Origin: Terriglobia bacterium
Lineage (GTDB): Bacteria > Acidobacteriota > Terriglobia > Terriglobales > Acidobacteriaceae
Length of the DNA stretch: 64,000 nt
Assembly: GCA_020073185.1 (NCBI GenBank)
Contig: JAIQFT010000002.1
Coordinates: forward strand, 1 to 64,000
Direction of reading: 5' to 3'
In this document: piece by piece, positions 1 to 64,000 of the stretch
Numbering within the stretch: the first letter of the stretch is position 1
How the letters are laid out: each line of letters starts with the position of its first letter
Translations under genes and position numbers: made by a program
The notes under the pieces: generated by a model
What the model saw: only the letters and a program-made list of their open reading frames with translations
What the model was told of the DNA's origin: nothing
The model's database searches: none

Positions 1-62
1 TCGCTTCGATAGACGCGGTAACCCGGCCACCCCAGAATCTTCGTCCACTCACTGTCGCTCAT
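1..62 (-). CDS. Possible transposase, N-terminal fragment (runs off the window)
   Basis: An open frame starting with ATG at 62 on the minus strand gives about 20 residues, MSDSEWTKILGWPGYRVYRS, before the window ends. The W-P-G-Y-R-V-Y stretch resembles the start of ISL3-type transposases, where a similar segment precedes a zinc-binding region. The terminal-repeat-like sequence upstream at about 120-138 supports this. With only 20 residues this is a weak call; it could also be another small gene. Confidence 0.35.
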   Translation of the reverse strand, partial: MSDSEWTKILGWPGYRVYRS

Positions 63-138
63 CCCGCCGAGCGTACCGCCAAACCGCTACTCTGGAATCC
101 AGTAAATCCACGAGTTTTTCAGATTCCTGCGCAGAGCC
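1..138 (-). mobile_element. Possible end of an ISL3-like insertion sequence
   Basis: Read on the minus strand, the segment begins near position 138 with GGCTCTGCGCAGGAATCTG, which resembles the terminal inverted repeats of ISL3-family elements as I remember them (GGCTCTT-type ends). About 75 bases further in lies a start codon for a transposase-like N-terminus (62 to 1). The other end of the element is outside the window, so neither the second inverted repeat nor an 8-bp target duplication can be checked. The family call is from memory of the motif, not from a comparison. Confidence 0.4.
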
Positions 139-341
139 CCTTTTTGTAAACTGTGTTGCGCACAATTGTGCAGGAGCGTATGGGACTGGATGACATTTGT
201 GGAGCACTAAGCGAGTTTTGTTCTAAAAAACGGATTTGCCAGAATGGGAGCCTGGCACCGCGGGGACATCTCTCTGACAGGGTTCGCTTTACCGGTGTCG
301 TCACAGTCGCTTGTGACAGTGTTCCGTTTGTGGAACAAATG
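139..341. other. Non-dnaE insert between IS-like end and dnaE start
   Basis: This stretch lies between the ISL3-like end and the point where dnaE homology stops. It contains no convincing gene. On the minus strand it has a short repeat-rich edge (TGTTCCACAAACGGAACA at about 320-338, nearly palindromic, and CACAAGCGACTGTG at about 302-316), the kind of structure found at insertion-sequence ends. It may be the end of a first mobile element into which the ISL3-like element later inserted. This is inference. Confidence 0.3.
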
Positions 342-413
342 CTTGTCTATGTCGCAGGCGCCGTCGAGCAGGGAGTAATCGGTATGAAGATGGAGGTGAA
401 CGAATTCAGACAT
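342..413 (-). pseudogene. dnaE: DNA polymerase III alpha subunit, 5' fragment (disrupted)
   Basis: From ATG at 413 the minus strand encodes MSEFVHLHLHTDYSLLDGA followed by CDIDK, the PHP-domain start of bacterial DnaE, with the metal-binding HLHTxYSLLDGA motif intact. After the lysine codon at 342-344 the frame continues to a stop at 207 but the residues no longer resemble DnaE, which would normally continue into a conserved MTDHGN segment. Only about 24 of more than 1100 codons are present. Since DnaE is normally essential, either the remainder lies left of the window beyond inserted mobile DNA, another replicative polymerase exists elsewhere, or the assembly joined two unrelated pieces. It lies 124 bases downstream of the CCA-enzyme gene on the same strand. 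Confidence 0.75.
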
Positions 414-537
414 GAGCCTAGTTCAATTCTATGGGTGGGAACTGCTCCTGGGAAGAATTTCGCGATGTGGAAAACGCGGCGGAAATTCAGCCGGCGCGGG
501 GACGACCGGTTGAGGAGCCGGCAAAATGAAAATATTC

Positions 538-2100
538 CTACCTCTTCCTTATCTTGTCCTTTTTCGCGGGCGCCGGCTTTTTCTTCGGCGCGGATTTCTT
601 GGGCTGCGGCTGGGGAGGTGGGGGCGCCGGCTTGGCGGCTTTGGCGGGCGGTTTTTCCGCCGGCTTTTCGACTTTCACCGTGGCTGCGGGCGCAGGCGCA
701 ATTGCTGCCTTTCCTTTGCCCTTTCCCTTCTTGCCCGGCGTCGCCGCTGCCGCGGCCGGCGTGGGAGCGGCGGCGTCGGCCTTTGCTCCCTTGCCCTTCC
801 TGGGTGGAGGAGGCGGAGGTGGTGGTGGAGGCGCGTAGGGCTTGAGAAATTTCAGAATCTCAGTGCGCGACCGCAGCTTGCCGTCGAGCAGCAGCAGGAA
901 CGCTTCCTGCTCGATCTGGGGATAAGCCGGCAACTGCGGCGTGATGCGCAACTCCGCCATCTCGGGCAGCGGGAGCTTTTGGCGTACCTGCCGCCATTTG
1001 CCGAAGAAATTCTTGATCTTCTGCGCGACCGCCTGTTGGCGCGCCGTGGCGTCGAGGAACAGGATGGTCTCCGGCTTGGCCTCCGACAGCAAGTGCCAGG
1101 TGCGCGAAGGTGTGGCCGCTTCCTTGCCAGTGAGCCGTTTTGCCAGTTTGGCGGCGTCGTCATCCAGGTTGCGCCAGGTTTCCAAAAAGTGCCGCCGCGG
1201 GATCAGCTTCTGCATGTCGCGAATGTCGGCATCGCTGAGCCGACGCGTAAGGAAGTACATGACGGCCGGCGCCATGTCCACGTTGTAGCCGAACTGCATC
1301 ATCTGCTGCCGCGTCTTCAACAACTGCGACAGACCGGCCGCGTCCACCTTGGCGACTGCCCAGCGCGAGTTAAGGACCGCCAGCCAGCCTTCTTTCTCCA
1401 GTGCACGCAGGATATGCAGCGGGTCTTCTTCGTAGGCCAGCGCCTCAATCTCCTGCCCGATGGCGCGGTCGGTGATGTACTCGAGGTAATTGTTTTCTTT
1501 GGCGGCGTCGTAGCGGGCCTGGGTGCGTTCCTCCAGCGGCCAGTGGAAGCGATGCGTGAAACGGGTGGCGCGAATCAGCCGCGAGGGTTCTTCCAGAAAG
1601 GCGTAGTTGTGCAGGATGCGGATGACCTTGGCCTCGATGTCGGCCACGCCATTGAAGGGATCGAGCAGCAGCCCGCGCGAGCCCGGGTTCAGCGACAGCG
1701 CCATCGCGTTGACGGTGAAGTCGCGGCGGCGCAGGTCTTCGGTAATCGTCGCCGGCACGACGCGCGGAGGTTTGCCCGGCTTCTCATAGACCGCCGAGTA
1801 CGCCATGCCGATTTCTCCGCGCACGTTGGCGGCGAACAGCACGTACAGCGTCTTGGTGTCGTCGTCCACGCCCTCGACGATGGCGCCGGCTTTCTCCAGG
1901 TCCTTCTGCAGCTTCAGCGCATTTCCTTGAACAGTGAGGTCGAGGTCGCGGATGGGAAAGCCGGAGATGATGTCGCGGATGGTCCCGCCGGTCAGGTAAA
2001 CGTTCGTCTCCTGATTGCGGGCGACATCCTGGACCAGGCTCACGGCACGCTGCTGCTCCGGCGTGAGCCGGGTCTCCATGGTGTAGATGTAGTCGGCCAT
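538..2100 (-). CDS. cca: CCA tRNA nucleotidyltransferase family protein with low-complexity basic tail
   Basis: The protein (520 residues) belongs to the class II tRNA nucleotidyltransferase/poly(A) polymerase family, which adds or repairs the 3' CCA of tRNA, or adds poly(A). The nucleotidyltransferase signature is at about residues 37-58, with GGTIRDIISG followed by the metal-binding RDLDLTVQG. It continues with the DLRRRDFTVNAMA motif near residue 120 and the RLIRATRFTHRF motif near residue 165, as expected. The last 95 or so residues are unusual: a run of at least ten prolines, then alternating Lys, Ala and Pro blocks ending in KKDKIRKR. This tail is strongly basic and probably disordered, and may bind RNA. 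The start at 2100 places the signature at the usual distance from the N-terminus. CCA-adding and poly(A) activity cannot be told apart by eye. Confidence 0.85.
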   Translation of the reverse strand: MADYIYTMETRLTPEQQRAVSLVQDVARNQETNVYLTGGTIRDIISGFPIRDLDLTVQGNALKLQKDLEKAGAIVEGVDDDTKTLYVLFAANVRGEIGMAYSAVYEKPGKPPRVVPATITEDLRRRDFTVNAMALSLNPGSRGLLLDPFNGVADIEAKVIRILHNYAFLEEPSRLIRATRFTHRFHWPLEERTQARYDAAKENNYLEYITDRAIGQEIEALAYEEDPLHILRALEKEGWLAVLNSRWAVAKVDAAGLSQLLKTRQQMMQFGYNVDMAPAVMYFLTRRLSDADIRDMQKLIPRRHFLETWRNLDDDAAKLAKRLTGKEAATPSRTWHLLSEAKPETILFLDATARQQAVAQKIKNFFGKWRQVRQKLPLPEMAELRITPQLPAYPQIEQEAFLLLLDGKLRSRTEILKFLKPYAPPPPPPPPPPRKGKGAKADAAAPTPAAAAATPGKKGKGKGKAAIAPAPAATVKVEKPAEKPPAKAAKPAPPPPQPQPKKSAPKKKPAPAKKDKIRKR

Positions 2101-2334
2101 CGTGCTCTTGGAAGCTGTTCCACGCGGGGAGCAACCCGGGACCAGGTTTCGACTGTAAGTGGCGCGTTACGTGGCACTTACGAGCGTAGCTACACCGCCG
2201 CGAACCACCGACAATAACACAAACGTTGATCCCTTGGCTACTCTCTGTGTTGTTAACTCGGTTTCCGACCCGGAAAAGTGCGAAAATTAAGTTCCGGCTG
2301 ATGCGTTGCAGTTGGCGCGTCGCTGGCGGATGGT

Positions 2335-2811
2335 ATGCCTTCAACCCACAAGAAAGTCGTGGTGCGTAAGCTCAATCGCGACACCATCAGCGGCTACGTG
2401 TCACCCAACAACTTCATCGCCGACGGCAAGGTCGAAATCCTGAATACCTCCGGCAACGTTGTTGCCATCGATTTGAAGGACATCAAGGGGATTTACTTCG
2501 TGCGCGAATTCGGCGAGCCCGATTCGCTGCGCAAGACCTTCACCACGCGCCCGCGCACCGAGGGACTGTGGGTACGCCTGCGCTTCCGCGACAACGAGGT
2601 CATGGAAGGCATGATGCCCAACGATCTCACCTTGGTCGGGCCGGATGGCTACCTCATCAATCCACCCGACACGCGTTCCAACACGCAGCGCATCTTCGTG
2701 CCGCGGAGTGCGCTGTCGCAATTGACGGTCCTGGCGGTGATCGGCGCCGCTGCGGGACGCCGCCGTGCCGCCGCCGCCGACGTGCGCCAGGTGCCCATGT
2801 TCACCGAGTAA
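2335..2811 (+). CDS. Conserved protein of unknown function (DUF6982-like)
   Basis: A 158-residue protein with no signal peptide or membrane segment. The first half alternates short beta-strand-like segments ([35 protein letters not shown]) and the middle has [19 protein letters not shown], giving the look of a small beta-barrel or PilZ-like fold. The C-terminus is Ala/Arg-rich. I associate this pattern with acidobacterial proteins of the DUF6982 type but cannot confirm that. It reads away from the CCA-enzyme gene across a 234-base gap and lies 64 bases before lpxD. No function can be assigned. Confidence 0.7.
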
Positions 2812-2875
2812 AGCTCCCGCTCGCTTCCCGACGCCGGCAATTCAGCTCGTAAGCTACAATCTGGGCAACGATCCT

Positions 2876-3901
2876 ATGAAACTTTCCAACATCGCCGCCA
2901 CACTAGGGGCTCGTCTCGACGGTGACGACGTGGAAATCACCGGCGTGGCGGGTATCGAGGAAGCCGCTCCCGGACACCTTACCTTCGTCGCCAATCCCAA
3001 GTACGCGGCCGCCGCGCGCGTCACGCGGGCGTCGGCGGTGATTGTCAGCGACGACTTCCCCGCCATCGCCGCCGCCACCCTGCGCTGCGCCAATCCGTAC
3101 CTCGTATTTGCGCGCGCCATCGAGTTGTTTTATCACCCGCCGCGCTATTCCATCGGGATTCACTCCACGGCGGTGGTGCACCCATCGGCGAAAATCGGCA
3201 AGCACGCCGCGATCGGACCCTACGCCGTGGTCGAGGAAGATGTCGAGATCGGCCGTCACTGCGTGCTGCTGCCGCACGTGGTGATCTATCGCGGGGCGCG
3301 TATTGGCGACAACTTCTTTGCCCACGCCCATGCCGTGGTGCGCGAGTTCTGCCGCCTCGGCGACAACGTCATCCTGCAGAATGGCGCCATCATCGGCGCG
3401 GACGGATTCGGATTCGCCAAGAATGGCGATGGCGGCTGGCACAAGATTGTGCAGTCCGGGCCGGCGGTGCTGGAAGACGATGTCGAAGTGCAGGCCAACG
3501 CCTGCGTGGACCGCGCCAGCGTGGGCGAGACGCGAATCCGGCGCGGCGCCAAGATCGACAATTTGGTGCAGGTTGGGCACGCCTCCGAGGTCGGCGAGAA
3601 CTCGCTGCTGTGCGCACAGGCAGGGCTGGCAGGATCCACGGTCGTCGGCAACAACGTCATTCTAGCCGGGCAGGTGGGCGTCGCCGGACATTGCAAGCTC
3701 GGCGACGGAGTGATCGCCACCGCGCAAAGCGGAATTCCCAACGACGTCGAGGCGGGCAAAACGGTGAGCGGCTACCCTGCCATCGACAACAAGCAGTGGC
3801 TGCGTTGCGTCGCCGTGTTCAATAAGCTGCCGGACTTGTCGAAAGCGGTCCGCGCCGTTCGTCCTGCAGGAACCGCCGCGCCCAGGGAGGGAAAGAAGTA
3901 A
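2876..3901 (+). CDS. lpxD: UDP-3-O-(3-hydroxyacyl)glucosamine N-acyltransferase
   Basis: LpxD transfers the N-linked 3-hydroxyacyl chain from acyl carrier protein to UDP-3-O-acylglucosamine in lipid A synthesis, in the cytosol. The 341-residue product has the expected layout: an N-terminal uridine-binding domain (about 1-100, with [11 protein letters not shown]) and a left-handed beta-helix of hexapeptide repeats (about 105-310, such as IGPYAV, IGRHCV, IGDNFF). The catalytic histidine is in [10 protein letters not shown] (His235). ATG at 2876 was chosen because it begins the conserved [16 protein letters not shown] start; the frame is open further upstream but without family features. Its presence implies an outer membrane with lipid A. 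Other lpx genes are not in the window. Confidence 0.93.
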
Positions 3902-4027
3902 GCCTTCACCTCAGGGTGCTGCGCGTAACGCTGATTGCCGGTAATGTCCTCCAAATTAGGACACCACCTTATTGCCTAATTCCTAGGGGCTTTCTGCCGC
4001 ATCACGTATGATGTACGGCCTAAAACT

Positions 4028-4810
4028 ATGGCTGACGTCACTACGGCGACCGGCAAGGCGAGCAAACCGATCCGCGTCCTCCTGCTCGACGATCTGGAGG
4101 ACAATCTTGTCCTGCGCTCGACCATTCTTCGGCAGAAGGGTTACAGCGTCGTCACCGCGTCTTCGATCGAGGAAGCGGAGCAAAAACTGAGTGACATTGA
4201 CATCGCCGTGCTCGACTACCACCTCGGCGCGGGCAAGTTTGGCACCGACGTCGCCGATTCGCTGCGCCAGAAGCGTCCCCAGGTTCCGATCATCATTTTG
4301 TCCGCCACCCTGGAGCGGAAATTCGGCGGGATTGCCGATATCCACCTGCTCAAGGGCCACAGCTCGGTGGATGACCTGCTGGGCGCGCTGCGCAGCTTTG
4401 AAGCCAAGCGCCGCGGCAAGCCCGTGGTGGTGGACGCGCGCGACTTCTACTACCGGCGCATTTCCGAGGCCATGGGGGATGACGTGGTGATGGAGGTCCT
4501 GGACCGCGACGGCAACTGGCTCTACGTCAACGATTATTTTGCCAAGCTGTTCGAAAAGAAGCTGCCGTACTTTGTCGGCAAGAACAAGTTCGAGGAATTC
4601 CCCGAGGCGGGCGAGGACTGGCGCGAAATCATCCGGACCGTCGCCGATACCCGCGAAACCTACATCGACCGCGGTTTTCGTGGGCTTCCCAACCTGCCGC
4701 GGAAATCGGCGCGCTGGACCTGGAACGTGCTCGTCTTCCCCATCAAGCTGCACAACGACCGCGATGGCGTGGTGCTCACCGCCCGCCTGATTGAAAAAAA
4801 AGGGATGTGA
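4028..4810 (+). CDS. Response-regulator receiver with C-terminal PAS-like domain
   Basis: A 260-residue cytosolic protein. Residues 17-130 form a receiver domain: acidic pair in LLLDDLEDN, phosphoacceptor Asp63 in VLDYHLG, Ser in IILSAT and Lys in LLKGHSS. After a short linker, residues 138-260 read like a PAS sensor fold (MEVLDRDGNWLYVNDYFAKL, then a beta-rich end with FPIKLHNDRDGVVLTARLI). There is no DNA-binding, kinase or cyclic-di-nucleotide domain, so output is probably through protein interaction. It is not next to a histidine kinase. It begins about 125 bases after lpxD and ends 40 bases from the convergent bshC gene. Confidence 0.8.
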   Translation: MADVTTATGKASKPIRVLLLDDLEDNLVLRSTILRQKGYSVVTASSIEEAEQKLSDIDIAVLDYHLGAGKFGTDVADSLRQKRPQVPIIILSATLERKFGGIADIHLLKGHSSVDDLLGALRSFEAKRRGKPVVVDARDFYYRRISEAMGDDVVMEVLDRDGNWLYVNDYFAKLFEKKLPYFVGKNKFEEFPEAGEDWREIIRTVADTRETYIDRGFRGLPNLPRKSARWTWNVLVFPIKLHNDRDGVVLTARLIEKKGM

Positions 4811-4849
4811 GCGCCACCGTTCTTCCCTTCGCGGATCATGCTTCGCAAA

Positions 4850-6475
4850 TCACACATGAATGACCTGGTGGTCGGCACAGTCGGATTGCGCTGCCTGGTA
4901 GAGGGTGTGCAGCAACTGGCGGCCGTGGCGCGCAAGCAAGGAAACGCCGGCGATCTCGCGCTCCTGGAGATTCTTGTTGGGGAACAACACCGAGCTGAGC
5001 CAGTCGGCATGGTCGCCGACCTCCCGGTTGCGACGCAGTTGTGCTTTGCCGGCGCGGGCTTGCAGCCGGCGCAATTGGTAGAGCATCTTCGAACCGGCGC
5101 GGCCCGCGGCTTCCACCAGCGTGGGGTCGAGCTTTTCCAGTAAGGCGCGAATCTTGCCCAACGATGCCATCACCGCTTCTTCGCCCTCTTTGAACTCGCT
5201 GCCCAGTTCGCCGGGGATGCTGCGCAGCGCCAGCAGCTCGCGGAAAACCTCCGGCCCATGGAACAGATCCGTCAGGCTGGCGTGGTACTTGCCGAATAAG
5301 CGCTGCGCGCGCGCATCCAGCAGGGTGGCGCTAAAGCGCGGGAGGACGGGCGTGGTGCGGCCAAGCACTTCTTCGTACACCACCGCCGTCTGCGCGAAGT
5401 AAGCCACCTCGGCCGGACCCCCGGTATAAGCGATCGTGGGCAGCAGGTAATCCTGCACCACCGGGCGGAGCAGGACGTTGGCGCTGAAGCGCTGCGGCTC
5501 GGCGGCGATCTGTGCCAGCAAATCGTCTCGTGAAATCACATCGTGCCCGACGACAAAGCCGCCATTGCGTCGGTGGATGACCTCGCGCGTGCCTTGGCGT
5601 TTTTCAAACAGCAGCGTGGTCGCCGGGGTGACCTTCACCTGCTCGTGATACCCGGCTGCCCGCAGTTCCTTGCCGCGCGCCAGCAACGCGTTGTCGATTT
5701 CCTCCGCTCCGAGAACAGCGGCGCGGTAAACCGGCTGAGCGATGGCGTGCAGCTCCGGATCGGAGGCATCAAGCAGAATCACTCCGAATTCGCCGAACAA
5801 TGCCGCAAACAACTTGGCGAAAGCGCTGCCCAGAGTTTCCCCGGAACGATAGGCGGTCTTCAACAGGCCAGCGATGTCGGTATCGCCAAGCAGTTCCGCG
5901 GCGCGTGCCACTACCGCTTCAATTTCCGGCCCCAAGCGGACATCGCTGATGGGGGCATTCGGCGCCCCCTGGGACTCCGTGATCAGCTTCTCCCGCTCCC
6001 CTTCCGCCGTGAACAGGGTGGTGTGGTTGACCTCGACGAGGTCATGGTCTTCGGTGGCGAGCCAGAACACCGGGACACAATCTACGCCTTGAGCGCGCGC
6101 TTGCTCGGCGATACACACTGCCGTCAGCGCCTTCAACAAGGAAAACAAAGGCCCGCCGAACAATGCAACCTGTTGTCCGGTGACCGCAGCCGCAGCCCCG
6201 GTGCGCAGGCGTTGGATGCTGGCCAGCGTCTGCTCGGAAGCGCCAACGGCGCGGTTCTGCCGCTCCAGGATGGCTGCCACGGCGTCGCGCCGCCGCTGGT
6301 CATAGTGCAGCGAGCCGGCCACCTTGGGGAGCCAGTCGCGCTGCCGCGGTGGGTAGGAATAGAAGCGCTGTACCCGCTCGAAGTCGTAGAGGAAATCCCG
6401 GAAGAGCTGCGAAGTGTGAGGAATCGCCGTAAAGGGGATGCAGTCGCTGGGCACAGACGTTGGATGAGCGGGCAT
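4850..6475 (-). CDS. bshC: Bacillithiol biosynthesis cysteine-adding enzyme BshC
   Basis: BshC is thought to attach cysteine to glucosaminyl-malate, the last step of bacillithiol synthesis. The 541-residue product matches the family in length and motifs: an N-terminal FTAIPHTSQLFRDFLYDF segment, TGQQVALFGGPLFSLLKAL with Rossmann-like character near residue 115, FWLATEDHDLVEVNH, and the C-terminal coiled-coil and helical region. The start at ATG 6475 gives the usual N-terminus; the longer open frame to 6760 encodes unrelated basic residues. bshA and bshB are not nearby, so the pathway would have to be completed elsewhere. It converges with the receiver-PAS gene and is divergent from the tmRNA promoter. 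Confidence 0.9.
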   Translation of the reverse strand: MPAHPTSVPSDCIPFTAIPHTSQLFRDFLYDFERVQRFYSYPPRQRDWLPKVAGSLHYDQRRRDAVAAILERQNRAVGASEQTLASIQRLRTGAAAAVTGQQVALFGGPLFSLLKALTAVCIAEQARAQGVDCVPVFWLATEDHDLVEVNHTTLFTAEGEREKLITESQGAPNAPISDVRLGPEIEAVVARAAELLGDTDIAGLLKTAYRSGETLGSAFAKLFAALFGEFGVILLDASDPELHAIAQPVYRAAVLGAEEIDNALLARGKELRAAGYHEQVKVTPATTLLFEKRQGTREVIHRRNGGFVVGHDVISRDDLLAQIAAEPQRFSANVLLRPVVQDYLLPTIAYTGGPAEVAYFAQTAVVYEEVLGRTTPVLPRFSATLLDARAQRLFGKYHASLTDLFHGPEVFRELLALRSIPGELGSEFKEGEEAVMASLGKIRALLEKLDPTLVEAAGRAGSKMLYQLRRLQARAGKAQLRRNREVGDHADWLSSVLFPNKNLQEREIAGVSLLARHGRQLLHTLYQAAQSDCADHQVIHV

Positions 6476-6784
6476 TGCGCGCGGGTTCCGTGAAATCGAA
6501 AAATCCTGATTCTGAGGTAGGGACGGGTAAGGGCCGTCGTTAGTCCTATTTGGTAGAAGGTACTTCGCTGTCGTTCTCCGGGACAACCGGCCACGGTCTA
6601 CGGACTGCCGTGTTCGCAAAATCCACCGGCGCCAGCGGATTATCAAGTAATTTGACTTCCCACCGCTTGCTGCCATAATTAGAAGTAGCTCTTTGACAGC
6701 AGAACCCTTGTCAACGGCCTTCCGCCTGGCCTCAGGGCCATCACGACGGACGGCAAGCAAGGGATCTGCCGCATATCACCGAAT
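6476..6784. other. Intergenic region between bshC and ssrA
   Basis: About 309 bases without a gene. It must hold the bshC promoter on the minus strand and the tmRNA promoter plus the 5' precursor of the tmRNA on the plus strand. Besides the promoter-like pair at 6652-6679 nothing distinctive was seen. Confidence 0.6.
6652..6679 (+). promoter_or_regulatory. Likely sigma-70-type promoter of the tmRNA gene
   Basis: TTGACT (6652-6657) and CATAAT (6674-6679) are separated by 16 bases, close to the housekeeping -35/-10 consensus. They lie about 105 bases before the mature tmRNA 5' end, which would leave a precursor leader to be trimmed. A second TTGACA at 6693-6698 has no clear -10 partner. Confidence 0.5.
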
Positions 6785-7150
6785 GGGGGCGTCACGGCTT
6801 CGACGGAGATGCTTGCGGTAGAGAGGCATACCGGGGTGCACACACCCGTAATCGCGTGCAAAACCAATAATTGCCAACCAAACACTGGCATACGCTGCTT
6901 AATTAGTTAAGTAGCCGTCCTCCGCGGCTTCGCCTACGGGCCGTGAAAGGGCGTCGCACAGTAGGCTGGCTTCCGCGTGCGGCCCGAGCGCGGATGCGAG
7001 AACCAGGGCTAGCGGCCTGCGTTTCTTGTCGTGTTCTGACCGCGGGCGGCGAACGTTTCCCTTGAGTGGGAAGCAGGAACGCGAATAAGTATGTAGGCTC
7101 TCTGCCAGTGACACCTTCGGACGCGGGTTCAACTCCCGCCGCCTCCACCA
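6785..7150 (+). ncRNA. ssrA: Transfer-messenger RNA (tmRNA)
   Basis: The tmRNA rescues stalled ribosomes and tags the unfinished protein for degradation. The 5' end GGGGGCGTCACGGCTTCGAC is the conserved tmRNA start, and GGGGGCG pairs over 7 bases with the 3' CGCCTCC before ACCA. The T-arm GGGTTCAACTCCC and the terminal CCA (7148-7150) are encoded. The resume codon is GCA at 6858, giving the tag AKPIIANQTLAYAA and a stop TAA at 6900-6902. The total of 366 bases is normal for a one-piece tmRNA. A hairpin without a U-tract lies about 40 bases downstream. Two toxin-antitoxin operons follow directly, consistent with ssrA serving as an insertion site, although no repeated 3' end was found. Confidence 0.96.
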
Positions 7151-7230
7151 ACCTCATTCGTTGATTTATGCAAAACCTGTCAGCAGCCTGCGGCCGGCTC
7201 CGGCCCGCAACGCTGAAGCACTTCCCTATC

Positions 7231-7875
7231 CTAGGACTGTAATTTGAGAGCAGCAGCCACAATCGATTTTGCCCATTCTGGAACGCTGGTCAAATCGCAG
7301 GATTCAGGGATCTTGCCGTGCGTGAGATGAACAATCAACTTTGGTTCTGGCGTTTGCCCTTTCATCGGATCGGCGTCCTCGGAATTGTCATAAAGCAAGA
7401 GTTCGGTCAGCTTGGGAAGTAGCTGAATCAGATTGAGCCGGCTCTGGATGTATCGCTGTCGGATTCTCTGTTCAGGGATGTCGTGCCCACCCCTCTGGAC
7501 CCTGGAACGAACACGCGCAATATGAAGCTCTGGACTGTTAAGACCGACATACCAGATCCTGACCTCGAATCCTTCACGTAGCGCCTTTTCCAACAGCGCT
7601 GTGATCGTTCTTCCGCCGAGAGTTGTTTCAAATGCGAAATCAAGTCTCTCTGCAATGGCCCGCTCCAGCAATCTTTTGCCCTCATACCAAGCCTGGCTGT
7701 TCGCCTCGGCCCTTGGAATGCCGGGGTTGGCTGATTCAATGAGCCGTGTCGCCTCATCGGGATTGAAATAGTTGACTCCTTTTTCGACGAACATGGCGCC
7801 CACGATGCTGCTCTTACCAGCTCCATTGGCGCCAGCCAATACGTATAAGCGGGGAATTTGAGACGGATCAGCCAC
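7231..7875 (-). CDS. Zeta-toxin-like kinase (AAA/P-loop), probable toxin
   Basis: A 214-residue P-loop protein. The Walker A motif GANGAGKSS is near residue 15, followed by YFNPDEATRLI, DFAFETTLGGR and a conserved R-rich helix (HIARVRSRVQRGGHDIPE), the layout of the zeta-toxin/UDP-N-acetylglucosamine kinase-like group. Members phosphorylate UDP-sugars or other small molecules; the substrate here is unknown. The start at 7875 overlaps the end of the upstream Phd-type gene by 8 bases, so the two are translationally coupled. Zeta toxins are usually paired with epsilon antitoxins, so a Phd/YefM-type partner is atypical. It could alternatively be a metabolic P-loop kinase. Confidence 0.75.
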   Translation of the reverse strand: MADPSQIPRLYVLAGANGAGKSSIVGAMFVEKGVNYFNPDEATRLIESANPGIPRAEANSQAWYEGKRLLERAIAERLDFAFETTLGGRTITALLEKALREGFEVRIWYVGLNSPELHIARVRSRVQRGGHDIPEQRIRQRYIQSRLNLIQLLPKLTELLLYDNSEDADPMKGQTPEPKLIVHLTHGKIPESCDLTSVPEWAKSIVAAALKLQS

Positions 7876-8227
7876 GTTTCCGGGCGGCCGCTAACGCTGC
7901 CCTTCCAAGTTCTCTAGGGGAAGCATGGAAGGCGGCTTCCATGGCATTTCGCGCCCTGCGACTCTGCATTTGCGCCAGAAGCGAATCGAATTCAGCGGTC
8001 AGAGTATTAATCCTCGATTCGGGCGACAAAAGATTGAACTCGTCCATGGACATCAAGACTGCCTTCGGAGCATTGTGTTTTGTGATTACGACCAAATTCC
8101 CCTGAATGGCTTTTTCAAGCATTCGAGCAAACTCATTTTTCGCCTCGCTGGCGGTGAACGACGAAGTCCTGCCAGCGACGAACCGTGCCGCTTGAGGCGC
8201 CGCACGTTTGCTCCTCCGAACCGCCAT
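7868..8227 (-). CDS. Phd/YefM-family antitoxin-like protein
   Basis: A 119-residue protein with the Phd/YefM fold signature: SFTASEAKNEFARMLEKAIQGN, VVITKHNAPKAVLMSMDEF at about residues 26-65. These proteins bind their operon's operator with the N-terminal half and neutralise the toxin with the C-terminal half, which here is a helical Ala/Arg-rich segment. Start at ATG 8227 is preceded at 5 bases by GGAGGAG and by a near-consensus promoter at 8257-8285. Its 3' end overlaps the zeta-like kinase gene, which defines a two-gene operon. A basic N-terminal stretch of about 20 residues precedes the conserved domain. Confidence 0.85.
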   Translation of the reverse strand: MAVRRSKRAAPQAARFVAGRTSSFTASEAKNEFARMLEKAIQGNLVVITKHNAPKAVLMSMDEFNLLSPESRINTLTAEFDSLLAQMQSRRARNAMEAAFHASPRELGRAALAAARKRG

Positions 8228-8256
8228 GGACTCCTCCGCACAAACGTACTCTATCT

Positions 8257-8285
8257 AGTTTAGCTATTTTAACTAAAACAGTCAA
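8257..8285 (-). promoter_or_regulatory. Promoter and possible operator of the Phd/zeta operon
   Basis: On the minus strand TTGACT (8285-8280) and TAAACT (8262-8257) stand 17 bases apart, a close match to the housekeeping promoter. The spacer and -10 carry an imperfect inverted repeat, GTTTTAGTT...AGCTAAAC, AT-rich against its surroundings, which would suit autoregulation by the Phd protein. It lies in the 120-base gap between the two divergent toxin-antitoxin operons. Confidence 0.6.
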
Positions 8286-8347
8286 TAGGTCGGGCCAATT
8301 GCACCCGTTGGCCAAATGGCGTCAGATGAATAGCCAGGAGGCCAGTG

Positions 8348-8782
8348 ATGGAGACGGAAGCAATTGCCGAGGTTCTGGGCGGCCGAAAGGTGCTCGGCCG
8401 AGTGGTCAAGAGCCCGGGCGAGCTGGCCCAACTGGTGCGCAAGGGGCTACCCGCAAATTCCGTTGTCGCGCTTGCGGAGAAGCTTCATGTCGGCAATACC
8501 GTTCTGTCGCGAAAGCTGGGAATTCCGCAGCGCACGCTGACTCGCCGCCTCAGCCAGCATTCCCGCTTGACCGCTGCTGAATCGGACCGGACAGTCCGGC
8601 TGGCGCGTGTCTACGCCAATGCCATCGAGATGATCGGAAGCGAAGAGACCGCAGTCAAGTGGCTGGGCACCGCCAACCGGGCCCTCGGAGGCGAACGGCC
8701 GTTGGACCAGCTCGACACCGATCTCGGCGCCCGAGCTGTGGAGGATGTACTCGGCCGTATCGCTTATGGCGTTTATAGCTGA
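8348..8782 (+). CDS. ParS/Xre-MbcA-type antitoxin of a RES system
   Basis: A 144-residue protein of the antitoxin family with an N-terminal Xre-like helical DNA-binding region (KLHVGNTVLSRKLGIPQRTLTRRL, about residues 44-68) and a C-terminal ParS/MbcA toxin-binding domain (ARVYANAIEMIGSEETAVKWL then NRALGGERPLDQLDTDLGARAVEDVLGRI). The conserved PLDLLDTxxGxxxVxxxLxRI pattern is typical. ATG 8348 is preferred over the in-frame GTG at 8345 because AGGAGG ends 6 bases upstream of the ATG. The stop overlaps the start of the RES toxin gene by one base (TGATG). Confidence 0.88.
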   Translation: METEAIAEVLGGRKVLGRVVKSPGELAQLVRKGLPANSVVALAEKLHVGNTVLSRKLGIPQRTLTRRLSQHSRLTAAESDRTVRLARVYANAIEMIGSEETAVKWLGTANRALGGERPLDQLDTDLGARAVEDVLGRIAYGVYS

Positions 8783-9240
8783 TGCGGTTCTGGAGAATCT
8801 GCCGCGAACGCTATGCCGCCGCTGCCGCCAACGGTGAAGGAGCGCGGCTCTATGGCGGACGTTGGAGCAGCCGTGGCGTGCCGGCGGTGTACGCCTCAAC
8901 CTCACTCGCACTCGCAGCCGTCGAGACCTTCGTGAATCTGGAACCGAATCTCCTACCGGCTGATCTCGCATTCATCGAAGGAGACATCCCCGATGCGCTC
9001 GGGATCGAACGCCTGGAGCTCAAGGAACTGCCCGACGGTTGGCATCGCACGAGAGACGAATCTCTGCGCCGCTTTGGAGACAAGTGGATCCGCGCTGGAC
9101 AAACGGTCGGGCTGCTCGTCCCTTCCGCAGCCATTCGAGGCGACTGGAATATTCTGCTGAATCCTGCCCACCCGAACCTCCCAGCAGTTAAGTTTCATGC
9201 GAAGCGGCGGTTTGAGTTCGACGTACGAATGTTTCGCTAA
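8782..9240 (+). CDS. RES-domain toxin (NAD-degrading family)
   Basis: A 152-residue RES-domain protein. RES toxins resemble ADP-ribosyltransferases and deplete NAD+ or modify targets. The conserved Arg-Glu-Ser features are visible: RLYGGRWSSRGVPAVYASTS near residues 23-42 and the glutamate in AAVETFVNL near residue 48, with the C-terminal WNILLNPAHP segment. It is coupled to the ParS-like antitoxin gene by a one-base overlap, forming a standard Xre-RES pair. Together with the divergent Phd/zeta operon it makes a double toxin-antitoxin block next to ssrA. Confidence 0.9.
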   Translation: MRFWRICRERYAAAAANGEGARLYGGRWSSRGVPAVYASTSLALAAVETFVNLEPNLLPADLAFIEGDIPDALGIERLELKELPDGWHRTRDESLRRFGDKWIRAGQTVGLLVPSAAIRGDWNILLNPAHPNLPAVKFHAKRRFEFDVRMFR

Positions 9241-9355
9241 TCATTTCGGGGGGAACTTACTCATAAATCTGAACCTGCGCCGCCAGGAGCGTATTGCACG
9301 CACCCAGCGGCCGCAGGCTCAGTCGCGATTCAGGCTCGAGCCCGAACCTCAGGTC

Positions 9356-9817
9356 TTATGCCGCTTTCCCCAGTTGATCGCGCATTTGCTGCGCAAACCG
9401 GCGCATCGCGGCGACGTGACCCGGTGAACGGCGCTCAATCCAGGTTTCATAGCGGTTGGCAGCTTTTTCCAAGTGTGCGAGGAACTGCTTATTCGCGAAA
9501 CGCTCCCGGCCCTGCTGGATACCGGGTTTGACGCGTTCCCACACTCCGAAAAACTCGCCGCTCGTCTCAAAGAAAAGGTCTTCGTGGAGCAATCCATAAT
9601 TGAGCAACGCGCAGGCTTGCTCCCAATAACTGAACACCATCATGACGAACGCGCCCGCTTCCGTTCCGGGGGGCGCGATTCGCATGCCATCGTCAAAGCT
9701 GTCCGCGAAGTAGTTCTTGAAAAACCACTCGCGCGCCTGCCGCAGTCGGGCCTCGCGGCGCATCTCGTAAATTTGCAGGTGTAGTTGTGCTTGTTCGTAC
9801 GTGGGCTTTGTTTCCAT
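9356..9817 (-). CDS. Uncharacterised protein, DUF4760-like
   Basis: A 153-residue, helix-rich soluble protein. The segment FSYWEQACALLNYGLLHEDLFFETSG resembles the core of DUF4760 proteins, in which a short helix pair ends in a conserved gly-leu-x-asp/glu step. ATG 9817 was chosen (METKPTYEQAQLHLQ), because the open extension to 9871 is basic and reads like untranslated leader, and AGGAGA lies upstream of 9817. No catalytic motif or membrane segment is visible. It stands alone between the RES toxin and a VOC-like gene. Confidence 0.65.
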   Translation of the reverse strand: METKPTYEQAQLHLQIYEMRREARLRQAREWFFKNYFADSFDDGMRIAPPGTEAGAFVMMVFSYWEQACALLNYGLLHEDLFFETSGEFFGVWERVKPGIQQGRERFANKQFLAHLEKAANRYETWIERRSPGHVAAMRRFAQQMRDQLGKAA

Positions 9818-9919
9818 GGTCCTTGGTCTCCTTTTGTTCTTGTCGCGGTGTGTGAATTGCCTGTGTCGCAATGTTTCAGATACAACAGCACTGCTTGGCC
9901 GACTCCCACCCTCCCTGCT

Positions 9920-10402
9920 TCATGGCTGCCGATACGCCTGCTGTAAGTGTTGGATGTCAATTTTGTCCATCGCAAGCATTGCCCTGATAACTCGATTCGC
10001 TTTTTTCGGATCAGGGTCATTCATCAGCTTGCCCAAAGCGGTAGGGATGATTTGCCAGGAGACGCCATACTTGTCTTTCAGCCAGCCGCATCTGCTTTTT
10101 TCTCCGCCGGCAGAAAGCTTCTCCCACAGCTCATCCACTTCTTGCTGCGTCGCGCAGTTCACGAAGAACGATATGGCCGGCGTGAAAGTGAATTGTGGGC
10201 CGCCGTTTAAGGCCATGAAATCTTGCCCATCGAGCTCGAAGGTCACCGACAATACCGTTCCCTTCGGTCCCGGCCCTGCTTCTCCACAACGGCTGATGCT
10301 GGCAATTTTCGAGTTCTTGAAAATAGAAGTGTAGACATTCGCAGCTTCCTCAGCTTTGCCATCGAACCACAAGAATGGGGCGATTTTTTGCATATCGTTC
10401 AT
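9920..10402 (-). CDS. VOC/PhnB-like (3-dmu-9_3-mt) family protein
   Basis: A 160-residue protein of the glyoxalase/bleomycin-resistance superfamily, PhnB-like branch. It starts with QKIAPFLWFDGKAEEAANVYTSIF, continues with VTFELDGQDFMALNGGP and ends with KYGVSWQIIPTALGKLM, which are the family hallmarks. Members are small metal-binding or degenerate enzymes whose substrates are mostly unknown. The Cys in NCATQQEV and CGWLKDKYG are not family-defining. The gene precedes the DUF4760-like gene on the same strand by about 100 bases, so they may be cotranscribed. Confidence 0.88.
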   Translation of the reverse strand: MNDMQKIAPFLWFDGKAEEAANVYTSIFKNSKIASISRCGEAGPGPKGTVLSVTFELDGQDFMALNGGPQFTFTPAISFFVNCATQQEVDELWEKLSAGGEKSRCGWLKDKYGVSWQIIPTALGKLMNDPDPKKANRVIRAMLAMDKIDIQHLQQAYRQP

Positions 10403-10472
10403 CTCCTTTGACGAGCACTGCAGACGACGTGACGCGGCCTGATTAACTCTTTGGCCTGCTGGTGAGCGCTGT

Positions 10473-11534
10473 CTATGCCGCCTTTTGTGGCACCGGTGTC
10501 TCTCCGGCGAGGGCCTTGGTAGAGACCTCGTCCCGCGTGGCCGCCTGGAACCACCCCGGATAGAGCGGCGCCGGTGCCGTCATCGTGTCCAGTTCCGCTA
10601 ATTCGGTCGCGTCTAAGGTTACGTTCAGTGCCCCGAGATTGTCCTCCAGTTGCGCCGTCTTGCTCGCCCCCAACAAGATCGTGCTCACGAACGGCTTTGC
10701 CAGCATCCAGGCCAGCGCGACCTGCGCGACGGTAGCACGATGTCCTGCGGCGATCTTCTTCATGCGCTCGATCAAGGCGTAACCACGCTCCACGTCGACA
10801 GGCAGGAAGTTGGACTGAGCGATACGCCCGCCGCCGCCGGTCGGATCCTGGCGCGTATACCGTCCGCTCAGGAACCCGCTCGCCAGCGGACTCCACACTA
10901 CGATCCCGATGCCCGCGTCGTGGCAGAAGGGTACGACCTCGTGTTCGATATCGCGCCCCACCAGTGAGTAGTACATTTGCGCCGCGACGAACGGCGCCCA
11001 GCCGTACTTCTCCTGGATCCCGCGGAATTTCGCCGCCTGCCACGCCGACAGGTTGGAGTACCCGACGTAGCGGACCAGGCCGCGCTGCACCAGGTTGTCG
11101 AGCGCGCGCGCCGTCTCTTCTTCCGGTGTGAATGGGTCGGGCTTATGAATGGAAAGCAGATCGAGGTAGTCGGTGCCCAACCGTCGCAGGCAGGCCTCGG
11201 CCGCCGACAGGATGTACCCGCAGGATGCGCCCGCACGCGTCACGGCATCGCCCGAACGGAAGCCGATCTTGGTCGAGATGATGACGTCCTTGCGGCGCTG
11301 GCCGAGCGCGCGTCCCAGCATCTCCTCCGACTGACCGCCGGCATACATGTCGGCCGTGTCGAAGAAATTGATGCCGGCGTCGAGCGCGCACTCGATCAGC
11401 GCGCTGGCCTGCTCCTGGCCGGTCTTCCAAACCGAGGCCATCGGATCGTCCGCCGTGGCCTTGCCAAACGTCATGACGCCGAATGAGAGCCTTGACACAA
11501 TCAATCCTGTCTTGCCCAGATGTGCATACTTCAT
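10473..11534 (-). CDS. Aldo/keto reductase
   Basis: A 353-residue NADP-dependent aldo/keto reductase of the YajO/voltage-channel-beta-like group. The catalytic tetrad is visible: Asp in FFDTADMYAGG, Tyr in the same motif, Lys in VIISTKIGF and His in LLSIHKPDPF. The C-terminal GASKTAQLEDNLGAL binds the NADP phosphate. ATG 11534 begins the conserved MKYAHLGKTGLIVSRLSFG start; upstream in-frame codons encode nonconserved sequence. Substrate unknown. It diverges from the acyl-CoA synthetase-like gene across a 318-base gap. Confidence 0.92.
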   Translation of the reverse strand: MKYAHLGKTGLIVSRLSFGVMTFGKATADDPMASVWKTGQEQASALIECALDAGINFFDTADMYAGGQSEEMLGRALGQRRKDVIISTKIGFRSGDAVTRAGASCGYILSAAEACLRRLGTDYLDLLSIHKPDPFTPEEETARALDNLVQRGLVRYVGYSNLSAWQAAKFRGIQEKYGWAPFVAAQMYYSLVGRDIEHEVVPFCHDAGIGIVVWSPLASGFLSGRYTRQDPTGGGGRIAQSNFLPVDVERGYALIERMKKIAAGHRATVAQVALAWMLAKPFVSTILLGASKTAQLEDNLGALNVTLDATELAELDTMTAPAPLYPGWFQAATRDEVSTKALAGETPVPQKAA

Positions 11535-11852
11535 CGCGTCCCTCCGAAACCAATTCGATGATACTGGCGTGGCAGCGGACTCGTGGGGCGACGAATCAGT
11601 ACTCAGCAGGGGCGACCGCATGGCCTTCTGGCACTTCGAAAAAACCAGCAAGTTACGTCGTATCAACAACCGAAATATTTCGACTCTCGAGGCCACCACC
11701 ATTTCTTCTTTTCGAATTTCATTTCAGGTCAGTCCCAATAAAATCACTTCCGTACCGGCCTCAATTTTGCAATCTCTGCTCACCTCTCCCGCATCAAAGG
11801 TGCACGCGCAAGGATCGCCGGCGCGCCCACAGGATCGGAGAACCAACCACGA
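11535..11852. other. Divergent intergenic region
   Basis: About 318 bases separate the divergent aldo/keto reductase and acyl-CoA synthetase-like genes and should contain both promoters. It is more AT-rich between 11640 and 11760 than its surroundings. No repeat, RNA structure or additional gene was recognised. Confidence 0.5.
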
Positions 11853-13367
11853 ATGCGGTCGGTAGCCACAGTTTTGGACGCCATCCACGTAGCGCCCGCA
11901 GAACGGACCGCCATCATCATTCCGGAGAGCGGGGCGCGGGTCACCTACGGATCGCTGCGCGAGCAGGTCCTGACCATGGCCGACACCCTGGCGGCGGCGG
12001 GAATTCGCCGCGGCGGCCGCGTGGCCATTGCCTTGTCCAACGGGTTGCCGGCCATTGTGAGTTTCCTGGCGGCCTCCGTCGCCGGCACCGCCGCGCCCAT
12101 GAATCCGACTTACAAGTATCAGGAATTTGCTTTTTACCTGGAGGACACCTCCGCGCGCGTGTTGATCTGCAGCCCGAAAGATGGCGAAGCGGGTCCGGCG
12201 GCCGCCGATCTCGGCATCCCGATCCTGCCGGTGGTGCTCGATGAGAAGGGCACAGTCCACCTGCAGGGCATTTCACCCAAGCCCTGGACAGTCGCGCCCA
12301 CCGCCGACGACATCGCGCTGGTGCTGCACACCAGCGGAAGCACGGGCCGTCCCAAGCGCGTGCCGTTGCAGCATCGTAACCTGGCGCAGTCGACGAAAAG
12401 TATCGTCCAAACCTACGCGCTCACGCCCGACGACGTTTCCCTCTGCTTCATGCCGCTGTTTCACGTGCATGGCATTGTCGCCTCGACGCTGGCGACGCTG
12501 CTCTCCGGTGGCACCGTAGTCGCGCCCACCGGCGTAAATCCGTTGATGTTCTGGCGCCTGGTGCGGCAGTACCGCGTCACCTGGTACACCGCCGTGCCCA
12601 CCATCCATCACGTGGTCGCAGGCCGGGCGCGCAGCAACGAGCGCCCCAGCGACGGCGGTTCGCTGCGCTTCGTGCGCTCCGCCAGCGCGCCGCTGGCGCC
12701 CGAGATGATGCGCAAGATGGAAGAAGTGTTTGGCGTGCCGGTCCTGGAAGCCTATGGCATGACCGAGGCCGCCCACCAGATGGCCTCCAACCCTCTGCCT
12801 CCCGCGCCGCGCAAAGCCGGCTCCGTGGGATTGCCCACTGGACTGCAGATCAGCATCATGGATGCGCTGGGCAATCATCGCCCCCAAGGCGAACGCGCCG
12901 AGGTGGTCATCAAGGGTCCCAACGTGTTCAGCGGGTACGAGAACAATCCGGCGGAGAACAAGCTGGCGTTCAGCAACGGCTGGTTCCGCACCGGCGACGA
13001 GGGCTGGCTCGATCCCGACGGCTACCTGCATATCTCCGGGCGGATCAAGGAGCTCATCAACCGCGCCGGCGAAAAGGTCGCGCCACGACATGTTGACGAG
13101 GTGCTGGCCGAACATCCCGCCGTGGCCGAGGCGGTCGCCTTCGGCATGCCCCACCCCTCGCTGGGCGAAGAGGTCGCCGCTGCCGTGGTCTTGCGCCAAG
13201 GCTACACCGAAGCCGACCTGCTGAAGTTCTGCCGCGAGCGCCTGGCGCACTTCGAGTGTCCCAAGAAGATTTTCATCGTGGAGAGCATTCCGCGCACTGC
13301 GACCGGCAAGATCCAGCGCCGGATCGTCGCGCAGACGTTGTGCGGCAACAAGGAGCACGTGGCATGA
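11853..13367 (+). CDS. AMP-forming acyl-CoA (oxalyl-CoA-like) synthetase
   Basis: A 504-residue member of the ANL superfamily that activates a carboxylate with ATP and transfers it to CoA. Motif A3 is VLHTSGSTGRPK (about residues 157-168), A5 is EAYGMTEAAHQMASNPLPP, and the ARTGD-like hinge is WFRTGDEGWLDPDGYLHISG; the catalytic Lys lies in RTATGKIQRR near the C-terminus. The phrase MTEAAHQMxSNPLP followed by AGSVGLPTG is shared with the PCS60/AAE3 oxalyl-CoA synthetases, so a short dicarboxylate is a plausible substrate, but specificity cannot be read with certainty. It overlaps the next gene by 4 bases (ATGA), so the two are one operon. Confidence 0.88.
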   Translation: MRSVATVLDAIHVAPAERTAIIIPESGARVTYGSLREQVLTMADTLAAAGIRRGGRVAIALSNGLPAIVSFLAASVAGTAAPMNPTYKYQEFAFYLEDTSARVLICSPKDGEAGPAAADLGIPILPVVLDEKGTVHLQGISPKPWTVAPTADDIALVLHTSGSTGRPKRVPLQHRNLAQSTKSIVQTYALTPDDVSLCFMPLFHVHGIVASTLATLLSGGTVVAPTGVNPLMFWRLVRQYRVTWYTAVPTIHHVVAGRARSNERPSDGGSLRFVRSASAPLAPEMMRKMEEVFGVPVLEAYGMTEAAHQMASNPLPPAPRKAGSVGLPTGLQISIMDALGNHRPQGERAEVVIKGPNVFSGYENNPAENKLAFSNGWFRTGDEGWLDPDGYLHISGRIKELINRAGEKVAPRHVDEVLAEHPAVAEAVAFGMPHPSLGEEVAAAVVLRQGYTEADLLKFCRERLAHFECPKKIFIVESIPRTATGKIQRRIVAQTLCGNKEHVA

Positions 13368-15199
13368 AGTTCCTGATTGCCGGCGCCGGCGCGGTCGGAG
13401 CTTACATGGGCGCCAAGATGGCCCGCGCCGGGCTGGACGTCACGCTCTTCGCACGCGGACGGCAACTGCAGGCGATCCAGGAGCGCGGCGTGCGCGTGCA
13501 AAGCGTGGACGGCGATTTCGAAGCGCGCCCCAACCTTACCGCTAATCTCGACCAGGTTGGTCCCGTCGATGTCCTGTTTCTGACCGTGAAAGCGCACAGC
13601 CTGGCGCAGCTTGTGCCGCAACTGAAGAGCGTCATGGGGCCGGACACCACCGTGGTCAGCACGCAAAACGGAATTCCGTGGTGGTATTTCCAGGGTACCG
13701 GCGGCGAGTTGAAAGGGATCCGGCTGGAAACGATCGATCCCGGCGGCGCGGTTTCTGCCGCCATTCCCGCCCAGCAGGTAGTCGGCTCGATCATCTATTT
13801 CGCGACGCATGTCATCGAGCCCGGCGTCATTCGCCACACGGAAGGCAGCCGCGTCTCGCTCGGCGAGCCCGACGGCACCCGCTCCGACCGTTGCCGGAAG
13901 ATTGCCGCAGCGCTGGTCGCCTCCGGGCTGCGCTGCCCCGTCACCACTCACATCCGCCGGGAAATCTGGGTCAAGATTCTCGGCAATGTCGTCTTCAATC
14001 CCATCAGCGCCCTCACTGGCGCCACCCTGGTGCAGATGGCGTTTCATCCCGAGGTTGCACCAATCGTCCGCGAGATCATGCGCGAGACCGAAGCCCTGGG
14101 CGCCAAGCTCGGCTTCGAATTGCCGATCACCATCGAACAGCGAATCGCCGGCGCCGCCAGGGTCGGCGAACACAAAACCTCCATGCTGCAGGACCTCGAA
14201 GCCGGACGTCCGCTTGAGCTGGAGGCCATTGTGGCCGCGGTCGTCGAACTGGGAGAGCGCCTGAAAGTGCCGATGCCGCACACCCGCACCATCTACGCCT
14301 GCACCAAGCTGCTGGCTGAAGTCCGCACCGGCTGCGTCTCCAAGATGCCCGAGAACGAGATGACCGCTGAGCAAACCAAGACAGTGACGACCGCTGATAT
14401 CGCTTCCGTTGCGCGCGAACTCCTCTCCGCCCACCAAACCGGCCAGATGGTCGCGGTTCCACCCTGTGCACGAGGGTTCGATCTTGACGCCTGCTACGCC
14501 GTCGAATGGGAGATCAAGCGGCTGCGCGAACAGGCTGGGCACAAGGCCGCCGGACGCAAGGTGGGGTTCGCGAATAAGGCCATGTGGCGCATCCTCAAGC
14601 TGGAGACGCTGGTCTGGGCGCATATGTACGACGACACCGTGCACTACGCCAACGCCAATTCCGCCGAGATCGCGCTACCCAAGGCGCGCTCGCTGAAGAT
14701 CGAACCGGAAATCATGTTCGGCCTGAAACGGCCGATCACGGAAGGTTTGGATGCCGCCGCCGCGCTCGATGCCTGTGAGTGGATCGCCTTTGGCTTCGAG
14801 ATCATTGACTGCCCCTACCCCGACTGGAAGTTTCAGCCGGGGGATTTCGTTGCTTCACTCGGCTTGCACTCCGCTCTGATTGTCGGCGAGCGTAAGTCGG
14901 TTACACCCGAACTGATTCCCACGCTCATGGAACAACTTCCCAAGTTCAAGGCGCGCATGTCGAAGAACGGTGGATTCGTGGAAGAAGGCTCGGGCAAGAA
15001 TTCGTTGCGCAGCCCGGCGCTCTGCCTGGCCGAACTCGCCGCAGCTATCCTGAACCGTGGCCAGCCGCCACTCGGCGCGGGGGAAATCGTTAGTTCGGGC
15101 ACGCTCACCGCCGGTCACCTCATGGCGACAGGCGACACGTGGACCGCCGAACTCGAGGGTCTTCGCCTCCCCAACCTCACCCTGCGTCTCATTCCCTAG
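13364..15199 (+). CDS. Ketopantoate-reductase-like / 2-oxopentenoate-hydratase-like fusion
   Basis: A single 611-residue frame with two enzyme domains. Residues 1-310 are a PanE/ApbA-type NADPH-dependent reductase: Rossmann motif AGAGAVGAYMGAKMARAG, Lys in LTVKAHSLAQL, and KILGNVVFNPISALTGA. Residues 330-611 resemble the MhpD/FAH-type 2-keto-4-pentenoate hydratases: AGRKVGFANKAMWRILKL, a metal-site-like EPEIMFGL and AFGFEIIDCPYPDW, ending with VSSGTLTAGHL. No internal stop interrupts the join. The start at 13364 overlaps the synthetase stop, so translation is coupled. A pairing of a 2-keto-acid reductase and a hydratase with an acyl-CoA ligase suggests a short catabolic or detoxifying route for hydroxy/keto acids. 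The exact substrate is not known. Confidence 0.85.
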   Translation: MKFLIAGAGAVGAYMGAKMARAGLDVTLFARGRQLQAIQERGVRVQSVDGDFEARPNLTANLDQVGPVDVLFLTVKAHSLAQLVPQLKSVMGPDTTVVSTQNGIPWWYFQGTGGELKGIRLETIDPGGAVSAAIPAQQVVGSIIYFATHVIEPGVIRHTEGSRVSLGEPDGTRSDRCRKIAAALVASGLRCPVTTHIRREIWVKILGNVVFNPISALTGATLVQMAFHPEVAPIVREIMRETEALGAKLGFELPITIEQRIAGAARVGEHKTSMLQDLEAGRPLELEAIVAAVVELGERLKVPMPHTRTIYACTKLLAEVRTGCVSKMPENEMTAEQTKTVTTADIASVARELLSAHQTGQMVAVPPCARGFDLDACYAVEWEIKRLREQAGHKAAGRKVGFANKAMWRILKLETLVWAHMYDDTVHYANANSAEIALPKARSLKIEPEIMFGLKRPITEGLDAAAALDACEWIAFGFEIIDCPYPDWKFQPGDFVASLGLHSALIVGERKSVTPELIPTLMEQLPKFKARMSKNGGFVEEGSGKNSLRSPALCLAELAAAILNRGQPPLGAGEIVSSGTLTAGHLMATGDTWTAELEGLRLPNLTLRLIP

Positions 15200-15237
15200 A
15201 GACGACTCCGCTGCGTCTTACGGTCGCGTGGTAGGAA

Positions 15238-15903
15238 TTAGGAGCGGCCCAGGTGATGGCGCACGTCGGCGCCTCGGACCCAGAAGATGACGTCCTCGGC
15301 AATGTTGGTGGCGTGGTCGCCGACGCGCTCCAGATTGCGCGCTATGATAATCGCATCCATCGCCTGTTCAGTAACTTGCGGAGATTTCTTAATGAGGTCG
15401 ATCATGGTCTCGGCGATCTCATAATTCATCCGGTCCACGGTGTCGTCCATGGTGAGCACCTGCTCCGCTAGCTGCGCGTCGCCCAGAACGAACGCCTCCA
15501 ATGCCTGGCGAATCATGAGGCCGGCGGTCGCCGCCATCAGCGGGATGTCAATCGGCAAGTCCACGGCAGGCACCTTGAGCAGTTGCTCTACCCGTTCCAC
15601 GATGTTCACCGCCTGGTCGCCGACGCGCTCCAGGTCGGCGTTGATCTTGATCACGGCCAGAATGAAGCGCAAATCCACCGCCATCGGCTGCTGCATGGCG
15701 AGCAGGTCGATCGCCAGTTCGTCAATCTCGCGCTCGGCGACGTTGATACCCGCCTCGCTGTCGAATACCAGCTTGCACTGAGACCGGTCGCGTTCGCGGT
15801 ACGCCTTCACCGCGCGGGTGATCGACTGCTCGGCCATGCCCGCCATCCGCAGCAGCCGGTCTTTCAGTTCGTCCAGGCCTTCATGGAAGCGAGTGCGCGT
15901 CAT
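15238..15903 (-). CDS. phoU: Phosphate transport regulator PhoU
   Basis: PhoU links the Pst transporter to PhoR and turns the Pho response off when phosphate is plentiful. The 221-residue product consists of two PhoU three-helix repeats with the metal-binding [25 protein letters not shown] motif near residue 95 and a second copy, [21 protein letters not shown], near residue 190. It is the last gene of the pst operon; its start overlaps the pstB stop by 4 bases. It converges on the reductase/hydratase fusion across 38 bases. Confidence 0.96.
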
Positions 15904-16661
15904 CCGAACCTGCCCGTGATGTAGTCCTCGGTGCGCTTGTCACCGGGCGTGGTGAAGATCTTCTGCGTCTTGTCGAACTCAATCAAGTCGCCCAGGAGGA
16001 AAAAACCTGTCCATTCCGCCACGCGCGCCGCCTGCTGCATGTTGTGGGTGACGATCACCACGGTGAAGCGTTCCTTCAGTTGATAGATCAGGTCCTCGAT
16101 CTTGGCCGTGGAGATCGGATCCAGCGCCGAGGCCGGCTCATCCATCAACAGCACTTCCGGCTGCACCGCCAAGGCGCGCGCAATGCACAGCCGCTGCTGC
16201 TGTCCGCCGGAAAGGCTTGCTCCCGATTGTTTCTTGAGTGCGTCCTTGACTTCGTCCCACAGCGCGGCCAAGCGCAGCGACCGCTCCACGGTTTCATCCA
16301 GTGCGCGGCGATTCCGGAACCCGTTGAGCTTCAATCCCGCCGCCACGTTGTCATAGATCGTCATGGTCGGAAAAGGATTCGGCTTTTGAAACACCATTCC
16401 CACGCGCCGGCGCACTTCCACCGCCGGGGTACCGTTCCCGTACACGTCGGTGCTGCCGATTCTTACCTCTCCTTCCACCCGCGCCCCTGGAATGGTCTCA
16501 TGCATGCGGTTCAGACAACGCACGAAAGTGGACTTTCCGCAGCCGGACGGGCCAATAATGGCCGTCACGGTGTTGGGCCGCATCTCCATGCTGATGCCAT
16601 GCAGGGCCTCGGCAGCGCCGAACCACGCGCGCAGCCCGCGAACCTCGATTCCGACCCCCAA
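15900..16661 (-). CDS. pstB: Phosphate ABC transporter ATP-binding protein
   Basis: PstB powers phosphate uptake by the PstSCAB transporter. The 253-residue protein has Walker [11 protein letters not shown] (about 38-47), Q-loop [17 protein letters not shown], signature [15 protein letters not shown] and Walker [14 protein letters not shown], followed by the switch His in [13 protein letters not shown]. The QKPNPFP and SALDP segments are typical of PstB among ABC proteins. It begins 1 base after pstA and overlaps phoU by 4 bases. Confidence 0.97.
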
Positions 16662-16662
16662 G

Positions 16663-17541
16663 TTAGGATGCTCCCTTCAACAGGCCGCGGCTGGCGATAA
16701 TGCGCACCACCGAAATCGTCCCGATGATCATCACGATCAACACCAGCGCCCCCGCCCACGCCATCCGGTGCCAGTCGTCGTACGGCGAGATCGCGTAGGT
16801 GTAGACCTGCAGGGACAAGGCGGCGGTCGGCTGGTTGAGTTTGAGATTCCAAAACTGGTTTCCAAATGCGGTGAACAGCAGCGGCGCCGTTTCACCGGCC
16901 ACCCGCGCAAAGGCCAGCATAATACCGGTAATCACTCCCGAGGTCGCGGTGCGCAAGGTTACGGACAAGGTGGTCCGCCACTGCGGAATGCCCAGGCCGA
17001 GCGCCGCCTCGCGGATCGTCTGCGGCACCATGAGCAGCATCTCCTCCGTCGCCCGCACGATGATCGGGATCATCATGATGCCCAGGGCGATGCCGCCGGC
17101 CAGCGCGGAAAAATGCTTTTGTGTGACCACCACCAGCCCATAGACCGCAATCCCGGTAACAATCGAGGGCACGCCGTTGAGTACGTCGGCGGTGAAGCGG
17201 ATGACGTTGCCGAACGCATTGCGGCCGTATTCGGAGAGGTAAATTCCCCCGGCGATCCCCCACGGCACTCCGATCAGGCTGGCGATGCCGAGGATCATAA
17301 ACGTGCCCACGATGGCATTCGCCATTCCGCCGCCCAGTTCCCCTACCGGCGCCGGCGTGTGGGTCAGAAACGCCCAGTTCAACGCACCGATTCCCTTGGC
17401 ACCCAGGAATCCGAGAATCAGGAACAGCGGCACCAGCACCAGCAAGGCGGCCATGCCGGTGGCGGCCATCACGGCGCGATCCACAAGCCGCCGGCGCAAG
17501 CTCAACCGGACCGCCATCCCGGATTGCAGCTCCTCAGCCAT
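16663..17541 (-). CDS. pstA: Phosphate ABC transporter permease
   Basis: One of the two membrane subunits of the phosphate transporter. The 292-residue protein has about six membrane segments, with the family segments [33 protein letters not shown] and the coupling EAA-like loop [19 protein letters not shown], and [16 protein letters not shown] near the C-terminus. Its start overlaps the pstC stop by 8 bases. The ATG at 17541 is the first methionine in frame within the overlap. Confidence 0.95.
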
Positions 17542-18583
17542 ACACCCTCGAAGGCGAGCCCCGCGTCGTCATCCACACCAGTAGCCGGGCCAAGGCGTTT
17601 ACCACCAGCGTCAGCAGAAACAGCGCCAGCCCGATCTCAATAATCGCGCTGAGATAAAGACGGCCAGTGGCCTCGGTGAATTCGTTGGCGATCATACTGG
17701 CCATGGTGTAGCCGGGCGCAAACAGCGATTTCGCGATTTCCGGGCGGTTCCCGATGACCATTGTCACCGCCATGGTCTCGCCCAATGCCCGCCCGAGTCC
17801 GAGAATGATTCCGCCGATGATCCCCACCCGCGCGTTGCGCAGGATGCCGATGCGAATCATCTCCCACTGCGTCGCGCCCAGCGCCAGCACGCCTTCCCGC
17901 TGGTTCTGTGGCACCGTCAGCATTACCTCGCGCGTAATGGAGGAAATGAACGGCACCACCATGATGGAAAGGATCACTCCCGCCGCCAGCATTCCAATTC
18001 CGTAGATCGGGCCGGTGAACAGGCCCGTCCACCCGAGGTACTCCTTAAGGGGCGGGTCAATGTGTACGCGCAGGTAAGGCACCAGAACGAAAATTCCCCA
18101 CAGACCGTAGATCACGCTCGGAATCGCGGCCAGCAGCTCCACGGTGAACGACAAAAGCGCGCGCAGCCGGCGCGGGCACATTTCATTGATAAAGATCGCC
18201 ACCCCGATTCCCAGCGGCACGGCGATGATCAACGCAATCAGCGAGGAAACCAAGGTGCCATAGATGAACGGAAACGCTCCAAACTCGCCGCTCACCGGGT
18301 CCCAGTTGCTGCCCGCGAAGAAACCGAATCCGAACTTCGAGATCGCTAGCCGGGAGTGCCAGACCAGTTCGAAAACGATGAGCAGCACTACTGCGACCAC
18401 CGACAGCGCTGCTGCCACCGTCAAGTACTTGAAAATCTTGTCGGGGACAATGCTGGTGCGGAAGTTGGGCGACGGCTGTAGCGGCTTCCCCGCCTGTACT
18501 ACTACCTCAAAGTCAGGCCGTTTCGGCTGTGGGTCAGCCAAGTGCAACTCCGGTCTATTTCGCGTGTTCAATTGACAAACCAA
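17534..18583 (-). CDS. pstC: Phosphate ABC transporter permease
   Basis: The second membrane subunit of the phosphate transporter. The 349-residue frame has about six membrane helices from residue 53 on, with PSVIYGLWGIFVLVPYLR, the coupling loop EGVLALGATQWEMIRIGIL and RALGETMAVTMVIGN. No ATG lies before the first helix, so the start is a non-ATG codon; TTG at 18583 is the farthest and gives an N-terminal extension of some 50 residues that is longer than usual, so the true start may be internal. A Pho-box-like site (18599-18616) and a hairpin (18710-18743) separate it from pstS. Confidence 0.9.
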   Translation of the reverse strand: MVCQLNTRNRPELHLADPQPKRPDFEVVVQAGKPLQPSPNFRTSIVPDKIFKYLTVAAALSVVAVVLLIVFELVWHSRLAISKFGFGFFAGSNWDPVSGEFGAFPFIYGTLVSSLIALIIAVPLGIGVAIFINEMCPRRLRALLSFTVELLAAIPSVIYGLWGIFVLVPYLRVHIDPPLKEYLGWTGLFTGPIYGIGMLAAGVILSIMVVPFISSITREVMLTVPQNQREGVLALGATQWEMIRIGILRNARVGIIGGIILGLGRALGETMAVTMVIGNRPEIAKSLFAPGYTMASMIANEFTEATGRLYLSAIIEIGLALFLLTLVVNALARLLVWMTTRGSPSRVYG

Positions 18584-18598
18584 CGCTAACAGAGATTT

Positions 18599-18616
18599 GT
18601 TACAGGATTGTTAACT
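18599..18616 (-). promoter_or_regulatory. Pho-box-like site before pstC
   Basis: On the minus strand AGTTAAC and CTGTAAC are spaced by 4 bases (AATC), so two 7-base half-sites repeat every 11 bases as in PhoB binding sites (CTGTNAC twice). The second half-site is exact, the first is weaker. It lies just upstream of pstC and downstream of the pstS terminator-like hairpin, so an internal PhoB-controlled promoter for pstCAB-phoU is possible. Confidence 0.55.
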
Positions 18617-18709
18617 TCCCGCGAAATGAGAGGGCAGGCCGGCGTTTCCGATTGTGATGGGCTGAAAGCGCAGGGCGGAACAGGCGGAAACACCTCACTC
18701 TGGTGAAAA

Positions 18710-18743
18710 CAAAAGGCGGCGGATAGCTGACCGTCGCCTTTTG
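18710..18743 (-). terminator. Hairpin between pstS and pstC
   Basis: CAAAAGGCG (18710-18718) and CGCCTTTTG (18735-18743) form a 9-base stem with a 16-base loop. The A/T-rich stem base gives a short T run on either strand. It begins just after the pstS stop. Partial termination here would let pstS be expressed more strongly than the membrane genes. Confidence 0.65.
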
Positions 18744-18765
18744 TCAGGACATACCGCCGCTGCCG

Positions 18766-19773
18766 CTAGCGGATCTCCTTGATCTTTGCCCGTTCCATTT
18801 CCGCCACCTGCTTGGGCAGGGGGGCGTAATCGAGCGCGGTCACCATCGGCTCACCGTGATCGAGCATCCAGGTGAGGAACTTCACCATGGCAGCTTTCTT
18901 GCCTTGGTCCTGCCACTGCGTCGGCACCAGCAGATACGTAAAGCTGGATACTGGATACGCGTCCTTGCCGGAAGCATTGGTGATGGATACGCGGAAATCC
19001 GGGGGTACTTTCGTGCCCGCGGCTGCCTTCGTGGTCGTATCCAGGCTGGCTTTCACGAAAGTCCCCGATGCATTCTTGACCGGACCAAACGGAATCTTGT
19101 TCTGGAGCGCGTAAATCAGTTCCACGTACCCGAGTGCGCCCGGCTGCTGCGAGATGACTCCCGCCACCCCTTCGTTGCCCTTCCCCCCGAGTCCCACCGG
19201 CCACTTCACCGAGGTGTTGGACCCAACTTTCGATTTCCACTCCGGGCTGACCTTGCAGAGATAGTCGGTCCAAACAAACGTCGTTCCGCTGCCGTCAGAG
19301 CGGTGGACCACCACGATGTCCTGATCGGGCAGTTTCATTCCCGGATTCACACTGGTCAGCGCCTTGTCATTCCACTTGGTGATCTTTCCCAGGTAGATTC
19401 CGGCCAGCGCCTCGGGAGTGAATTTGATCTCCCCTGAGACCCCAGGCACGTTGTACGCCGGCACCACGCTGCCGAGCACGGTCGGAAACTGAATGATCGA
19501 CTTGCCCAGGTCCTTGAGCTGTTGGTCATTCAGCGGCATGTCGCTGGCGCCAAAATCCACCGTGCCGGAGTGTAACTGTTGGATGCCGCCGCCGCTGCCG
19601 ATGGACTGGTAGTTGATCTGCACGCCATTCGATTTAGCGAACTCGTTGAACCACTTGGAATAGATGGGATACGGGAAGGTCGCGCCCGCGGCGTTCAGAT
19701 TTGTTTGTGCCCAGCTCGCGGCCGTAAAGATTGTCAGGAACAGGACCGCGCAAACCAGCATTTTTCGCATCAC
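18766..19773 (-). CDS. pstS: Phosphate-binding periplasmic protein
   Basis: PstS captures phosphate and delivers it to PstCA. The 335-residue precursor has a Sec signal (residues 1-22, ending SWA) without a lipobox. The mature start has AGATFPYPIYSKWF, then SIGSGGGIQQLHSGTVDFGASDMPL and VVHRSDGSGTTFVWTDYL, the phosphate-contacting segments. The Ser-Gly-Ser and Ser-Asp-Gly-Ser-Gly-Thr stretches are those that bind phosphate in the family. It is the first gene of the operon and lies 41 bases from a good Pho-box-like site. The gene order pstS-pstC-pstA-pstB-phoU is complete. Confidence 0.96.
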   Translation of the reverse strand: MMRKMLVCAVLFLTIFTAASWAQTNLNAAGATFPYPIYSKWFNEFAKSNGVQINYQSIGSGGGIQQLHSGTVDFGASDMPLNDQQLKDLGKSIIQFPTVLGSVVPAYNVPGVSGEIKFTPEALAGIYLGKITKWNDKALTSVNPGMKLPDQDIVVVHRSDGSGTTFVWTDYLCKVSPEWKSKVGSNTSVKWPVGLGGKGNEGVAGVISQQPGALGYVELIYALQNKIPFGPVKNASGTFVKASLDTTTKAAAGTKVPPDFRVSITNASGKDAYPVSSFTYLLVPTQWQDQGKKAAMVKFLTWMLDHGEPMVTALDYAPLPKQVAEMERAKIKEIR

Positions 19774-19813
19774 AATTCGATTCCTCCTATGCTTCTCCTT
19801 CTAACGGCGAATT

Positions 19814-19831
19814 GTTACAACGGCGTTACAG
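19814..19831 (-). promoter_or_regulatory. Pho-box-like site before pstS
   Basis: The minus strand reads CTGTAAC, GCCG, TTGTAAC: two near-consensus 7-base half-sites with 4-base spacing, the standard PhoB site. It lies 41 bases before the pstS start, where the site would overlap the -35 region of the pstS promoter. PhoB and PhoR are encoded divergently about 340 bases away. Confidence 0.75.
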
Positions 19832-19930
19832 AGGGATGAATTTCCCATGAACGGGATTTCCGCCCGCGATTTCCTGGGGTTGTAATCGTCCTTTAACAAT
19901 GGGGCGCTAAGCTCGGGGTGGGGAATTCGG

Positions 19931-20098
19931 ATGAGTATCGCCGTCATTTTCGCGACGCTGATTGCCATCGCCGTCATCGTCATGCTGCTGACCGGTCGCG
20001 CGTCCCCGAATCACAGTTTTGCCCTCGAGATGGTGAAACGGCTCGCGGACGAAGAAGCTGACTCGCCGGCCGGGCGCGCGTCTCGCCCAGCGGCATAG
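19931..20098 (+). CDS. Small single-pass membrane protein, possible
   Basis: An open frame of 55 codons begins with ATG 19931 and ends with TAG at 20096-20098. The first 22 residues, MSIAVIFATLIAIAVIVMLL, make a strong membrane helix, followed by a short charged tail (residues 23-55). It sits between the divergent pstS and phoB genes, 55 bases before phoB, and may be cotranscribed with phoBR. No ribosome-binding site stands out beyond GGGGTGGGG upstream. Coding potential is suggested only by the hydrophobic pattern, so it could be spurious. Confidence 0.4.
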   Translation: MSIAVIFATLIAIAVIVMLLTGRASPNHSFALEMVKRLADEEADSPAGRASRPAA

Positions 20099-20152
20099 AT
20101 GGTGACTCCACATTAGGGTCGAAAGTACCCTTCCGGCTAAACTATTGCTAAG

Positions 20153-20841
<689 letters not shown>

Positions 20842-20845
<4 letters not shown>

Positions 20846-22578
20846 CCAACCGCATCTTCTTCAAGCTGCTCGGCGCCTTCGTGCTGGTGATTGCGGTCGC
20901 CACCCTCACCCTTGACTTCCCTGTCCGCAGAGCATGGGAAGAATCGCTTTACAACGAAATCCGCACTGCGCTGGAGCAGAAAGCCGCGATGTTCGCGCAG
21001 GCGGTACAACAGGACCGCGACCGTCGCAGCCTGCAAGCCATCGCCGACGACGTCTCCCACGCTGCCGACGCCCGCGCCACCATCATCGCAACCGACGGAG
21101 GTGTCCTGGCCGACACCGGCGCCAATCCCGCCGAGATGGAAAACCACGCCACCCGGCCGGAGTTCATCGCCGCGCTGCGCGGCAGCGTCGGCTCGGCCAC
21201 CCGCACCAGTCATACCGTCGGCATTCCGTTTCTTTATGTCGCCGCTCCGATATCGGGCGGGGCCGTGCGCCTCGCGTATCCGCTTTCCTCCATCCGGCAG
21301 ATGACTCGGCGCGTGACCCTCTACCTGATCTGGGCGTCGCTGGCTGCGCTCATCCTCGCCACCATCATCTCCGCCGTGGTCGCGCGCCTGATTTCGCGGC
21401 GATTGCAGCGCATCGTCGCCTTCGCCGAGCGCATCGCCGCCGGCGACCTGAGCGCGCGCATCGAGGAGTCCTCCGCCGACGAGATCGCGCATGTCGCCTC
21501 CGCCCTCGACCGCACCGCGCGCCAGTTGGAACAGAGCTTCGCCGCCGTCGAGACCGGACGCAAGCAACTCGAAGCGCTGCTCAACAGCATGCAGGAGGCG
21601 GTGCTCGCCATCTCGCGCGACCGCCGCATCCAGTGGTCGAACGGCCCGATGAACGCCATCGCGCGTATCTCCATCGGCGCACCTCTGGTCGGCGCCGTCC
21701 GCGACCCCGACGTCCTCGCCGCCATCGAAGGCGCGCTGGAGACAAAGGGAGTGCGAACCACGCGCGCTGCCGCGCTCGTTCCTGGCCGCACCTTCAGCGT
21801 GACCGCCGCTCCCTTGCCCGGCGGCGGCGCCGTCGCCGTGCTTCACGACATGACCAGCATCGAGCGCGTGGAGAAAACCCGGCGTGACTTCATCGCCAAC
21901 GTCTCGCACGAGCTGCGCACGCCGCTCACCTCCATTCAAGGTTTCGCCGAGACGCTACTTGACCTGGAAGCATCCGACAACGCCGATCCCGCCACCAAGC
22001 GCGACTTCCTCGAAGTGATCCGCAAGAATGCCGCCCGCATGGCGCGGCTCACCGAAGACCTGTTGGTGCTGGCGCGGGTCGAATCCGGCGAGCGCGCCTT
22101 CAACTTGCGCCCCACTTCGCCCGCCACCCTCCTCGACGACGCGGTGGAAACATTCTTCGAAACCGCCAAGGCCGGCGGCATCGCAATCCAGGTCGAAAAT
22201 TCCGCCACGCCGATGGTGCAGGCCGACAAGGACGCCATCCATCAGGTGTTCACCAACCTGATTGACAACGCCATCAAGTACGCCGCCTCGGGCGCGCGCA
22301 TCGAGGTGGGCGCGCGCGATGACGATGCCGGCGTCGAGTTCTACGTGCGCGACTACGGTCCCGGCATCGCCTCCGAACACCTGCCGCGCCTTTTCGAGCG
22401 CTTTTACCGCGTGGACAAGGCGCGCTCCCGCGAATCCGGCGGTACCGGCCTTGGCCTCGCCATCGCCAAGCACATCGTTCGAGCTCACGATGGCGTCGTC
22501 CGCGTCACCAGCGAGCTCAACCGCGGCTCGAGGTTCTCGTTTGTCCTGCCACGAGCCGCCGTTCCCGCAGTGCAATAA
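20842..22578 (+). CDS. phoR: Phosphate sensor histidine kinase
   Basis: A 578-residue membrane kinase. It has an N-terminal membrane helix (about 7-27), a periplasmic segment of roughly 130 residues, a second helix (about 165-187), HAMP (about 188-240), a PAS-like region (about 250-335), and a HisKA domain with His356 in FIANVSHELRTPLTSIQGF. The ATP-binding domain has NLIDNAIKYA, DYGPGI and GGTGLGLAIAKHIV. The periplasmic loop is larger than in enterobacterial PhoR, as in many Gram-positive and acidobacterial PhoR/WalK-like kinases. ATG 20842 overlaps the phoB stop. The ATPase and pst context support phosphate sensing. Confidence 0.9.
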
Positions 22579-22685
22579 CCTCACATGACGTGCGTCGAAA
22601 GCGCTTGGAGCAATCTCGCGTCTCCCGGTGTCCAATGCAGTGACAGCGAGTGCGCGGCGAGGTCCCCATCTCTCGCCGCCGCACG

Positions 22686-23435
22686 ATGGGGAGATCGGAC
22701 GCCGCCGTGTTTACTGAATCTCTCCTGGAGTCCTGTGCCCGCACGCGCCGCGGCTGGACCACGTTCCTCTCCTTTGCCGCGCAGACTGCGGTCGTAGCCG
22801 CGCTGGTGTTGCTTCCGCTGTTTTATACGCAAGCGTTGCCCGCGATAATCGATCTCGGTCGGCTGATCGGCCCTCCGCCCGGCAAGGTGCCGCGGGCAGC
22901 GTCGACCGAGCGCCGCGCCACGCGTAACTCGGACTCGGAACTGGTCGGCGACACGGTGCGCGAACCGATCCGGATTCGCCAAGGGGTTGCCGAGGTTCAC
23001 GATCAGGGCGCCCCTGAACCCGTGCCTGACAACGGATTGGTAATTCCGGGCGGAACCGGTTCTCGCGAAGCTGGAACGCAGATTATGGCGCTGTTTGCCG
23101 TCCCGCCCAGGCCAGCCGCGCCGCCGCCGCCGGTTCCGACGCGCCGCGTCGCGGTCTCCTGCGGTGTGCTGCAGGGTTTCCTCCTGCACCAAGTCCGCCC
23201 GGTGTATCCGATGCCGGCGATCATCGCCCACGTGCAAGGTGCGGTCGTGCTGAGTGCCGTGATCAGCCGCGCCGGGACGATTGAAAATCTACACGTTGTG
23301 AGTGGTCATCCTCTGCTGGTGCGAGCCGCGGTTGAGGCGGTGCGGCAATGGCGCTACCGCCCCTACCTGCTGAACGGAGAGCCGGTCGAAGTGGATACTC
23401 AAATCACGGTCAATTTCACTCTCGGCGGCGGCTGA
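22686..23435 (+). CDS. TonB-family energy transducer
   Basis: A 249-residue TonB-like protein that would couple the inner-membrane proton gradient to outer-membrane receptors. It has a cytosolic N-terminus, one membrane helix (about 28-50), a proline-containing linker with PPRPAAPPPPVPTRRV, and a C-terminal TonB domain (about 175-249: VRPVYPMPAIIAHVQG, then VRQWRYRPYLLNGEPVEVDTQ). ATG 22686 is preferred over GTG 22650, because the extension encodes basic residues without family similarity. ExbB/ExbD genes are not nearby. A possible terminator lies 290 bases downstream. Confidence 0.85.
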   Translation: MGRSDAAVFTESLLESCARTRRGWTTFLSFAAQTAVVAALVLLPLFYTQALPAIIDLGRLIGPPPGKVPRAASTERRATRNSDSELVGDTVREPIRIRQGVAEVHDQGAPEPVPDNGLVIPGGTGSREAGTQIMALFAVPPRPAAPPPPVPTRRVAVSCGVLQGFLLHQVRPVYPMPAIIAHVQGAVVLSAVISRAGTIENLHVVSGHPLLVRAAVEAVRQWRYRPYLLNGEPVEVDTQITVNFTLGGG

Positions 23436-23806
23436 TCTCGATCGCCGCCCGGACCATCGCCACCCTCACGCCATCAGGCGTGTTCATTCACCAATCGCCA
23501 ATCGCATATGGCTTCTGGACCAGCCCCAAACTGGAACCGACCGTTTACGCCTTGGCGCTTTCTGACGTGCCCGTTTTGTTGACTTTAGCAGCGCTGGTTC
23601 TAAGCTGGCTTGGAGCACGGTCTTTGCCAGCGCGCCCAACCCGCGTGCTGGTTCTGTCCGCCCGACGCCCGCGTGCCGCGCCGCTGCGGCGCAAAGGGGT
23701 GCTCGCGAGTGCCGTGTGGATGGATCGCCCCGTAGTGGGGAACACGACCTCCACGGGGCCCAATTTTTGCCACATCAGCCCCGTCGCAGGGACGACACCT
23801 TTTGAT
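23436..23806. other. Intergenic region after TonB gene
   Basis: About 370 bases without a convincing gene. It includes an ATTCACCAATCGCCAATCG tract near 23485 similar to one before the Nudix gene (near 24715), and the hairpin noted at 23727-23768. Otherwise nothing was recognised. Confidence 0.5.
23727..23768 (+). terminator. Possible factor-independent terminator
   Basis: GCCCCGTAGTGG and CCACGGGGC can form a bulged stem (9 pairs, three-base bulge) with a loop of about 13 bases, followed by CCAATTTTTG. It lies about 290 bases after the TonB gene and before the convergent DUF2520 gene. The T run is short and offset, so the call is tentative. Confidence 0.35.
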
Positions 23807-24664
23807 CTATCGACAAGCCGGCTTCAACAATTCCCGTATCTCTTTCTTTCTCTTCACCGGCAGCGTCTTCAACGCACTCCGCGCCAGCGCCACATACACC
23901 TCGCGCGCCTCCGGCACCGCCCGCAGCACTTCCAAATGCCGCCGCACCGTCTCCACGTCCCCGCGCACCAGCGGTCCGCTGAATGCGCCCGCCTTGCCGC
24001 GCTGCAAATAGTTGCGCACGGTCTGCTGCAGGATCGGCCCCATCGCTGCCCGCGCCGACGCTTCGCTCAATCCCGCCCGCCGTGCTACCCGCTCCGCCGC
24101 CGCCACCGTCGCCACGATCAGCGGCGACGTGAACGCCCCGAACGCGTGGTACATCGGCTTTCGCTGCGCCTCAATTACCACCACGCGTCCTCCGAGGTCC
24201 TGCGCCACCCGCCGAGCCACCCGCACCGCCTGCCGATCACCCTCAATGGCGAAGGTCACGCCGCGCAGCTCCGACCGCACCTTGCGCACAAATGTCATCA
24301 TCGGATGAATCGAGCCGACGGCAGCTCCGCGCTCCTTCAGCCTCTTCAACTCCCAGCTGCTCAGCGCGCCGCTGCAGTGCAGCGCGATCTTACCCGCCCA
24401 CTTCCCTTTTTTCGCCAACTCGCCTGCGCACGCGGCAATCGCGCCATCGCTGACGCAGATCCAAACCATGTCGGCGGAGAATTTCGCCTCTTCCAACTCG
24501 ACCGCGCGTGTCCCCAGACCGCGCGCCAGCGTCTCTGCGCGTTTCGCCGTTGCGCCCCCGCGATGCACGATCTCCTCCACGCGGTATCCCGCCGCGTGCA
24601 GCGCGCGCGCCATGGCGCTCCCCAAATTCCCCGGCCCGATAATCGCGATGGTTGGCTTGCGCAT
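23807..24664 (-). CDS. Rossmann-fold/DUF2520 dehydrogenase-like protein
   Basis: A 285-residue protein with an N-terminal NAD(P)-binding domain (MRKPTIAIIGPGNLGSAMARALHAAGY, a GxGxxG-like motif) and a C-terminal DUF2520 helical domain from about residue 125 (GSIHPMMTF, then PMYHAFGAFTSPLIVAT and a final helix bundle). The fold is similar to prephenate and 3-hydroxyisobutyrate dehydrogenases, and it is often described as an NADP oxidoreductase, but the substrate is unknown. It stands alone, divergent from the Nudix gene. Confidence 0.88.
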   Translation of the reverse strand: MRKPTIAIIGPGNLGSAMARALHAAGYRVEEIVHRGGATAKRAETLARGLGTRAVELEEAKFSADMVWICVSDGAIAACAGELAKKGKWAGKIALHCSGALSSWELKRLKERGAAVGSIHPMMTFVRKVRSELRGVTFAIEGDRQAVRVARRVAQDLGGRVVVIEAQRKPMYHAFGAFTSPLIVATVAAAERVARRAGLSEASARAAMGPILQQTVRNYLQRGKAGAFSGPLVRGDVETVRRHLEVLRAVPEAREVYVALARSALKTLPVKRKKEIRELLKPACR

Positions 24665-24764
24665 GAAGTGGCGGAAGCATAGCAGTTGTCAATCTGCCCT
24701 CGCCAGCCAATCACAATTCACCAATCACGATCGCCAATCCCTTTCGCTCGCGTATATTGACAGC

Positions 24765-25367
24765 ATGTCCCGCTCCCGCAAGCCCAAGCAGGCCAAGCTC
24801 CTCTCTTCCCGTGTCGTCTATCGCGGACCGGTGTTTTACGTGGCCACCGACCGTGTCCAGGAGCCCGGCGGCATCACCGTGCGCCGCGACGTCGTGCGCC
24901 ACACCGGCTCCATCGTCATTATGGCGGTGGACAACAGCCGTTCCGAGCCTCGCGTCCTGCTTGCTCGTCAGTACCGCCATCCTGCCGGCGATTATCTCTG
25001 GGAGCTCCCCGCCGGGCGCATCGATCCTGGAGAATCCGAACTGGCCGGTGCCAAACGCGAGCTGGTGGAGGAAACCGGCTACGCCGCCACTCACTGGCAG
25101 CGCGCGTTCTACTTCTACGCCAGCCCCGGATTCCTCGACGAAACCATGGCCGTCTATCTCGCATCCGGCCTGAAGCGTGGCCAAGCCCAACCCGAGGAAG
25201 ACGAGGTCATCCAGAAGCGCATGTTTCCGCTCTCCCAGCTTGTCCGCATGGTGATGAGCGGCAATCTCCGCGACGGCAAGACCATCTGCGGCGTGTTGTG
25301 GCTCGCCGAAAAACTCCAACTTGGCCGAAGAGCCGCTCAAAAGTCCTCCTCGGCCGCGTCTCTTTAA
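24765..25367 (+). CDS. Nudix hydrolase, ADP-ribose-pyrophosphatase type
   Basis: A 200-residue Nudix enzyme, likely cleaving ADP-ribose or similar nucleoside diphosphate sugars. The Nudix box is complete: GRIDPGESELAGAKRELVEE followed by TGY (about residues 82-104). The N-terminal beta domain with RQYRHPAGDYLWELPAGR is typical of ADP-ribose pyrophosphatases. ATG 24765 was chosen, since the open frame upstream overlaps the divergent DUF2520 gene. The C-terminal LVRMVMSGNLRDGKTICGVLWLAEKL is also typical. It precedes the cold-shock gene by 234 bases. Confidence 0.9.
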   Translation: MSRSRKPKQAKLLSSRVVYRGPVFYVATDRVQEPGGITVRRDVVRHTGSIVIMAVDNSRSEPRVLLARQYRHPAGDYLWELPAGRIDPGESELAGAKRELVEETGYAATHWQRAFYFYASPGFLDETMAVYLASGLKRGQAQPEEDEVIQKRMFPLSQLVRMVMSGNLRDGKTICGVLWLAEKLQLGRRAAQKSSSAASL

Positions 25368-25601
25368 GACGCTGCGCCTGGCGTGCCGCCCACACCCGTC
25401 GCCGGCCACCGTGCCTGTATACTCTCTTGACAACACATCCCAACGGCAGGAAAATGACATCCAATATTCGTAAGATCCCCTTCTGCCCAACCACGATGTG
25501 GCGCCCGCAAGCGCTCCGTCGCAATTGGCCGTGGTCTTGATGGACTTCTAACCGCGCGTGGGGGGGGCGCGGCGGCGGTACCCGTACGGAGGAAGAGAAA
25601 G

Positions 25602-25814
25602 GTGGCTCGTATTAAAGGCAAAGTAAAGTGGTTCAATAACGCCAAGGGGTTCGGCTTCATCGGCCGCGACGATGGTCCGGACGTCTTTGTCCACTACAGC
25701 GCCATCACCTCGGAAGGCTACAAAAGCCTGCAGGAAGGAGATGACGTGGAATTCGAGATCGTGCAAGGCCAAAAGGGGCCTCAGGCCGGCAACGTCACCA
25801 AGTTGTCCGCCTAG
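25602..25814 (+). CDS. Cold-shock domain protein
   Basis: A 70-residue CspA-family RNA chaperone. RNP1 ([11 protein letters not shown], about residues 15-25) and RNP2 (VFVHYSAI, about 28-35) are intact and the length is typical. It starts with GTG at 25602 after GGAGGAAGAGAAAG. About 160 bases of leader precede it, as in cold-shock mRNAs with regulatory 5' regions. A strong terminator follows at 25840. Confidence 0.95.
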
Positions 25815-25839
25815 CAACACCAAATTCAATCACTTCGCT

Positions 25840-25862
25840 AGCCCAGCCCCTGAGGCTGGGCT
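25840..25862 (+). terminator. Factor-independent terminator of the cold-shock gene
   Basis: AGCCCAGCC and GGCTGGGCT form a 9-base stem with a 5-base loop (CCTGA region), followed by TTGTTG. It lies 25 bases after the cold-shock stop. Confidence 0.75.
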
Positions 25863-25937
25863 TTGTTGTATGGCCTTCCCCAACTGCCAACCGCCGATAG
25901 CCGACAGCCTGTTCGCAGGCATAAAATCCTCTGGCGT

Positions 25938-27713
25938 ATGCCCGAACCGCGCCCGCTCGACAACCAGGCTATCGCCTCCATCTTTTACGAAACTGCCAGC
26001 CTGATGGAGATCAACGGCGACGACCCCTTTCGCGTCCGCTCCTACCGCCGCGCCGCGGAGGCCATCGAAGCGCTCGACCAGCCCATCTGGGCCCTGATTC
26101 CCGAACCCAGGAAGTTGCTGGAAATTCCCGGCATCGGCAAAGGCATGAGCGCGCACCTGCAAGAGCTCTATGAAACCGGGCGTGTCGGACTGCACGCGCA
26201 GCTCCTGGAGAAATACCATCCCTCGATGCTCGAGCTGCTCAAAATCCAGGGCCTTGGCCCCAAGACCATCGCGCTGCTGTGGAGCGCGCACCAGGTCAAC
26301 GATGTGGACGGTGTCGAGAAGCTGGCGCGCGCCGGCAAGCTGCGCGAGCTGCCGCGCATGGGCGAGAAGCAAGAGCAGAAAATCCTCAAGGCCATTGAGG
26401 ATTATCGCCGCATCTCCGGCCGCTTCTGCCTGGACGACGCCGACGCCGTCGCGCACAAGCTCGGCGATCATCTCGCGCATTTGCCCGGCGTGGAGAAGAT
26501 TACGCCCGCGGGCTCGCTGCGCCGCGGCCGCGAAACCGTCGGCGACCTCGATATCCTCGTAACCGGCAAGTGTTGTGCGCACGAGCAGCAGCGCAACCAC
26601 GTCATCGAGCAGATCGTGAGCTTCCCCGGCATTCTCGACGTCATCGCGCGTGGCGAAAACAAGGTCAGTTTCAAGCTGCGCAGCGGCATGCAGGTGGACG
26701 TTCGCCTGCTTCCGCCGGAGTCCTTCGGCGCCGCCTTGCAGTATTTCACCGGCTCCAAGTCGCACAACGTCGCCTTGCGCCAGCGCGCGCTCAAGCTCGG
26801 CTTCACGCTCAACGAATACGGGCTGGCGAAGCTCGACACCGACAAGCGCGTCGCCGGCAAGACGGAGGAGGAAATCTACGCCAAGCTCGGCATGGACTGC
26901 CCGCCGCCTGAGCTGCGCGAGAACGGTGGTGAAATCGAGGCGGCCATCGAGCGTCGCCTGCCCAAGCTGATCGAGCGGCGCGACCTCCAGGGCGACGTCC
27001 ACATGCACACGGTCGAAACCGATGGCAAGTGCACCATCGAGGAGATGGCCGAAGCGGCGCGCGCCCGCGGTTACCGGTACATGGCGATCACCGACCATTC
27101 CAAGAACCTGGCCATGGCCAATGGCCTCGACGATAAGCGCGCTGTCGCCCACATCACGAGGATCCGCAAGGCCGGAGAAAAGCTGGAGGGCATCCGCATT
27201 TTCGCTGGAATCGAAGTGGACATTCTCGCCGACGGCTCGCTCGACCTTTCCGATTCGGTGCTGGAGGATATGGACATCGTCATCGCCAGCGTGCATTCCG
27301 CCTTTAACCAGGAGCCGCAGCAGATGACCGGGCGCTTGCTGAAGGCGATCGAGAACCAGAACGTCTCGGTCATCGGCCATCCCACAGGGCGCATCCTGCT
27401 GCGCCGCGACGCCTACCAGTTCGATATGGAGGCCGTGCTCGCCGCCGCCGCGCGCAACAAGGTAGCGATGGAGTTGAACGCCTATCCGGACCGCCTCGAT
27501 TTGTGCGATCGCCATCTGCGCATGGCCAAAGAACGCGGCGTGAAGATCGTCATCAACACCGACTCGCACCACACATCGCACCTGGAGAAAATCAAGTATG
27601 GCGTGTTGCAGGCGCGCCGCGCGTGGCTGACAAAAGACGACGTGCTCAACACTTTACCGGCGGAAAAATTCGCCCAAGCGATGAAGAAACAGTGGCCAGT
27701 GGCCAGTGGCTAG
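25938..27713 (+). CDS. polX: Family X DNA polymerase/3'-exonuclease with PHP domain
   Basis: A 591-residue repair enzyme. The N-terminal helix-hairpin-helix region (about 1-150, EIPGIGKGMSAHLQELYETG) is followed by the nucleotidyltransferase core (PAGSLRRGRETVGDLDILVT, about 190-215) and the thumb region. The PHP domain (about 350-591) has metal ligands in GDVHMHTVETDG, AITDHSKNL, SVHSAF and NTDSHHTSHL. PHP-containing PolX is typical of Acidobacteria, Thermus and Bacillus. ATG 25938 begins the conserved N-terminus. The final residues KKQWPVASG are encoded by an intergenic repeat (27691-27721), so the natural C-terminus may have been extended by that repeat. Confidence 0.93.
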   Translation: MPEPRPLDNQAIASIFYETASLMEINGDDPFRVRSYRRAAEAIEALDQPIWALIPEPRKLLEIPGIGKGMSAHLQELYETGRVGLHAQLLEKYHPSMLELLKIQGLGPKTIALLWSAHQVNDVDGVEKLARAGKLRELPRMGEKQEQKILKAIEDYRRISGRFCLDDADAVAHKLGDHLAHLPGVEKITPAGSLRRGRETVGDLDILVTGKCCAHEQQRNHVIEQIVSFPGILDVIARGENKVSFKLRSGMQVDVRLLPPESFGAALQYFTGSKSHNVALRQRALKLGFTLNEYGLAKLDTDKRVAGKTEEEIYAKLGMDCPPPELRENGGEIEAAIERRLPKLIERRDLQGDVHMHTVETDGKCTIEEMAEAARARGYRYMAITDHSKNLAMANGLDDKRAVAHITRIRKAGEKLEGIRIFAGIEVDILADGSLDLSDSVLEDMDIVIASVHSAFNQEPQQMTGRLLKAIENQNVSVIGHPTGRILLRRDAYQFDMEAVLAAAARNKVAMELNAYPDRLDLCDRHLRMAKERGVKIVINTDSHHTSHLEKIKYGVLQARRAWLTKDDVLNTLPAEKFAQAMKKQWPVASG

Positions 27714-27721
27714 CGGCCAGT
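27691..27721 (+). repeat. AGTGGCC tandem tract at the polX 3' end
   Basis: AGTGGCCAGTGGCCAGTGGC is followed by TAGCGGCCAGT; the 7-base unit AGTGGCC recurs in tandem and overlaps the last codons of polX. It is related in inverted orientation to CACTGGCCACTGACCACTT at 27825-27843, with which it could pair across about 100 bases. Confidence 0.6.
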
Positions 27722-27824
27722 CAGAGAGCAGGTATCTGATAATCACCAATGCGCGCGTTACCGTGGAAACGAGGGCCTTTCGTCCGCGAAGCGTCGCGTT
27801 CATGTGCGGGCTTTCGTTCCCGGG

Positions 27825-27843
27825 CACTGGCCACTGACCACTT
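27825..27843 (-). repeat. Inverted copy of the AGTGGCC tract
   Basis: CACTGGCCACTGACCACTT is, on the minus strand, AAGTGGTCAGTGGCCAGTG, a close match to the tract at 27691-27721. The two flank a 100-base gap before the gene at 27878. Short GTGGCCAGT pieces also occur near 28523. Confidence 0.55.
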
Positions 27844-27877
27844 GTTTTCAGCGCTTCACACGTGAGGAATCTGCCGT

Positions 27878-28501
27878 ATGCCGGAAGACAACGTAAAACT
27901 CAATCCGACACCGGACCCTAAGCCAAGCACGACGCCGGCAAAACCGCAGGTCGTCAATCATGACGCCGACAACTACGATCGCGCCCATGTCCCCATGGGA
28001 GAAGAGTTCGACAAGGCGAAATGGACTCTTCCGCCCTGGCAGCCTGTGGTCATCGCGCTGGCCATCGTTGCCGTGGTGGTCGCGTTCCTGTCGTGGATCA
28101 CAAGGGCCAAGCCGCAAGGCAAAGCGACCATCGACAACATGAACGTCGTCCAAATCCAGGGCGACAGCGTGCTGGTCGCGGTCAACGTCACCTTGAACAA
28201 CTCCGGCCAGAAGCCGCTCTGGATCCACGACATCACGGCGCAATTGAAGACCGACAAGGGCGATTTTTCCGACGAGGCCGCACCCGCCGTTGATGCCGAG
28301 CGCTACTACCAGGCGTTCCCTGACCTGAAGCAGAACACGCTGGCGGCGCTGTTGCCGGAGGCCAAAATCGCGCCCGGCGGCGCGCAGAAGGGGACAATCG
28401 TCTTCAGCTTTCCCGTGACCAAGGACCAGTTCGAAAAGCGCAAGGCGTTGACGGTAACCATTCAGCCATACGAACAAAAACCCGTGGTGATGACGAACTA
28501 G
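27878..28501 (+). CDS. Membrane-anchored protein of unknown function
   Basis: A 207-residue protein with a charged, proline-rich cytosolic N-terminus (about 1-52), one membrane helix (about 54-75, VVIALAIVAVVVAFLSWI) and an extracytoplasmic beta-rich domain in which VVQIQGDSVLVAVNVTLNNSG and KPLWIHDITAQLKTD resemble an immunoglobulin-like or DUF2393-type fold. It lacks a cleavable signal. Function unknown. It precedes the CPBP-like gene by about 160 bases on the same strand. Confidence 0.75.
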   Translation: MPEDNVKLNPTPDPKPSTTPAKPQVVNHDADNYDRAHVPMGEEFDKAKWTLPPWQPVVIALAIVAVVVAFLSWITRAKPQGKATIDNMNVVQIQGDSVLVAVNVTLNNSGQKPLWIHDITAQLKTDKGDFSDEAAPAVDAERYYQAFPDLKQNTLAALLPEAKIAPGGAQKGTIVFSFPVTKDQFEKRKALTVTIQPYEQKPVVMTN

Positions 28502-28659
28502 TGTGCGGTGAAAAGTGATCGGTGGCCAGTAAACTGTTCCGGGATTGTACGACGGCTTCAGGATTCCGCCGATTGCCCCAAGCGATTTGGGAAGTTTGAC
28601 TCTCAGCAAACGGCAGCTTAGGATGCCCGCACAGCCGGCCTGTTTTCACGGAGAGCCTA

Positions 28660-31600
28660 GTGTCGCGCCTGACAGGAAGAGACCTCAGAACCTTGCTCGC
28701 ATGGATCGTGATCGGCGTGGTGGGCGCCGTTGTCGCGGTCCGCTACTACCACGCCGCATTTCCGGAAGCCGCGCTCAACCTCAAGGTCTCCAAGGGTGAG
28801 GCGCTGGAGACGGCGCGCAAGTTCCTGGCCGAAAACGGCATGATGGTGGATGGCTACGAATCGAGTATCGTGTTCCACGTCGACGAGAACGCGAAGACTT
28901 ACCTGGAGCGCGAGCTCGGCCTGGAGCAGGCGAACAAGCTCATGGCCGGACCGGTGCTTGTCTGGGCCTGGGAGGTGCGCTTTTTCCGGCCACAGCAGCA
29001 GGAGGAGTTTAGCGTCAGCGTAAGCCCAGCGGGACGAGTGGCCGGGTTCTCGCACACCATCGAGGAAGCGCGGGCCGGGGCAAAGCTGGAGCACGACGCG
29101 GCGCAGGCCATCGCGGAAAAATTTGCCGGCGCACAATACGCGGACTTCGCCTCCTATGATTTTCTGCCGGCGGAGGCGAACTCCAACGACCGTCCCAACC
29201 GCCGCGACTGGAGCTTTACCTGGGAACGGCGCGGGTTCAAAGCGCCGCAGCGTGAAGACGGCGCGTCTTACCGGTTACGCGTCAGCGTGCAGGGCGACAA
29301 GCCCGGCGCCTCCAGCGAATTCCTGAAAGTGCCGGAGGCCTGGCAGCGCAGCTACCAGAGACTGCGCTCCAGCAACGCTTTTTACGGCACCATCGCGCTG
29401 ATTCCCTACTTGCTCCTCAACGGCGCGATGCTGTGGGTACTGTTCGGTCTTGGCCGCCGCGGCATCGTCCGCTGGAGCGGCGCGCTGAAGCTGGGATTCG
29501 TGCTCGCCATCCTGTTCTTCGCCATGACGGCGAACAACTGGCCGGTGACACGTGCCGCCTACGACACCAATTCGTCGTACCCGTCGTTCGTGGTGCAGCA
29601 CCTGGCACTGGCGCTCGTGGGAAGCTTGGCGCTCGGACTGATGGTGGCATTGACGGTAGCCGCCGGTGAGCCGCTGTATCGCTGGTCGCAGCCGGAGCAG
29701 TTGCGGCTGAACGTGGCGTGGACGCTGCCGGGAATCCGCAGCAAAGAGTTTTTCCGCTCCTGCGTGATCGGCCTGGGCATGGCCGCGGGACACATCGGGT
29801 TCGTGGTGCTCTTTTATCTGTTGGGAAGCAAAGTCGGGGTGTGGGCGCCGCAGGACGTTCCCTACACCGATGTGCTGAGCACCAAGTTTCCGTGGCTGTT
29901 TCCGCTGACCATCGGCGCCTACGCGGCGACGAGCGAGGAATTCCTCTTCCGGCTGTTCGCCATTCCCTTCCTGATGCGCCTGACCAACTCGCGCGTGTTG
30001 GCGGTTGTGCTGCCGGCGTTTTTTTGGGGGTTTCTGCACTCGACGTATCCGCAGCAGCCCGGCTACGTCCGCGGAATCGAAGTGGGGTTGATAGGAATCG
30101 TGGCGGGCGTGGTGATGCTGCGCTACGGCATCCTCGCAACCCTGGTGTGGCACTACACGGTGGACGCGGCGCTGATCAGCCTGTTCCTGCTGCGCTCGGG
30201 CAATTTGTACTTCCGCACGTCGGGCGCCTTGGTAGCAGCGGGCGCGCTGATTCCACTGTTGATCTCGGGCGGATTCTACCTGGCGCGACGACGATTCGAG
30301 CCCGACGAAGCGCTCCTGAACCGCGCGGAGGTGCTGACGGAGAAGTCCGTGCCCGAGGCCATGCCGGTGGAACGTCAGACAGCGCCGGTGGAAGCGCTGA
30401 GCGCCTCGAACATCAAGTTCGTGCTGAGCTGTGGCGTCTTGGGACTGTTGCTGGTGGTCATGATCAGGCCGCAACAGATCGGCGAATTCCTGCGCTTCCA
30501 AATTAACGCGCAGCAGGCAGCGGAGCGCGCCGACAGCGTACTGCGCGCGCGCGGAGTTAAGCCGGAACGCTATCACCGCGTCACCACGCTGGCGAACCAC
30601 TCCGATGCTTACGTGAATGAATTCCTGCGCAGGAAGATCGGCATTGCGGGCGCCAACCGCGTTTTCCAGGACAAAGTGCCGCTGGCGCTGTGGCGCGTGC
30701 GCTACTTCCGCGACGGCGAGAAAGAAGAGTACGCAGCCGTGCTGCGGCCGGACGGCGCCTTTCATTCCGTGCACCACACTATCGAAGAGAACGCGCCGGG
30801 GGCGAAGCTCTCGCGCGAGGAGGCGCAGGCGCTCGCCGAAGAGTATCTGCGCGAGGAGAAAAAGCTCGACCTGAACCAGTGGAAGTTGGTGGACTCCAGC
30901 GCCGACGCGCGGCCGGCGCGCACCGATCATCAATTCGTCTGGGAGGAAAAGCAGGCTGCGGCGGGCTCGGGAACGGACGCGGCGCACGTGCGCGCCGAGT
31001 TGCACGTGTTGGGAGACGAAGTTTCCGGCTACCGCGTGTTCGTCAAAATCCCGGAACAATGGGAGCGCGATCAGCAGAAGCGGACGCTGCCGCGCGTGCT
31101 GCGCACGGTGTGGACGGTGGTCGTTTTCGCCGGACTGGGCGTCGCCGCGGTGGTGTTGTTCTTCAAGAACCTGCGGCAGCAAACGGTTCCCTGGAAGCGC
31201 ATGGCGAAATGGGCGCTGGTGGCGCTGGCGGGTTCGGCCATCACTACCTTCAACAGCCTGCCGAGCGTGATGTCCAATTACCCGACGGCGGTGCCGCTGG
31301 CAACCTTTCGGACAATCATGAGCGTGTCGCTGTTCATCGCGGTGCTGTTCGGCTTCGCGGCGGCGGCGTATCTGCTGGGGCTGGCGTGGTTTTACCTGGC
31401 GCGCGCTTTCGGCGAGCAGAGGCTGCCAGGGTGGGGCGGGCAGCCAGCCAACTACTACCGCGACGCGCTGCTCGTCGGCGTGAGCGGGACGGCAGCGCTG
31501 GCCGGACTGGAACGATTGTCGTATCTCGCGTCGCAGGCCATGCCGACCCTGATGCGCTCGCTGGAGGCGGCGGTACCGTCGGGTTTGGACGCGTATCTGC

Positions 31601-32052
31601 CGGCGGCGCAGGCGATCGGCCACGCGCTCAGCACAGGAATCTTCGCGACGGCGCTGGTTGGCTTGGCGGCGGGGTTCATCGCGTGTTACCTGCGGCAGCG
31701 CTGGATGCAGTGGGCGCTGCTGTTCGGCGCGGCGCTGGCGCTGGCGGGCGATTGGGGCAGTCCCGCGGACTTTGCCCAGCACCTGGTGATTCGGCTGGTG
31801 ACGCTGGCAGTGATCTGGGTCGCGGTACAGCGGATCGTGCGCTTCAATGCGATGGCGTACTTCCTGATCGGCGGATTGTCGGGATTGCTGTCCGCGGCCG
31901 CGGTCCTGCTGAAACAGCCGAATGCCTTCCTGCGGATGAATGGGTGGGTGGCGGTGGGCGCGGCGGTGGTGCTGGTCGCGTGGCCGCTGCTGGCATGGCG
32001 CGCGGCATGGCGAACCGGGACGGTAAGAGCGGCGGGCGCAGCGGGCTCGTAA
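28660..32052 (+). CDS. Large CPBP-family membrane protease-like protein with duplicated domain
   Basis: An 1130-residue membrane protein. The CPBP (Rce1/Abi) glutamic-protease-like core lies at about residues 360-530 with Glu426-Glu427 and Arg431 in TSEEFLFRLF, His460 in FFWGFLHS and His498 in WHYTVDAAL. A soluble region at about 40-240 is repeated at about 625-800: both copies have a lysine/arginine-rich start, a central VRFFRPQQQEEF or VRYFRDGEKEEY, and an HTIEEARAGAKL or HTIEENAPGAKL. Additional membrane helices follow the second copy. Family members are proteases or protease-like proteins acting in the membrane. GTG 28660 is preceded by GGAGAG. The role is unknown, and the double copy is unusual. 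Confidence 0.8.
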   Translation: MSRLTGRDLRTLLAWIVIGVVGAVVAVRYYHAAFPEAALNLKVSKGEALETARKFLAENGMMVDGYESSIVFHVDENAKTYLERELGLEQANKLMAGPVLVWAWEVRFFRPQQQEEFSVSVSPAGRVAGFSHTIEEARAGAKLEHDAAQAIAEKFAGAQYADFASYDFLPAEANSNDRPNRRDWSFTWERRGFKAPQREDGASYRLRVSVQGDKPGASSEFLKVPEAWQRSYQRLRSSNAFYGTIALIPYLLLNGAMLWVLFGLGRRGIVRWSGALKLGFVLAILFFAMTANNWPVTRAAYDTNSSYPSFVVQHLALALVGSLALGLMVALTVAAGEPLYRWSQPEQLRLNVAWTLPGIRSKEFFRSCVIGLGMAAGHIGFVVLFYLLGSKVGVWAPQDVPYTDVLSTKFPWLFPLTIGAYAATSEEFLFRLFAIPFLMRLTNSRVLAVVLPAFFWGFLHSTYPQQPGYVRGIEVGLIGIVAGVVMLRYGILATLVWHYTVDAALISLFLLRSGNLYFRTSGALVAAGALIPLLISGGFYLARRRFEPDEALLNRAEVLTEKSVPEAMPVERQTAPVEALSASNIKFVLSCGVLGLLLVVMIRPQQIGEFLRFQINAQQAAERADSVLRARGVKPERYHRVTTLANHSDAYVNEFLRRKIGIAGANRVFQDKVPLALWRVRYFRDGEKEEYAAVLRPDGAFHSVHHTIEENAPGAKLSREEAQALAEEYLREEKKLDLNQWKLVDSSADARPARTDHQFVWEEKQAAAGSGTDAAHVRAELHVLGDEVSGYRVFVKIPEQWERDQQKRTLPRVLRTVWTVVVFAGLGVAAVVLFFKNLRQQTVPWKRMAKWALVALAGSAITTFNSLPSVMSNYPTAVPLATFRTIMSVSLFIAVLFGFAAAAYLLGLAWFYLARAFGEQRLPGWGGQPANYYRDALLVGVSGTAALAGLERLSYLASQAMPTLMRSLEAAVPSGLDAYLPAAQAIGHALSTGIFATALVGLAAGFIACYLRQRWMQWALLFGAALALAGDWGSPADFAQHLVIRLVTLAVIWVAVQRIVRFNAMAYFLIGGLSGLLSAAAVLLKQPNAFLRMNGWVAVGAAVVLVAWPLLAWRAAWRTGTVRAAGAAGS

Positions 32053-32147
32053 TCGTCGCGGACATGGTTTGATATCATTCCGCCGCTTCACGAACCCTGT
32101 GGGGCATTGTCATATCGTATCACGATATTTACAGTCAGGAGCACGCC

Positions 32148-34346
32148 ATGACACCTGTCCGCGGCCGGTGCGCCGCCCTGCTGGCCGCTTGTTTCCTGTT
32201 CACACTGGCCGCGGCGGCGGCCGAGAAGCGTCCGATCACCGAAAAAGATCTGTTCCAGTTCACCTGGATTGCCGATCCGCAGGTTTCCCCCGACGGCACG
32301 CAGGTGGCGTTCGTGCGGATCGTGGTCAACGACAAGAAGGACGATTACGACACCTCGATCTGGACGGCCTCGACGCGCGGAGGCGAGCCGCGCATGCTGA
32401 CCTCGGGAACGCGAGACGCGTCGCCGCAGTGGTCGCCGGAAGGCACGCGGCTGGCGTTCGTGCGCAGCGTGGAGAAAGACGGCAAGCGCCAGCCGCCGCA
32501 GATTTACATCCTTCCTCTCACCGGCGGCGAAGCGTGGCCGCTGACCAAATTGCCGAAGGGCGCGTCGCGGCCGACGTGGTCTCCAGACGGGCAGACGATC
32601 GCCTTCAACAGCCCAACCAATGCAGACGATCTCGCGAAGGAAGCGTGCAAGGGCGGCAAGGACGGCACGGACAAAGAATCCGAGAGTGACAAAGCGAAGT
32701 GCGCCAAGGCGGAGCACGAGAGCGACGTGCACGTCGTCAGCCGCGCCGTCTATCGGCTGAATGGCGCCGGATACCTGGATTTTACGCATCGCAACCACGT
32801 CTGGAGTGTTGCGGTCGGCGGCAGGCCGGATGAGGCCGTCAAGCCCACGCAGCTTACCTCCGGCGATTTTTCCGAGCAGGAGATCACGTGGGCGCCGGAC
32901 GGGTCAAAAATTTACTTCGTCTCCAACCGGTCGTTGGAGCCGTATTACGAGTTTCCGCAGAACGCGGTATACGAGGTGCCCGCGGGCGGTGGCGAGAGCA
33001 AGGAAGTAACGCGCCTGGAGGGCGGCGCTCTGTCCTCGATTTCGGTTAGCCGCGACGGCAAGCGCATGGCGTTTTTCGGTTCGCTGAACCAGCCGGTGCG
33101 CTCCTACACGCAACAGGACTTGTGGGTGGTGGACCTTGTCGCCGGCGCCAAGCCGCGCAATTTGACCGCTAGCTTTGACTGGGACGTGGGATCGGGTGCA
33201 TTCGGCGACCAGGAACCACCGCGCGCCGCGGGTGGCTCGCGTCCGCTGTGGAGCGCGGACGGAAATTCGCTGATCGTGCTGGTCGGTCGCGAGGGCCGCG
33301 GCAACCTGGAGCGGTTCGAAGTGGCTACCGGCAAGAATTCGCCGGTCACGCGCGGCGATCAGTCGGTGGACGCGTACGTCGAGAAGCCCGACGGCGCCAT
33401 GACGGTGGTGGAGGTCAGCACGCCGACCATGATCAACGATCTGTTCCTGGTGCAGCCCAACGGATCACTGCAGCGGCTGACGGACATTAACCAGAAGCTC
33501 TTTGCGCAACTGAACCTCACCGCGCCGGAGGAAATCACCTACACCAGCTTCGATGGCAAGAAGATCCAGGCATGGGTGCAGAAGCCGCCGGATTTTGATG
33601 CGAAAAAGAAATATCCGCTGATCCTTAACATTCACGGCGGGCCGCATGCGGCGTACGGCTGGGTATTTGATCACGAGTTCCAATGGATGGCGGCTAAAGG
33701 CTACGTCGTGCTCTATCCGAATCCGCGCGGCAGCACGACCTACGGGCAGGAGTTTGGCAACATCATCCAGTACCACTATCCGGGCGACGATTTCAAAGAC
33801 CTGATGGCGGGGGTGGATGAATTGATCCGGCGCGGGTACATCGACGATAAGCGGCTGGGCGTCACCGGCGGCAGCGGCGGCGGGCTGCTGACCGACTGGG
33901 CTGTGGGCCATACCACGCGATTTGCGGCAGCGGTGGCGCAGCGCGATATCGCGAGCTGGGCGGCGTGGTGGTACTCGGCGGACATCACGTTCTTTCAGCC
34001 GAACTGGTTCCACAAGCCTCCGTTCGAGGATCCGCAGGAATACGCGGAGCGCTCGCCGATCACCTACATCAACGAGGTCAAGACGCCGTTGATGCTGATC
34101 CTCGGCGATGCCGACTGGCGCACGCCGGAGGGAGCTGGCGGCGAGGAGATGTTTCGCGCGCTGAAATACCGCAAGGTGCCAACGGTGATGGTGCGCTTTC
34201 CGGGCGAGTCGCACGAATTGTCGCGCTCCGGCCAGCCGTGGCACCGAATTGAGCGCCTGGAGCACATCGTCAACTGGTTCGACATCTATCTGCAGGGAAA
34301 GAAAATTCCGGGGTATGAGCCGGGAGAGGAAAAGGCGTGGAAGTGA
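32148..34346 (+). CDS. Secreted S9-family prolyl-oligopeptidase-type peptidase
   Basis: A 732-residue exported serine peptidase of the S9C (acylaminoacyl-peptidase/DPP-like) group. Residues 1-24 form a Sec signal ending in AAAA. Residues 30-450 are a beta-propeller with PQVSPDGTQVAFVR, PTWSPDGQTIAFNS and similar WD40-like repeats. The alpha/beta-hydrolase domain contains the triad Ser576 (VTGGSGGGLL), Asp656 (LGDADWRTP) and His689 (GESHELSRSG). It likely degrades peptides in the periplasm. It lies about 95 bases after the CPBP-like gene on the same strand. The nuclease-like gene follows 120 bases later. Confidence 0.92.
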   Translation: MTPVRGRCAALLAACFLFTLAAAAAEKRPITEKDLFQFTWIADPQVSPDGTQVAFVRIVVNDKKDDYDTSIWTASTRGGEPRMLTSGTRDASPQWSPEGTRLAFVRSVEKDGKRQPPQIYILPLTGGEAWPLTKLPKGASRPTWSPDGQTIAFNSPTNADDLAKEACKGGKDGTDKESESDKAKCAKAEHESDVHVVSRAVYRLNGAGYLDFTHRNHVWSVAVGGRPDEAVKPTQLTSGDFSEQEITWAPDGSKIYFVSNRSLEPYYEFPQNAVYEVPAGGGESKEVTRLEGGALSSISVSRDGKRMAFFGSLNQPVRSYTQQDLWVVDLVAGAKPRNLTASFDWDVGSGAFGDQEPPRAAGGSRPLWSADGNSLIVLVGREGRGNLERFEVATGKNSPVTRGDQSVDAYVEKPDGAMTVVEVSTPTMINDLFLVQPNGSLQRLTDINQKLFAQLNLTAPEEITYTSFDGKKIQAWVQKPPDFDAKKKYPLILNIHGGPHAAYGWVFDHEFQWMAAKGYVVLYPNPRGSTTYGQEFGNIIQYHYPGDDFKDLMAGVDELIRRGYIDDKRLGVTGGSGGGLLTDWAVGHTTRFAAAVAQRDIASWAAWWYSADITFFQPNWFHKPPFEDPQEYAERSPITYINEVKTPLMLILGDADWRTPEGAGGEEMFRALKYRKVPTVMVRFPGESHELSRSGQPWHRIERLEHIVNWFDIYLQGKKIPGYEPGEEKAWK

Positions 34347-34466
34347 GGTGAAATTTTGACCGGGGTTCGAATGGTTCCACTTGGAGGCGGCGGATGTGAG
34401 AACATTAAGTCGCCGGAAGTTCATGTGAGCCGCACAAGTCAGCAGCCTCCTGCAGAGGAGAACACG

Positions 34467-35348
34467 ATGGAGGACATTAGTACCGCCAAGGTTTTGAGGA
34501 TCAACGAATGCGGCCACGATGAGTACTGGCTGCGGGACACGATCTACGACGATCCATCCATGCTTGATCTGGGTGATCTGCAGCCGATCAGCAAGGAGCG
34601 CACCCAATCACAAGGGGGAAGGCTGGATCTGCTGCTGAAAGACCCAGAAGACAATTCCATGTACGAGGTCGAGCTGCAGCTAGGAGAGACCGATGAGATC
34701 CACATCATCCGCACCATCGAATATTGGGCCAATGAAAAGCGCAAGTGGCCGAAGCGCAGCCATACGGCGGTGCTTGTCGCCGAGAGGATCACCAACCGCT
34801 TCTTTAACGTAGTGCAATTGTTGAGCATGTCCGTGCCAATCATCGGTATTCAGGCCAATGTGGTGGACATAGGCGGTGCGAAGGCGTTGCACTTCACCAA
34901 GGTGATCGACACCTACGAAGAGCCCGAGGAAGCCGAAGCGCCGCAGGAGTCCCAATTCGACGAGTCATACTGGGTCAAGAATTACCCGGCTACCTTGGAA
35001 TGCGCGAAGTGGTATCGGGGCGTGGTGGAGAGACTCTATGGTGACGTTCCAGTTAGGTATTACGACAGCTACATATCGCTGGTTGTCGGAGGTGTTGCGA
35101 AGGTATGGATCAATAAGCGGGAGAACGACCGGGCGTTTATCCAGCTGAAGCTAGGCAAGGACCCAGAAGTCTCGGGTCGCCTGAGTGCCGAAGGCATCTC
35201 CTTTACTACCCACGCGGCAGGAACTGTGAACTTCAACGTGAACCTGCAGCAGCTCAAAGACCACGCAGAGACCCATGCGTGGCTGACATCTAAGTTGTCG
35301 CCCGAGAACTTGAAACTGGCACGCGGACAACCAGTTGGAGATAAGTAA
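34467..35348 (+). CDS. Orphan PD-(D/E)XK-nuclease-like protein
   Basis: A 293-residue soluble protein. Near residues 50-75 the sequence QGGRLDLLLKDPE, then NSMYEVELQLGETDE, has the D, then E-x-E/Q spacing of PD-(D/E)XK nuclease folds (Asp in a beta strand, followed by YEVELQLG in the next strand). A conserved helix RTIEYWANEKRKWP follows. Resemblance to NucS-like or DUF91/DUF5655-type proteins is suspected. There is no adjacent methyltransferase or specificity gene. ATG 34467 was chosen for GAGGAG 8 bases upstream. It sits in a gap with a short palindromic element downstream. Function is uncertain. Confidence 0.6.
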   Translation: MEDISTAKVLRINECGHDEYWLRDTIYDDPSMLDLGDLQPISKERTQSQGGRLDLLLKDPEDNSMYEVELQLGETDEIHIIRTIEYWANEKRKWPKRSHTAVLVAERITNRFFNVVQLLSMSVPIIGIQANVVDIGGAKALHFTKVIDTYEEPEEAEAPQESQFDESYWVKNYPATLECAKWYRGVVERLYGDVPVRYYDSYISLVVGGVAKVWINKRENDRAFIQLKLGKDPEVSGRLSAEGISFTTHAAGTVNFNVNLQQLKDHAETHAWLTSKLSPENLKLARGQPVGDK

Positions 35349-35662
35349 AAGGCGTTTGGCACCGCTGAAGACGTCTCCTTTCACGGCAGCTCTCCAGTCT
35401 TCTCCATCAAAAAGCAGGTTCCTCGCTGCGCCTCCCTCGCGACGCTCAGTCGGTGCGGCTCGGAATGACACAAGCGATGGGGCTTTACGTCACGGCTGAA
35501 GCCGTGCCCCTCCGAACCAATGAACTTCCCCACCCTGTCTCGCCAAAAAACGGGCGAGACAAGGGTGGGGCAACCTCGGAATTTTGCTTGACGGAAAGGG
35601 TGGGCCAGCCCCCGGGACTCCTCACCAAGTCACCCGATCACTCGATCACGAAATCAACCGAT
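35349..35662. other. Intergenic region after the nuclease-like gene
   Basis: About 313 bases without a gene. It contains a CGGCTGAAGCCG palindrome (near 35494) and the strong GGGGCA-ended inverted repeat at 35528-35570. CTCGCTGCGCCTCCCTCGCG-like blocks near 35425 look like ordinary intergenic repeat material. Nothing coding was found. Confidence 0.55.
35528..35570. repeat. GGGGCA-ended imperfect palindrome
   Basis: CCCCACCCTGTCTCGCC and GGGCGAGACAAGGGTGGGG form an imperfect stem of about 17 pairs with a 6-7-base A-rich loop, ending in CA. It has the look of a mobile-type repetitive extragenic palindrome and could also terminate transcription. A related hairpin is at 53434-53466. Confidence 0.65.
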
Positions 35663-37267
35663 CTATTTCGCCGGGCTCAAATCGTTGCCTCCGCCCTTCA
35701 GCGCCTGCTGCATCATTTCGACCACGTCTTTCTTCATCTTCGCCAGCGAGGTTACCTGGATGTACACCATGTGGCCGGCGGGATACTGCGCGGTCGAGAT
35801 GTTGTTGCGCATGGCGGCGTCCAGGCCCATGTGAGCAAGCGTGTACTCGATGCCGTTGATGGGGGTGGCGTTGTCGTACCAGCCTTCCGCCACCAGCACG
35901 CGCATATAGGGATTCTTGACGAAGGCGCGGCGCAGGGCGTCGGCGGTTTCGGGAAATCCGCCGCGGGCGCCCGTGCCCATGTCCCACTGCGCGCCGATGC
36001 CGCCGCCGAGGATGTAATAGATCAGGTCGGTCTTGTAGCCGAGGTCGGAGCGGATGTACTCGTTAAGAACGGTGGTAAAGGGTGGACGGATGGCGGCTTC
36101 GCTGGGATCGTAGCCGTAGAGGTCGCCGCCAACGCCGCCCGGCGATGCCGGCCCGAGGAAGCGCGTGTCGAGACGTCCGACCTGGAGCTTGCGGTCGCGC
36201 AGCAGTTCGCGGCTGAAGGTCTGCTGGTCGATGCGCAGGTCGTGCTCGTCAATGATGACGGGGCTCAGCCCGGTGTAGCGCGCCAGGCGCTCGGTGGTGG
36301 CGCGACGTTCGTCCGCGGTAAGGCGGTCGCCCTTCTGCAAGGCTTCGGTGTAGCCGGTGTTGGCCCACTGCATGACTTCGGCCAGCAACTTTGCCCCGTC
36401 CATCGCCTGCTCATCGGGCGGCAGCTTCTTGTGATATTGGGCCGTCATGGCGTAGGTCGGAAGGTAGGCGATATAGGGCAAATCGTTGCCGCGCGCGAAG
36501 CTTAGGGTCTCGAAGTGCAGCACCGATGAAATGAGCGTGATGCCATTCAGCGGAATGCCGCGATCGATCAGGTAGCCGGACAAGCCCGCGGCGCGCGTGG
36601 TGCCGTAGCTTTCGCCGGCGAGAAACAACGGCGAGGTCCAGCGCTGGGAGCGGGTCAAGTACATGCGGATGAACTCGCCGACGGAGGCGATGTCGCCCTG
36701 CAAGCTCCAGAATTTCTTGCCCAGCTCCGGGGTCAGCGCGCGGCTGTAACCGGTGCCGACGGGATCGATGAAAACCAGGTCGGTGGCGTCGAGCCAGGTG
36801 TACTGATTGTCCTCGACCTGGAACGGGGGCGCGGGCATGCCGCCCTCGGGGAGCATCTTGACGCGCTTGGGGCCGATGGCGCCCATGTGCAGCCACACCG
36901 ACGAGGAACCTGGCCCGCCGTTGAAGGCGAAGGTCAGGGGGCGTCCAACGGGGGGATTGTCCAGCGTGTAGGCCACGTAGAACATGTGCGCTTCGACCTT
37001 GTTGGTCTGCTCGTTCTTGATCGGCATCATGCCGACGGTGGCGGTGTAGCGCAGGGTCTTGCCTGCGATGGCGATCTGGTGATGCGTGACCACCGGCTTT
37101 TCTTCCGGAGGTTCTTTTTCCTTGTCGGCGACAGGGGGCTTGGGCTCGGCGTCACGCGGGTGTTCGCCTTCGGTGGTGTGTTCCGCCGTGGCAGGCGCGC
37201 GGCGCTCCTGGCCGCACAGCGCAATCGAACAAACAACCATCAGCACCAGGACGATGAAGTGGCGCAT
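35663..37267 (-). CDS. Secreted S10-family serine carboxypeptidase-like protein
   Basis: A 534-residue exported peptidase. Sec signal about 1-19 (MRHFIVLVLMVVCSIALCGQ), a charged spacer rich in Glu, Lys and Pro, then the alpha/beta-hydrolase fold. The oxyanion motif FAFNGGPGSSSVWLHMG, nucleophile in LFLAGESYGTTRAAGL, Asp in YDNATPINGIEY and His in YPAGHMVYI are all present. The likely job is peptide breakdown in the periplasm. ATG 37267 was chosen because GGAG lies 5 bases upstream; an ATG at 37282 in frame lacks one. It is 50 bases after the TonB-dependent receptor gene on the same strand, suggesting cotranscription. Confidence 0.9.
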   Translation of the reverse strand: MRHFIVLVLMVVCSIALCGQERRAPATAEHTTEGEHPRDAEPKPPVADKEKEPPEEKPVVTHHQIAIAGKTLRYTATVGMMPIKNEQTNKVEAHMFYVAYTLDNPPVGRPLTFAFNGGPGSSSVWLHMGAIGPKRVKMLPEGGMPAPPFQVEDNQYTWLDATDLVFIDPVGTGYSRALTPELGKKFWSLQGDIASVGEFIRMYLTRSQRWTSPLFLAGESYGTTRAAGLSGYLIDRGIPLNGITLISSVLHFETLSFARGNDLPYIAYLPTYAMTAQYHKKLPPDEQAMDGAKLLAEVMQWANTGYTEALQKGDRLTADERRATTERLARYTGLSPVIIDEHDLRIDQQTFSRELLRDRKLQVGRLDTRFLGPASPGGVGGDLYGYDPSEAAIRPPFTTVLNEYIRSDLGYKTDLIYYILGGGIGAQWDMGTGARGGFPETADALRRAFVKNPYMRVLVAEGWYDNATPINGIEYTLAHMGLDAAMRNNISTAQYPAGHMVYIQVTSLAKMKKDVVEMMQQALKGGGNDLSPAK

Positions 37268-37317
37268 CTCAACTCCAGTCATGAGTCGATAAAGCGAACC
37301 GCGTTGTACGACACCCT

Positions 37318-40251
37318 TTAGAACGACAACCGGGCGGAAAACTGCATCGAGCGCGCGGGCAATTGCGCCGTAATGCCGACCAGCGGTTGTCCGAAACCGG
37401 CCGCGGGAGTGGCGCCATTGCCCCAAGTCCCGTTGTAGCCGACGAAGTTGGCGTGATTGAGGACGTTGAACGCTTCGGCGCGCAGTTTCAGTTGAACGCG
37501 CTCACCGAGGGCGAACGGCCGCTCCACAAAGGGCGACACGTCGTAGATGGCTTTGCCGCGTCCGGCATTGTGGGAAAGCACGACGCCGTTGACCACGGGA
37601 CGGTCGGTGGTCCCGCCGGTGTCACCGCTGTTGATGCTCCCGGTCACAATATTGAAGGGCACGCCACTGGCCAGGGTCGAAACGCCGCCGATAGTGATCT
37701 TCAGCGGCGCCTGGTACGAACCACTCAGAACGAAGCGGTGCCGCTGGTCGAAGATGGCGTTGCCCTTCTCCGCCGCGCCGGTAAGATTCGGATCGTTGGG
37801 ATTCTGGCCCGGGATGTCGGGATCGACGTTGTCAGTGGCATGCGACCAGGTGTAGCTGGCCAGCATGCTCAAGCGCTCGCTGAAGCGGTGGCTGAGGTTG
37901 GCATCGAGCGCGTTGTAGTGCGCGAACCCGTTGTTCACATCGGTCTGGATGAGGCGGTAGGGCGGCTGCGGGTTGGTAGCCGCGTTGGGGTTGCACGCGA
38001 GATTGTGTTGCGCGTACCACAACACCCATAAGGGCCGCGTGCAGTTGGCGGCCTGCGCACTGCGGATCTGCCCCGGCAAGGTGCGCACGAAGGACGTAGG
38101 TGGATTCACGTCGAGCGGACGATTGATCTTCAGCGTGTGCGCGCCGACGTAGTCCGCCGACAGCACCCAGTTCGAGGCAACCTCGCGCTCCAACCCAAAC
38201 GTCCACTGCTCCGTGTAGGGATTCAACAACTGATTGGGATATCCGATAAGAGCGGAGGTGGGAAAGAACTGGTCCAAGAAAGCGCTTTGGCCGGGACGGA
38301 TGTAGAGATCGCGCACCGGCTGCACGGCATTGGCGGGAAATGCGGGTAGAGGCGCGGCCGAGACGCTGGTCGGGAAACCGATCTGGCCGGGGCCGGCCGT
38401 GAAATTGAAAACGCCGTTGGGTCCGCCAAGCGCATAGTTGGCGGCGGCGTTGTCCACAACCTGCGAGTAATAAATGCCAAATCCGCCGCGGATCACGGTT
38501 TTGCCGTCGCCGCGCCAGTTGTAGGCAAATCCAACCCGCGGGGCGAAATTCCTGGCGGCGTCGGTGAATGTCTGACGCTCATAGCGGAGACCCAGGTTGA
38601 GGGTCAGGTTGGGAAGCGCGCGGAAGTCATCCTGCGCGAACAGCGACCACATGGTATCGCCGACCACGTAGTTGGCATTGCCGTAGCTCTGGGTGTAGCT
38701 CCTCACGTTCGCCAAGTTGTTCAGGTAGGCGGCGCTCTCGCAGGTGGCAATTGATTGGTTGCACAGATTGTAGGTGAACGAGCCGAGGAAAATCGGCCCA
38801 CCAAATTCCTTGCTGTTGCCGCCGCTGCGCGCGTGGAGAACGTCGGCGCCGAATTTCAGAGTGTGACGACCGCGGACCGCCGACAGGGTGTCGCCAACCT
38901 CATACTGGCGATTCAACAGCATGGCGGATTGCGACGTGCCGGTCGTAAATGTTGCCGCGCCGGCGATGGGCACAGCGAACTGTGTGCCGAACAATACCGG
39001 GTCGAAGGCGGTGATCGGCGATGCCAGTTGAAACTGCAGGCGCAGGTTGTTGAGCAACGACGGGCTCAGCACGGCGGTCTCGCCACCTTCCACGGCATAA
39101 GTACGCCGCCGAAAAATGCGATCGACGCTGGGCAGGTTGTTGCCGCCCACAGTGCCGTTGGGATTGGTATCGCGGAAGCTATCCACGTCGCCCCGCAAGA
39201 AGAGGAGGTGCTTGTCGTTGATCTGGTGATCCAGGCGCGCGAATCCCAGCCAGCCACGGTAGTGCCCAACAAAGATGCCGGGCGCGAGCGGCGAAATGAT
39301 TGGCGACCCGCGGTTTTGCCAGTTGTATTCGCCGGCGGTATAGAAATGAGTGCGACCGCTGCTGCCGATCGGTCCGGAGAAAGCCGCCGCTGCCTGCCGC
39401 AGGGTATCGGTCACGAGGGCGTTGCCGATGGCGTTCGACGAAGTGGCGGTAAATCCGGAAAGACTCGCGGCGGTGTCGGCGGGACGCCACATGCCGAGTA
39501 CGTCGCCATGAAAGCGGTCGCCTCCGCTGCGGGTGACAATGTTCACCACTGTGCCCGCGGTGAAACCGTATTCGGCGGAAAACGCATTAGTCAGGATGGT
39601 CATCTCCTGCACGGCGTCCTCGGGAACATTGGTGAAGATTGTCTGCCGGCCCCAGGCATCCGACCCGGAGCTGCCGTCAATCACGAACAGCGTCTGGCGC
39701 CGCCCGGTGCCGTTGGTGTTGAACAGGTTTTCGTTCATGAAAACGTCGCCTTGGTTGATAGCCGGGCGGTTGGCAGCGTTCAACAGGGGCAGGTAGGTAA
39801 TTCGGCGATTGAGCAGCGGCGTTTCCTGAATCTGGGCCGACGAAAGCTGATTGCCGAGTTGGGGCTGGTCGGCACGCACCTCACCGGCGGCCCCGGTCAC
39901 GGTGACTTCCGACGGCACACCCGCCGCGGTGAGAGTAATATCCAGGTTTGCCGACCTGCCTCCAACGAGCCTGACTTCATTCAACGTCACGTCGGCGAAG
40001 CCTTGCCGGACGGCTGTGATCGTGTACTCACCGGCGACAGGAAGGCCGCCAATGGAGAACGAGCCCAAGTTGCCAGTGGTTGCGCTGCGCTGCAAACCTG
40101 TCAGCGCATTCGTGACTGTGACCAGCACGCCGGGCACAGCAGCACGAGTTTGATCCAGAATTTGTCCGTGAATGGTGGCTGTGTCCGGTGTTTGAGCCGC
40201 GCACGTCAACCCCAAAACCATCACCAAGATCAATACGAGCGCCCGCTTCAT
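37318..40251 (-). CDS. TonB-dependent receptor with carboxypeptidase-regulatory-like domain
   Basis: A 977-residue outer-membrane receptor of the Oar-like type common in Acidobacteria. Sec signal about 1-19, a CarboxypepD_reg-like beta-sandwich at about 22-110 (ATIHGQILDQTRAAVPGVLVTV), a plug domain (about 120-230, RQTLFVIDGSSGSDAWG and FSAEYGFTAGTVVNIVTRSGG), and a beta barrel to a C-terminal phenylalanine (MQFSARLSF). It probably imports a glycan or peptide, with energy from a TonB protein such as that at 22686 or 61608. ATG 40251 begins the signal peptide. The following gene on the same strand encodes an S10 peptidase, which fits uptake plus processing of a peptide. Confidence 0.9.
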   Translation of the reverse strand: MKRALVLILVMVLGLTCAAQTPDTATIHGQILDQTRAAVPGVLVTVTNALTGLQRSATTGNLGSFSIGGLPVAGEYTITAVRQGFADVTLNEVRLVGGRSANLDITLTAAGVPSEVTVTGAAGEVRADQPQLGNQLSSAQIQETPLLNRRITYLPLLNAANRPAINQGDVFMNENLFNTNGTGRRQTLFVIDGSSGSDAWGRQTIFTNVPEDAVQEMTILTNAFSAEYGFTAGTVVNIVTRSGGDRFHGDVLGMWRPADTAASLSGFTATSSNAIGNALVTDTLRQAAAAFSGPIGSSGRTHFYTAGEYNWQNRGSPIISPLAPGIFVGHYRGWLGFARLDHQINDKHLLFLRGDVDSFRDTNPNGTVGGNNLPSVDRIFRRRTYAVEGGETAVLSPSLLNNLRLQFQLASPITAFDPVLFGTQFAVPIAGAATFTTGTSQSAMLLNRQYEVGDTLSAVRGRHTLKFGADVLHARSGGNSKEFGGPIFLGSFTYNLCNQSIATCESAAYLNNLANVRSYTQSYGNANYVVGDTMWSLFAQDDFRALPNLTLNLGLRYERQTFTDAARNFAPRVGFAYNWRGDGKTVIRGGFGIYYSQVVDNAAANYALGGPNGVFNFTAGPGQIGFPTSVSAAPLPAFPANAVQPVRDLYIRPGQSAFLDQFFPTSALIGYPNQLLNPYTEQWTFGLEREVASNWVLSADYVGAHTLKINRPLDVNPPTSFVRTLPGQIRSAQAANCTRPLWVLWYAQHNLACNPNAATNPQPPYRLIQTDVNNGFAHYNALDANLSHRFSERLSMLASYTWSHATDNVDPDIPGQNPNDPNLTGAAEKGNAIFDQRHRFVLSGSYQAPLKITIGGVSTLASGVPFNIVTGSINSGDTGGTTDRPVVNGVVLSHNAGRGKAIYDVSPFVERPFALGERVQLKLRAEAFNVLNHANFVGYNGTWGNGATPAAGFGQPLVGITAQLPARSMQFSARLSF

Positions 40252-40449
40252 TCGACTTTCCTCCGGCCAACAGAGATCATAAACGGCAACTTTGAATTTG
40301 ACGAATCTGTACCAGGACGAGCAAGGAAACAAGAACCAAAGGCTTCCCGTTTCCGTATTTCCCAGTGTGAACACAGGTGCTTACTTTTCAGCCAACGTGG
40401 CGTCTAAACCGGTAGCCGCCGCTGCCAGACGGCGTTCAGGGAGCATTCG

Positions 40450-41715
40450 GTGAATCTCCGTGAAATCGCCCGCCAGACGCTGGGTTCGATGCGCGCCCAC
40501 AAGATGCGCAGCTTCCTGACCATGTTCGGGATCATCTGGGGCATCACCTCAGTGGTGTTGCTGGTGGGGTTGGGGCGCGGCTTCAATCGCGACCAGAAGC
40601 GCCGCTTGCGCACCATCGGCGTGGACCTGGCGATCGTATGGGGCGGACGCACCAGCACGGACGCGGGAGGCTACGCCGCCGGGCGCCCGATCCGGCTGCA
40701 CGTGGACGACGCGCGGGCTATCCAGCGAGAGTGTTACCTGATCAAGACGGTCAGCCCGGAAATGATCCGGCCGGTGGCGGAGGTGAGCGCATTCAATGCC
40801 GCCAATCGCCCGGTGCGCGGCGTCTGGCCCGAATACCAAGGATTCCGCTCTCTCACCGCAGCCGAAGGACGGCTGATGACGGCGGAGGACGAAGCGCAGG
40901 GACGACGTGTGGTGGTGCTGGGAGACGAAGCGCGGCAGCAACTTTTCCGTGGCAAGCCGGCGGTCGGGGCGACGTTGGTGATGGCGGGCTATCCCTACCG
41001 GGTCATCGGCGTGCTCGAGAGGAAAAAACAAAACGGCAGCTACGGCTCCGGGCCGGATAACACGCAATTGTTTGTTCCCTACTCCGCCATGGCGCGCGAT
41101 TATCCGCCGCCCAGCACCCCGGAGCGCCCATGGATCGACCGCGGCTACATCAACAACCTGGTGTTCGAGGTCGCGGATCCCGAGCAGCACGAAGAAGCCA
41201 TCGCACAGGTGTACCGCACGCTGGGCCGACTTCACCACTTTGATGCGCAGGACAAATACGCGCTCTTCACCTGGGACACGATGTACGGCGCCAAGCTGTC
41301 GGAGAGAATCTTCGCGGTGATGACGATGTTTTTCGGCGCGGTGGCGCTGATGACGCTGTCGCTGGGCGGAATCGGTGTGATGAACATCATGCTGGTGTCG
41401 GTGACCGAACGCACGCGCGAAATCGGCGTGCGCAAAGCGCTGGGCGCCACCGCCGCCGACATTCAGCGCCAGTTCTTCGCCGAGTCGGCCACGCTCACGG
41501 CGCTGAGCGGAGCGATCGGGCTGGCGCTGGGGCTGGGTGTGTGCACCGCGCTGCAAAGTGTCGCGCTGCCGGACTTCATGCCGGCGCCCGTCATTGTCCC
41601 CGGCGCAATCCTGGCGTCCCTTGCGACGTTGTCGCTGATTACCATTACCGCGGGGATGTATCCGGCGCGGCGGGCCGCTTCCCTGTCGCCGATTGAGTGC
41701 CTGCGCTACGAGTGA
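40450..41715 (+). CDS. MacB/FtsX-type ABC permease
   Basis: A 421-residue permease subunit of the MacB/LolC type. One membrane helix near residue 20-42, a MacB-like periplasmic domain (about 50-270), and three C-terminal helices, the first at LSLGGIGVMNIMLVSVTERTREIGVRKALGA, which is the family signature. The start is GTG 40450. No ATP-binding subunit is adjacent on either side. The second, similar permease follows after 6 bases, so the two likely make a heterodimer. Substrate unknown. Confidence 0.9.
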   Translation: MNLREIARQTLGSMRAHKMRSFLTMFGIIWGITSVVLLVGLGRGFNRDQKRRLRTIGVDLAIVWGGRTSTDAGGYAAGRPIRLHVDDARAIQRECYLIKTVSPEMIRPVAEVSAFNAANRPVRGVWPEYQGFRSLTAAEGRLMTAEDEAQGRRVVVLGDEARQQLFRGKPAVGATLVMAGYPYRVIGVLERKKQNGSYGSGPDNTQLFVPYSAMARDYPPPSTPERPWIDRGYINNLVFEVADPEQHEEAIAQVYRTLGRLHHFDAQDKYALFTWDTMYGAKLSERIFAVMTMFFGAVALMTLSLGGIGVMNIMLVSVTERTREIGVRKALGATAADIQRQFFAESATLTALSGAIGLALGLGVCTALQSVALPDFMPAPVIVPGAILASLATLSLITITAGMYPARRAASLSPIECLRYE

Positions 41716-41721
41716 ACCAGC

Positions 41722-42978
41722 ATGTGGCTGAAGGAAGTTATCGTCGAGAGCTGGCAATCGCTGACGCGCCACCGCCTGCGCAGCACGTTGACCATGCTCG
41801 GCATCACCTGGGGCCTGGTCACGGTAGTGCTGCTGCTCGGATACGGCCAGGGCGTGGGCGAGAGCGTGTTCAATGCGTTCATGGGTATCGGCAACAACGT
41901 CATCCTCTCCTGGGGCGGGCAGACCAGCATGCAGGCGGGCGGCGAGCGCGCCGGACGCCGTATCCATTTCAAGTACGAGGATATCCAGGCGCTTCGCGAT
42001 GAAGTGCCGCTGCTCAAGGGCGTCAGCGCCGAGGACGACAGCAACCTCCCGTACAAATACGAAAACCGCGTCATCACCATATCCAGCAAGGCGGTGCAGT
42101 TCCCTTACGGCGCGATTCGCAAGCTCAACGTCGAGGAGGGGCGGTATTTCGAAGAAGCGGATTTCATCGAGCACCGGCGTGTCGTCATCTTCGGCCCGCT
42201 GGCGGCCAAGAGGATCTTCGGCGGGATCAATCCTGTCGGGCAATACGTCAGCGTTCGCGGGCAGGACTTCCTGATCATCGGGGTGCTGCAACTGAAAATC
42301 CAGGATTCGTCCAACAACGGGCCGGATAATCAAAACGTCTTTTTGCCGTTCGAGACCTATCGCGATGTCATGGATGTGCGCGATCCCGGGATGATCGTGT
42401 ATGCGCCGCTCAATCCTTCCCTGCACCTCAAGGCGAGGGAAGCCGTGCGCGCCGTTCTGGCCCGCCGCCACCACTTCGATCCCAGAGATGACAAGGCCAC
42501 GCAGGACTGGGATACGGTGGAAGATGCGCAGCAAATTCAGCAGTTCTCCATCGCGCTGCAGATCATTCTTGGCATCATCGGCGCGCTCACGCTGGGCGTG
42601 GGCGGGGTTGGGGTGATGAACATCATGCTGGTGTCGGTCACCGAGCGCACCCGGGAAATCGGCCTGCGCAAAGCGGTAGGCGCGCGCAAGTTCGATATCC
42701 TCGGGCAGTTCCTGGTGGAAGCGCTGGTCCTCACCTTCATCGGCGGCGCGCTGGGCATGGTTCTGGCGGGCGTGATCGCGCACACCGTGCCGGCCATGCC
42801 GCTCCATGCCGAGGAGTTCCACACGGCCAATCACGAGGGCGACATTTTTCTGCGCACCTCACCAGTGGTGTTGCTGGCATCGTTTTTCATCCTGTCCGCA
42901 GTTGGAGTGGTCTCCGGCTTCTGGCCGGCACTAAAAGCCGCGCAGATGGAACCCGTGGAAGCGCTGCGCTACGAGTGA
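41722..42978 (+). CDS. MacB/FtsX-type ABC permease, second subunit
   Basis: A 418-residue permease closely similar in layout to its upstream neighbour: N-terminal helix, MacB periplasmic domain with the QYVSVRGQDFLIIGVL loop and three C-terminal helices, with GVGGVGVMNIMLVSVTERTREIGLRKAVGA. It ends LKAAQMEPVEALRYE, the usual end of MacB-type permeases. No ATPase gene is next to it. Its 3' end overlaps the convergent methyltransferase gene by 10 bases. Confidence 0.9.
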   Translation: MWLKEVIVESWQSLTRHRLRSTLTMLGITWGLVTVVLLLGYGQGVGESVFNAFMGIGNNVILSWGGQTSMQAGGERAGRRIHFKYEDIQALRDEVPLLKGVSAEDDSNLPYKYENRVITISSKAVQFPYGAIRKLNVEEGRYFEEADFIEHRRVVIFGPLAAKRIFGGINPVGQYVSVRGQDFLIIGVLQLKIQDSSNNGPDNQNVFLPFETYRDVMDVRDPGMIVYAPLNPSLHLKAREAVRAVLARRHHFDPRDDKATQDWDTVEDAQQIQQFSIALQIILGIIGALTLGVGGVGVMNIMLVSVTERTREIGLRKAVGARKFDILGQFLVEALVLTFIGGALGMVLAGVIAHTVPAMPLHAEEFHTANHEGDIFLRTSPVVLLASFFILSAVGVVSGFWPALKAAQMEPVEALRYE

Positions 42979-43712
42979 AGCTGGGTGTTGCAGGACACAG
43001 CCTCGAAGATGGCATAAGTAATCGTTCCCGCAATCTTGCGAAGACTTGCAAACTGCGCTACCACCCGCTCCGACACCGGGTTCTGATACGCCACGAAAAC
43101 CGGCCGCGGCGTTTCCCCCATGGACCACTCTATTACCGTCATCACATCGCCCAGAATGTCGTCGGGAAACGGATTAAAAAGAAAAATCACCAGAGGTTCC
43201 GGCGGGAGTTGAAAGCGACGGGCATCGGCGCAGTGTAATTCGAAGTGGCGGCACTGCTGTCGGTCACTGGAGTATAGGCGCACGTTTTCCTGCGCGATGT
43301 CATGCAGCTCCGGCAGCAGCTCCACCCCAATGATTCGCCGGAAGGGATAATCGGAGGCCATCAGCAGCGCGCGTCCCTTGCCCGAGCCCAGGTCAACAAA
43401 GGTGAACTGGCGGAAATCAATCGGGAGCTGCGCCATGACTTGGTGGAAGGTCAGCGGATCGCTGGGCTGGTAGGCGCGTCCGACAAACACTTCGCGGATG
43501 CGCGTCCGCAAGGGGAGGTTGGACCAGGTGGTATCGACGCGGTGGTCCCAGTCGAAATCCAGGTCCCCGAAGCGTATTCGCCGCCGCGATGGCAGAGCGT
43601 CGCGCGCAATCTCGAATGCGCCCTGAGCCAGCGCGGCCGTCGTCCGCAGCACACCGCGCCGCTTTACCGACTCCCGCAGCCACGCGCGATAGGAGAAACT
43701 CTGGCGGTTCAC
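42969..43712 (-). CDS. Class I SAM-dependent methyltransferase-like protein
   Basis: A 247-residue protein with a SAM-binding motif FVDLGSGKGRALLMASDYPF near residue 107, motif II RRIIGVELLPEL and motif IV-like VIFLFNPFPDDI. The N-terminal 60 residues are helical and basic and resemble proteins in which this domain is preceded by a phospholipid-like helix. The substrate is unknown. Its 3' end overlaps the second permease gene in convergent orientation. Confidence 0.75.
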   Translation of the reverse strand: MNRQSFSYRAWLRESVKRRGVLRTTAALAQGAFEIARDALPSRRRIRFGDLDFDWDHRVDTTWSNLPLRTRIREVFVGRAYQPSDPLTFHQVMAQLPIDFRQFTFVDLGSGKGRALLMASDYPFRRIIGVELLPELHDIAQENVRLYSSDRQQCRHFELHCADARRFQLPPEPLVIFLFNPFPDDILGDVMTVIEWSMGETPRPVFVAYQNPVSERVVAQFASLRKIAGTITYAIFEAVSCNTQLHS

Positions 43713-43764
43713 TGCGCTTCATTGTAATCAGCCCTCATAGCGCTGCCTGATAAACTGCACCCCT

Positions 43765-44118
43765 ATGCCCGAGGCGTTCTCGCATTTGCGTGGCCGCAAG
43801 TACATTGACCTGGTCACGTTCCGCAAAAGCGGCGTGCCGGTGCACACGCCCGTGTGGTTCGCCGAGGAGGCTGACAAACTGTACATTTTCAGCCGGCCTG
43901 ACGCCGGCAAGATGAAACGCATTCGCAACAATCCGCGAGTGGAGATTGCGCCGTCTACCATTCGCGGCCGCGCGCTCGGACCCTACGTTGCCGCCATCGC
44001 CCGCGTGGCCGCCAATCAAAACGCCGCGCGCCAGTCGATTCGTCGAAAATATTGGCTGGCCCGCATTCCGTGGCTGTGGAGCAAAGACAACGTTTACGTC
44101 GAACTGTCGCTTGCCTGA
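43765..44118 (+). CDS. PPOX-class split-barrel oxidoreductase-like protein
   Basis: A 117-residue split-barrel protein of the pyridoxamine-phosphate-oxidase/F420-binding superfamily. KYIDLVTFRKSGVPVHTPVWF, then IFSRPDAGKMKRIRNNPRVEI, are the signature of PPOX-class F420/FMN-dependent proteins. Cofactor and substrate cannot be decided from sequence. The gene is the first of a plus-strand pair, 105 bases before a large membrane protein. Confidence 0.85.
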   Translation: MPEAFSHLRGRKYIDLVTFRKSGVPVHTPVWFAEEADKLYIFSRPDAGKMKRIRNNPRVEIAPSTIRGRALGPYVAAIARVAANQNAARQSIRRKYWLARIPWLWSKDNVYVELSLA

Positions 44119-44222
44119 GTTTCCACCCGGCGCTGAACTGCTTTCCAGGATGGGACCCTCTGGCATTCGCGAGAAGAGGCGAAGCGCGAAGTGTGATATA
44201 GCAGTCCCGGGTACTCGTTTGC

Positions 44223-45941
44223 ATGCTGGACATCGTGGTGCTCGTGGGCGGTCTCGCGCTTCTTGCCTTCCCCGGCGTGGGTCTGTGGCCCTTCCTGTTT
44301 CAGCAGCAAACGCCGGTCGAACGGTACACCTGGGGCGCCACCGCGGGTCTGGCGCTCGCCGTGCTGGTCACGTTCTACCTGGCCTACCTTCGCCTATCCT
44401 GGTTCTGGCCGGTTTGGTTTGTCTTCTGCGCGGCCTGCGTGGTGCCGGCATGGAGAAGCACAAGCGCCAAGCCGACACGGCGCGAGGGTTCCGGACTCTG
44501 GCTCGGCCTGCTGCTCGCGGTGGTCGCCATCTCGCGATTTGCGCCGGTGTTCTTCCGCGAGACGCCTCCGGGCTGGGACCCCAGCTTTCATCTCATCCTC
44601 ATCCGCAAACTTGTTCTCGCCGACCACATGGTGTCCGACTGGACGCCCTTCGAATCCGTACCGCTGAATTATCCGCTGGGCAGCCACCTGCTGGTGGCGG
44701 TGCTCGCGCGATTGACCGGGCTGCCGCTGCCTCGCGTCTTTCAGTTCCTGATTCCCGCATTCGGCGTGGTCTCGACCGCACAAGTGTACGCGCTGGCGGC
44801 GCGGGTCTTTCAGCGCTCGGAAGTTGGCTTGTACGCCGCCGTCGCCTACGGCACATGGGCCTTCGCCGGCAGCATTGGTTATTACACGTGGGGCGGGCTG
44901 CCGAACCAACTCGGAATGATGTTCCTGCTGGCAGTGATTGGCATCCTTGCCGAGCCCGGATGGAATTGGCGGACAACTGCGCTGACCGCCCTGTTGGTCA
45001 GCGCGATTCTGCTCACCCATCATCATGTAAGCCTGGTTACGGCGGCGGTACTGATTGCGAGCATGGTGTACTTGGTCGCCGCGCGTGCGGATGATTCCCG
45101 GGCGAAGTGTCGCGGGCTCCTGCTTGCCGGGTTTGTCGGCGCCGCCGCCGCATCGCCATACCTGGTCCCGCACACGATGCGCGCCGCCGAGATTCGCAAC
45201 ACCGACGTGCTTCGCTTCACGGAGCCGCATTCGCTCTTGCTGATGATCGTGGAAATGGGGACCGTGCTGGTAGCCTGCGGAGTGGCGGGTGTGATCGCCT
45301 GCCGAGGCGCAGATCGCAAGCGCGCAGGGCTGGTGCTCACGGCGGCATCAGTTCTCGTTGTTCTGTATGTCGCGGGCGCTCCGTTGTACCGGGCTTATTC
45401 CCTGCGCCGCTGGGGAAGCGAGTACGTGGCGTTCACGCCCTCGCGCTTTCTTACCGACCTGGTCTACTTCCTGAGCATTTTTGCGGGCTATGCGCTGTTC
45501 CGCGTCGCCGAGCATTACCGGCTGAGGACGGGCGTGGTGATTGCTGCCGGACTGCTGGTGGCGCTGACCAACGTTCCCTTCTGGGTCGAGATGTTCGCGC
45601 GCGAGCCAAACCCGGAGCGCCGTCAGGCCTACGCATGGATCGAACAACACACGCCCGCCGACACCATCGTGGTCGTGGCGGACGCTTGGGCGCCCTACGC
45701 GACGTGGCGCCGCACGCCCGATACGCCCCTGCCCGTCTCGGAACCGAAGGTGATACGCAATCCGGCGCGCGATGCCGCCGCCGCACTGGCGAATGGGAGG
45801 AATCCCGAGGCTGCATTTGTCGTGAAAGTGATTGCGCCAGGAGGCGTGGCGCCGCCCGGCCCGCGGTTGTGGAAGTCTCCTTCCGGGTGGTCCGTTGTCC
45901 AGGTGTGGCCGCGCGCACCGATCCATGCGGCGGCGCGGTAG
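44223..45941 (+). CDS. Polytopic membrane protein, glycosyltransferase-like
   Basis: A 572-residue protein with an estimated 11-12 membrane helices and a soluble C-terminal tail (about 470-572). The first extracytoplasmic loop contains RETPPGWDPSFHLILIRKL, and the conserved acidic residue after the first helix pair is in the position used by GT-C glycosyltransferases, to which DUF6541-like proteins belong. A role in adding sugars from a lipid carrier is an inference. ATG 44223 begins the first helix. It converges on the BNR gene with no gap. Confidence 0.6.
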   Translation: MLDIVVLVGGLALLAFPGVGLWPFLFQQQTPVERYTWGATAGLALAVLVTFYLAYLRLSWFWPVWFVFCAACVVPAWRSTSAKPTRREGSGLWLGLLLAVVAISRFAPVFFRETPPGWDPSFHLILIRKLVLADHMVSDWTPFESVPLNYPLGSHLLVAVLARLTGLPLPRVFQFLIPAFGVVSTAQVYALAARVFQRSEVGLYAAVAYGTWAFAGSIGYYTWGGLPNQLGMMFLLAVIGILAEPGWNWRTTALTALLVSAILLTHHHVSLVTAAVLIASMVYLVAARADDSRAKCRGLLLAGFVGAAAASPYLVPHTMRAAEIRNTDVLRFTEPHSLLLMIVEMGTVLVACGVAGVIACRGADRKRAGLVLTAASVLVVLYVAGAPLYRAYSLRRWGSEYVAFTPSRFLTDLVYFLSIFAGYALFRVAEHYRLRTGVVIAAGLLVALTNVPFWVEMFAREPNPERRQAYAWIEQHTPADTIVVVADAWAPYATWRRTPDTPLPVSEPKVIRNPARDAAAALANGRNPEAAFVVKVIAPGGVAPPGPRLWKSPSGWSVVQVWPRAPIHAAAR

Positions 45942-48900
45942 TCAAGGCACGCCAATCTCACCCAGGTTCGCGCCTCGCAATTGTTGGTTCAGCGCCAGCA
46001 CATCGCGCGTCTTCACCTCGGTCCATTTCAGCAGCAGCGTCGCCAGGGCCTGTTGCAACTCGCGAAGCGTTGTCGCCGCCTGCGATGTCGGCGGCGCGTC
46101 CGCGCTGTCCACCATTTCGTACACGGTCGCCAGGCTGTCGTTCAGCGCCGCGAAGCTTTCGCTGCTTGCGCGACGTCCGAATCCGCCGGCGGCCCCTTCC
46201 AGCGCGCTGAGGTTTTTCTCCAGAGCCGCAATGTCGGCTGCAACCGATCCGGGCAGCGATGGCGCACGCGACGCCAACTCCTTCAACTGCTGCCTCATCG
46301 CGCGCACCTGCTGGAGGGCGTCGTAGTCCTGCTGCAGCGCGTCGGCAATCTTCATCTCCATCTCGAACTGCTGTTGCAGGCCGCTGGCTGGAGTGGTGAC
46401 GCGCGGATCCATCTTCACCGTCAGCGGCTGCGAAAATGTCTGTCCGCCGACCGTCAGTTTGACGGTGTACTCGCCCGGCAGGGCGCGCGGCCCCTGCGGC
46501 CAAAGCGGGGTATCCTGGGCGATCGCCGAAATCGGATACTGGCGGCGCAGCACCGCCGGCGGCGGATAATGCAGGTTCCACGCCCAGCGGTGCATGCCCG
46601 GCGAAGTCAGCAGCACGCGCGGCAGCCTGACCCAGTAGGTGGGAATGTTCAGCGCTTTGGGATTGATCTCCTCCGGTTTGTCGGTGCTCGTGTAGCGTCG
46701 AACCAGTGTGCCGGCAGGGTTGAAAATCTCCAGCGTCACCGGACCGCTCTCCGCTTTGAGCGTGTAGTTGATCACCGCACCGTCGGGCGGATTCTGTCCT
46801 GCCGGTTCTTCCGGAGGCAGCGGCGTGTCCGTGTTGGTGCTGCGCCGCACGCGGTACGCCACCTGCGGCCGGAAAAGATGGGCCTGGGCCTGGGCAACCT
46901 CCGCCGATATCTGCCGTAGCGGAGTGATGTCATCCAGGATCCAGAACGAGCGGCCGTGCGTGCCCACCACGATGTCGTCGCCATGGACGACAAGGTCGCG
47001 CATGGAAGTGGCGGGCAGGTTCAATTGCAGCGACTGCCAGTGGTCCCCGTCATCGAAGGAGACCCAGATATTCGTTTCCGTCCCGGCGAAGAGCAACCCC
47101 TTGCGCTCCGGGTCCTCGCGGACGGCATTGACAGAAGCGTCATCGGGCAATCCGGTCGTTATCTTCTGCCAGGTCTCGCCGCCGTCGTGGGTGCGGTAGA
47201 TGTAGGCATGCAGATCGTCGAGACGGAAGCGGTTCACCGCGGCGTAACAGGTGTTGGTGTCGAAGTGCCCCGCTTCAATCTGCGCCACCTTGCTCCACGG
47301 CGTAAGCTCGGGCGGCGTGACGTTCTGCCAGGTCTTGCCGCCGTCGCGCGTGACGTGGATGAGCCCATCGTCGCTGCCCACCCAGATCAGGTTTGCGTCC
47401 TTGAACGACGGCCCGATGCTGTAGATCACACCGCGATGTTCGGTCTTCTCGCCGGCCGCGTAGTTGCCCAGGTTGGGCGGCACGCCGGGATGGTCGCGGG
47501 TCAAATCCGGGCTGACGATCTGCCAGCTCTGCCCGCCGTTGGTGGTTTTGAACAGCACGTTCGATCCGAGAAACAGCGCGTGCTTATCGACCGGAGAAAA
47601 AATCAGCGGCGCGGTGCGGTTGAAACGATATTTCCCGGTGCGCAACACGACGGGCGAAACGTCCTGCACCTGGGTGGTGGTCTGGTCGTAACGCGAGACC
47701 TTGCCACCATAAATGATGTTGGGATTCAGCGGATCGGGCGCGACGTAGCCGTACTCCTCGGTGCCCACGGTGTGCCAGTCGCGAAAGGTAATCTCGCCGT
47801 AGTCGCTACGGCTGGCAGTGCCGATGGATCCGCTCTCTTGCTGGCCGCCGTAGACCCAGTACGGAAACTGGTTGTCGGTAATCACGTGATAGAACTGCGC
47901 CGTCGGCTGGTTGTACCAGGAACTCCAGGTGGCGCCGCCGTTCACGGTGAGGGTCGCGCCCTGGTCCACGCCCATCAGGATGATGTCGGGATTTTCCGGA
48001 TTGATCCAGATGCGGTGATAGTCGTCCCCACCCGGCGCGCCCTTGATGGCGGTGAAATTCTTGCCGCCATCCATGGAACGATAGCTACAGATGTTGGCGA
48101 CGTACACTTCATCGGGATTGCGCGGGTCCACCTTGACCTCGGCGAAGTCGGAGCCGCGTCCCCACAGGCGATTTTCATTGTTGACGCGGGTCCAGGTCTG
48201 ACCGGCGTTATCGGAGCGATAGAGGCCGCCCTTGTCCGGATTGGCGTCCACCAGCGCATACATGCGGCTGGGATTGCTGGGCGCGATGCCAATGCCGATT
48301 CTGCCCAGACCGTCCGCCCACGTTGGCAGTCCCTGCGTCAGCGGCTGCCAGGTGTTGCCGCCGTCGATAGACTTGAACATCCCGCTGCCCGGGCCGTCGA
48401 AGGTATTGCCGGTGGTCCACGGCGGACGGCGCGCCGACCATAAGCACGCATAGAGCGTCTGCGAATTCTTGGGATCGAACGCCAGCTCAATGGCGCCCGT
48501 GTTCTCGTCCTTGTAGAGAATCTTCTGCCAGGTTTTGCCGCCGTCAGTGGAGCGGAAGACGCCGCGCTCCGGGTTGGGGCCGTAGGGATGTCCGAGCACG
48601 GCAGCAAAGACGCGATTGGGATCATGCGGATCCACCAGCACCACGGGAATTTGCTGGCCATCGCGCAGGCCGAGGTGCTGCCAAGTCTTACCGCCGTCGG
48701 TGGACTTGTAGATTCCGTCGCCGGTAGCGAGGTCGGGCCGATGCAGACCTTCGCCGCTGCCGATATAAATGATGTCGGGATTCGACGGCGCCACCGCCAG
48801 CGCGCCGATTGAGCCGGTCGGCTGGCCGTCGAAGATGGGATTCCAGGTGTGCCCGAAGTCGGTGCTCTTCCACGCTCCGCCGTTGTTGACCGCCATGTAG

Positions 48901-49067
48901 AAGACGTTCTGTTTTCCGGGAATGCCCGTCGCCGCCACGGTGCGACCGGCGCGGAACGGCCCGATCATGCGCCAGCGCATCTCCTGGTAAAGCGACGGAC
49001 TGAACTGCTGCCCGACCAGCGGCGCCCCGACGCACAACATCATCACCAGCCAGCGTAAACGACCCAT
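45942..49067 (-). CDS. Secreted BNR/sortilin-type beta-propeller protein
   Basis: A 1041-residue exported protein. A Sec signal at about 1-22 (LVMMLCVGAPLVG) precedes a ten-bladed-propeller-like region of VPS10/BNR repeats (NNGGAWKSTDFGHTWNPIF, GIYKSTDGGKTWQHLGL, NGGATWSSWY and others, about 30-680) and a C-terminal region with a beta sandwich and a helical tail. BNR Asp-box motifs S-x-D-x-G-x-T-W recur throughout. Members are often labelled glycosyl hydrolase, but catalytic residues are not visible. It may bind or process a glycan or peptide outside the cell. ATG 49067 was preferred; a GTG at 49076 is possible. It is the largest gene in this block. Confidence 0.85.
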   Translation of the reverse strand: MGRLRWLVMMLCVGAPLVGQQFSPSLYQEMRWRMIGPFRAGRTVAATGIPGKQNVFYMAVNNGGAWKSTDFGHTWNPIFDGQPTGSIGALAVAPSNPDIIYIGSGEGLHRPDLATGDGIYKSTDGGKTWQHLGLRDGQQIPVVLVDPHDPNRVFAAVLGHPYGPNPERGVFRSTDGGKTWQKILYKDENTGAIELAFDPKNSQTLYACLWSARRPPWTTGNTFDGPGSGMFKSIDGGNTWQPLTQGLPTWADGLGRIGIGIAPSNPSRMYALVDANPDKGGLYRSDNAGQTWTRVNNENRLWGRGSDFAEVKVDPRNPDEVYVANICSYRSMDGGKNFTAIKGAPGGDDYHRIWINPENPDIILMGVDQGATLTVNGGATWSSWYNQPTAQFYHVITDNQFPYWVYGGQQESGSIGTASRSDYGEITFRDWHTVGTEEYGYVAPDPLNPNIIYGGKVSRYDQTTTQVQDVSPVVLRTGKYRFNRTAPLIFSPVDKHALFLGSNVLFKTTNGGQSWQIVSPDLTRDHPGVPPNLGNYAAGEKTEHRGVIYSIGPSFKDANLIWVGSDDGLIHVTRDGGKTWQNVTPPELTPWSKVAQIEAGHFDTNTCYAAVNRFRLDDLHAYIYRTHDGGETWQKITTGLPDDASVNAVREDPERKGLLFAGTETNIWVSFDDGDHWQSLQLNLPATSMRDLVVHGDDIVVGTHGRSFWILDDITPLRQISAEVAQAQAHLFRPQVAYRVRRSTNTDTPLPPEEPAGQNPPDGAVINYTLKAESGPVTLEIFNPAGTLVRRYTSTDKPEEINPKALNIPTYWVRLPRVLLTSPGMHRWAWNLHYPPPAVLRRQYPISAIAQDTPLWPQGPRALPGEYTVKLTVGGQTFSQPLTVKMDPRVTTPASGLQQQFEMEMKIADALQQDYDALQQVRAMRQQLKELASRAPSLPGSVAADIAALEKNLSALEGAAGGFGRRASSESFAALNDSLATVYEMVDSADAPPTSQAATTLRELQQALATLLLKWTEVKTRDVLALNQQLRGANLGEIGVP

Positions 49068-49146
49068 TCTTTTCACCCCGTGCGATCTATCGCGAAGCGA
49101 CGATTGTACGCTTCCGCGAAATCTTTGCGCCCTGGGCGCTAATGCT

Positions 49147-49166
49147 GGTAGTGGGTCAATTTCCGG
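49147..49166 (+). repeat. Partial inverted copy of the 74-bp intergenic repeat
   Basis: GGTAGTGGGTCAATTTCCGG differs by one base from the reverse complement of part of the repeat at 51531-51604. It stands just past the minus-strand methyltransferase gene, in the opposite orientation to the two full copies. Confidence 0.55.
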
Positions 49167-49263
49167 TTTGGCGACGATACGGAAGCTGGAGGCCATCCTG
49201 CTGCCCGTGGTCCTTAATTTTCCAGAAGGCAGTCTCCGGAGTTTCCCGGAGTTCGCAAATGGC

Positions 49264-49866
49264 TTAGGTTTTCCGCTGGCCTACTCCGGCAAAGAAGTCG
49301 CCAAAAAAGAAACTGACCAGCTTCCCGCCTACTGGTATTCCATAGTGCTGCAGTGCAGCGACGAAATTTTCCGCTGTAAAACGATTTTCCTTAGGATGCT
49401 TGAACAACGCTCGGTAGACCCATCTGTCGAGCGCTTGTTTTGAGACTTCCTCAAAAACGAAAATGCCGCCGGGCTTCAACACTCGCCGGACCTCGCGAAT
49501 CGCGTCCTCCCAGGCAGGCACATGGTGGATGACGCCGAAGTCGAACACAGCATCGAAGCTCTGGTCGGGTGCCTGAATAGCGGTTACGTCTCCGACAGAG
49601 ACTTCGGCGCGACCCGCATGGAGTAAAATACGCTTTTGCGCACGCGCGACCATTTGGGGGTCCAGATCGATACCAGACACCTTGGCCGCGCCGAACCGCC
49701 CGAGAATGATTTCCAGTCCGAAGCCTTGGCCACAGCCAATCTCAAGTGCTCGCTTACCGTCCAGACGACCTGCCATGCGAAGCAGGGGCGGGGCCTCATA
49801 GAACCTTTGCACCATCCGGCGAGCGGGGTTGTTGAGCAACATCTTTTCGATGACATTCAGCTGCAT
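49264..49866 (-). CDS. Class I SAM methyltransferase
   Basis: A 200-residue methyltransferase with motif I ALEIGCGQGFGLEIIL (about residue 35-50), motif II VSGIDLDPQMVARA, and motif III/IV VFDFGVIHHVPAWEDAIREVRRVLKPGGIFVFEE. The N-terminal helix MQLNVIEKMLLNNPARRMV is short. Catalysis is likely, but the substrate is unknown. It is the third gene of a minus-strand operon; the start overlaps the end of the previous gene by 10 bases. Confidence 0.88.
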   Translation of the reverse strand: MQLNVIEKMLLNNPARRMVQRFYEAPPLLRMAGRLDGKRALEIGCGQGFGLEIILGRFGAAKVSGIDLDPQMVARAQKRILLHAGRAEVSVGDVTAIQAPDQSFDAVFDFGVIHHVPAWEDAIREVRRVLKPGGIFVFEEVSKQALDRWVYRALFKHPKENRFTAENFVAALQHYGIPVGGKLVSFFFGDFFAGVGQRKT

Positions 49867-50666
49867 GATGCACTTCCGGATGGGTCAGGTTTAACTGCTG
49901 GGGTTTTTGCCAAAACAAAGCACCCAACAAAAGGTGTGATACGAAGCTCATAAGCCACCTTGAAACCGGCCTGACTTCCCACGTTGAGCCACTCCCGTCG
50001 CGAAAAGAAATGCAGGGCTCCCGGCCCATACGCCAGAAAGTTTTTCCAGTCTCGCAGGTGTTCAACCAGCACGACGCAGCCGCTTGGTTTCAGGGCGCGA
50101 CCCACCTCGCGGAAAAACTCCAGCCTCGCCTCCTGCCTGCGCAATTCGTGCGCGACGAAAATCAGGAAAACGGTGTCACATTCACGGTCTTTTAAGGGCA
50201 AAGCCTGCGGATCGGCTTTTTCGGACGCAGCGGCTGTCTCAATGTGGTGGCGGGCACGTTCAATGGACGGCTCGCTCATTTCCGAGGAAACGTAGATGTC
50301 CAGAATTCTGCGCCGCGCGGCCGGGAACAGTCGAATCAGCGCTTCGCTGGTCTGATCCAGGCCGGCATGGATATTAGCCCAGCTGACCGGATTTCGCTTC
50401 ACCACTGCCGCCAACCAGTTCCATTGATACAAACGTGAGCGATCGTAAATGTAATGGGACACCAGCAAGGAGGACACCGCCCAAAACGAAGCAATGGCGG
50501 AACCTAGCATGACCGCAAGACGAATCGCTGCCGGAGGAGAGAATCGCACCAGGAATAGCACTGCGATCAAGTCAAGAACCAACGCTGCGGCGTAAAAGTG
50601 CCAGTTGTACAAAAAGATCTGCCACACACCGCTAAAGCTGCTAGGTCGGTTGTTGGCGGCGTGCAT
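49857..50666 (-). CDS. Membrane-anchored methyltransferase-like protein with altered motif I
   Basis: A 269-residue protein. Two membrane helices (about 22-43, 46-72) precede a methyltransferase-like fold. The usual glycine-rich SAM loop is replaced: after RRRILDIYVSSEMSEPSIER no GxGxG is present, although downstream motifs fit the fold (DTVFLIFVAHELRRQEAR, LKPSGCVVLVEHLRDWKN). It may be a degenerate partner or a distinct subfamily that uses another ligand. It overlaps the next gene by 10 bases and follows the DUF2071 gene by 4 bases, which defines an operon. It is the most unusual gene of the block. Confidence 0.7.
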   Translation of the reverse strand: MHAANNRPSSFSGVWQIFLYNWHFYAAALVLDLIAVLFLVRFSPPAAIRLAVMLGSAIASFWAVSSLLVSHYIYDRSRLYQWNWLAAVVKRNPVSWANIHAGLDQTSEALIRLFPAARRRILDIYVSSEMSEPSIERARHHIETAAASEKADPQALPLKDRECDTVFLIFVAHELRRQEARLEFFREVGRALKPSGCVVLVEHLRDWKNFLAYGPGALHFFSRREWLNVGSQAGFKVAYELRITPFVGCFVLAKTPAVKPDPSGSASCS

Positions 50667-50670
50667 CTTG

Positions 50671-51432
50671 TTAGGCGGTCACAGCCTCGCGCACTCCGCG
50701 TCTCCACCGGTACGAGACGTTCGCCAGATGGAAAGCACTGGCCAGAATGGGATGCGCGCTGGCGAACGGTTCCTTTTCGATAAATGTATTTTGCAGGACC
50801 TCCACACGGATCGTCTTTGGGTCCCAAGCCTGGCGCACACCTTGGACGCGGACGATGGAGTCGGTTTCCTCCTCATAGTCGAAGGTAAAGGGCAAAGGCC
50901 CCGCGAATTTGCGGGCCACCTGCAGGTTCGAGAACGGGGAGTCTTGTGGCAGAGGCGCGGGTTCGTCGGCTAAATGCGCGCGCACATGCAAGTCCGCTTC
51001 TCCACTGGGCGTGTGAATCTTGATCTCTAGCAGGCGATCGTTCCAGCAATAGTCCACATCAGCTTTTCGATATCCGTAGTGCGTGAGTCGATTGCCCCAC
51101 CGTACCATGAAATTGCTGTCTGTGTCGCTGCGTAGAATTCGTAAGCCTCGGAGTAGCTTTCCTGATCGTGTTCGGTAACGCGTAAAGATTCTGTAGCCCG
51201 TCAAAAAGAAATCTCTGCCGACTAGCCTTGGCATGAACCTCGGTCGCATGTTCCTCGTCTGCACCATGGCTATTGCCAGAAAACCATAATTTTCGTAAGT
51301 GTCCAGAACCAAGCCTGGCGGCATCAGCGGTCGCAAGATCGTGTCGGGGAAGGCGTATGTAAGGACCAAGACGTGCTCGAAATACGCCTGCATTGGCAGG
51401 GGATGCCTTTTTAGAAACCGAAGCGCAGTCAT
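50671..51432 (-). CDS. DUF2071-like protein
   Basis: A 253-residue protein of the DUF2071/COG3361 type: residues 28-65 with the PPGLVLDTYENYGFLAIAMVQ segment and 100-160 with a RLTHYGYRKADVDYCWND segment. The fold is a beta-rich acetoacetate-decarboxylase-like barrel, and function is unknown. ATG 51432 is the natural start. It is the first gene of a three-gene operon with two methyltransferase-like proteins, and diverges from the metallo-beta-lactamase-fold gene. Confidence 0.8.
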   Translation of the reverse strand: MTALRFLKRHPLPMQAYFEHVLVLTYAFPDTILRPLMPPGLVLDTYENYGFLAIAMVQTRNMRPRFMPRLVGRDFFLTGYRIFTRYRTRSGKLLRGLRILRSDTDSNFMVRWGNRLTHYGYRKADVDYCWNDRLLEIKIHTPSGEADLHVRAHLADEPAPLPQDSPFSNLQVARKFAGPLPFTFDYEEETDSIVRVQGVRQAWDPKTIRVEVLQNTFIEKEPFASAHPILASAFHLANVSYRWRRGVREAVTA

Positions 51433-51530
51433 GGATGTAATTCCACGAGACTATGATTGCACGGCAGCTATTCCTGTTGGACTTTGCTTTCGGAATCCCT
51501 CCACAGCAGCACTTGGGGCTAGATTCATCC

Positions 51531-51604
51531 CGAGTCACGGGCCACCCGGAAAATGACCCACTACCCTAATCCTTCCACACTTGGCGAAATTCCTGCATCG
51601 GTGG
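51531..51604 (+). repeat. 74-bp intergenic repeat, copy A
   Basis: A 74-base segment beginning CGAGTCACGGGCCACCCGG and ending TCGGTGG. Aligned without gaps to copy B at 52869-52942 it matches at 62 of 74 positions by my count. It stands 112 bases upstream of the metallo-beta-lactamase-fold gene. Part of it recurs inverted at 49147-49166. No hairpin dominates it, so it may be a regulatory or mobile element. Confidence 0.8.
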
Positions 51605-51716
51605 CTGGATTGAATCGCTTCTGGTCGCGATCGGGCTGCCGGACAAGCAATCTTGTGAGTCTGCGACCGACCCGCAATAATCTTAACCGCGTACGAAGCA
51701 TAGTTCAGGAGGAGCC

Positions 51717-52856
51717 ATGATCGACTGCAACCAGGATGGCCGCGGAACCGGCCGCTCGATGCCGTTTTCACGACGGAGTTTTCTCGCCAAGACTTCGTGT
51801 TTCGGCGCGCTTTATGCCGTGGCCAAGCTGATTCCCTTGCCGGCCCTGGGGGCGGTATTGGAGAGCGATTCGCGGGTGTCCCAAACGCCGATTGTGGCCA
51901 AGGATTTTGCGTCGGTGCGCAAGGTGGGGAATGGATTGTACGCAACGATTTCCGACCCCTCGAAGGGCAATACGACGCTGTGCAACGGCGGCTTCCTGGT
52001 GGGAAAAGACGGGGCGCTGATGATTGAGGGATTCGCCACGCCGGTGGGCGCGTCGTTTCAAATGGATGCTTTGCGTTTGGCGAGCCCGGTGCCGGTAAAG
52101 GCCGCGCTGGACACGCACTATCATTTCGACCATTCGATGGGAAATTCGTTTTATGGAGCGAACGGAATACCGCTCTGGGCGCATGCGGCGGCGGCGAAGC
52201 GGATTGTCGAGAATTATTCGCCGCTGCAGGGAGCGGACAAGGCGGCGGTGCTCGGCCCGTTTGAGAAGCGGGTGCAGGACGCCAAGTCGGAGACGGTCAA
52301 AGCGCACGCGCAGAGCGACCTGAATGCGATCACCGGAGTCTTCACGATTGCCAACGCCAGCGTTCTGGCGCTGCCCAATCACCCGCTCGATCCGGTAAAG
52401 CTGCCGATGACCATCGATCTCGGCGGGGTCTCCGCAGTGCTGGAATCCCACGCCGGGCACTCCGGAACGGACATTATTGTGAACGTGCCGGAACAGAATG
52501 TGGTGTACACCGGCGATTTGCTGTTCAGCGGGTGGTATCCGGTCTGCTTTGACGAGAAAGCGACGATTTCAGGCTGGCGCGAAACATTGAAGAAATTTGC
52601 CGCGCTCGATAAGGACACGCTGTTTGTGCCGGGACACGGACAGATCTGCGGACAGGAAGGGATCGCGCAAATCCGCGAAGTGTTCGATGACATTGCAGGA
52701 CAGGCGGAGAAGATGTACCACGCGGGAGTTCCGGCGGAGGAAGCGCAGCACCGATATGTCGTACCCGAAAAATTCAAGAATTTTCCGGTCTTTGCGTGGG
52801 GATTCACCATCGGGCCGGCGATTACCAAGCTGTACGCGGAGTGGCAGGTCAAGTAG
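51717..52856 (+). CDS. Tat-exported metallo-beta-lactamase-fold hydrolase
   Basis: A 379-residue protein with a twin-arginine signal (PFSRRSFLAKTSCFG, residues about 16-30). The MBL fold has the metal motif DTHYHFDHSMGN (HxHxDH), the later His in SHAGHSGTD, Asp in VYTGDLLFSG and His in VPGHGQICGQ. MBL enzymes hydrolyse many esters and lactones, so the substrate is unknown. ATG 51717 follows AGGAGGAG. It is bracketed by copies A and B of the 74-bp repeat, and an FKBP gene follows. Confidence 0.9.
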   Translation: MIDCNQDGRGTGRSMPFSRRSFLAKTSCFGALYAVAKLIPLPALGAVLESDSRVSQTPIVAKDFASVRKVGNGLYATISDPSKGNTTLCNGGFLVGKDGALMIEGFATPVGASFQMDALRLASPVPVKAALDTHYHFDHSMGNSFYGANGIPLWAHAAAAKRIVENYSPLQGADKAAVLGPFEKRVQDAKSETVKAHAQSDLNAITGVFTIANASVLALPNHPLDPVKLPMTIDLGGVSAVLESHAGHSGTDIIVNVPEQNVVYTGDLLFSGWYPVCFDEKATISGWRETLKKFAALDKDTLFVPGHGQICGQEGIAQIREVFDDIAGQAEKMYHAGVPAEEAQHRYVVPEKFKNFPVFAWGFTIGPAITKLYAEWQVK

Positions 52857-52868
52857 CCGTTACTTGGC

Positions 52869-52942
52869 CGAGTCACGCCCGATCCGGAAATCGGCCCACT
52901 ACCCCAATCCTTCCACGTTTGGCGAAATTCCTGCGCCGGTGG
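52869..52942 (+). repeat. 74-bp intergenic repeat, copy B
   Basis: A second copy of the 74-base repeat, 84% identical to copy A, starting 13 bases after the stop of the metallo-beta-lactamase-fold gene and ending 36 bases before the FKBP start. The CCACTACCC and GGCGAAATTCCTGC blocks are exactly conserved between copies. Confidence 0.8.
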
Positions 52943-52978
52943 TAGCTTGGTGGATTGTCGTACAGGAGAACAAGCCTC

Positions 52979-53416
52979 ATGCTGAAGCTCGCCATCGCGA
53001 CACTCTCACTGGCCTTCCTGCTGGCCTCCGCGCCCGCGCAGAATTCCGGCGGGCCCACCAAGGTTACCGGCAAACCGACCAAGCTGCCCGACGGCCTGGA
53101 GTATTGGGATATCAAGGAAGGCAGCGGCGCAGTCGCCAAGAAGGGCGATAAGGTCAAAGTCCACTACACCGGCTGGCTGACGAATGGAAAGAAGTTCGAT
53201 AGCTCGGTGGATCGCAACGAGCCATTTGGGTTCACCATTGACGCCCACCAGGTAATCAGGGGATGGGACGAGGGCGTGGCCGGCATGAAGGTCGGCGGCA
53301 AGCGCCAATTGCGCATTCCGCCTGAACTGGGCTACGGGAGCCGCGGCGCCGGTGGGGTCATCCCACCGAACGCGACGCTCATCTTCGATGTGGAGCTTCT
53401 CGGAATTAGCAAGTAG
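52979..53416 (+). CDS. FKBP-type peptidyl-prolyl isomerase, exported
   Basis: A 145-residue exported isomerase. Sec signal about 1-20 ([20 protein letters not shown]). The FKBP domain occupies about 45-145 with [37 protein letters not shown], and [33 protein letters not shown], all active-site residues in place. It would help fold periplasmic proteins. AGGAG lies 12 bases before ATG 52979. A hairpin follows at 53434. Confidence 0.95.
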
Positions 53417-53433
53417 CGAACCAGATCGCTGAA

Positions 53434-53466
53434 GCCCACATCTGCCAAGAACGGCAGATGTGGGGC
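53434..53466 (+). terminator. GGGGCA-ended hairpin after the FKBP gene
   Basis: GCCCACATCTGCC and GGCAGATGTGGGGC form a 12-base stem with a 6-base loop. There is no T run after it, so it may be a repetitive palindrome rather than a terminator. It resembles the palindrome at 35528-35570 in its CCCCA...TGGGGCA ends. Confidence 0.5.
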
Positions 53467-53495
53467 ACCTTGCCACTAACAACTGACCACTGCCT

Positions 53496-53978
53496 TTACG
53501 CTGCCAGCTTCTTGGTAATCGCCTCGACCTGCTTGATGTGGTTGAGATCGTGGCCCGCCATGGTTTCGATGATCTCGCCAAAGCTGCCTTCGCCGCGCTC
53601 CGGATGCGTGTTCTTCTTCGACAGCGCTGTCGGGCCCGCCTGATGGATCAGTTGCAGGTTCCAGTTCCGCACTGCTGAAAACACCGCCAATGCCGCGTGG
53701 GCATCGTGCCCTGCATAATGGCGAGCCCACTTGTCCTGATCGAATGGCTGGATGACGTGGTGGTCCTCCGCCAGCGTTTGCCGCAGACGGAAGGCAAATA
53801 CCAACTCGCAATCCGCCAGATGACAGATAATTTCGCGCGCGCTCCACTTCCCCTGCGCCGGCGAATATTCGACCCGCTCCCGGCCGAGCAGGTTGGCCAA
53901 ACTTTCCAGGCGCGTCGGCGTGCCCGTTACTACCTCCAGCGCGTCCCGATCTCCCAAAAATGATGCGTACGGATTCAT
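53496..53978 (-). CDS. DinB-family four-helix protein
   Basis: A 160-residue DinB/YfiT-like helical-bundle protein. Histidines that would bind metal in the family occur in REIICHLADCELVF, then AGHDAHAA and GHDLNHIKQVEAI, at the usual spacing. Some members are thiol-dependent transferases; in bacillithiol-making bacteria several act as bacillithiol S-transferases. BshC is encoded in this window (4850), which makes that role plausible but unproven. Confidence 0.85.
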   Translation of the reverse strand: MNPYASFLGDRDALEVVTGTPTRLESLANLLGRERVEYSPAQGKWSAREIICHLADCELVFAFRLRQTLAEDHHVIQPFDQDKWARHYAGHDAHAALAVFSAVRNWNLQLIHQAGPTALSKKNTHPERGEGSFGEIIETMAGHDLNHIKQVEAITKKLAA

Positions 53979-54069
53979 GGTCGGCTCCCCAAGACGTGGT
54001 TTCAGCAGCTAATGTCTGGATTGGATAACCCGCAGCAGACGCAAGTTTCAAAACCACGTGGGACGATTT

Positions 54070-54155
54070 ACGAATTGCCGAATTGGAGAATTGACGAACT
54101 AGATTCACCCTCGAAGGTCCGGCAAATTCGCCAATTCGAAAATCCGACAATTCGT
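54070..54155. repeat. GAATT-rich inverted repeat
   Basis: ACGAATTG (54070-54077) pairs with CAATTCGT (54148-54155), and inner AATTGG/CCAATT segments extend the symmetry. Several GAATT/AATTC blocks recur between. It lies between the DinB gene and the tartrate-dehydrogenase gene and has an AT content above its surroundings. Confidence 0.55.
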
Positions 54156-54163
54156 CGATTCTC

Positions 54164-55249
54164 TCAGCGCTGGCCGCGAATCAATTCGCACAGCGCTGCG
54201 GTTGCCTCGCGCGTGTTCGCCCGCCCACCCAGATCCGGTGTCTTGGCGGTCGCGGTGGCCGCGAACTGCTCGATGGCCTTCATCAGCGGCTTTGCCGCCT
54301 CAGACTCTCCGAGGTGCTCGAGCATCATCTGGATGGACCACACGGTTCCGAGGGGATTGGCAACACCCCGTCCCGCTATGTCCGGCGCCGAGCCGTGGAT
54401 GGCCTGGAACAGGCTGGGAAATTTGCGCTCGGGGTTGAGGTTGGCGCTGGGCGCAATGCCCATGCTCCCCGAAATGGCGGCGCCCAGGTCGGTCAGAATG
54501 TCGCCAAACAAATTCGAGGCGACCAACACGTCCAGACTCTCAGGTTTGGAGACGAAGCGCGCCGACAGAGAGTCCACCAATTGCTGTTCGTGCGCGACGT
54601 TGGGATATCGCGCCGCCACCTCGGAGAAGATGTCGTCCCAGAAAACCATGTTGTACTGCTGCGCGTTTGACTTGGTGGCGCTGGTGACCTTCTTGCGCCC
54701 GTTGGCGCGCGCATATTCGAAAGCAAAGCGGATCACGCGCTCCGTGCCGTGCCGCGTATGCACGCTGCTTTGGATGGCGACCTCGGCCGCCGTGCCGCGA
54801 TGCAGGCGCCCACCAACTCCCGCGTATTCGCCCTCGGCGTTCTCCCGCACGCACACCATGTCGATGTCCGTGGGTTCCTTGCCCGCGAGCGGTGTCTTGA
54901 TCCCCGGCAGCAGGCGCATGGGACGCAGATTGATGTATTGATCGAAACCCTGGCGGATCGGAAGCAGCAAGCCCCAGAGGGTCACATGGTCGGGAACGCG
55001 CGGGTCGCCGACAGGCCCGAGCAGAATGGCGTCGAAGCCTCCACGCTCCAACTGCCGTACGCCATCGCTCGGCATCATCGCGCCCTGGCGCAGGTAGCGC
55101 TCCGATCCCCAATCAAACTCTTGCGTCTCGAAAGCAAAGGCCGCGTGCGCCTCGGATACCGCGCGCAAGACCTCCAACCCTGCCGGTATCACTTCCCTTC
55201 CGATCCCATCCGCGGGCAGCACCGCAAGCATGTAGCGCCGTGTCGTCAT
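54164..55249 (-). CDS. Tartrate/D-malate dehydrogenase-like enzyme
   Basis: A 361-residue NAD-dependent decarboxylating dehydrogenase of the isocitrate/isopropylmalate family. VPDHVTLWGLLLPIRQGFDQYINLRP and EFDWGSERYLRQGAMMP are close to TtuC/DmlA-type enzymes that act on tartrate or D-malate. The metal/substrate site GDILTDLGAAISGSMG and the C-terminal EAIHGSAPDIAGRGVANPLG-like FQAIHGSAPDIAGRG are conserved. 3-Isopropylmalate dehydrogenase is the main alternative. It stands alone with a divergent neighbourhood. Confidence 0.85.
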   Translation of the reverse strand: MTTRRYMLAVLPADGIGREVIPAGLEVLRAVSEAHAAFAFETQEFDWGSERYLRQGAMMPSDGVRQLERGGFDAILLGPVGDPRVPDHVTLWGLLLPIRQGFDQYINLRPMRLLPGIKTPLAGKEPTDIDMVCVRENAEGEYAGVGGRLHRGTAAEVAIQSSVHTRHGTERVIRFAFEYARANGRKKVTSATKSNAQQYNMVFWDDIFSEVAARYPNVAHEQQLVDSLSARFVSKPESLDVLVASNLFGDILTDLGAAISGSMGIAPSANLNPERKFPSLFQAIHGSAPDIAGRGVANPLGTVWSIQMMLEHLGESEAAKPLMKAIEQFAATATAKTPDLGGRANTREATAALCELIRGQR

Positions 55250-55328
55250 GCAGCAGCATTTTACGCCGGTAAGGTTTGCCTTTTGCGGGCTGCGAGGTGA
55301 AACCGGCGCTGGTGGGAGTTACCGTTCT

Positions 55329-55703
55329 TCAGACATCGCGCAGTTGGTCTTCGTCCATGCCGAAGTAGTGGCCGATTTCGTGCATTATGGTCAGAAGCAC
55401 CTGCTCACGGATTTCGTCGTCGTTGGAGCACACCGCCTCGATATTCCTTTGGTACAGCACGATGCGCGCCGGCCCGGTGGGAAGGTCAAAAACGCTGCGG
55501 CGCGTTGCCGGCACGCCATGGAAGATTCCGAGCACCAGCGTTTTCGGGCGCAGGGAGCGTGGCCGTGGCGCGCGTTGCCGTGTCGCCGGTTCCGGCGGGA
55601 GGTCCTCGACCAGCACGACCACGTTATCCAGGCGGGTGCGAAACTGCTCCGGCAGCCGATCCAGCGCTTGCTCCACCAGGCGAGTAAACCGTTGCCGCTC
55701 CAT
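55329..55703 (-). CDS. Zincin-like metallopeptidase (DUF1025 type)
   Basis: A 124-residue protein with a zinc motif HEIGHYFGMDE near its C-terminus (HExxHxxGMDE), preceded by IVLYQRNIEAVCSNDDEIREQVLLTIM. This is the short COG3824/DUF1025 zincin family, whose substrate is unknown. ATG 55703 was chosen, since it starts MERQRFTRLVEQALDRLPEQF, the usual N-terminus. It lies 27 bases after the universal stress protein gene, on the same strand. Confidence 0.85.
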   Translation of the reverse strand: MERQRFTRLVEQALDRLPEQFRTRLDNVVVLVEDLPPEPATRQRAPRPRSLRPKTLVLGIFHGVPATRRSVFDLPTGPARIVLYQRNIEAVCSNDDEIREQVLLTIMHEIGHYFGMDEDQLRDV

Positions 55704-55729
55704 GATTGCGCCGAGACGTTGTCGGGAAT

Positions 55730-56593
55730 CTAATTGCTGCGCGAATCGAGCCGCAAGAGCAACACCGAGCACGGCCCGTGGCGGACGACGCGCTCTGTCG
55801 TACGGCCCATCACGGTGAACTCAAGAAATTTGCGGCGCTCCGCTCCCACCACGACGAGGTCGGCGGCGCGCTGGCGGGCGAAGATGATGATCTGCTCGGC
55901 GGTCTCGCCGATGCGCAGCGTCTCCGAAACCGGAGAGCTCGGCCGGACAACTTCCCCGACCCACTGGCGCAACATGTTGAGCTCGTTTTCGGCATCGGCT
56001 GTGCCTTCCGGCAGCACGCGCAGCACATCGATCCTCGCGCCGAACACGCGTGCCAGGTCCAGCGACGCCTCCAGGCATTGTGTCGCCAGGTTCGTGAGGT
56101 CCACCGGGCACAACAACGTCTTCAGGGCGCCCGGGCCCAAGACTAGGTCCGCGCCCTTCACGACGAGCGTAGGGAACGCCGATTCGCGAACCACGTTTTC
56201 CGCCACCGAACCAAGCAAGGAGCGGGCCATACCGTCGTGCCCGTGACTGCCGAGCACGATCAGGTCGGGATGCAGTTGCCCGATGAAGTCGAGTACGACC
56301 TTCACCGGGTGTCCGACGCCGACGGCGACCTGGTAGCGAATCCGGTTGCCGAGCACGCTTTCGGCCTGCGCGCGAATCGAGCGGCCAAGCTCGACTCGGC
56401 GCTCCTCATATTCCCCCTGCAGTTGTTCGCCTTCCGCCTCGGAGACCTCGCGCGGAACCGGAGGCCACATGGCATGCAGAATGTGAGTTTCGGCGCCAAA
56501 CTTCTCGGCGAACAATCCCGTCCACTGCAGCACACTGGCCGAGGCCGGGCTCAGGTCCAGGAGGCACAACATCGTCTTGGGAGCGAATTCCAC
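55730..56593 (-). CDS. Universal stress protein, tandem UspA domains
   Basis: A 287-residue protein with two UspA domains. The first (about 5-150) has the ATP-binding GSHGHDGMARSLLGSVAENVV at its C-terminus. The second (about 160-287) lacks a clear G-2x-G-9x-G(S/T) motif and ends VVVGAERRKFLEFTVMGRTT, so it may not bind ATP. Usp proteins help survival under stress. It is cotranscribed with the zincin gene by the short gap. Confidence 0.88.
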   Translation of the reverse strand: MEFAPKTMLCLLDLSPASASVLQWTGLFAEKFGAETHILHAMWPPVPREVSEAEGEQLQGEYEERRVELGRSIRAQAESVLGNRIRYQVAVGVGHPVKVVLDFIGQLHPDLIVLGSHGHDGMARSLLGSVAENVVRESAFPTLVVKGADLVLGPGALKTLLCPVDLTNLATQCLEASLDLARVFGARIDVLRVLPEGTADAENELNMLRQWVGEVVRPSSPVSETLRIGETAEQIIIFARQRAADLVVVGAERRKFLEFTVMGRTTERVVRHGPCSVLLLRLDSRSN

Positions 56594-56671
56594 AGTATCT
56601 CCTCCTGGGTCGTGTCGACAAATTGCTGCGCTTGGCCGCCAGTAAGACCGGTCACGCCATTCGGCGCCGGT

Positions 56672-56869
56672 TCACGATGCGCGTTTCAACGCCGGCTCGG
56701 GCGCGTCCAATTTCTTCAACAGCTCTTCCAACAATCGCGCCCGAGCTCGTAAGGCCAGCTTGAAATCGTGGTGGTCGGCGTGCGAGATCTCCCGCAGAAG
56801 CTCTCGCTGATGCTGCCGGAGAACTTCCGCCAGCAGCTCTTGTTCCTGCGCAGTGATGTGCATTTCCAT
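56672..56869 (-). CDS. Small helical protein
   Basis: A 65-residue protein that is mostly helix: MEMHITAQEQELLAEVLRQHQ, then HADHHDFKLALRARARLLEELLKKLDAP. ATG 56869 has GGAGG 6 bases upstream, which supports translation. The two His-rich patches in HADHHDF could bind metal. It lies 78 bases upstream of the universal stress protein gene on the same strand, so cotranscription is likely. Function unknown. Confidence 0.65.
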   Translation of the reverse strand: MEMHITAQEQELLAEVLRQHQRELLREISHADHHDFKLALRARARLLEELLKKLDAPEPALKRAS

Positions 56870-57054
56870 AACAACCTCCGACCGGACCGGAAGCACTGCT
56901 ACTGCTATTTTAGAACCACCGGGGAAAATGCAGCCTGATTCCGACGCTTCAGCCCATTCGTCCCATTCCCGGAATGAGCCCAGGGAGCGGGTGCGGTGCA
57001 TCACAGACGGTGCCAGGCTGGAGGGCTAGAATTTCCACAGAGGTGGAGATTTCC

Positions 57055-58296
57055 ATGGAGACTGGCTGGTCGCGCCACTATGCCCAGCGGATCAGCGCTG
57101 TCCGAAGCTCGGTAATTCGTGATCTCCTCAAACTGACACAGCGTCCAGAAGTCATCTCCTTTGCCGGCGGCTTACCTGCCCCGGAACTGTTTCCGATCGA
57201 TCGCTTTGAGGCAGCGTGCCACACGGTGCTCCAGCACAACGGCGCCGCGGCGCTGCAGTATGGGCCCACGGAGGGCTACCTGGCGCTGCGCGGATTCATC
57301 GTGGACAACATGCGGCGCTACGGCATCGTCGCCGATGTTAGCAATGTCCTGATCACCTGTGGATCGCAGCAGGCCCTGGATTTGATCGGCAAGCTGCTGA
57401 TTGACCCCGGCGATCGTGTGTTAGTGGAGGCGCCCACCTACCTCGGCGCTTTGCAGGCATTCAACGTCTATGGCGCCCGATACGTCAGCCTCCCCGTCGA
57501 TCACGAGGGCATTCGCACCGACGGCTTGCACGAAGCGCTGCGCTCGTCGCCGAAATTCATGTACATCCTGCCGAACTTCCAGAACCCGGCGGGCGTCACA
57601 CTCTCCGAGGAGCGCCGGCAGAAACTCGTTCTGCTTGCCGATGCGCACGACATCCCGATTGTGGAGGACGACCCCTACGGCCAACTCCGCTACGAGGGCG
57701 AACATGGCACCGCACTCGTCGTTCTGGACCGAGCACAGCGCCGCACCGATCTGCAGTACATGTCGGGGAATGTCATCTACCTGAGCACCTTTTCGAAGCT
57801 GCTTGCACCCGGGCTTCGGTTGGGCTGGGTGGTCGCTCCGCAGGAAGTAATCGTGCGTTTGGTCCAGCTCAAGCAGGGCGCCGATCTTCACACCAGCACC
57901 TTTATCCAGATGGTGGCCTACGAAGTGGCCCGCGATGGCTTCCTTGACCAGCACGTGAAGCGGATTCGTGCCGTGTATCGGGAGCGCCGCGACACCATGC
58001 TGGCGGCCTTGCAGGAATTCTTCCCCGACGAAGCCACCTGGACGCGCCCCGAAGGCGGGCTCTTCCTCTGGGTGACCTTGCCGCCGGCCACCAACTGCCA
58101 GGAACTGTTCGAGGCGGCACTGCGGCAGAATGTGGCGTTCGTACCCGGCGGCCCGTTCTATTGCGACGAGCCCGACGGCTGTCATCTGCGGCTGAACTTC
58201 TCCAATTCCGCCCCGGAGCAAATCCGCGAAGGTATTCGCCGACTGGGACATGCTGTCAAGGAACAGCTCAAGCTAGCGGCTTTGATCGTGGTGTAG
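57055..58296 (+). CDS. PLP-dependent aminotransferase, MocR/LysN-like
   Basis: A 413-residue class I aminotransferase. The pyridoxal lysine is Lys248 in YLSTFSKLLAPGLRLGW. Substrate and cofactor motifs include ITCGSQQALDLIGKLLIDPG, YILPNFQNPAGVTLSEERR and VEDDPYGQLRYEG, which resemble 2-aminoadipate/alpha-aminoadipate (LysN-like) and kynurenine-type aminotransferases. No helix-turn-helix domain is present. ATG 57055 with GGTGGAG upstream starts METGWSRHYAQRIS. The substrate is uncertain. The following 62-residue gene lies 58 bases later. Confidence 0.9.
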   Translation: METGWSRHYAQRISAVRSSVIRDLLKLTQRPEVISFAGGLPAPELFPIDRFEAACHTVLQHNGAAALQYGPTEGYLALRGFIVDNMRRYGIVADVSNVLITCGSQQALDLIGKLLIDPGDRVLVEAPTYLGALQAFNVYGARYVSLPVDHEGIRTDGLHEALRSSPKFMYILPNFQNPAGVTLSEERRQKLVLLADAHDIPIVEDDPYGQLRYEGEHGTALVVLDRAQRRTDLQYMSGNVIYLSTFSKLLAPGLRLGWVVAPQEVIVRLVQLKQGADLHTSTFIQMVAYEVARDGFLDQHVKRIRAVYRERRDTMLAALQEFFPDEATWTRPEGGLFLWVTLPPATNCQELFEAALRQNVAFVPGGPFYCDEPDGCHLRLNFSNSAPEQIREGIRRLGHAVKEQLKLAALIVV

Positions 58297-58354
58297 CAAA
58301 GGGCTTGCCGGCCCGCAACGCCAGCGCGAACATTGTAGGTAAGGGGGGACTGAG

Positions 58355-58543
58355 ATGTCAGAAGCAACCAATCCATCTTCCCCGCAGCCGCGGGAGAAGG
58401 CCGCCGAACATCTCGAAGAGGCACATCAGCTTCTCGATACCTTGCGCAAACGGCTGGACAGGCACCCGGAACTGGAAGAAGCCATTCTGAAGATTGAAAC
58501 GGCGTTGAACCTGCTGACGGTAAGCACCGGAGGCATGCTCTAA
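58355..58543 (+). CDS. Small helical protein of unknown function
   Basis: A 62-residue protein, largely helical (EKAAEHLEEAHQLLDTLRK, then ELEEAILKIETALNLLTVST). ATG 58355 follows AAGGGGGGACTG, a good ribosome-binding region. Similar in size and composition to the small helical protein at 56672, but without clear sequence identity. The role is unknown. It may act as a partner for the stress genes nearby. Confidence 0.6.
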   Translation: MSEATNPSSPQPREKAAEHLEEAHQLLDTLRKRLDRHPELEEAILKIETALNLLTVSTGGML

Positions 58544-58788
58544 CGGTTTGCATCGGCAGTAGTAGTTCGAGATCCGCTTCAGATGGCCGGCCTCAAGCGT
58601 GCGCCAGTACTGGTCCCAAAGCAGGGGAAGCAATCTGGGTGCGCGCAAAATGATTTGTCAAGTGTCGTTTATTCCCGGAGCCGAGCTACTCGGTAATCGG
58701 CAGCATCCGGTTATGAATGCGCTTGCAATGACTCCAGGGCAGCGTATAGTCATCTACCTGTCAACGATGACTCCCACGGGGTGATGGG

Positions 58789-59163
58789 ATGTCGGGAAAG
58801 CTCTTACTGTGCGTCGACGATGATCGGGACTTTCTCCAGGTCCTGCAAGTTACCCTTGAGGTATCCGGCTATAACGTGCTCACTGCGCGCGACGCGCCGA
58901 CCGCTCTTGCCCTGTTTTCCGAACTCCCCGTGGATCTCGTCGTGCTGGACTACACCATGCCAAAAATGAATGGCGCAGAGGTCGCTCGCTCCCTTCGCCA
59001 GCGGAAGCCAACCATTCCCATCCTAATGTTATCCGCGCACGTCGAGCGCCCTGCCGATGTACACGGCCTGATTGATGACTATGCCGTTAAGGCCGAGGAG
59101 AACGCTAGCCTCGTCAGCCGCATCGAACGCCTGCTGGCCGATTCATCCGAGGCGTGCGCCTAA
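58789..59163 (+). CDS. Single-domain response regulator
   Basis: A 124-residue receiver without an output domain. The acidic pair is in LCVDDDRDFL, the phosphoacceptor is Asp54 in VVLDYTMPKMNG, Ser in ILMLSAH, and a Lys in DDYAVKAEENASL at the last-strand position, though the Pro after it is missing. Such CheY-like proteins act through protein interaction. No kinase gene is close. The sequence is separate from the receiver at 63294. Confidence 0.85.
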   Translation: MSGKLLLCVDDDRDFLQVLQVTLEVSGYNVLTARDAPTALALFSELPVDLVVLDYTMPKMNGAEVARSLRQRKPTIPILMLSAHVERPADVHGLIDDYAVKAEENASLVSRIERLLADSSEACA

Positions 59164-59347
59164 ACCCAGAACCCCGCGTAGAAAGCACGGTCCGGGTGCG
59201 GGACCGATCCAACCTAGGCCGCCCCGTTCTCTTGATCGGCTTCGTGTGTAAATCGGGTGGATATCGGAGTGCGGCGCCGGCGAATTACGCCGATAGGAAT
59301 AAGGAATATAGAGCAGCGCATCTTGAGCCTGGAAGAGGCGGCGCATC

Positions 59348-59650
59348 TTGACGCCACCAGGCCCATCCTTCGCGTGGTATCTAAATGGGCTTAGTTGCAC
59401 CGTTTGGTTCGAACGCCGCCAGAACCATCTCTCATTTTCTGTTGCCCGGCATGGGACCTCGATGCGATCGCTCCTCCCCCACTGTCGAGATAGGGAGGCT
59501 GTCATCGACACTTACCGATGCAGCCAATGTGCATGGGTGCATCGCATCGAAAATCCGCCCAGCGGCCGTGTGGATGAGCAGGATGCTTGGCGAGCGTGTC
59601 GAGCCTTCGAGATGCATGATTGCATGGACTACCCAGTCAAGGCAGCGTGA
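59348..59650 (+). CDS. Possible small zinc-ribbon protein
   Basis: An open frame of 100 codons from ATG 59348. Residues about 55-97 contain TYRCSQCAWVHRI and later RACRAFEMHDCMDYP, so a C-x2-C pair is followed some 30 residues later by a Cys and a His-x-Cys. This is the spacing of small zinc ribbons ending in F-x-x-H-x-C, common in Acidobacteria. The first 38 residues have no recognisable pattern, so the true start may be the ATG at 59462. Coding is uncertain. The remainder of 59164-59700 shows nothing else. Confidence 0.4.
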   Translation: MTPPGPSFAWYLNGLSCTVWFERRQNHLSFSVARHGTSMRSLLPHCRDREAVIDTYRCSQCAWVHRIENPPSGRVDEQDAWRACRAFEMHDCMDYPVKAA

Positions 59651-59700
59651 CGGGCTTCCTCTCTCGATTCGCAAGGCGTAATCCGCTTCCTCGGGCCAGC

Positions 59701-59940
59701 CTATGCCGCCTTCGCTCTGGCCCTCCCCATCTTTCCACTAGCCCATCTCTTCTTCATAAGATCTGAAAGCCGCTTCCGCGCTGCTGGGCTCATGCGGCGT
59801 TTCTTCCGCGCCGTCGTGGTTGAACGGACCTTCCTGGATGGGGTTTTTCCTTCAGAAGCGATCGCTTCCAGCGCTGTGATGGCATGATCGAGTCGTTCCC
59901 GTCGGGAACGAAGTTCGGAAAGTATCTGTTTCGTATCCAT
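59701..59940 (-). CDS. Small basic protein with SPAARKRLSDLMKKRW motif
   Basis: A 79-residue protein (start at ATG 59940; the frame is open to 60024 but without conserved residues). The N-terminus is a coiled segment (MDTKQILSELRSRRERLDHA, then ITALEAIASEG), followed by a very basic region with RKKRRMSPAARKRLSDLMKK. This pattern recurs in acidobacterial small proteins and suggests binding to nucleic acid. Neighbours are unrelated. Function unknown. Confidence 0.7.
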   Translation of the reverse strand: MDTKQILSELRSRRERLDHAITALEAIASEGKTPSRKVRSTTTARKKRRMSPAARKRLSDLMKKRWASGKMGRARAKAA

Positions 59941-60413
59941 AGGCCACCATCCTAAAGGACGGTCATAGGTTATAGCAAATGAAATCAACGATGCCGCCAT
60001 ACCGGCGGAAGTCTGCTGACTCATCGATTCCTAAGGCACACCATGACGGCGACGAAATTTCGCTTGGTTACCTTGCGTGTCGTGCTTATGGCGGTTAGTC
60101 GATTCCCCAAGACTGACCTAGAATCCGATTCGAGTGAAATGATAGGTCGGTGAAACACGGCATAGGACTTCAGCGCTACCCCCTGCCGCCTCACTCCAAC
60201 GGATGCTCTTGCCGCAACCGCAGCCCGGCTGCAATGGATTCTGTAGTTCCGTTTCGGGAAGCATTGAGTGATGACTTGTGCGATCTATGAGGCCCACCTG
60301 TTCGGAGTGAGCGATCATCGTTAAGCACAGCGGGAGCGCTCGCACCGGCAGGTTGAGAGATCGCCTCAGGGTTACGGTCGAATACGCCGGCCAGGCAGCA
60401 GAGGGAGGCGCAC
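59941..60413. other. Intergenic region before the Tat aldo/keto reductase
   Basis: About 470 bases without a convincing gene. It should hold the promoters of the small basic protein (minus strand) and of the reductase (plus strand). No repeat, RNA or terminator was recognised. Confidence 0.5.
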
Positions 60414-61460
60414 ATGAGCGGCGAGGCAAATGGCAAGCCAAGCTCCAGTACGCGTCGCAATTTCCTGAAGGCGACGGGCGCGGTGACGGCGGGCCTGGTG
60501 GCGCAGGGGATATCCGCGGAAGCGGCGATTGCCGTGCCGCCGCTACCTTTCAACCCGGCTACGCCGCAAGCAATGCCGACGCGCAATCTGGGTCGCACCG
60601 GGTTTCGCGTTGGCATCTTCAGTCTTGGCGGGCAGGCCACCGTCGAGCAGCCCAATAAGGAAGCCGAGGCGGTCGCAATTGTCGAGAAGGCGATCGATCT
60701 CGGCATCAACTACATCGATACCGCGCCGCGCTACGGAGCAACCGGACGTTGGAGCCAGCGCTACATCGGTCAGGTGATGAAGCGACGTCGTAAAGAGGTC
60801 TATCTCGCCAGTAAAACGCACGACCGGACTCGCGACGGCTCGCTCAAGCTGCTGGAGGAATCTCTGCGCTTGCTGAACACCGACCACCTCGACGCCTGGC
60901 AACTTCACCACGTCAGCTACATGGACGAAGTAGACCAGATCTTCGCCAAAGGCGGCGCCATCGAAGCGATGCGGCAAGCGCGCGACCAGAAGATGGTGCG
61001 CTTCCTCGGCGTGACTGGCCACGCCGATCCTGAGGTACTGATGGAATGCTTGCGGCGGTTTCCTTTTGACCAGATCCTGATGGCGGTCAACGCTGCCGAC
61101 CCGCACCATTTCAGCTTCCAGGACAAGCTGCTGCCCATGGCGATCGAAAAGCAGATGGGCATCATTGGCATGAAGATTCCCGCGCGCGGGCGACTGTTGT
61201 CCAACTGGCCCGCCGTCGGGCCGTATGCTCCGGGGAAAAAGCGGGCTGGACCGCTTGGCATCAAGGATGCGCTCTACTATGTGCTGTCGCTGCCGGTCAG
61301 CACCGTGGTGATCGGATGCGACTCGGTGGAGCAGTTGGCCGAAAATGTCAAGCTCGCGCGCGAGTTCACGCCACTCAGCGAACCGCAGCGAGCCGCGTTG
61401 GCGGTTAGAGCCGCGCCGATTGCGCGTGAAGCGCTCTTCTTCCGCCGCTGGGACTCGTGA
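60414..61460 (+). CDS. Tat-exported aldo/keto reductase
   Basis: A 348-residue aldo/keto reductase with a twin-arginine signal (SSTRRNFLKATGAVTAG, about 11-27). The tetrad is in YIDTAPRYGATGRW (Asp and Tyr), YLASKTHDRT (Lys) and WQLHHVSYMDE (His). Export of a cofactor-dependent enzyme through Tat is in keeping with folding before export. The family lies close to the oxidoreductases that carry a four-cysteine cluster, but none is visible here. ATG 60414 follows GGAGGCGC. Substrate unknown. Confidence 0.9.
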   Translation: MSGEANGKPSSSTRRNFLKATGAVTAGLVAQGISAEAAIAVPPLPFNPATPQAMPTRNLGRTGFRVGIFSLGGQATVEQPNKEAEAVAIVEKAIDLGINYIDTAPRYGATGRWSQRYIGQVMKRRRKEVYLASKTHDRTRDGSLKLLEESLRLLNTDHLDAWQLHHVSYMDEVDQIFAKGGAIEAMRQARDQKMVRFLGVTGHADPEVLMECLRRFPFDQILMAVNAADPHHFSFQDKLLPMAIEKQMGIIGMKIPARGRLLSNWPAVGPYAPGKKRAGPLGIKDALYYVLSLPVSTVVIGCDSVEQLAENVKLAREFTPLSEPQRAALAVRAAPIAREALFFRRWDS

Positions 61461-61607
61461 GCACACGTGCGGTTAAGAACGTTTCGTTTAGACGACGCAA
61501 GTGCAAGAGCGTGCGGTGCGGTCAGCGGGATTGAGCTCTTGCGATCTGTACATGCATGTTGCGCGCGGTAGCTTAGTGAGGCTTAGGAGGCTATACTTAG
61601 ATAGAAA

Positions 61608-62504
61608 ATGGTCGGGTTGGCTTCGCCTCGCATTGCGGAGCACCCGCAGGCGTGCTCCGCCCCGGAGCCGTCCGTTCTGCCCACCCTGTTTGGCGAGGGT
61701 TATGGGCTCTACACGACTCGCGTAAGTACCTTCATTTTGTCTTTTTTGGTACACGTCCTTGCCATCGTGGTGCTTCTGACGTCGGGAACCTACGTCGCGC
61801 GCCACCGTCAGGAAATCAAGCAGCAGGTGATCGGGCTGGTGTCGGATGTGAGCCCGTATATTCTTCCGCCCGCCGCAACCAGAGCTGGTGGCGGCGGTGG
61901 CGGCGGAGATCGCGACAAGCTGGCGGCGTCCAAAGGCGTGTTGCCGAAATTCTCGCGGCAGCAGTTCACACCTCCCATGGTGGTGATTCGCAATGAAAGT
62001 CCGAAGCTCGCTGCCGAGCCCAGTGTGGTGGTCCCGCCCGAGCTTCAACTGCCGCAGCCAGCGGGTCCGCTTGGAGATCCGCTGTCATCGGTGTTGGGAC
62101 CACCATCAAGCGGAACAGGCTCGGGCGGTGGGATAGGAAGCGGCAGCGGCGGCGGCGTGGGCTCCGGTCGTGGTCCCGGCGTCGGACCGGGCTGGGGTGG
62201 GGGAATGGGCGGTGGGGTATATAGGGTCGGCGGCGGTGTCAGTGCGCCCCGGGCAATCTACGCGCCAGACCCCGAATTCTCGGAGGAAGCTCGGAAGGCC
62301 AAGTACCAAGGCACGGTGGTTCTATGGCTGGTGGTGGGGCAGGACGGTCGCACGCACAACATTCGCGTGCAGCGCACACTCGGCATGGGACTTGATGAAA
62401 AAGCAATCGAGGCGATTCGCAGTTGGCGATTCGAGCCCGCGCGCAAGGACGGCGTGCCGGTGGCAGTGCAGATCAATGTGGAGGTTAATTTCCGGCTCTA
62501 TTGA
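61608..62504 (+). CDS. TonB-family protein with glycine-rich linker
   Basis: A 298-residue TonB-like protein. One membrane helix (about 42-64, TFILSFLVHVLAIVVLLTSG), then a linker dominated by glycine and serine (about 90-220: GGGGGGG, SGTGSGGGIGSGSGGGVGSG and GWGGGMGGGVYRVGGG) rather than the usual Pro-Glu/Pro-Lys repeats, and a C-terminal TonB domain (about 220-298: PDPEFSEEARKAKYQGTVVL, then IRSWRFEPARKDGVPV). It would couple energy to outer-membrane receptors. ATG 61608 was chosen as the first in frame; AGGAGG lies 18 bases upstream, farther than usual. Confidence 0.82.
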   Translation: MVGLASPRIAEHPQACSAPEPSVLPTLFGEGYGLYTTRVSTFILSFLVHVLAIVVLLTSGTYVARHRQEIKQQVIGLVSDVSPYILPPAATRAGGGGGGGDRDKLAASKGVLPKFSRQQFTPPMVVIRNESPKLAAEPSVVVPPELQLPQPAGPLGDPLSSVLGPPSSGTGSGGGIGSGSGGGVGSGRGPGVGPGWGGGMGGGVYRVGGGVSAPRAIYAPDPEFSEEARKAKYQGTVVLWLVVGQDGRTHNIRVQRTLGMGLDEKAIEAIRSWRFEPARKDGVPVAVQINVEVNFRLY

Positions 62505-62601
62505 CCTGATCCGTGCTTGGTCTGAGCTGGGAGACGAACGCCACAAGCCCCGAGCGGCCGCATCGTCATGCCGGCAGGGGAGCAAAACGGGAGCGTGCAA
62601 C

Positions 62602-63153
62602 ATGATTTCCGCTGTAGCCAGATCCGCATTGGACGTATCGTACAAACAAAAGCGGACTGCATTAGAAATCGTGGCCGATATCGCCGCCGGCTGGAGCCGC
62701 GGCGCCAAGACATACGAGTACGCGGAACATACCGCCATGGATTTTCCATGCGATCACCTGATCAAGGTAGAAATGGCAGTCGTACCCTTGCCCAGAGGTT
62801 TTCAGAATGACGCGCGCAAGTTCCCGCGCGATCAAGAAAGCGGGGGTGGCGACGAACACATCGGTTATGTTCTCCGCGGTTCGCTTCTGACCGTGACCGT
62901 GCAACTGCTCAATGTAAGTGGGAGGCTCAACCCTGCTCTCGAATGGAGACTGACGGACACAGGCAAGGTCGCACTCGAGTGGTTCCGAAGCCCGATTGCG
63001 CGGCGCGGGTCAACATCGTTTGAGCTGCGGTTGCGCCTGGTTATTCATCCGCCATTGCACGCGACCGCCGAAGATCTGCGCGTCTGGCACCGACGCTACC
63101 TTCCCGACGTGCCGAGCGTCGCATTCCTTTCGGCACTGCCGCGCGATCGTTGA
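62602..63153 (+). CDS. Hypothetical protein
   Basis: A 183-residue protein from ATG 62602 (MISAVARSALDVSYKQKRTA). It has no membrane helix, signal or known motif; the middle reads as beta strands (HIGYVLRGSLLTVTVQLLNVS, SFELRLRLVIHPPLHAT). A ribosome-binding site is not obvious. It follows the TonB-like gene by about 100 bases and precedes the receiver at 63294. No function can be proposed. Confidence 0.5.
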   Translation: MISAVARSALDVSYKQKRTALEIVADIAAGWSRGAKTYEYAEHTAMDFPCDHLIKVEMAVVPLPRGFQNDARKFPRDQESGGGDEHIGYVLRGSLLTVTVQLLNVSGRLNPALEWRLTDTGKVALEWFRSPIARRGSTSFELRLRLVIHPPLHATAEDLRVWHRRYLPDVPSVAFLSALPRDR

Positions 63154-63293
63154 TATCCCGAAATGGGAGTCGGAATCGTGCCGCGCGCGAGAATGCGACA
63201 ATGCAGAGCCCGATCGGTGGCACCATAATTCGTAGCGGGGTATCCACGGGACCGGGTGCCTGACAGCAGCGAGGGTTAGCTGAGGGAGGATCA

Positions 63294-63719
63294 ATGCCCG
63301 AACGCGACCGGCTGCCAACCGTGCTTATCGTGGACGACGATCGCAGCGTCGCCGACGCCCTCGTCCTTCTGCTGCAAAAGAGCGGGTTCCAAGCCTCCGC
63401 ACGTTACAGCGCACAAGATGCGCTGAACATAGCAGATCTGCAGCAGCCAGATGTGGTTGTGATCGAGGTGGTTCTCCCTGACCTGGACGGCGTGCGTCTC
63501 GCTCGACGCATTCAGGTGCTTTCGCCCCGAACACAGATTCTACTGATGTCTGGCTGCCTCGATGCTGCCGGACTGGTGGAAGCTTCCGAGTTTGAGGTGC
63601 TCGCCAAACCGCTGGCGCCGGACGAGGTCGTTGCCAAGCTGAGACAGGCGATCGCAATGGATGGAGAGGACCCGAGCGCCATCACGAAAGACGCGCTGCT
63701 CGGGAAGGGCGTGGGCTAG
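63294..63719 (+). CDS. Response regulator with Glu in place of the phosphoacceptor Asp
   Basis: A 141-residue receiver. The usual acidic pair is present in LIVDDDRSV, Ser in ILLMSGC, and Lys-Pro in VLAKPLAPDEV. At the phosphorylation site the sequence reads VVVIEVVLPDLDG: Glu58 replaces Asp, the substitution often used as a phosphomimic. The protein therefore may be constitutively active or respond to something other than phosphate. ATG 63294 follows GAGGGAGG. Its C-terminal tail of 20 residues has no known domain. Confidence 0.85.
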   Translation: MPERDRLPTVLIVDDDRSVADALVLLLQKSGFQASARYSAQDALNIADLQQPDVVVIEVVLPDLDGVRLARRIQVLSPRTQILLMSGCLDAAGLVEASEFEVLAKPLAPDEVVAKLRQAIAMDGEDPSAITKDALLGKGVG

Positions 63720-63850
63720 CCCAGTCTGTTATGCAGACCTGGTCAAAGGAGGTGCATGATGCTCGCACCCAACTTGCGACCGCAGTAGCTGCGCGTTTCA
63801 GAGGCACGCACATCCGGAGGCCGCACCAGTGCTGCGGCACGGAGGCTATT

Positions 63851-64000
63851 ATGCTCGAGGCCCTTGTAATCATCGTCGCACTTGGCGGACTCGAAGTTGT
63901 CCTGTGGGCATTGGATCACCGCCAGCAAAACAAACAGATCGAACTGCTGGACTCCATCTGGACTGAATTGGCTATCCGCAACTCTGCCGAGGAGGAACGG
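63851..64000 (+). CDS. Possible small membrane protein, continues past the window
   Basis: A frame beginning with ATG 63851 encodes a hydrophobic helix (residues 2-21, LEALVIIVALGGLEVVLWAL) and then a charged helix with DHRQQNKQIELLDSIWTEL, and runs open to the window end (50 residues). A GGAGG sequence 9-13 bases upstream supports the start. Function unknown. Confidence 0.4.
   Translation, partial: MLEALVIIVALGGLEVVLWALDHRQQNKQIELLDSIWTELAIRNSAEEER

Follow-up and report, generated by a model that had tools for sequence, protein, structure and literature searches.

What does a protein with the predicted fold of a methyltransferase and a remodelled cofactor loop do between a DUF2071 protein and a normal methyltransferase? 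The question is raised by three consecutive genes on the minus strand, identified among the open reading frames of the window (the whole stretch of 64,000 nucleotides that was analysed). The middle, methyltransferase-like protein is termed ALT below, the methyltransferase encoded by the third gene MT, and an unnamed four-helix protein of related loci 4TM. In the order of transcription, the three genes are:

50671-51432, minus strand: DUF2071 protein, 253 residues, predicted acetoacetate-decarboxylase-like (ADC) fold without a conserved Schiff-base lysine (PF09844, AlphaFold, homologues)
49857-50666, minus strand: ALT, 269 residues, predicted methyltransferase fold, probably membrane-anchored, remodelled motif I (Methyltransf_11, AlphaFold)
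49264-49866, minus strand: MT, soluble class I methyltransferase, 200 residues, canonical motif I LEIGCGQG (Methyltransf_11, 86.7 bits)

Domains and predicted folds of the three proteins

The three genes are real, but the overlap ascribed to all of them in the first-pass annotation is confined to ALT and MT (10 nt), the genes of DUF2071 and ALT lying 4 nt apart. The DUF2071 call is confirmed by a Pfam match to PF09844 above the gathering score (57.3 bits versus a cut-off of 27), and the third protein, described as a normal methyltransferase, indeed gives a full match to Methyltransf_11. ALT matches the same profile at 37.7 bits (cut-off 21.2), covering profile positions 19-94 of 95. The genome to which the window belongs contains one site matching ALT and one matching the profile of this DUF2071 subfamily.

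The AlphaFold model of the DUF2071 protein (pLDDT 86.9) displays the ADC fold of acetoacetate decarboxylase-type enzymes. Twelve entries of this fold match the model at Z 15.7-17.9, including 3c8w_B (Z 17.9, rmsd 3.6, 208 residues aligned), and the next row, at Z 6.3, lies outside that fold. The predicted fold is thus like that of the ADC-fold proteins 3c8w, Swit_4259 and MppR. On the other hand, the lysine required for the Schiff-base chemistry of acetoacetate decarboxylase is not conserved: among 31 DUF2071 homologues no well-covered column exceeds 69% Lys, and the column reaching this value corresponds to residue 8, near the N terminus. The absence of the Schiff-base lysine from the family is already noted in a passage of PMC4520260. 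A classical acetoacetate decarboxylase mechanism was rejected because of the missing lysine, the fold being retained. The DUF2071 profile recovered no ADC among the PDB sequences, its four weak matches being all designed proteins by name.

The AlphaFold model of ALT (pLDDT 79.3, from an alignment of six sequences) shows the seven-stranded Rossmann-like fold of class I SAM-dependent methyltransferases, preceded by two predicted helices (residues 22-41 and 46-76) that coincide approximately with the two hydrophobic segments of a Kyte-Doolittle scan; the earlier description of a two-helix membrane protein with a methyltransferase-like fold is supported by both predictions. ALT aligns with 1vl5_C (VIA; Z 17.4, rmsd 3.3, 146 residues aligned), and the best 50 structural matches listed span Z 15.6-17.4, with many class I methyltransferases scoring alike. 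Foldseek gives a best E value of 9e-10 with a TM score of 0.44 by query length, and TM scores of 0.42-0.55 among the matches listed. Since many class I methyltransferases match ALT about equally well, the fold alone does not single out a function. The best NCBIfam model is of the UbiE type (3.3e-6), with 26.6 bits, below the cut-off of 158.35.

A conserved non-canonical motif I in ALT

The glycine-rich loop of ALT had initially been placed at RRILDIYVSSEM / RRILDIYVSSEMSEPSIER. The strands of the AlphaFold model (strand 1, residues 95-100; strand 2, residues 118-123, RRRILD) together with the HMM alignments show that this region covers strand 2, and RRILDIYVSSEM is thereby ruled out as the loop. 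When the ALT family profile is aligned to YcgJ (1xxl), nihaGfD pairs with DIGAGAG; motif I is consequently assigned to NIHAGLDQTS and strand 2 to RRRILD, based on the modelled strands and the 1xxl alignment. The idea of an altered loop therefore stands, as a conserved non-canonical motif I is present, although upstream of the region first named. The features of ALT are:

50475-50597, minus strand: two hydrophobic N-terminal helices, residues ~24-42 and 46-64, probable membrane anchor (Kyte-Doolittle scan)
50346-50375, minus strand: motif I loop, residues 98-107, NIHAGLDQTS, with [DE]xGxGxG replaced by xxxxGxD (model, 1xxl alignment, column counts)
50298-50315, minus strand: strand 2, residues 118-123, RRRILD, ending in D123 (model strand; D123 in 31/31)
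50139-50153, minus strand: AHE-R motif, residues 172-176 (H173, E174 and R176 each 32/32)
50040-50063, minus strand: EHLRDWKN motif, residues 202-209 (E202 32/32; H203, D206 and N209 each 31/32)

Conservation was evaluated by column counts in a table of 31 ALT sequences, that of the window among them; its rows depend on one another in part, L073 and L074 being mutually close. These counts were preferred to a permissive regular expression for the canonical motif, which matched 5/32 ALT, 4/4 MT and 0/4 BtaA-like sequences. ALT lacks the motif [DE]xGxGxG of class I methyltransferases: none of the 31 aligned homologues has an acidic residue at position 98, and glycine is absent from all of them at positions 100 and 104, corresponding to the first and third glycines of the motif. 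G102, the second glycine, and D104 are found in 31/31, yielding the signature G-x-D. The acidic residue that ends strand 2 in class I methyltransferases is retained as D123 (31/31); an aspartate in this position usually holds the ribose of SAM or of a related adenosyl cofactor. Besides D104 and D123, residues E132, H173, E174, R176, E202, N209 and H219 occur in every one of the 31 homologues, and N21, Y74, D75, H203 and D206 are further polar positions that are invariant or nearly so. Four loci (L098-L101) lie outside the table; the loops of L098-L100 follow the same pattern by eye and the partial locus L101 (G1184) does not include the loop. The preservation of one particular altered loop across three phyla, together with the invariant His/Glu/Asp/Asn clusters, points to a working site rather than to decay.

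DUF2071 stays with ALT while the other partners are exchanged

The search for ALT covered capped samples of 200 genomes from the order, 396 from the phylum, 379 from the class and 395 from Bacteroidota (the first three samples overlap in part, the centre genome is included in each of the four draws, and a limited number of candidates per genome was fully scored), together with a pattern scan of species genomes (five loci) and a plasmid search (six records). It turned up in 16 genomes of Acidobacteriota, 17 of Bacteroidota and 6 plasmids of Streptomyces, of which 36 loci were examined (16 acidobacterial, 17 from Bacteroidota, and 3 of the six Streptomyces plasmid records). DUF2071 directly adjoins ALT in 35 of these loci, two split genes and one fragment being counted; the sole locus without it is L054 (G238), where ALT itself is split over two frames. 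Among the 395 Bacteroidota genomes, for each of which at most six candidates were fully scored in either search, ALT is present in 13 (centre genome included), and the DUF2071-subfamily profile matches exactly the same 13. The co-occurrence of DUF2071 and ALT expected from the window thus holds, and the pairing, which recurs in Acidobacteriota, Bacteroidota and Streptomyces, is more than chance. DUF2071 is split over two frames in L044 (G057) and L100 (G1217), and the BtaA-like gene in L098 and L100, through assembly error or decay.

Two groups of matches were excluded from the ALT count. The low-scoring matches of G063 and G086 (L008, L009) have no DUF2071 within 1.5 kb. The second match of G125 (L010) and those of ten genomes (L102-L111) constitute a sister family of methyltransferase-fold proteins with two helices, scoring 59-70 bits to the ALT profile, in which a hydrophobic N-terminal region is visible by eye as in ALT, motif I is altered to DLHIGTYR and THE[IL]P and EH-D-N motifs are present; neither DUF2071 nor DoxX nor 4TM is encoded in the flanks up to 1.5 kb.

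Partners other than DUF2071 were counted with our own profiles, Pfam being applied to examples only; the BtaA-like profile was built from four sequences, of which three were submitted to Pfam. In Bacteroidota, 4TM follows ALT in 17/17 loci and a DoxX-like protein precedes DUF2071 in 16/17, the remaining locus starting near a contig edge; the four-sequence profile detected no BtaA-like protein in these 17 loci. Acidobacteriota loci carry either 4TM (9/16) or MT (4/16), never both, and the three with neither comprise two broken or partial loci and L044 with its split DUF2071. A DUF3419 (BtaA-like) protein is encoded in 7/16 acidobacterial loci and on one of the three Streptomyces plasmids, which bears the full set DoxX-BtaA-DUF2071-ALT-4TM; the two others read ArsR-DUF2071-ALT-4TM. 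The same five genes are found in L099 and L100 in the shuffled order DUF2071-ALT-4TM-DoxX-BtaA. In none of three copies does 4TM reach a Pfam cut-off, and two copies are without a match in NCBIfam; hydropathy predicts hydrophobic helices in ALT, 4TM and DoxX. Further neighbours are a protein with a sphingolipid Delta4-desaturase domain whose gene overlaps DoxX (L060), a CMAS-type methyltransferase and a DCC1-like thiol-disulphide oxidoreductase (both L069), and the adjacent regulators TetR (L049), a WCX-domain HTH protein (L058) and ArsR on the two Streptomyces plasmids.

The MT form of the operon is restricted to the window locus and those of G148, G115 and G206, i.e. 4/36 ALT loci; the CMAS-type methyltransferase of L015/L069, with 27 bits to the MT profile, was not counted as MT. 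At E values of 1e-30 or better, MT is found in 3 of the 200 genomes of the order, adjoining ALT in all three; the profile used had been built from the four MTs already found beside ALT, of which this search recovered three and no others. The linkage of the third gene thus holds within one branch, where MT always lies beside ALT (3/3), and fails elsewhere, 32/36 loci having no MT orthologue next to ALT. When ALT and DUF2071 are concatenated for tree building, the loci of the MT form separate into two groups, and the placement of the window and L044 with L051 has weak support (0.63); judged from this sequence comparison, MT may have joined the operon once or twice.

DUF3419 proteins are 3-amino-3-carboxypropyl transferases, and BtaA acts in betaine-lipid synthesis. 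A DUF3419-like protein belongs to part of the related operons but is absent from the window locus and, at the Pfam level, from its genome (G000), where PF11899 has no match; the same search was positive for G110. The known betaine-lipid pathway was rejected for the window genome on this ground. No close 4TM was found there either, G110 again being positive in the same search; a distant 4TM relative (2.5e-14) is encoded on contig 11, with YndJ and DCC1-like genes as its neighbours. DoxX had no match in five genomes, in a search that included no positive genome and shows little.

The operon also stands out from its surroundings. Its slice has a GC content of 55.5%, lower than all 310 window slices of the same size (median 61.9%), and its GC3 is 62-64%, whereas two genes next to it reach 79-80%; on the other side of the operon lies a gene (51717-52856) with 59.3% GC. 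Nine of the 200 genomes of the order matched the ALT search, two of the nine not being true ALT, and G020, the one other genome listed for the same genus, gave no match. From the lowest GC slice and the minority of relatives carrying it, the operon was likely gained horizontally. It is flanked by an inverted repeat:

49147-49166, minus strand: inverted-repeat arm of 20 nt, 95% complementary (repeat search)
51546-51565, plus strand: the other arm, within a 75-nt element (repeat search)

The 75-nt element recurs, with 84% identity, at 52868-52942, and an 18-nt core of the repeat is present in three copies in the window at no more than three mismatches, 0.02 being expected.

Candidate roles of ALT and the operon

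We tentatively favour a role of ALT as an active, atypical, membrane-bound enzyme, whose undescribed operon would act on a lipophilic compound; from the combined analysis this reading appears plausible, though slightly less likely than not. The accessory operon, conserved with DUF2071 and ALT as its core, would be present in the window in a reduced, acidobacterial version. The two predicted helices would hold the methyltransferase-fold domain of ALT at the membrane. With the strand-2 aspartate kept, the methionine end of the pocket would be rebuilt through the G-x-D loop and the AHE-R and EH-RD-N motifs. ALT would probably use SAM or a SAM-like ligand for a reaction other than ordinary methylation, perhaps aided by a metal ion. 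Its substrate would be a lipid or some other lipophilic molecule, on which DUF2071 would act as well. The lineage would determine the further decoration: the common form would have DoxX, 4TM and in some cases a BtaA/DUF3419-like protein for it, and the window form a normal methyltransferase.

The conserved altered site, the precedent of RquA and the lipid-type neighbours together suggest such a membrane enzyme. RquA, described in PMC9814641, forms rhodoquinone. It is homologous to methyltransferases and retains the Asp of strand 2, whereas its other SAM motifs are disrupted; SAM serves it as the amino donor, and Mn2+ is required. In that paper rquA has no genetically linked gene. ALT shares with it the class I methyltransferase fold, the retained Asp and the disruption of the other SAM motifs, and differs by its own G-x-D loop, by the two helices at its N terminus and by having DUF2071 next to it almost without exception. 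ALT is not RquA itself, as it scores 18.9 bits to the RquA model NF038261 (NCBIfam cut-off 175), and this distance also limits the analogy. The association of DUF2071 with ALT and the persistence of five genes in L099/L100 despite their shuffled order are consistent with an active enzyme, as are the polar residues invariant across three phyla, the predicted class I methyltransferase and ADC folds and the hydrophobic helices of ALT, 4TM and DoxX. Neighbours of lipid type (DUF3419, the sphingolipid desaturase, the CMAS-type methyltransferase) point the same way, but a minority of the loci have them, and DoxX-like proteins as such are no lipid-specific marker. Moreover, the Pfam match of ALT begins past motif I, which is also compatible with a loss of SAM binding, and the Foldseek TM scores among the matches listed are modest, many methyltransferases scoring alike.

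Alternatively, ALT could be an ordinary SAM-dependent methyltransferase in which motif I has diverged; the operon would then methylate a membrane compound, with MT adding a second methylation in some lineages. The fold, the strand-2 Asp, the Methyltransf_11 score above its cut-off and the UbiE-type model as the best NCBIfam match, though below its own cut-off, speak for this proposal. We nevertheless regard it as unlikely, because the acidic residue and two of the three glycines are absent from each of the 31 homologues, whose loop contains an Asp: the substitution is conserved, not drifting.

The operon might also constitute a stress or detoxification module, in which the DoxX-like protein, 4TM and an ADC-fold binding protein handle a reactive aromatic compound or quinone and ALT serves as a non-catalytic sensor or binding subunit. 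The adjacent TetR, WCX-domain and ArsR regulators, the DCC1-like oxidoreductase of L069 and the patchy distribution (13/395 Bacteroidota genomes) would fit such a module; it is distinctly unlikely given that the invariant His/Glu/Asp clusters of ALT look catalytic and that the DUF3419 and desaturase neighbours suggest biosynthesis. A role in anti-phage defence is not favoured. Only one PADLOC model, mad2, matches the operon, with MT at 1e-22 (positions 261-414 of 492), a DUF3419-like protein at 1e-6 and ALT at 2.4e-4, which looks like a match to the methyltransferase part of the model only; DUF2071, 4TM and DoxX have no PADLOC match, phage records gave no match at E 1e-8, and in IMG/VR two stretches fit a peptide pattern, neither encoding a relative.

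Finally, a catalytically dead ALT that tethers or regulates MT, for which METTL14 with METTL3 offers a comparison, would agree with the 10-nt overlap, with MT lying solely beside ALT in the 200 genomes searched of the order and with the lack of a canonical motif I, and is improbable because subunits of this kind should always co-occur whereas 32/36 ALT loci lack an MT orthologue and keep the same residues. As MT was seen in four acidobacterial loci, which have no DoxX, 4TM or BtaA-like partner, the regulation of the active methyltransferase by the altered protein, suggested in the first-pass annotation, is not upheld as the chief purpose of ALT; within the branch of four loci that have MT, it may be a secondary function.

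The active-enzyme reading of ALT leads to a broader and more doubtful proposal. ALT could possibly stand for a new class of membrane-bound, non-methylating enzymes that use SAM or a SAM-like ligand and are characterized by the G-x-D loop. Its partners would be an ADC-fold protein that has lost Schiff-base chemistry and a second SAM-using enzyme, either BtaA-like or a methyltransferase, that can be exchanged; together they would build a membrane compound in members of Acidobacteriota and Bacteroidota and in Streptomyces. Among the papers listed for the literature searched, mostly sources outside the subscription journals, none describes the operon. Of the undescribed modification complex at the membrane that had been put forward, there remains a conserved gene complex of DUF2071 with a loop-altered, probably membrane-anchored fold, from which MT is mostly missing. 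DUF2071 is almost without literature, one paper of those searched naming it, and the operon would tie two orphan families, DUF2071 and 4TM, to a shared pathway; as a compact set of four or five genes it holds together across three phyla even where the gene order changes. If it is true that ALT uses SAM without methylating, it would be one more non-methylating enzyme of this fold.

Repeats flanking the operon

Two copies of a direct repeat lie within the window, together with a partial inverted copy:
51530-51604 and 52868-52942, 75-nt direct repeat, two copies, 84% identity
49147-49166, partial inverted copy of this repeat, at the operon's opposite end

Each of the direct copies is located 5' of a plus-strand gene, two genes in all. 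The 18-nt core of the repeat occurs three times in the window with up to 3 mismatches, against 0.02 expected; the 75-nt element could represent either a repeat dispersed through the genome or a mark left by an insertion.

Neighbouring genes in other genomes

Further genes adjoin the ALT operon at these loci:
L060:9856-10860, fatty-acid desaturase, PF08557 (sphingolipid Delta4-desaturase domain) and PF00487
L069:5438-12680, operon neighbourhood in a Flavobacteriales MAG

At L060, the desaturase gene and the operon's DoxX gene overlap by 4 nt. The L069 operon is adjoined by genes for a CMAS-type methyltransferase, a DCC1-like protein and a regulator-like protein, the last putatively GbsR-like by reading; nearby are one further DUF2071 protein identified by Pfam, a second DUF2071-like one matched by our own profile only (23 bits), and a weakly matching short-chain-dehydrogenase-like protein.

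Related families

Proteins of methyltransferase fold with a hydrophobic N-terminal region, encoded at L010 and L102-L111, constitute a sister family of ALT, characterized by DLHIGTYR as motif I, VDCWN, THE[IL]P and EHG-D-HNY. It was recovered in 10 of the 379 sampled genomes of the class, all from the same genus, L010 being additional, and DUF2071 was not found in the fetched flanks of up to 1.5 kb.

A distant relative of 4TM, the four-helix partner, is encoded on contig 11 of the window's own genome, within a four-gene row:
L079:6458-8944, regulator-like gene (putative GbsR-like, by reading), 4TM relative, YndJ (PF14158), DCC1-like oxidoreductase

This row suggests a broader family of such membrane modules.
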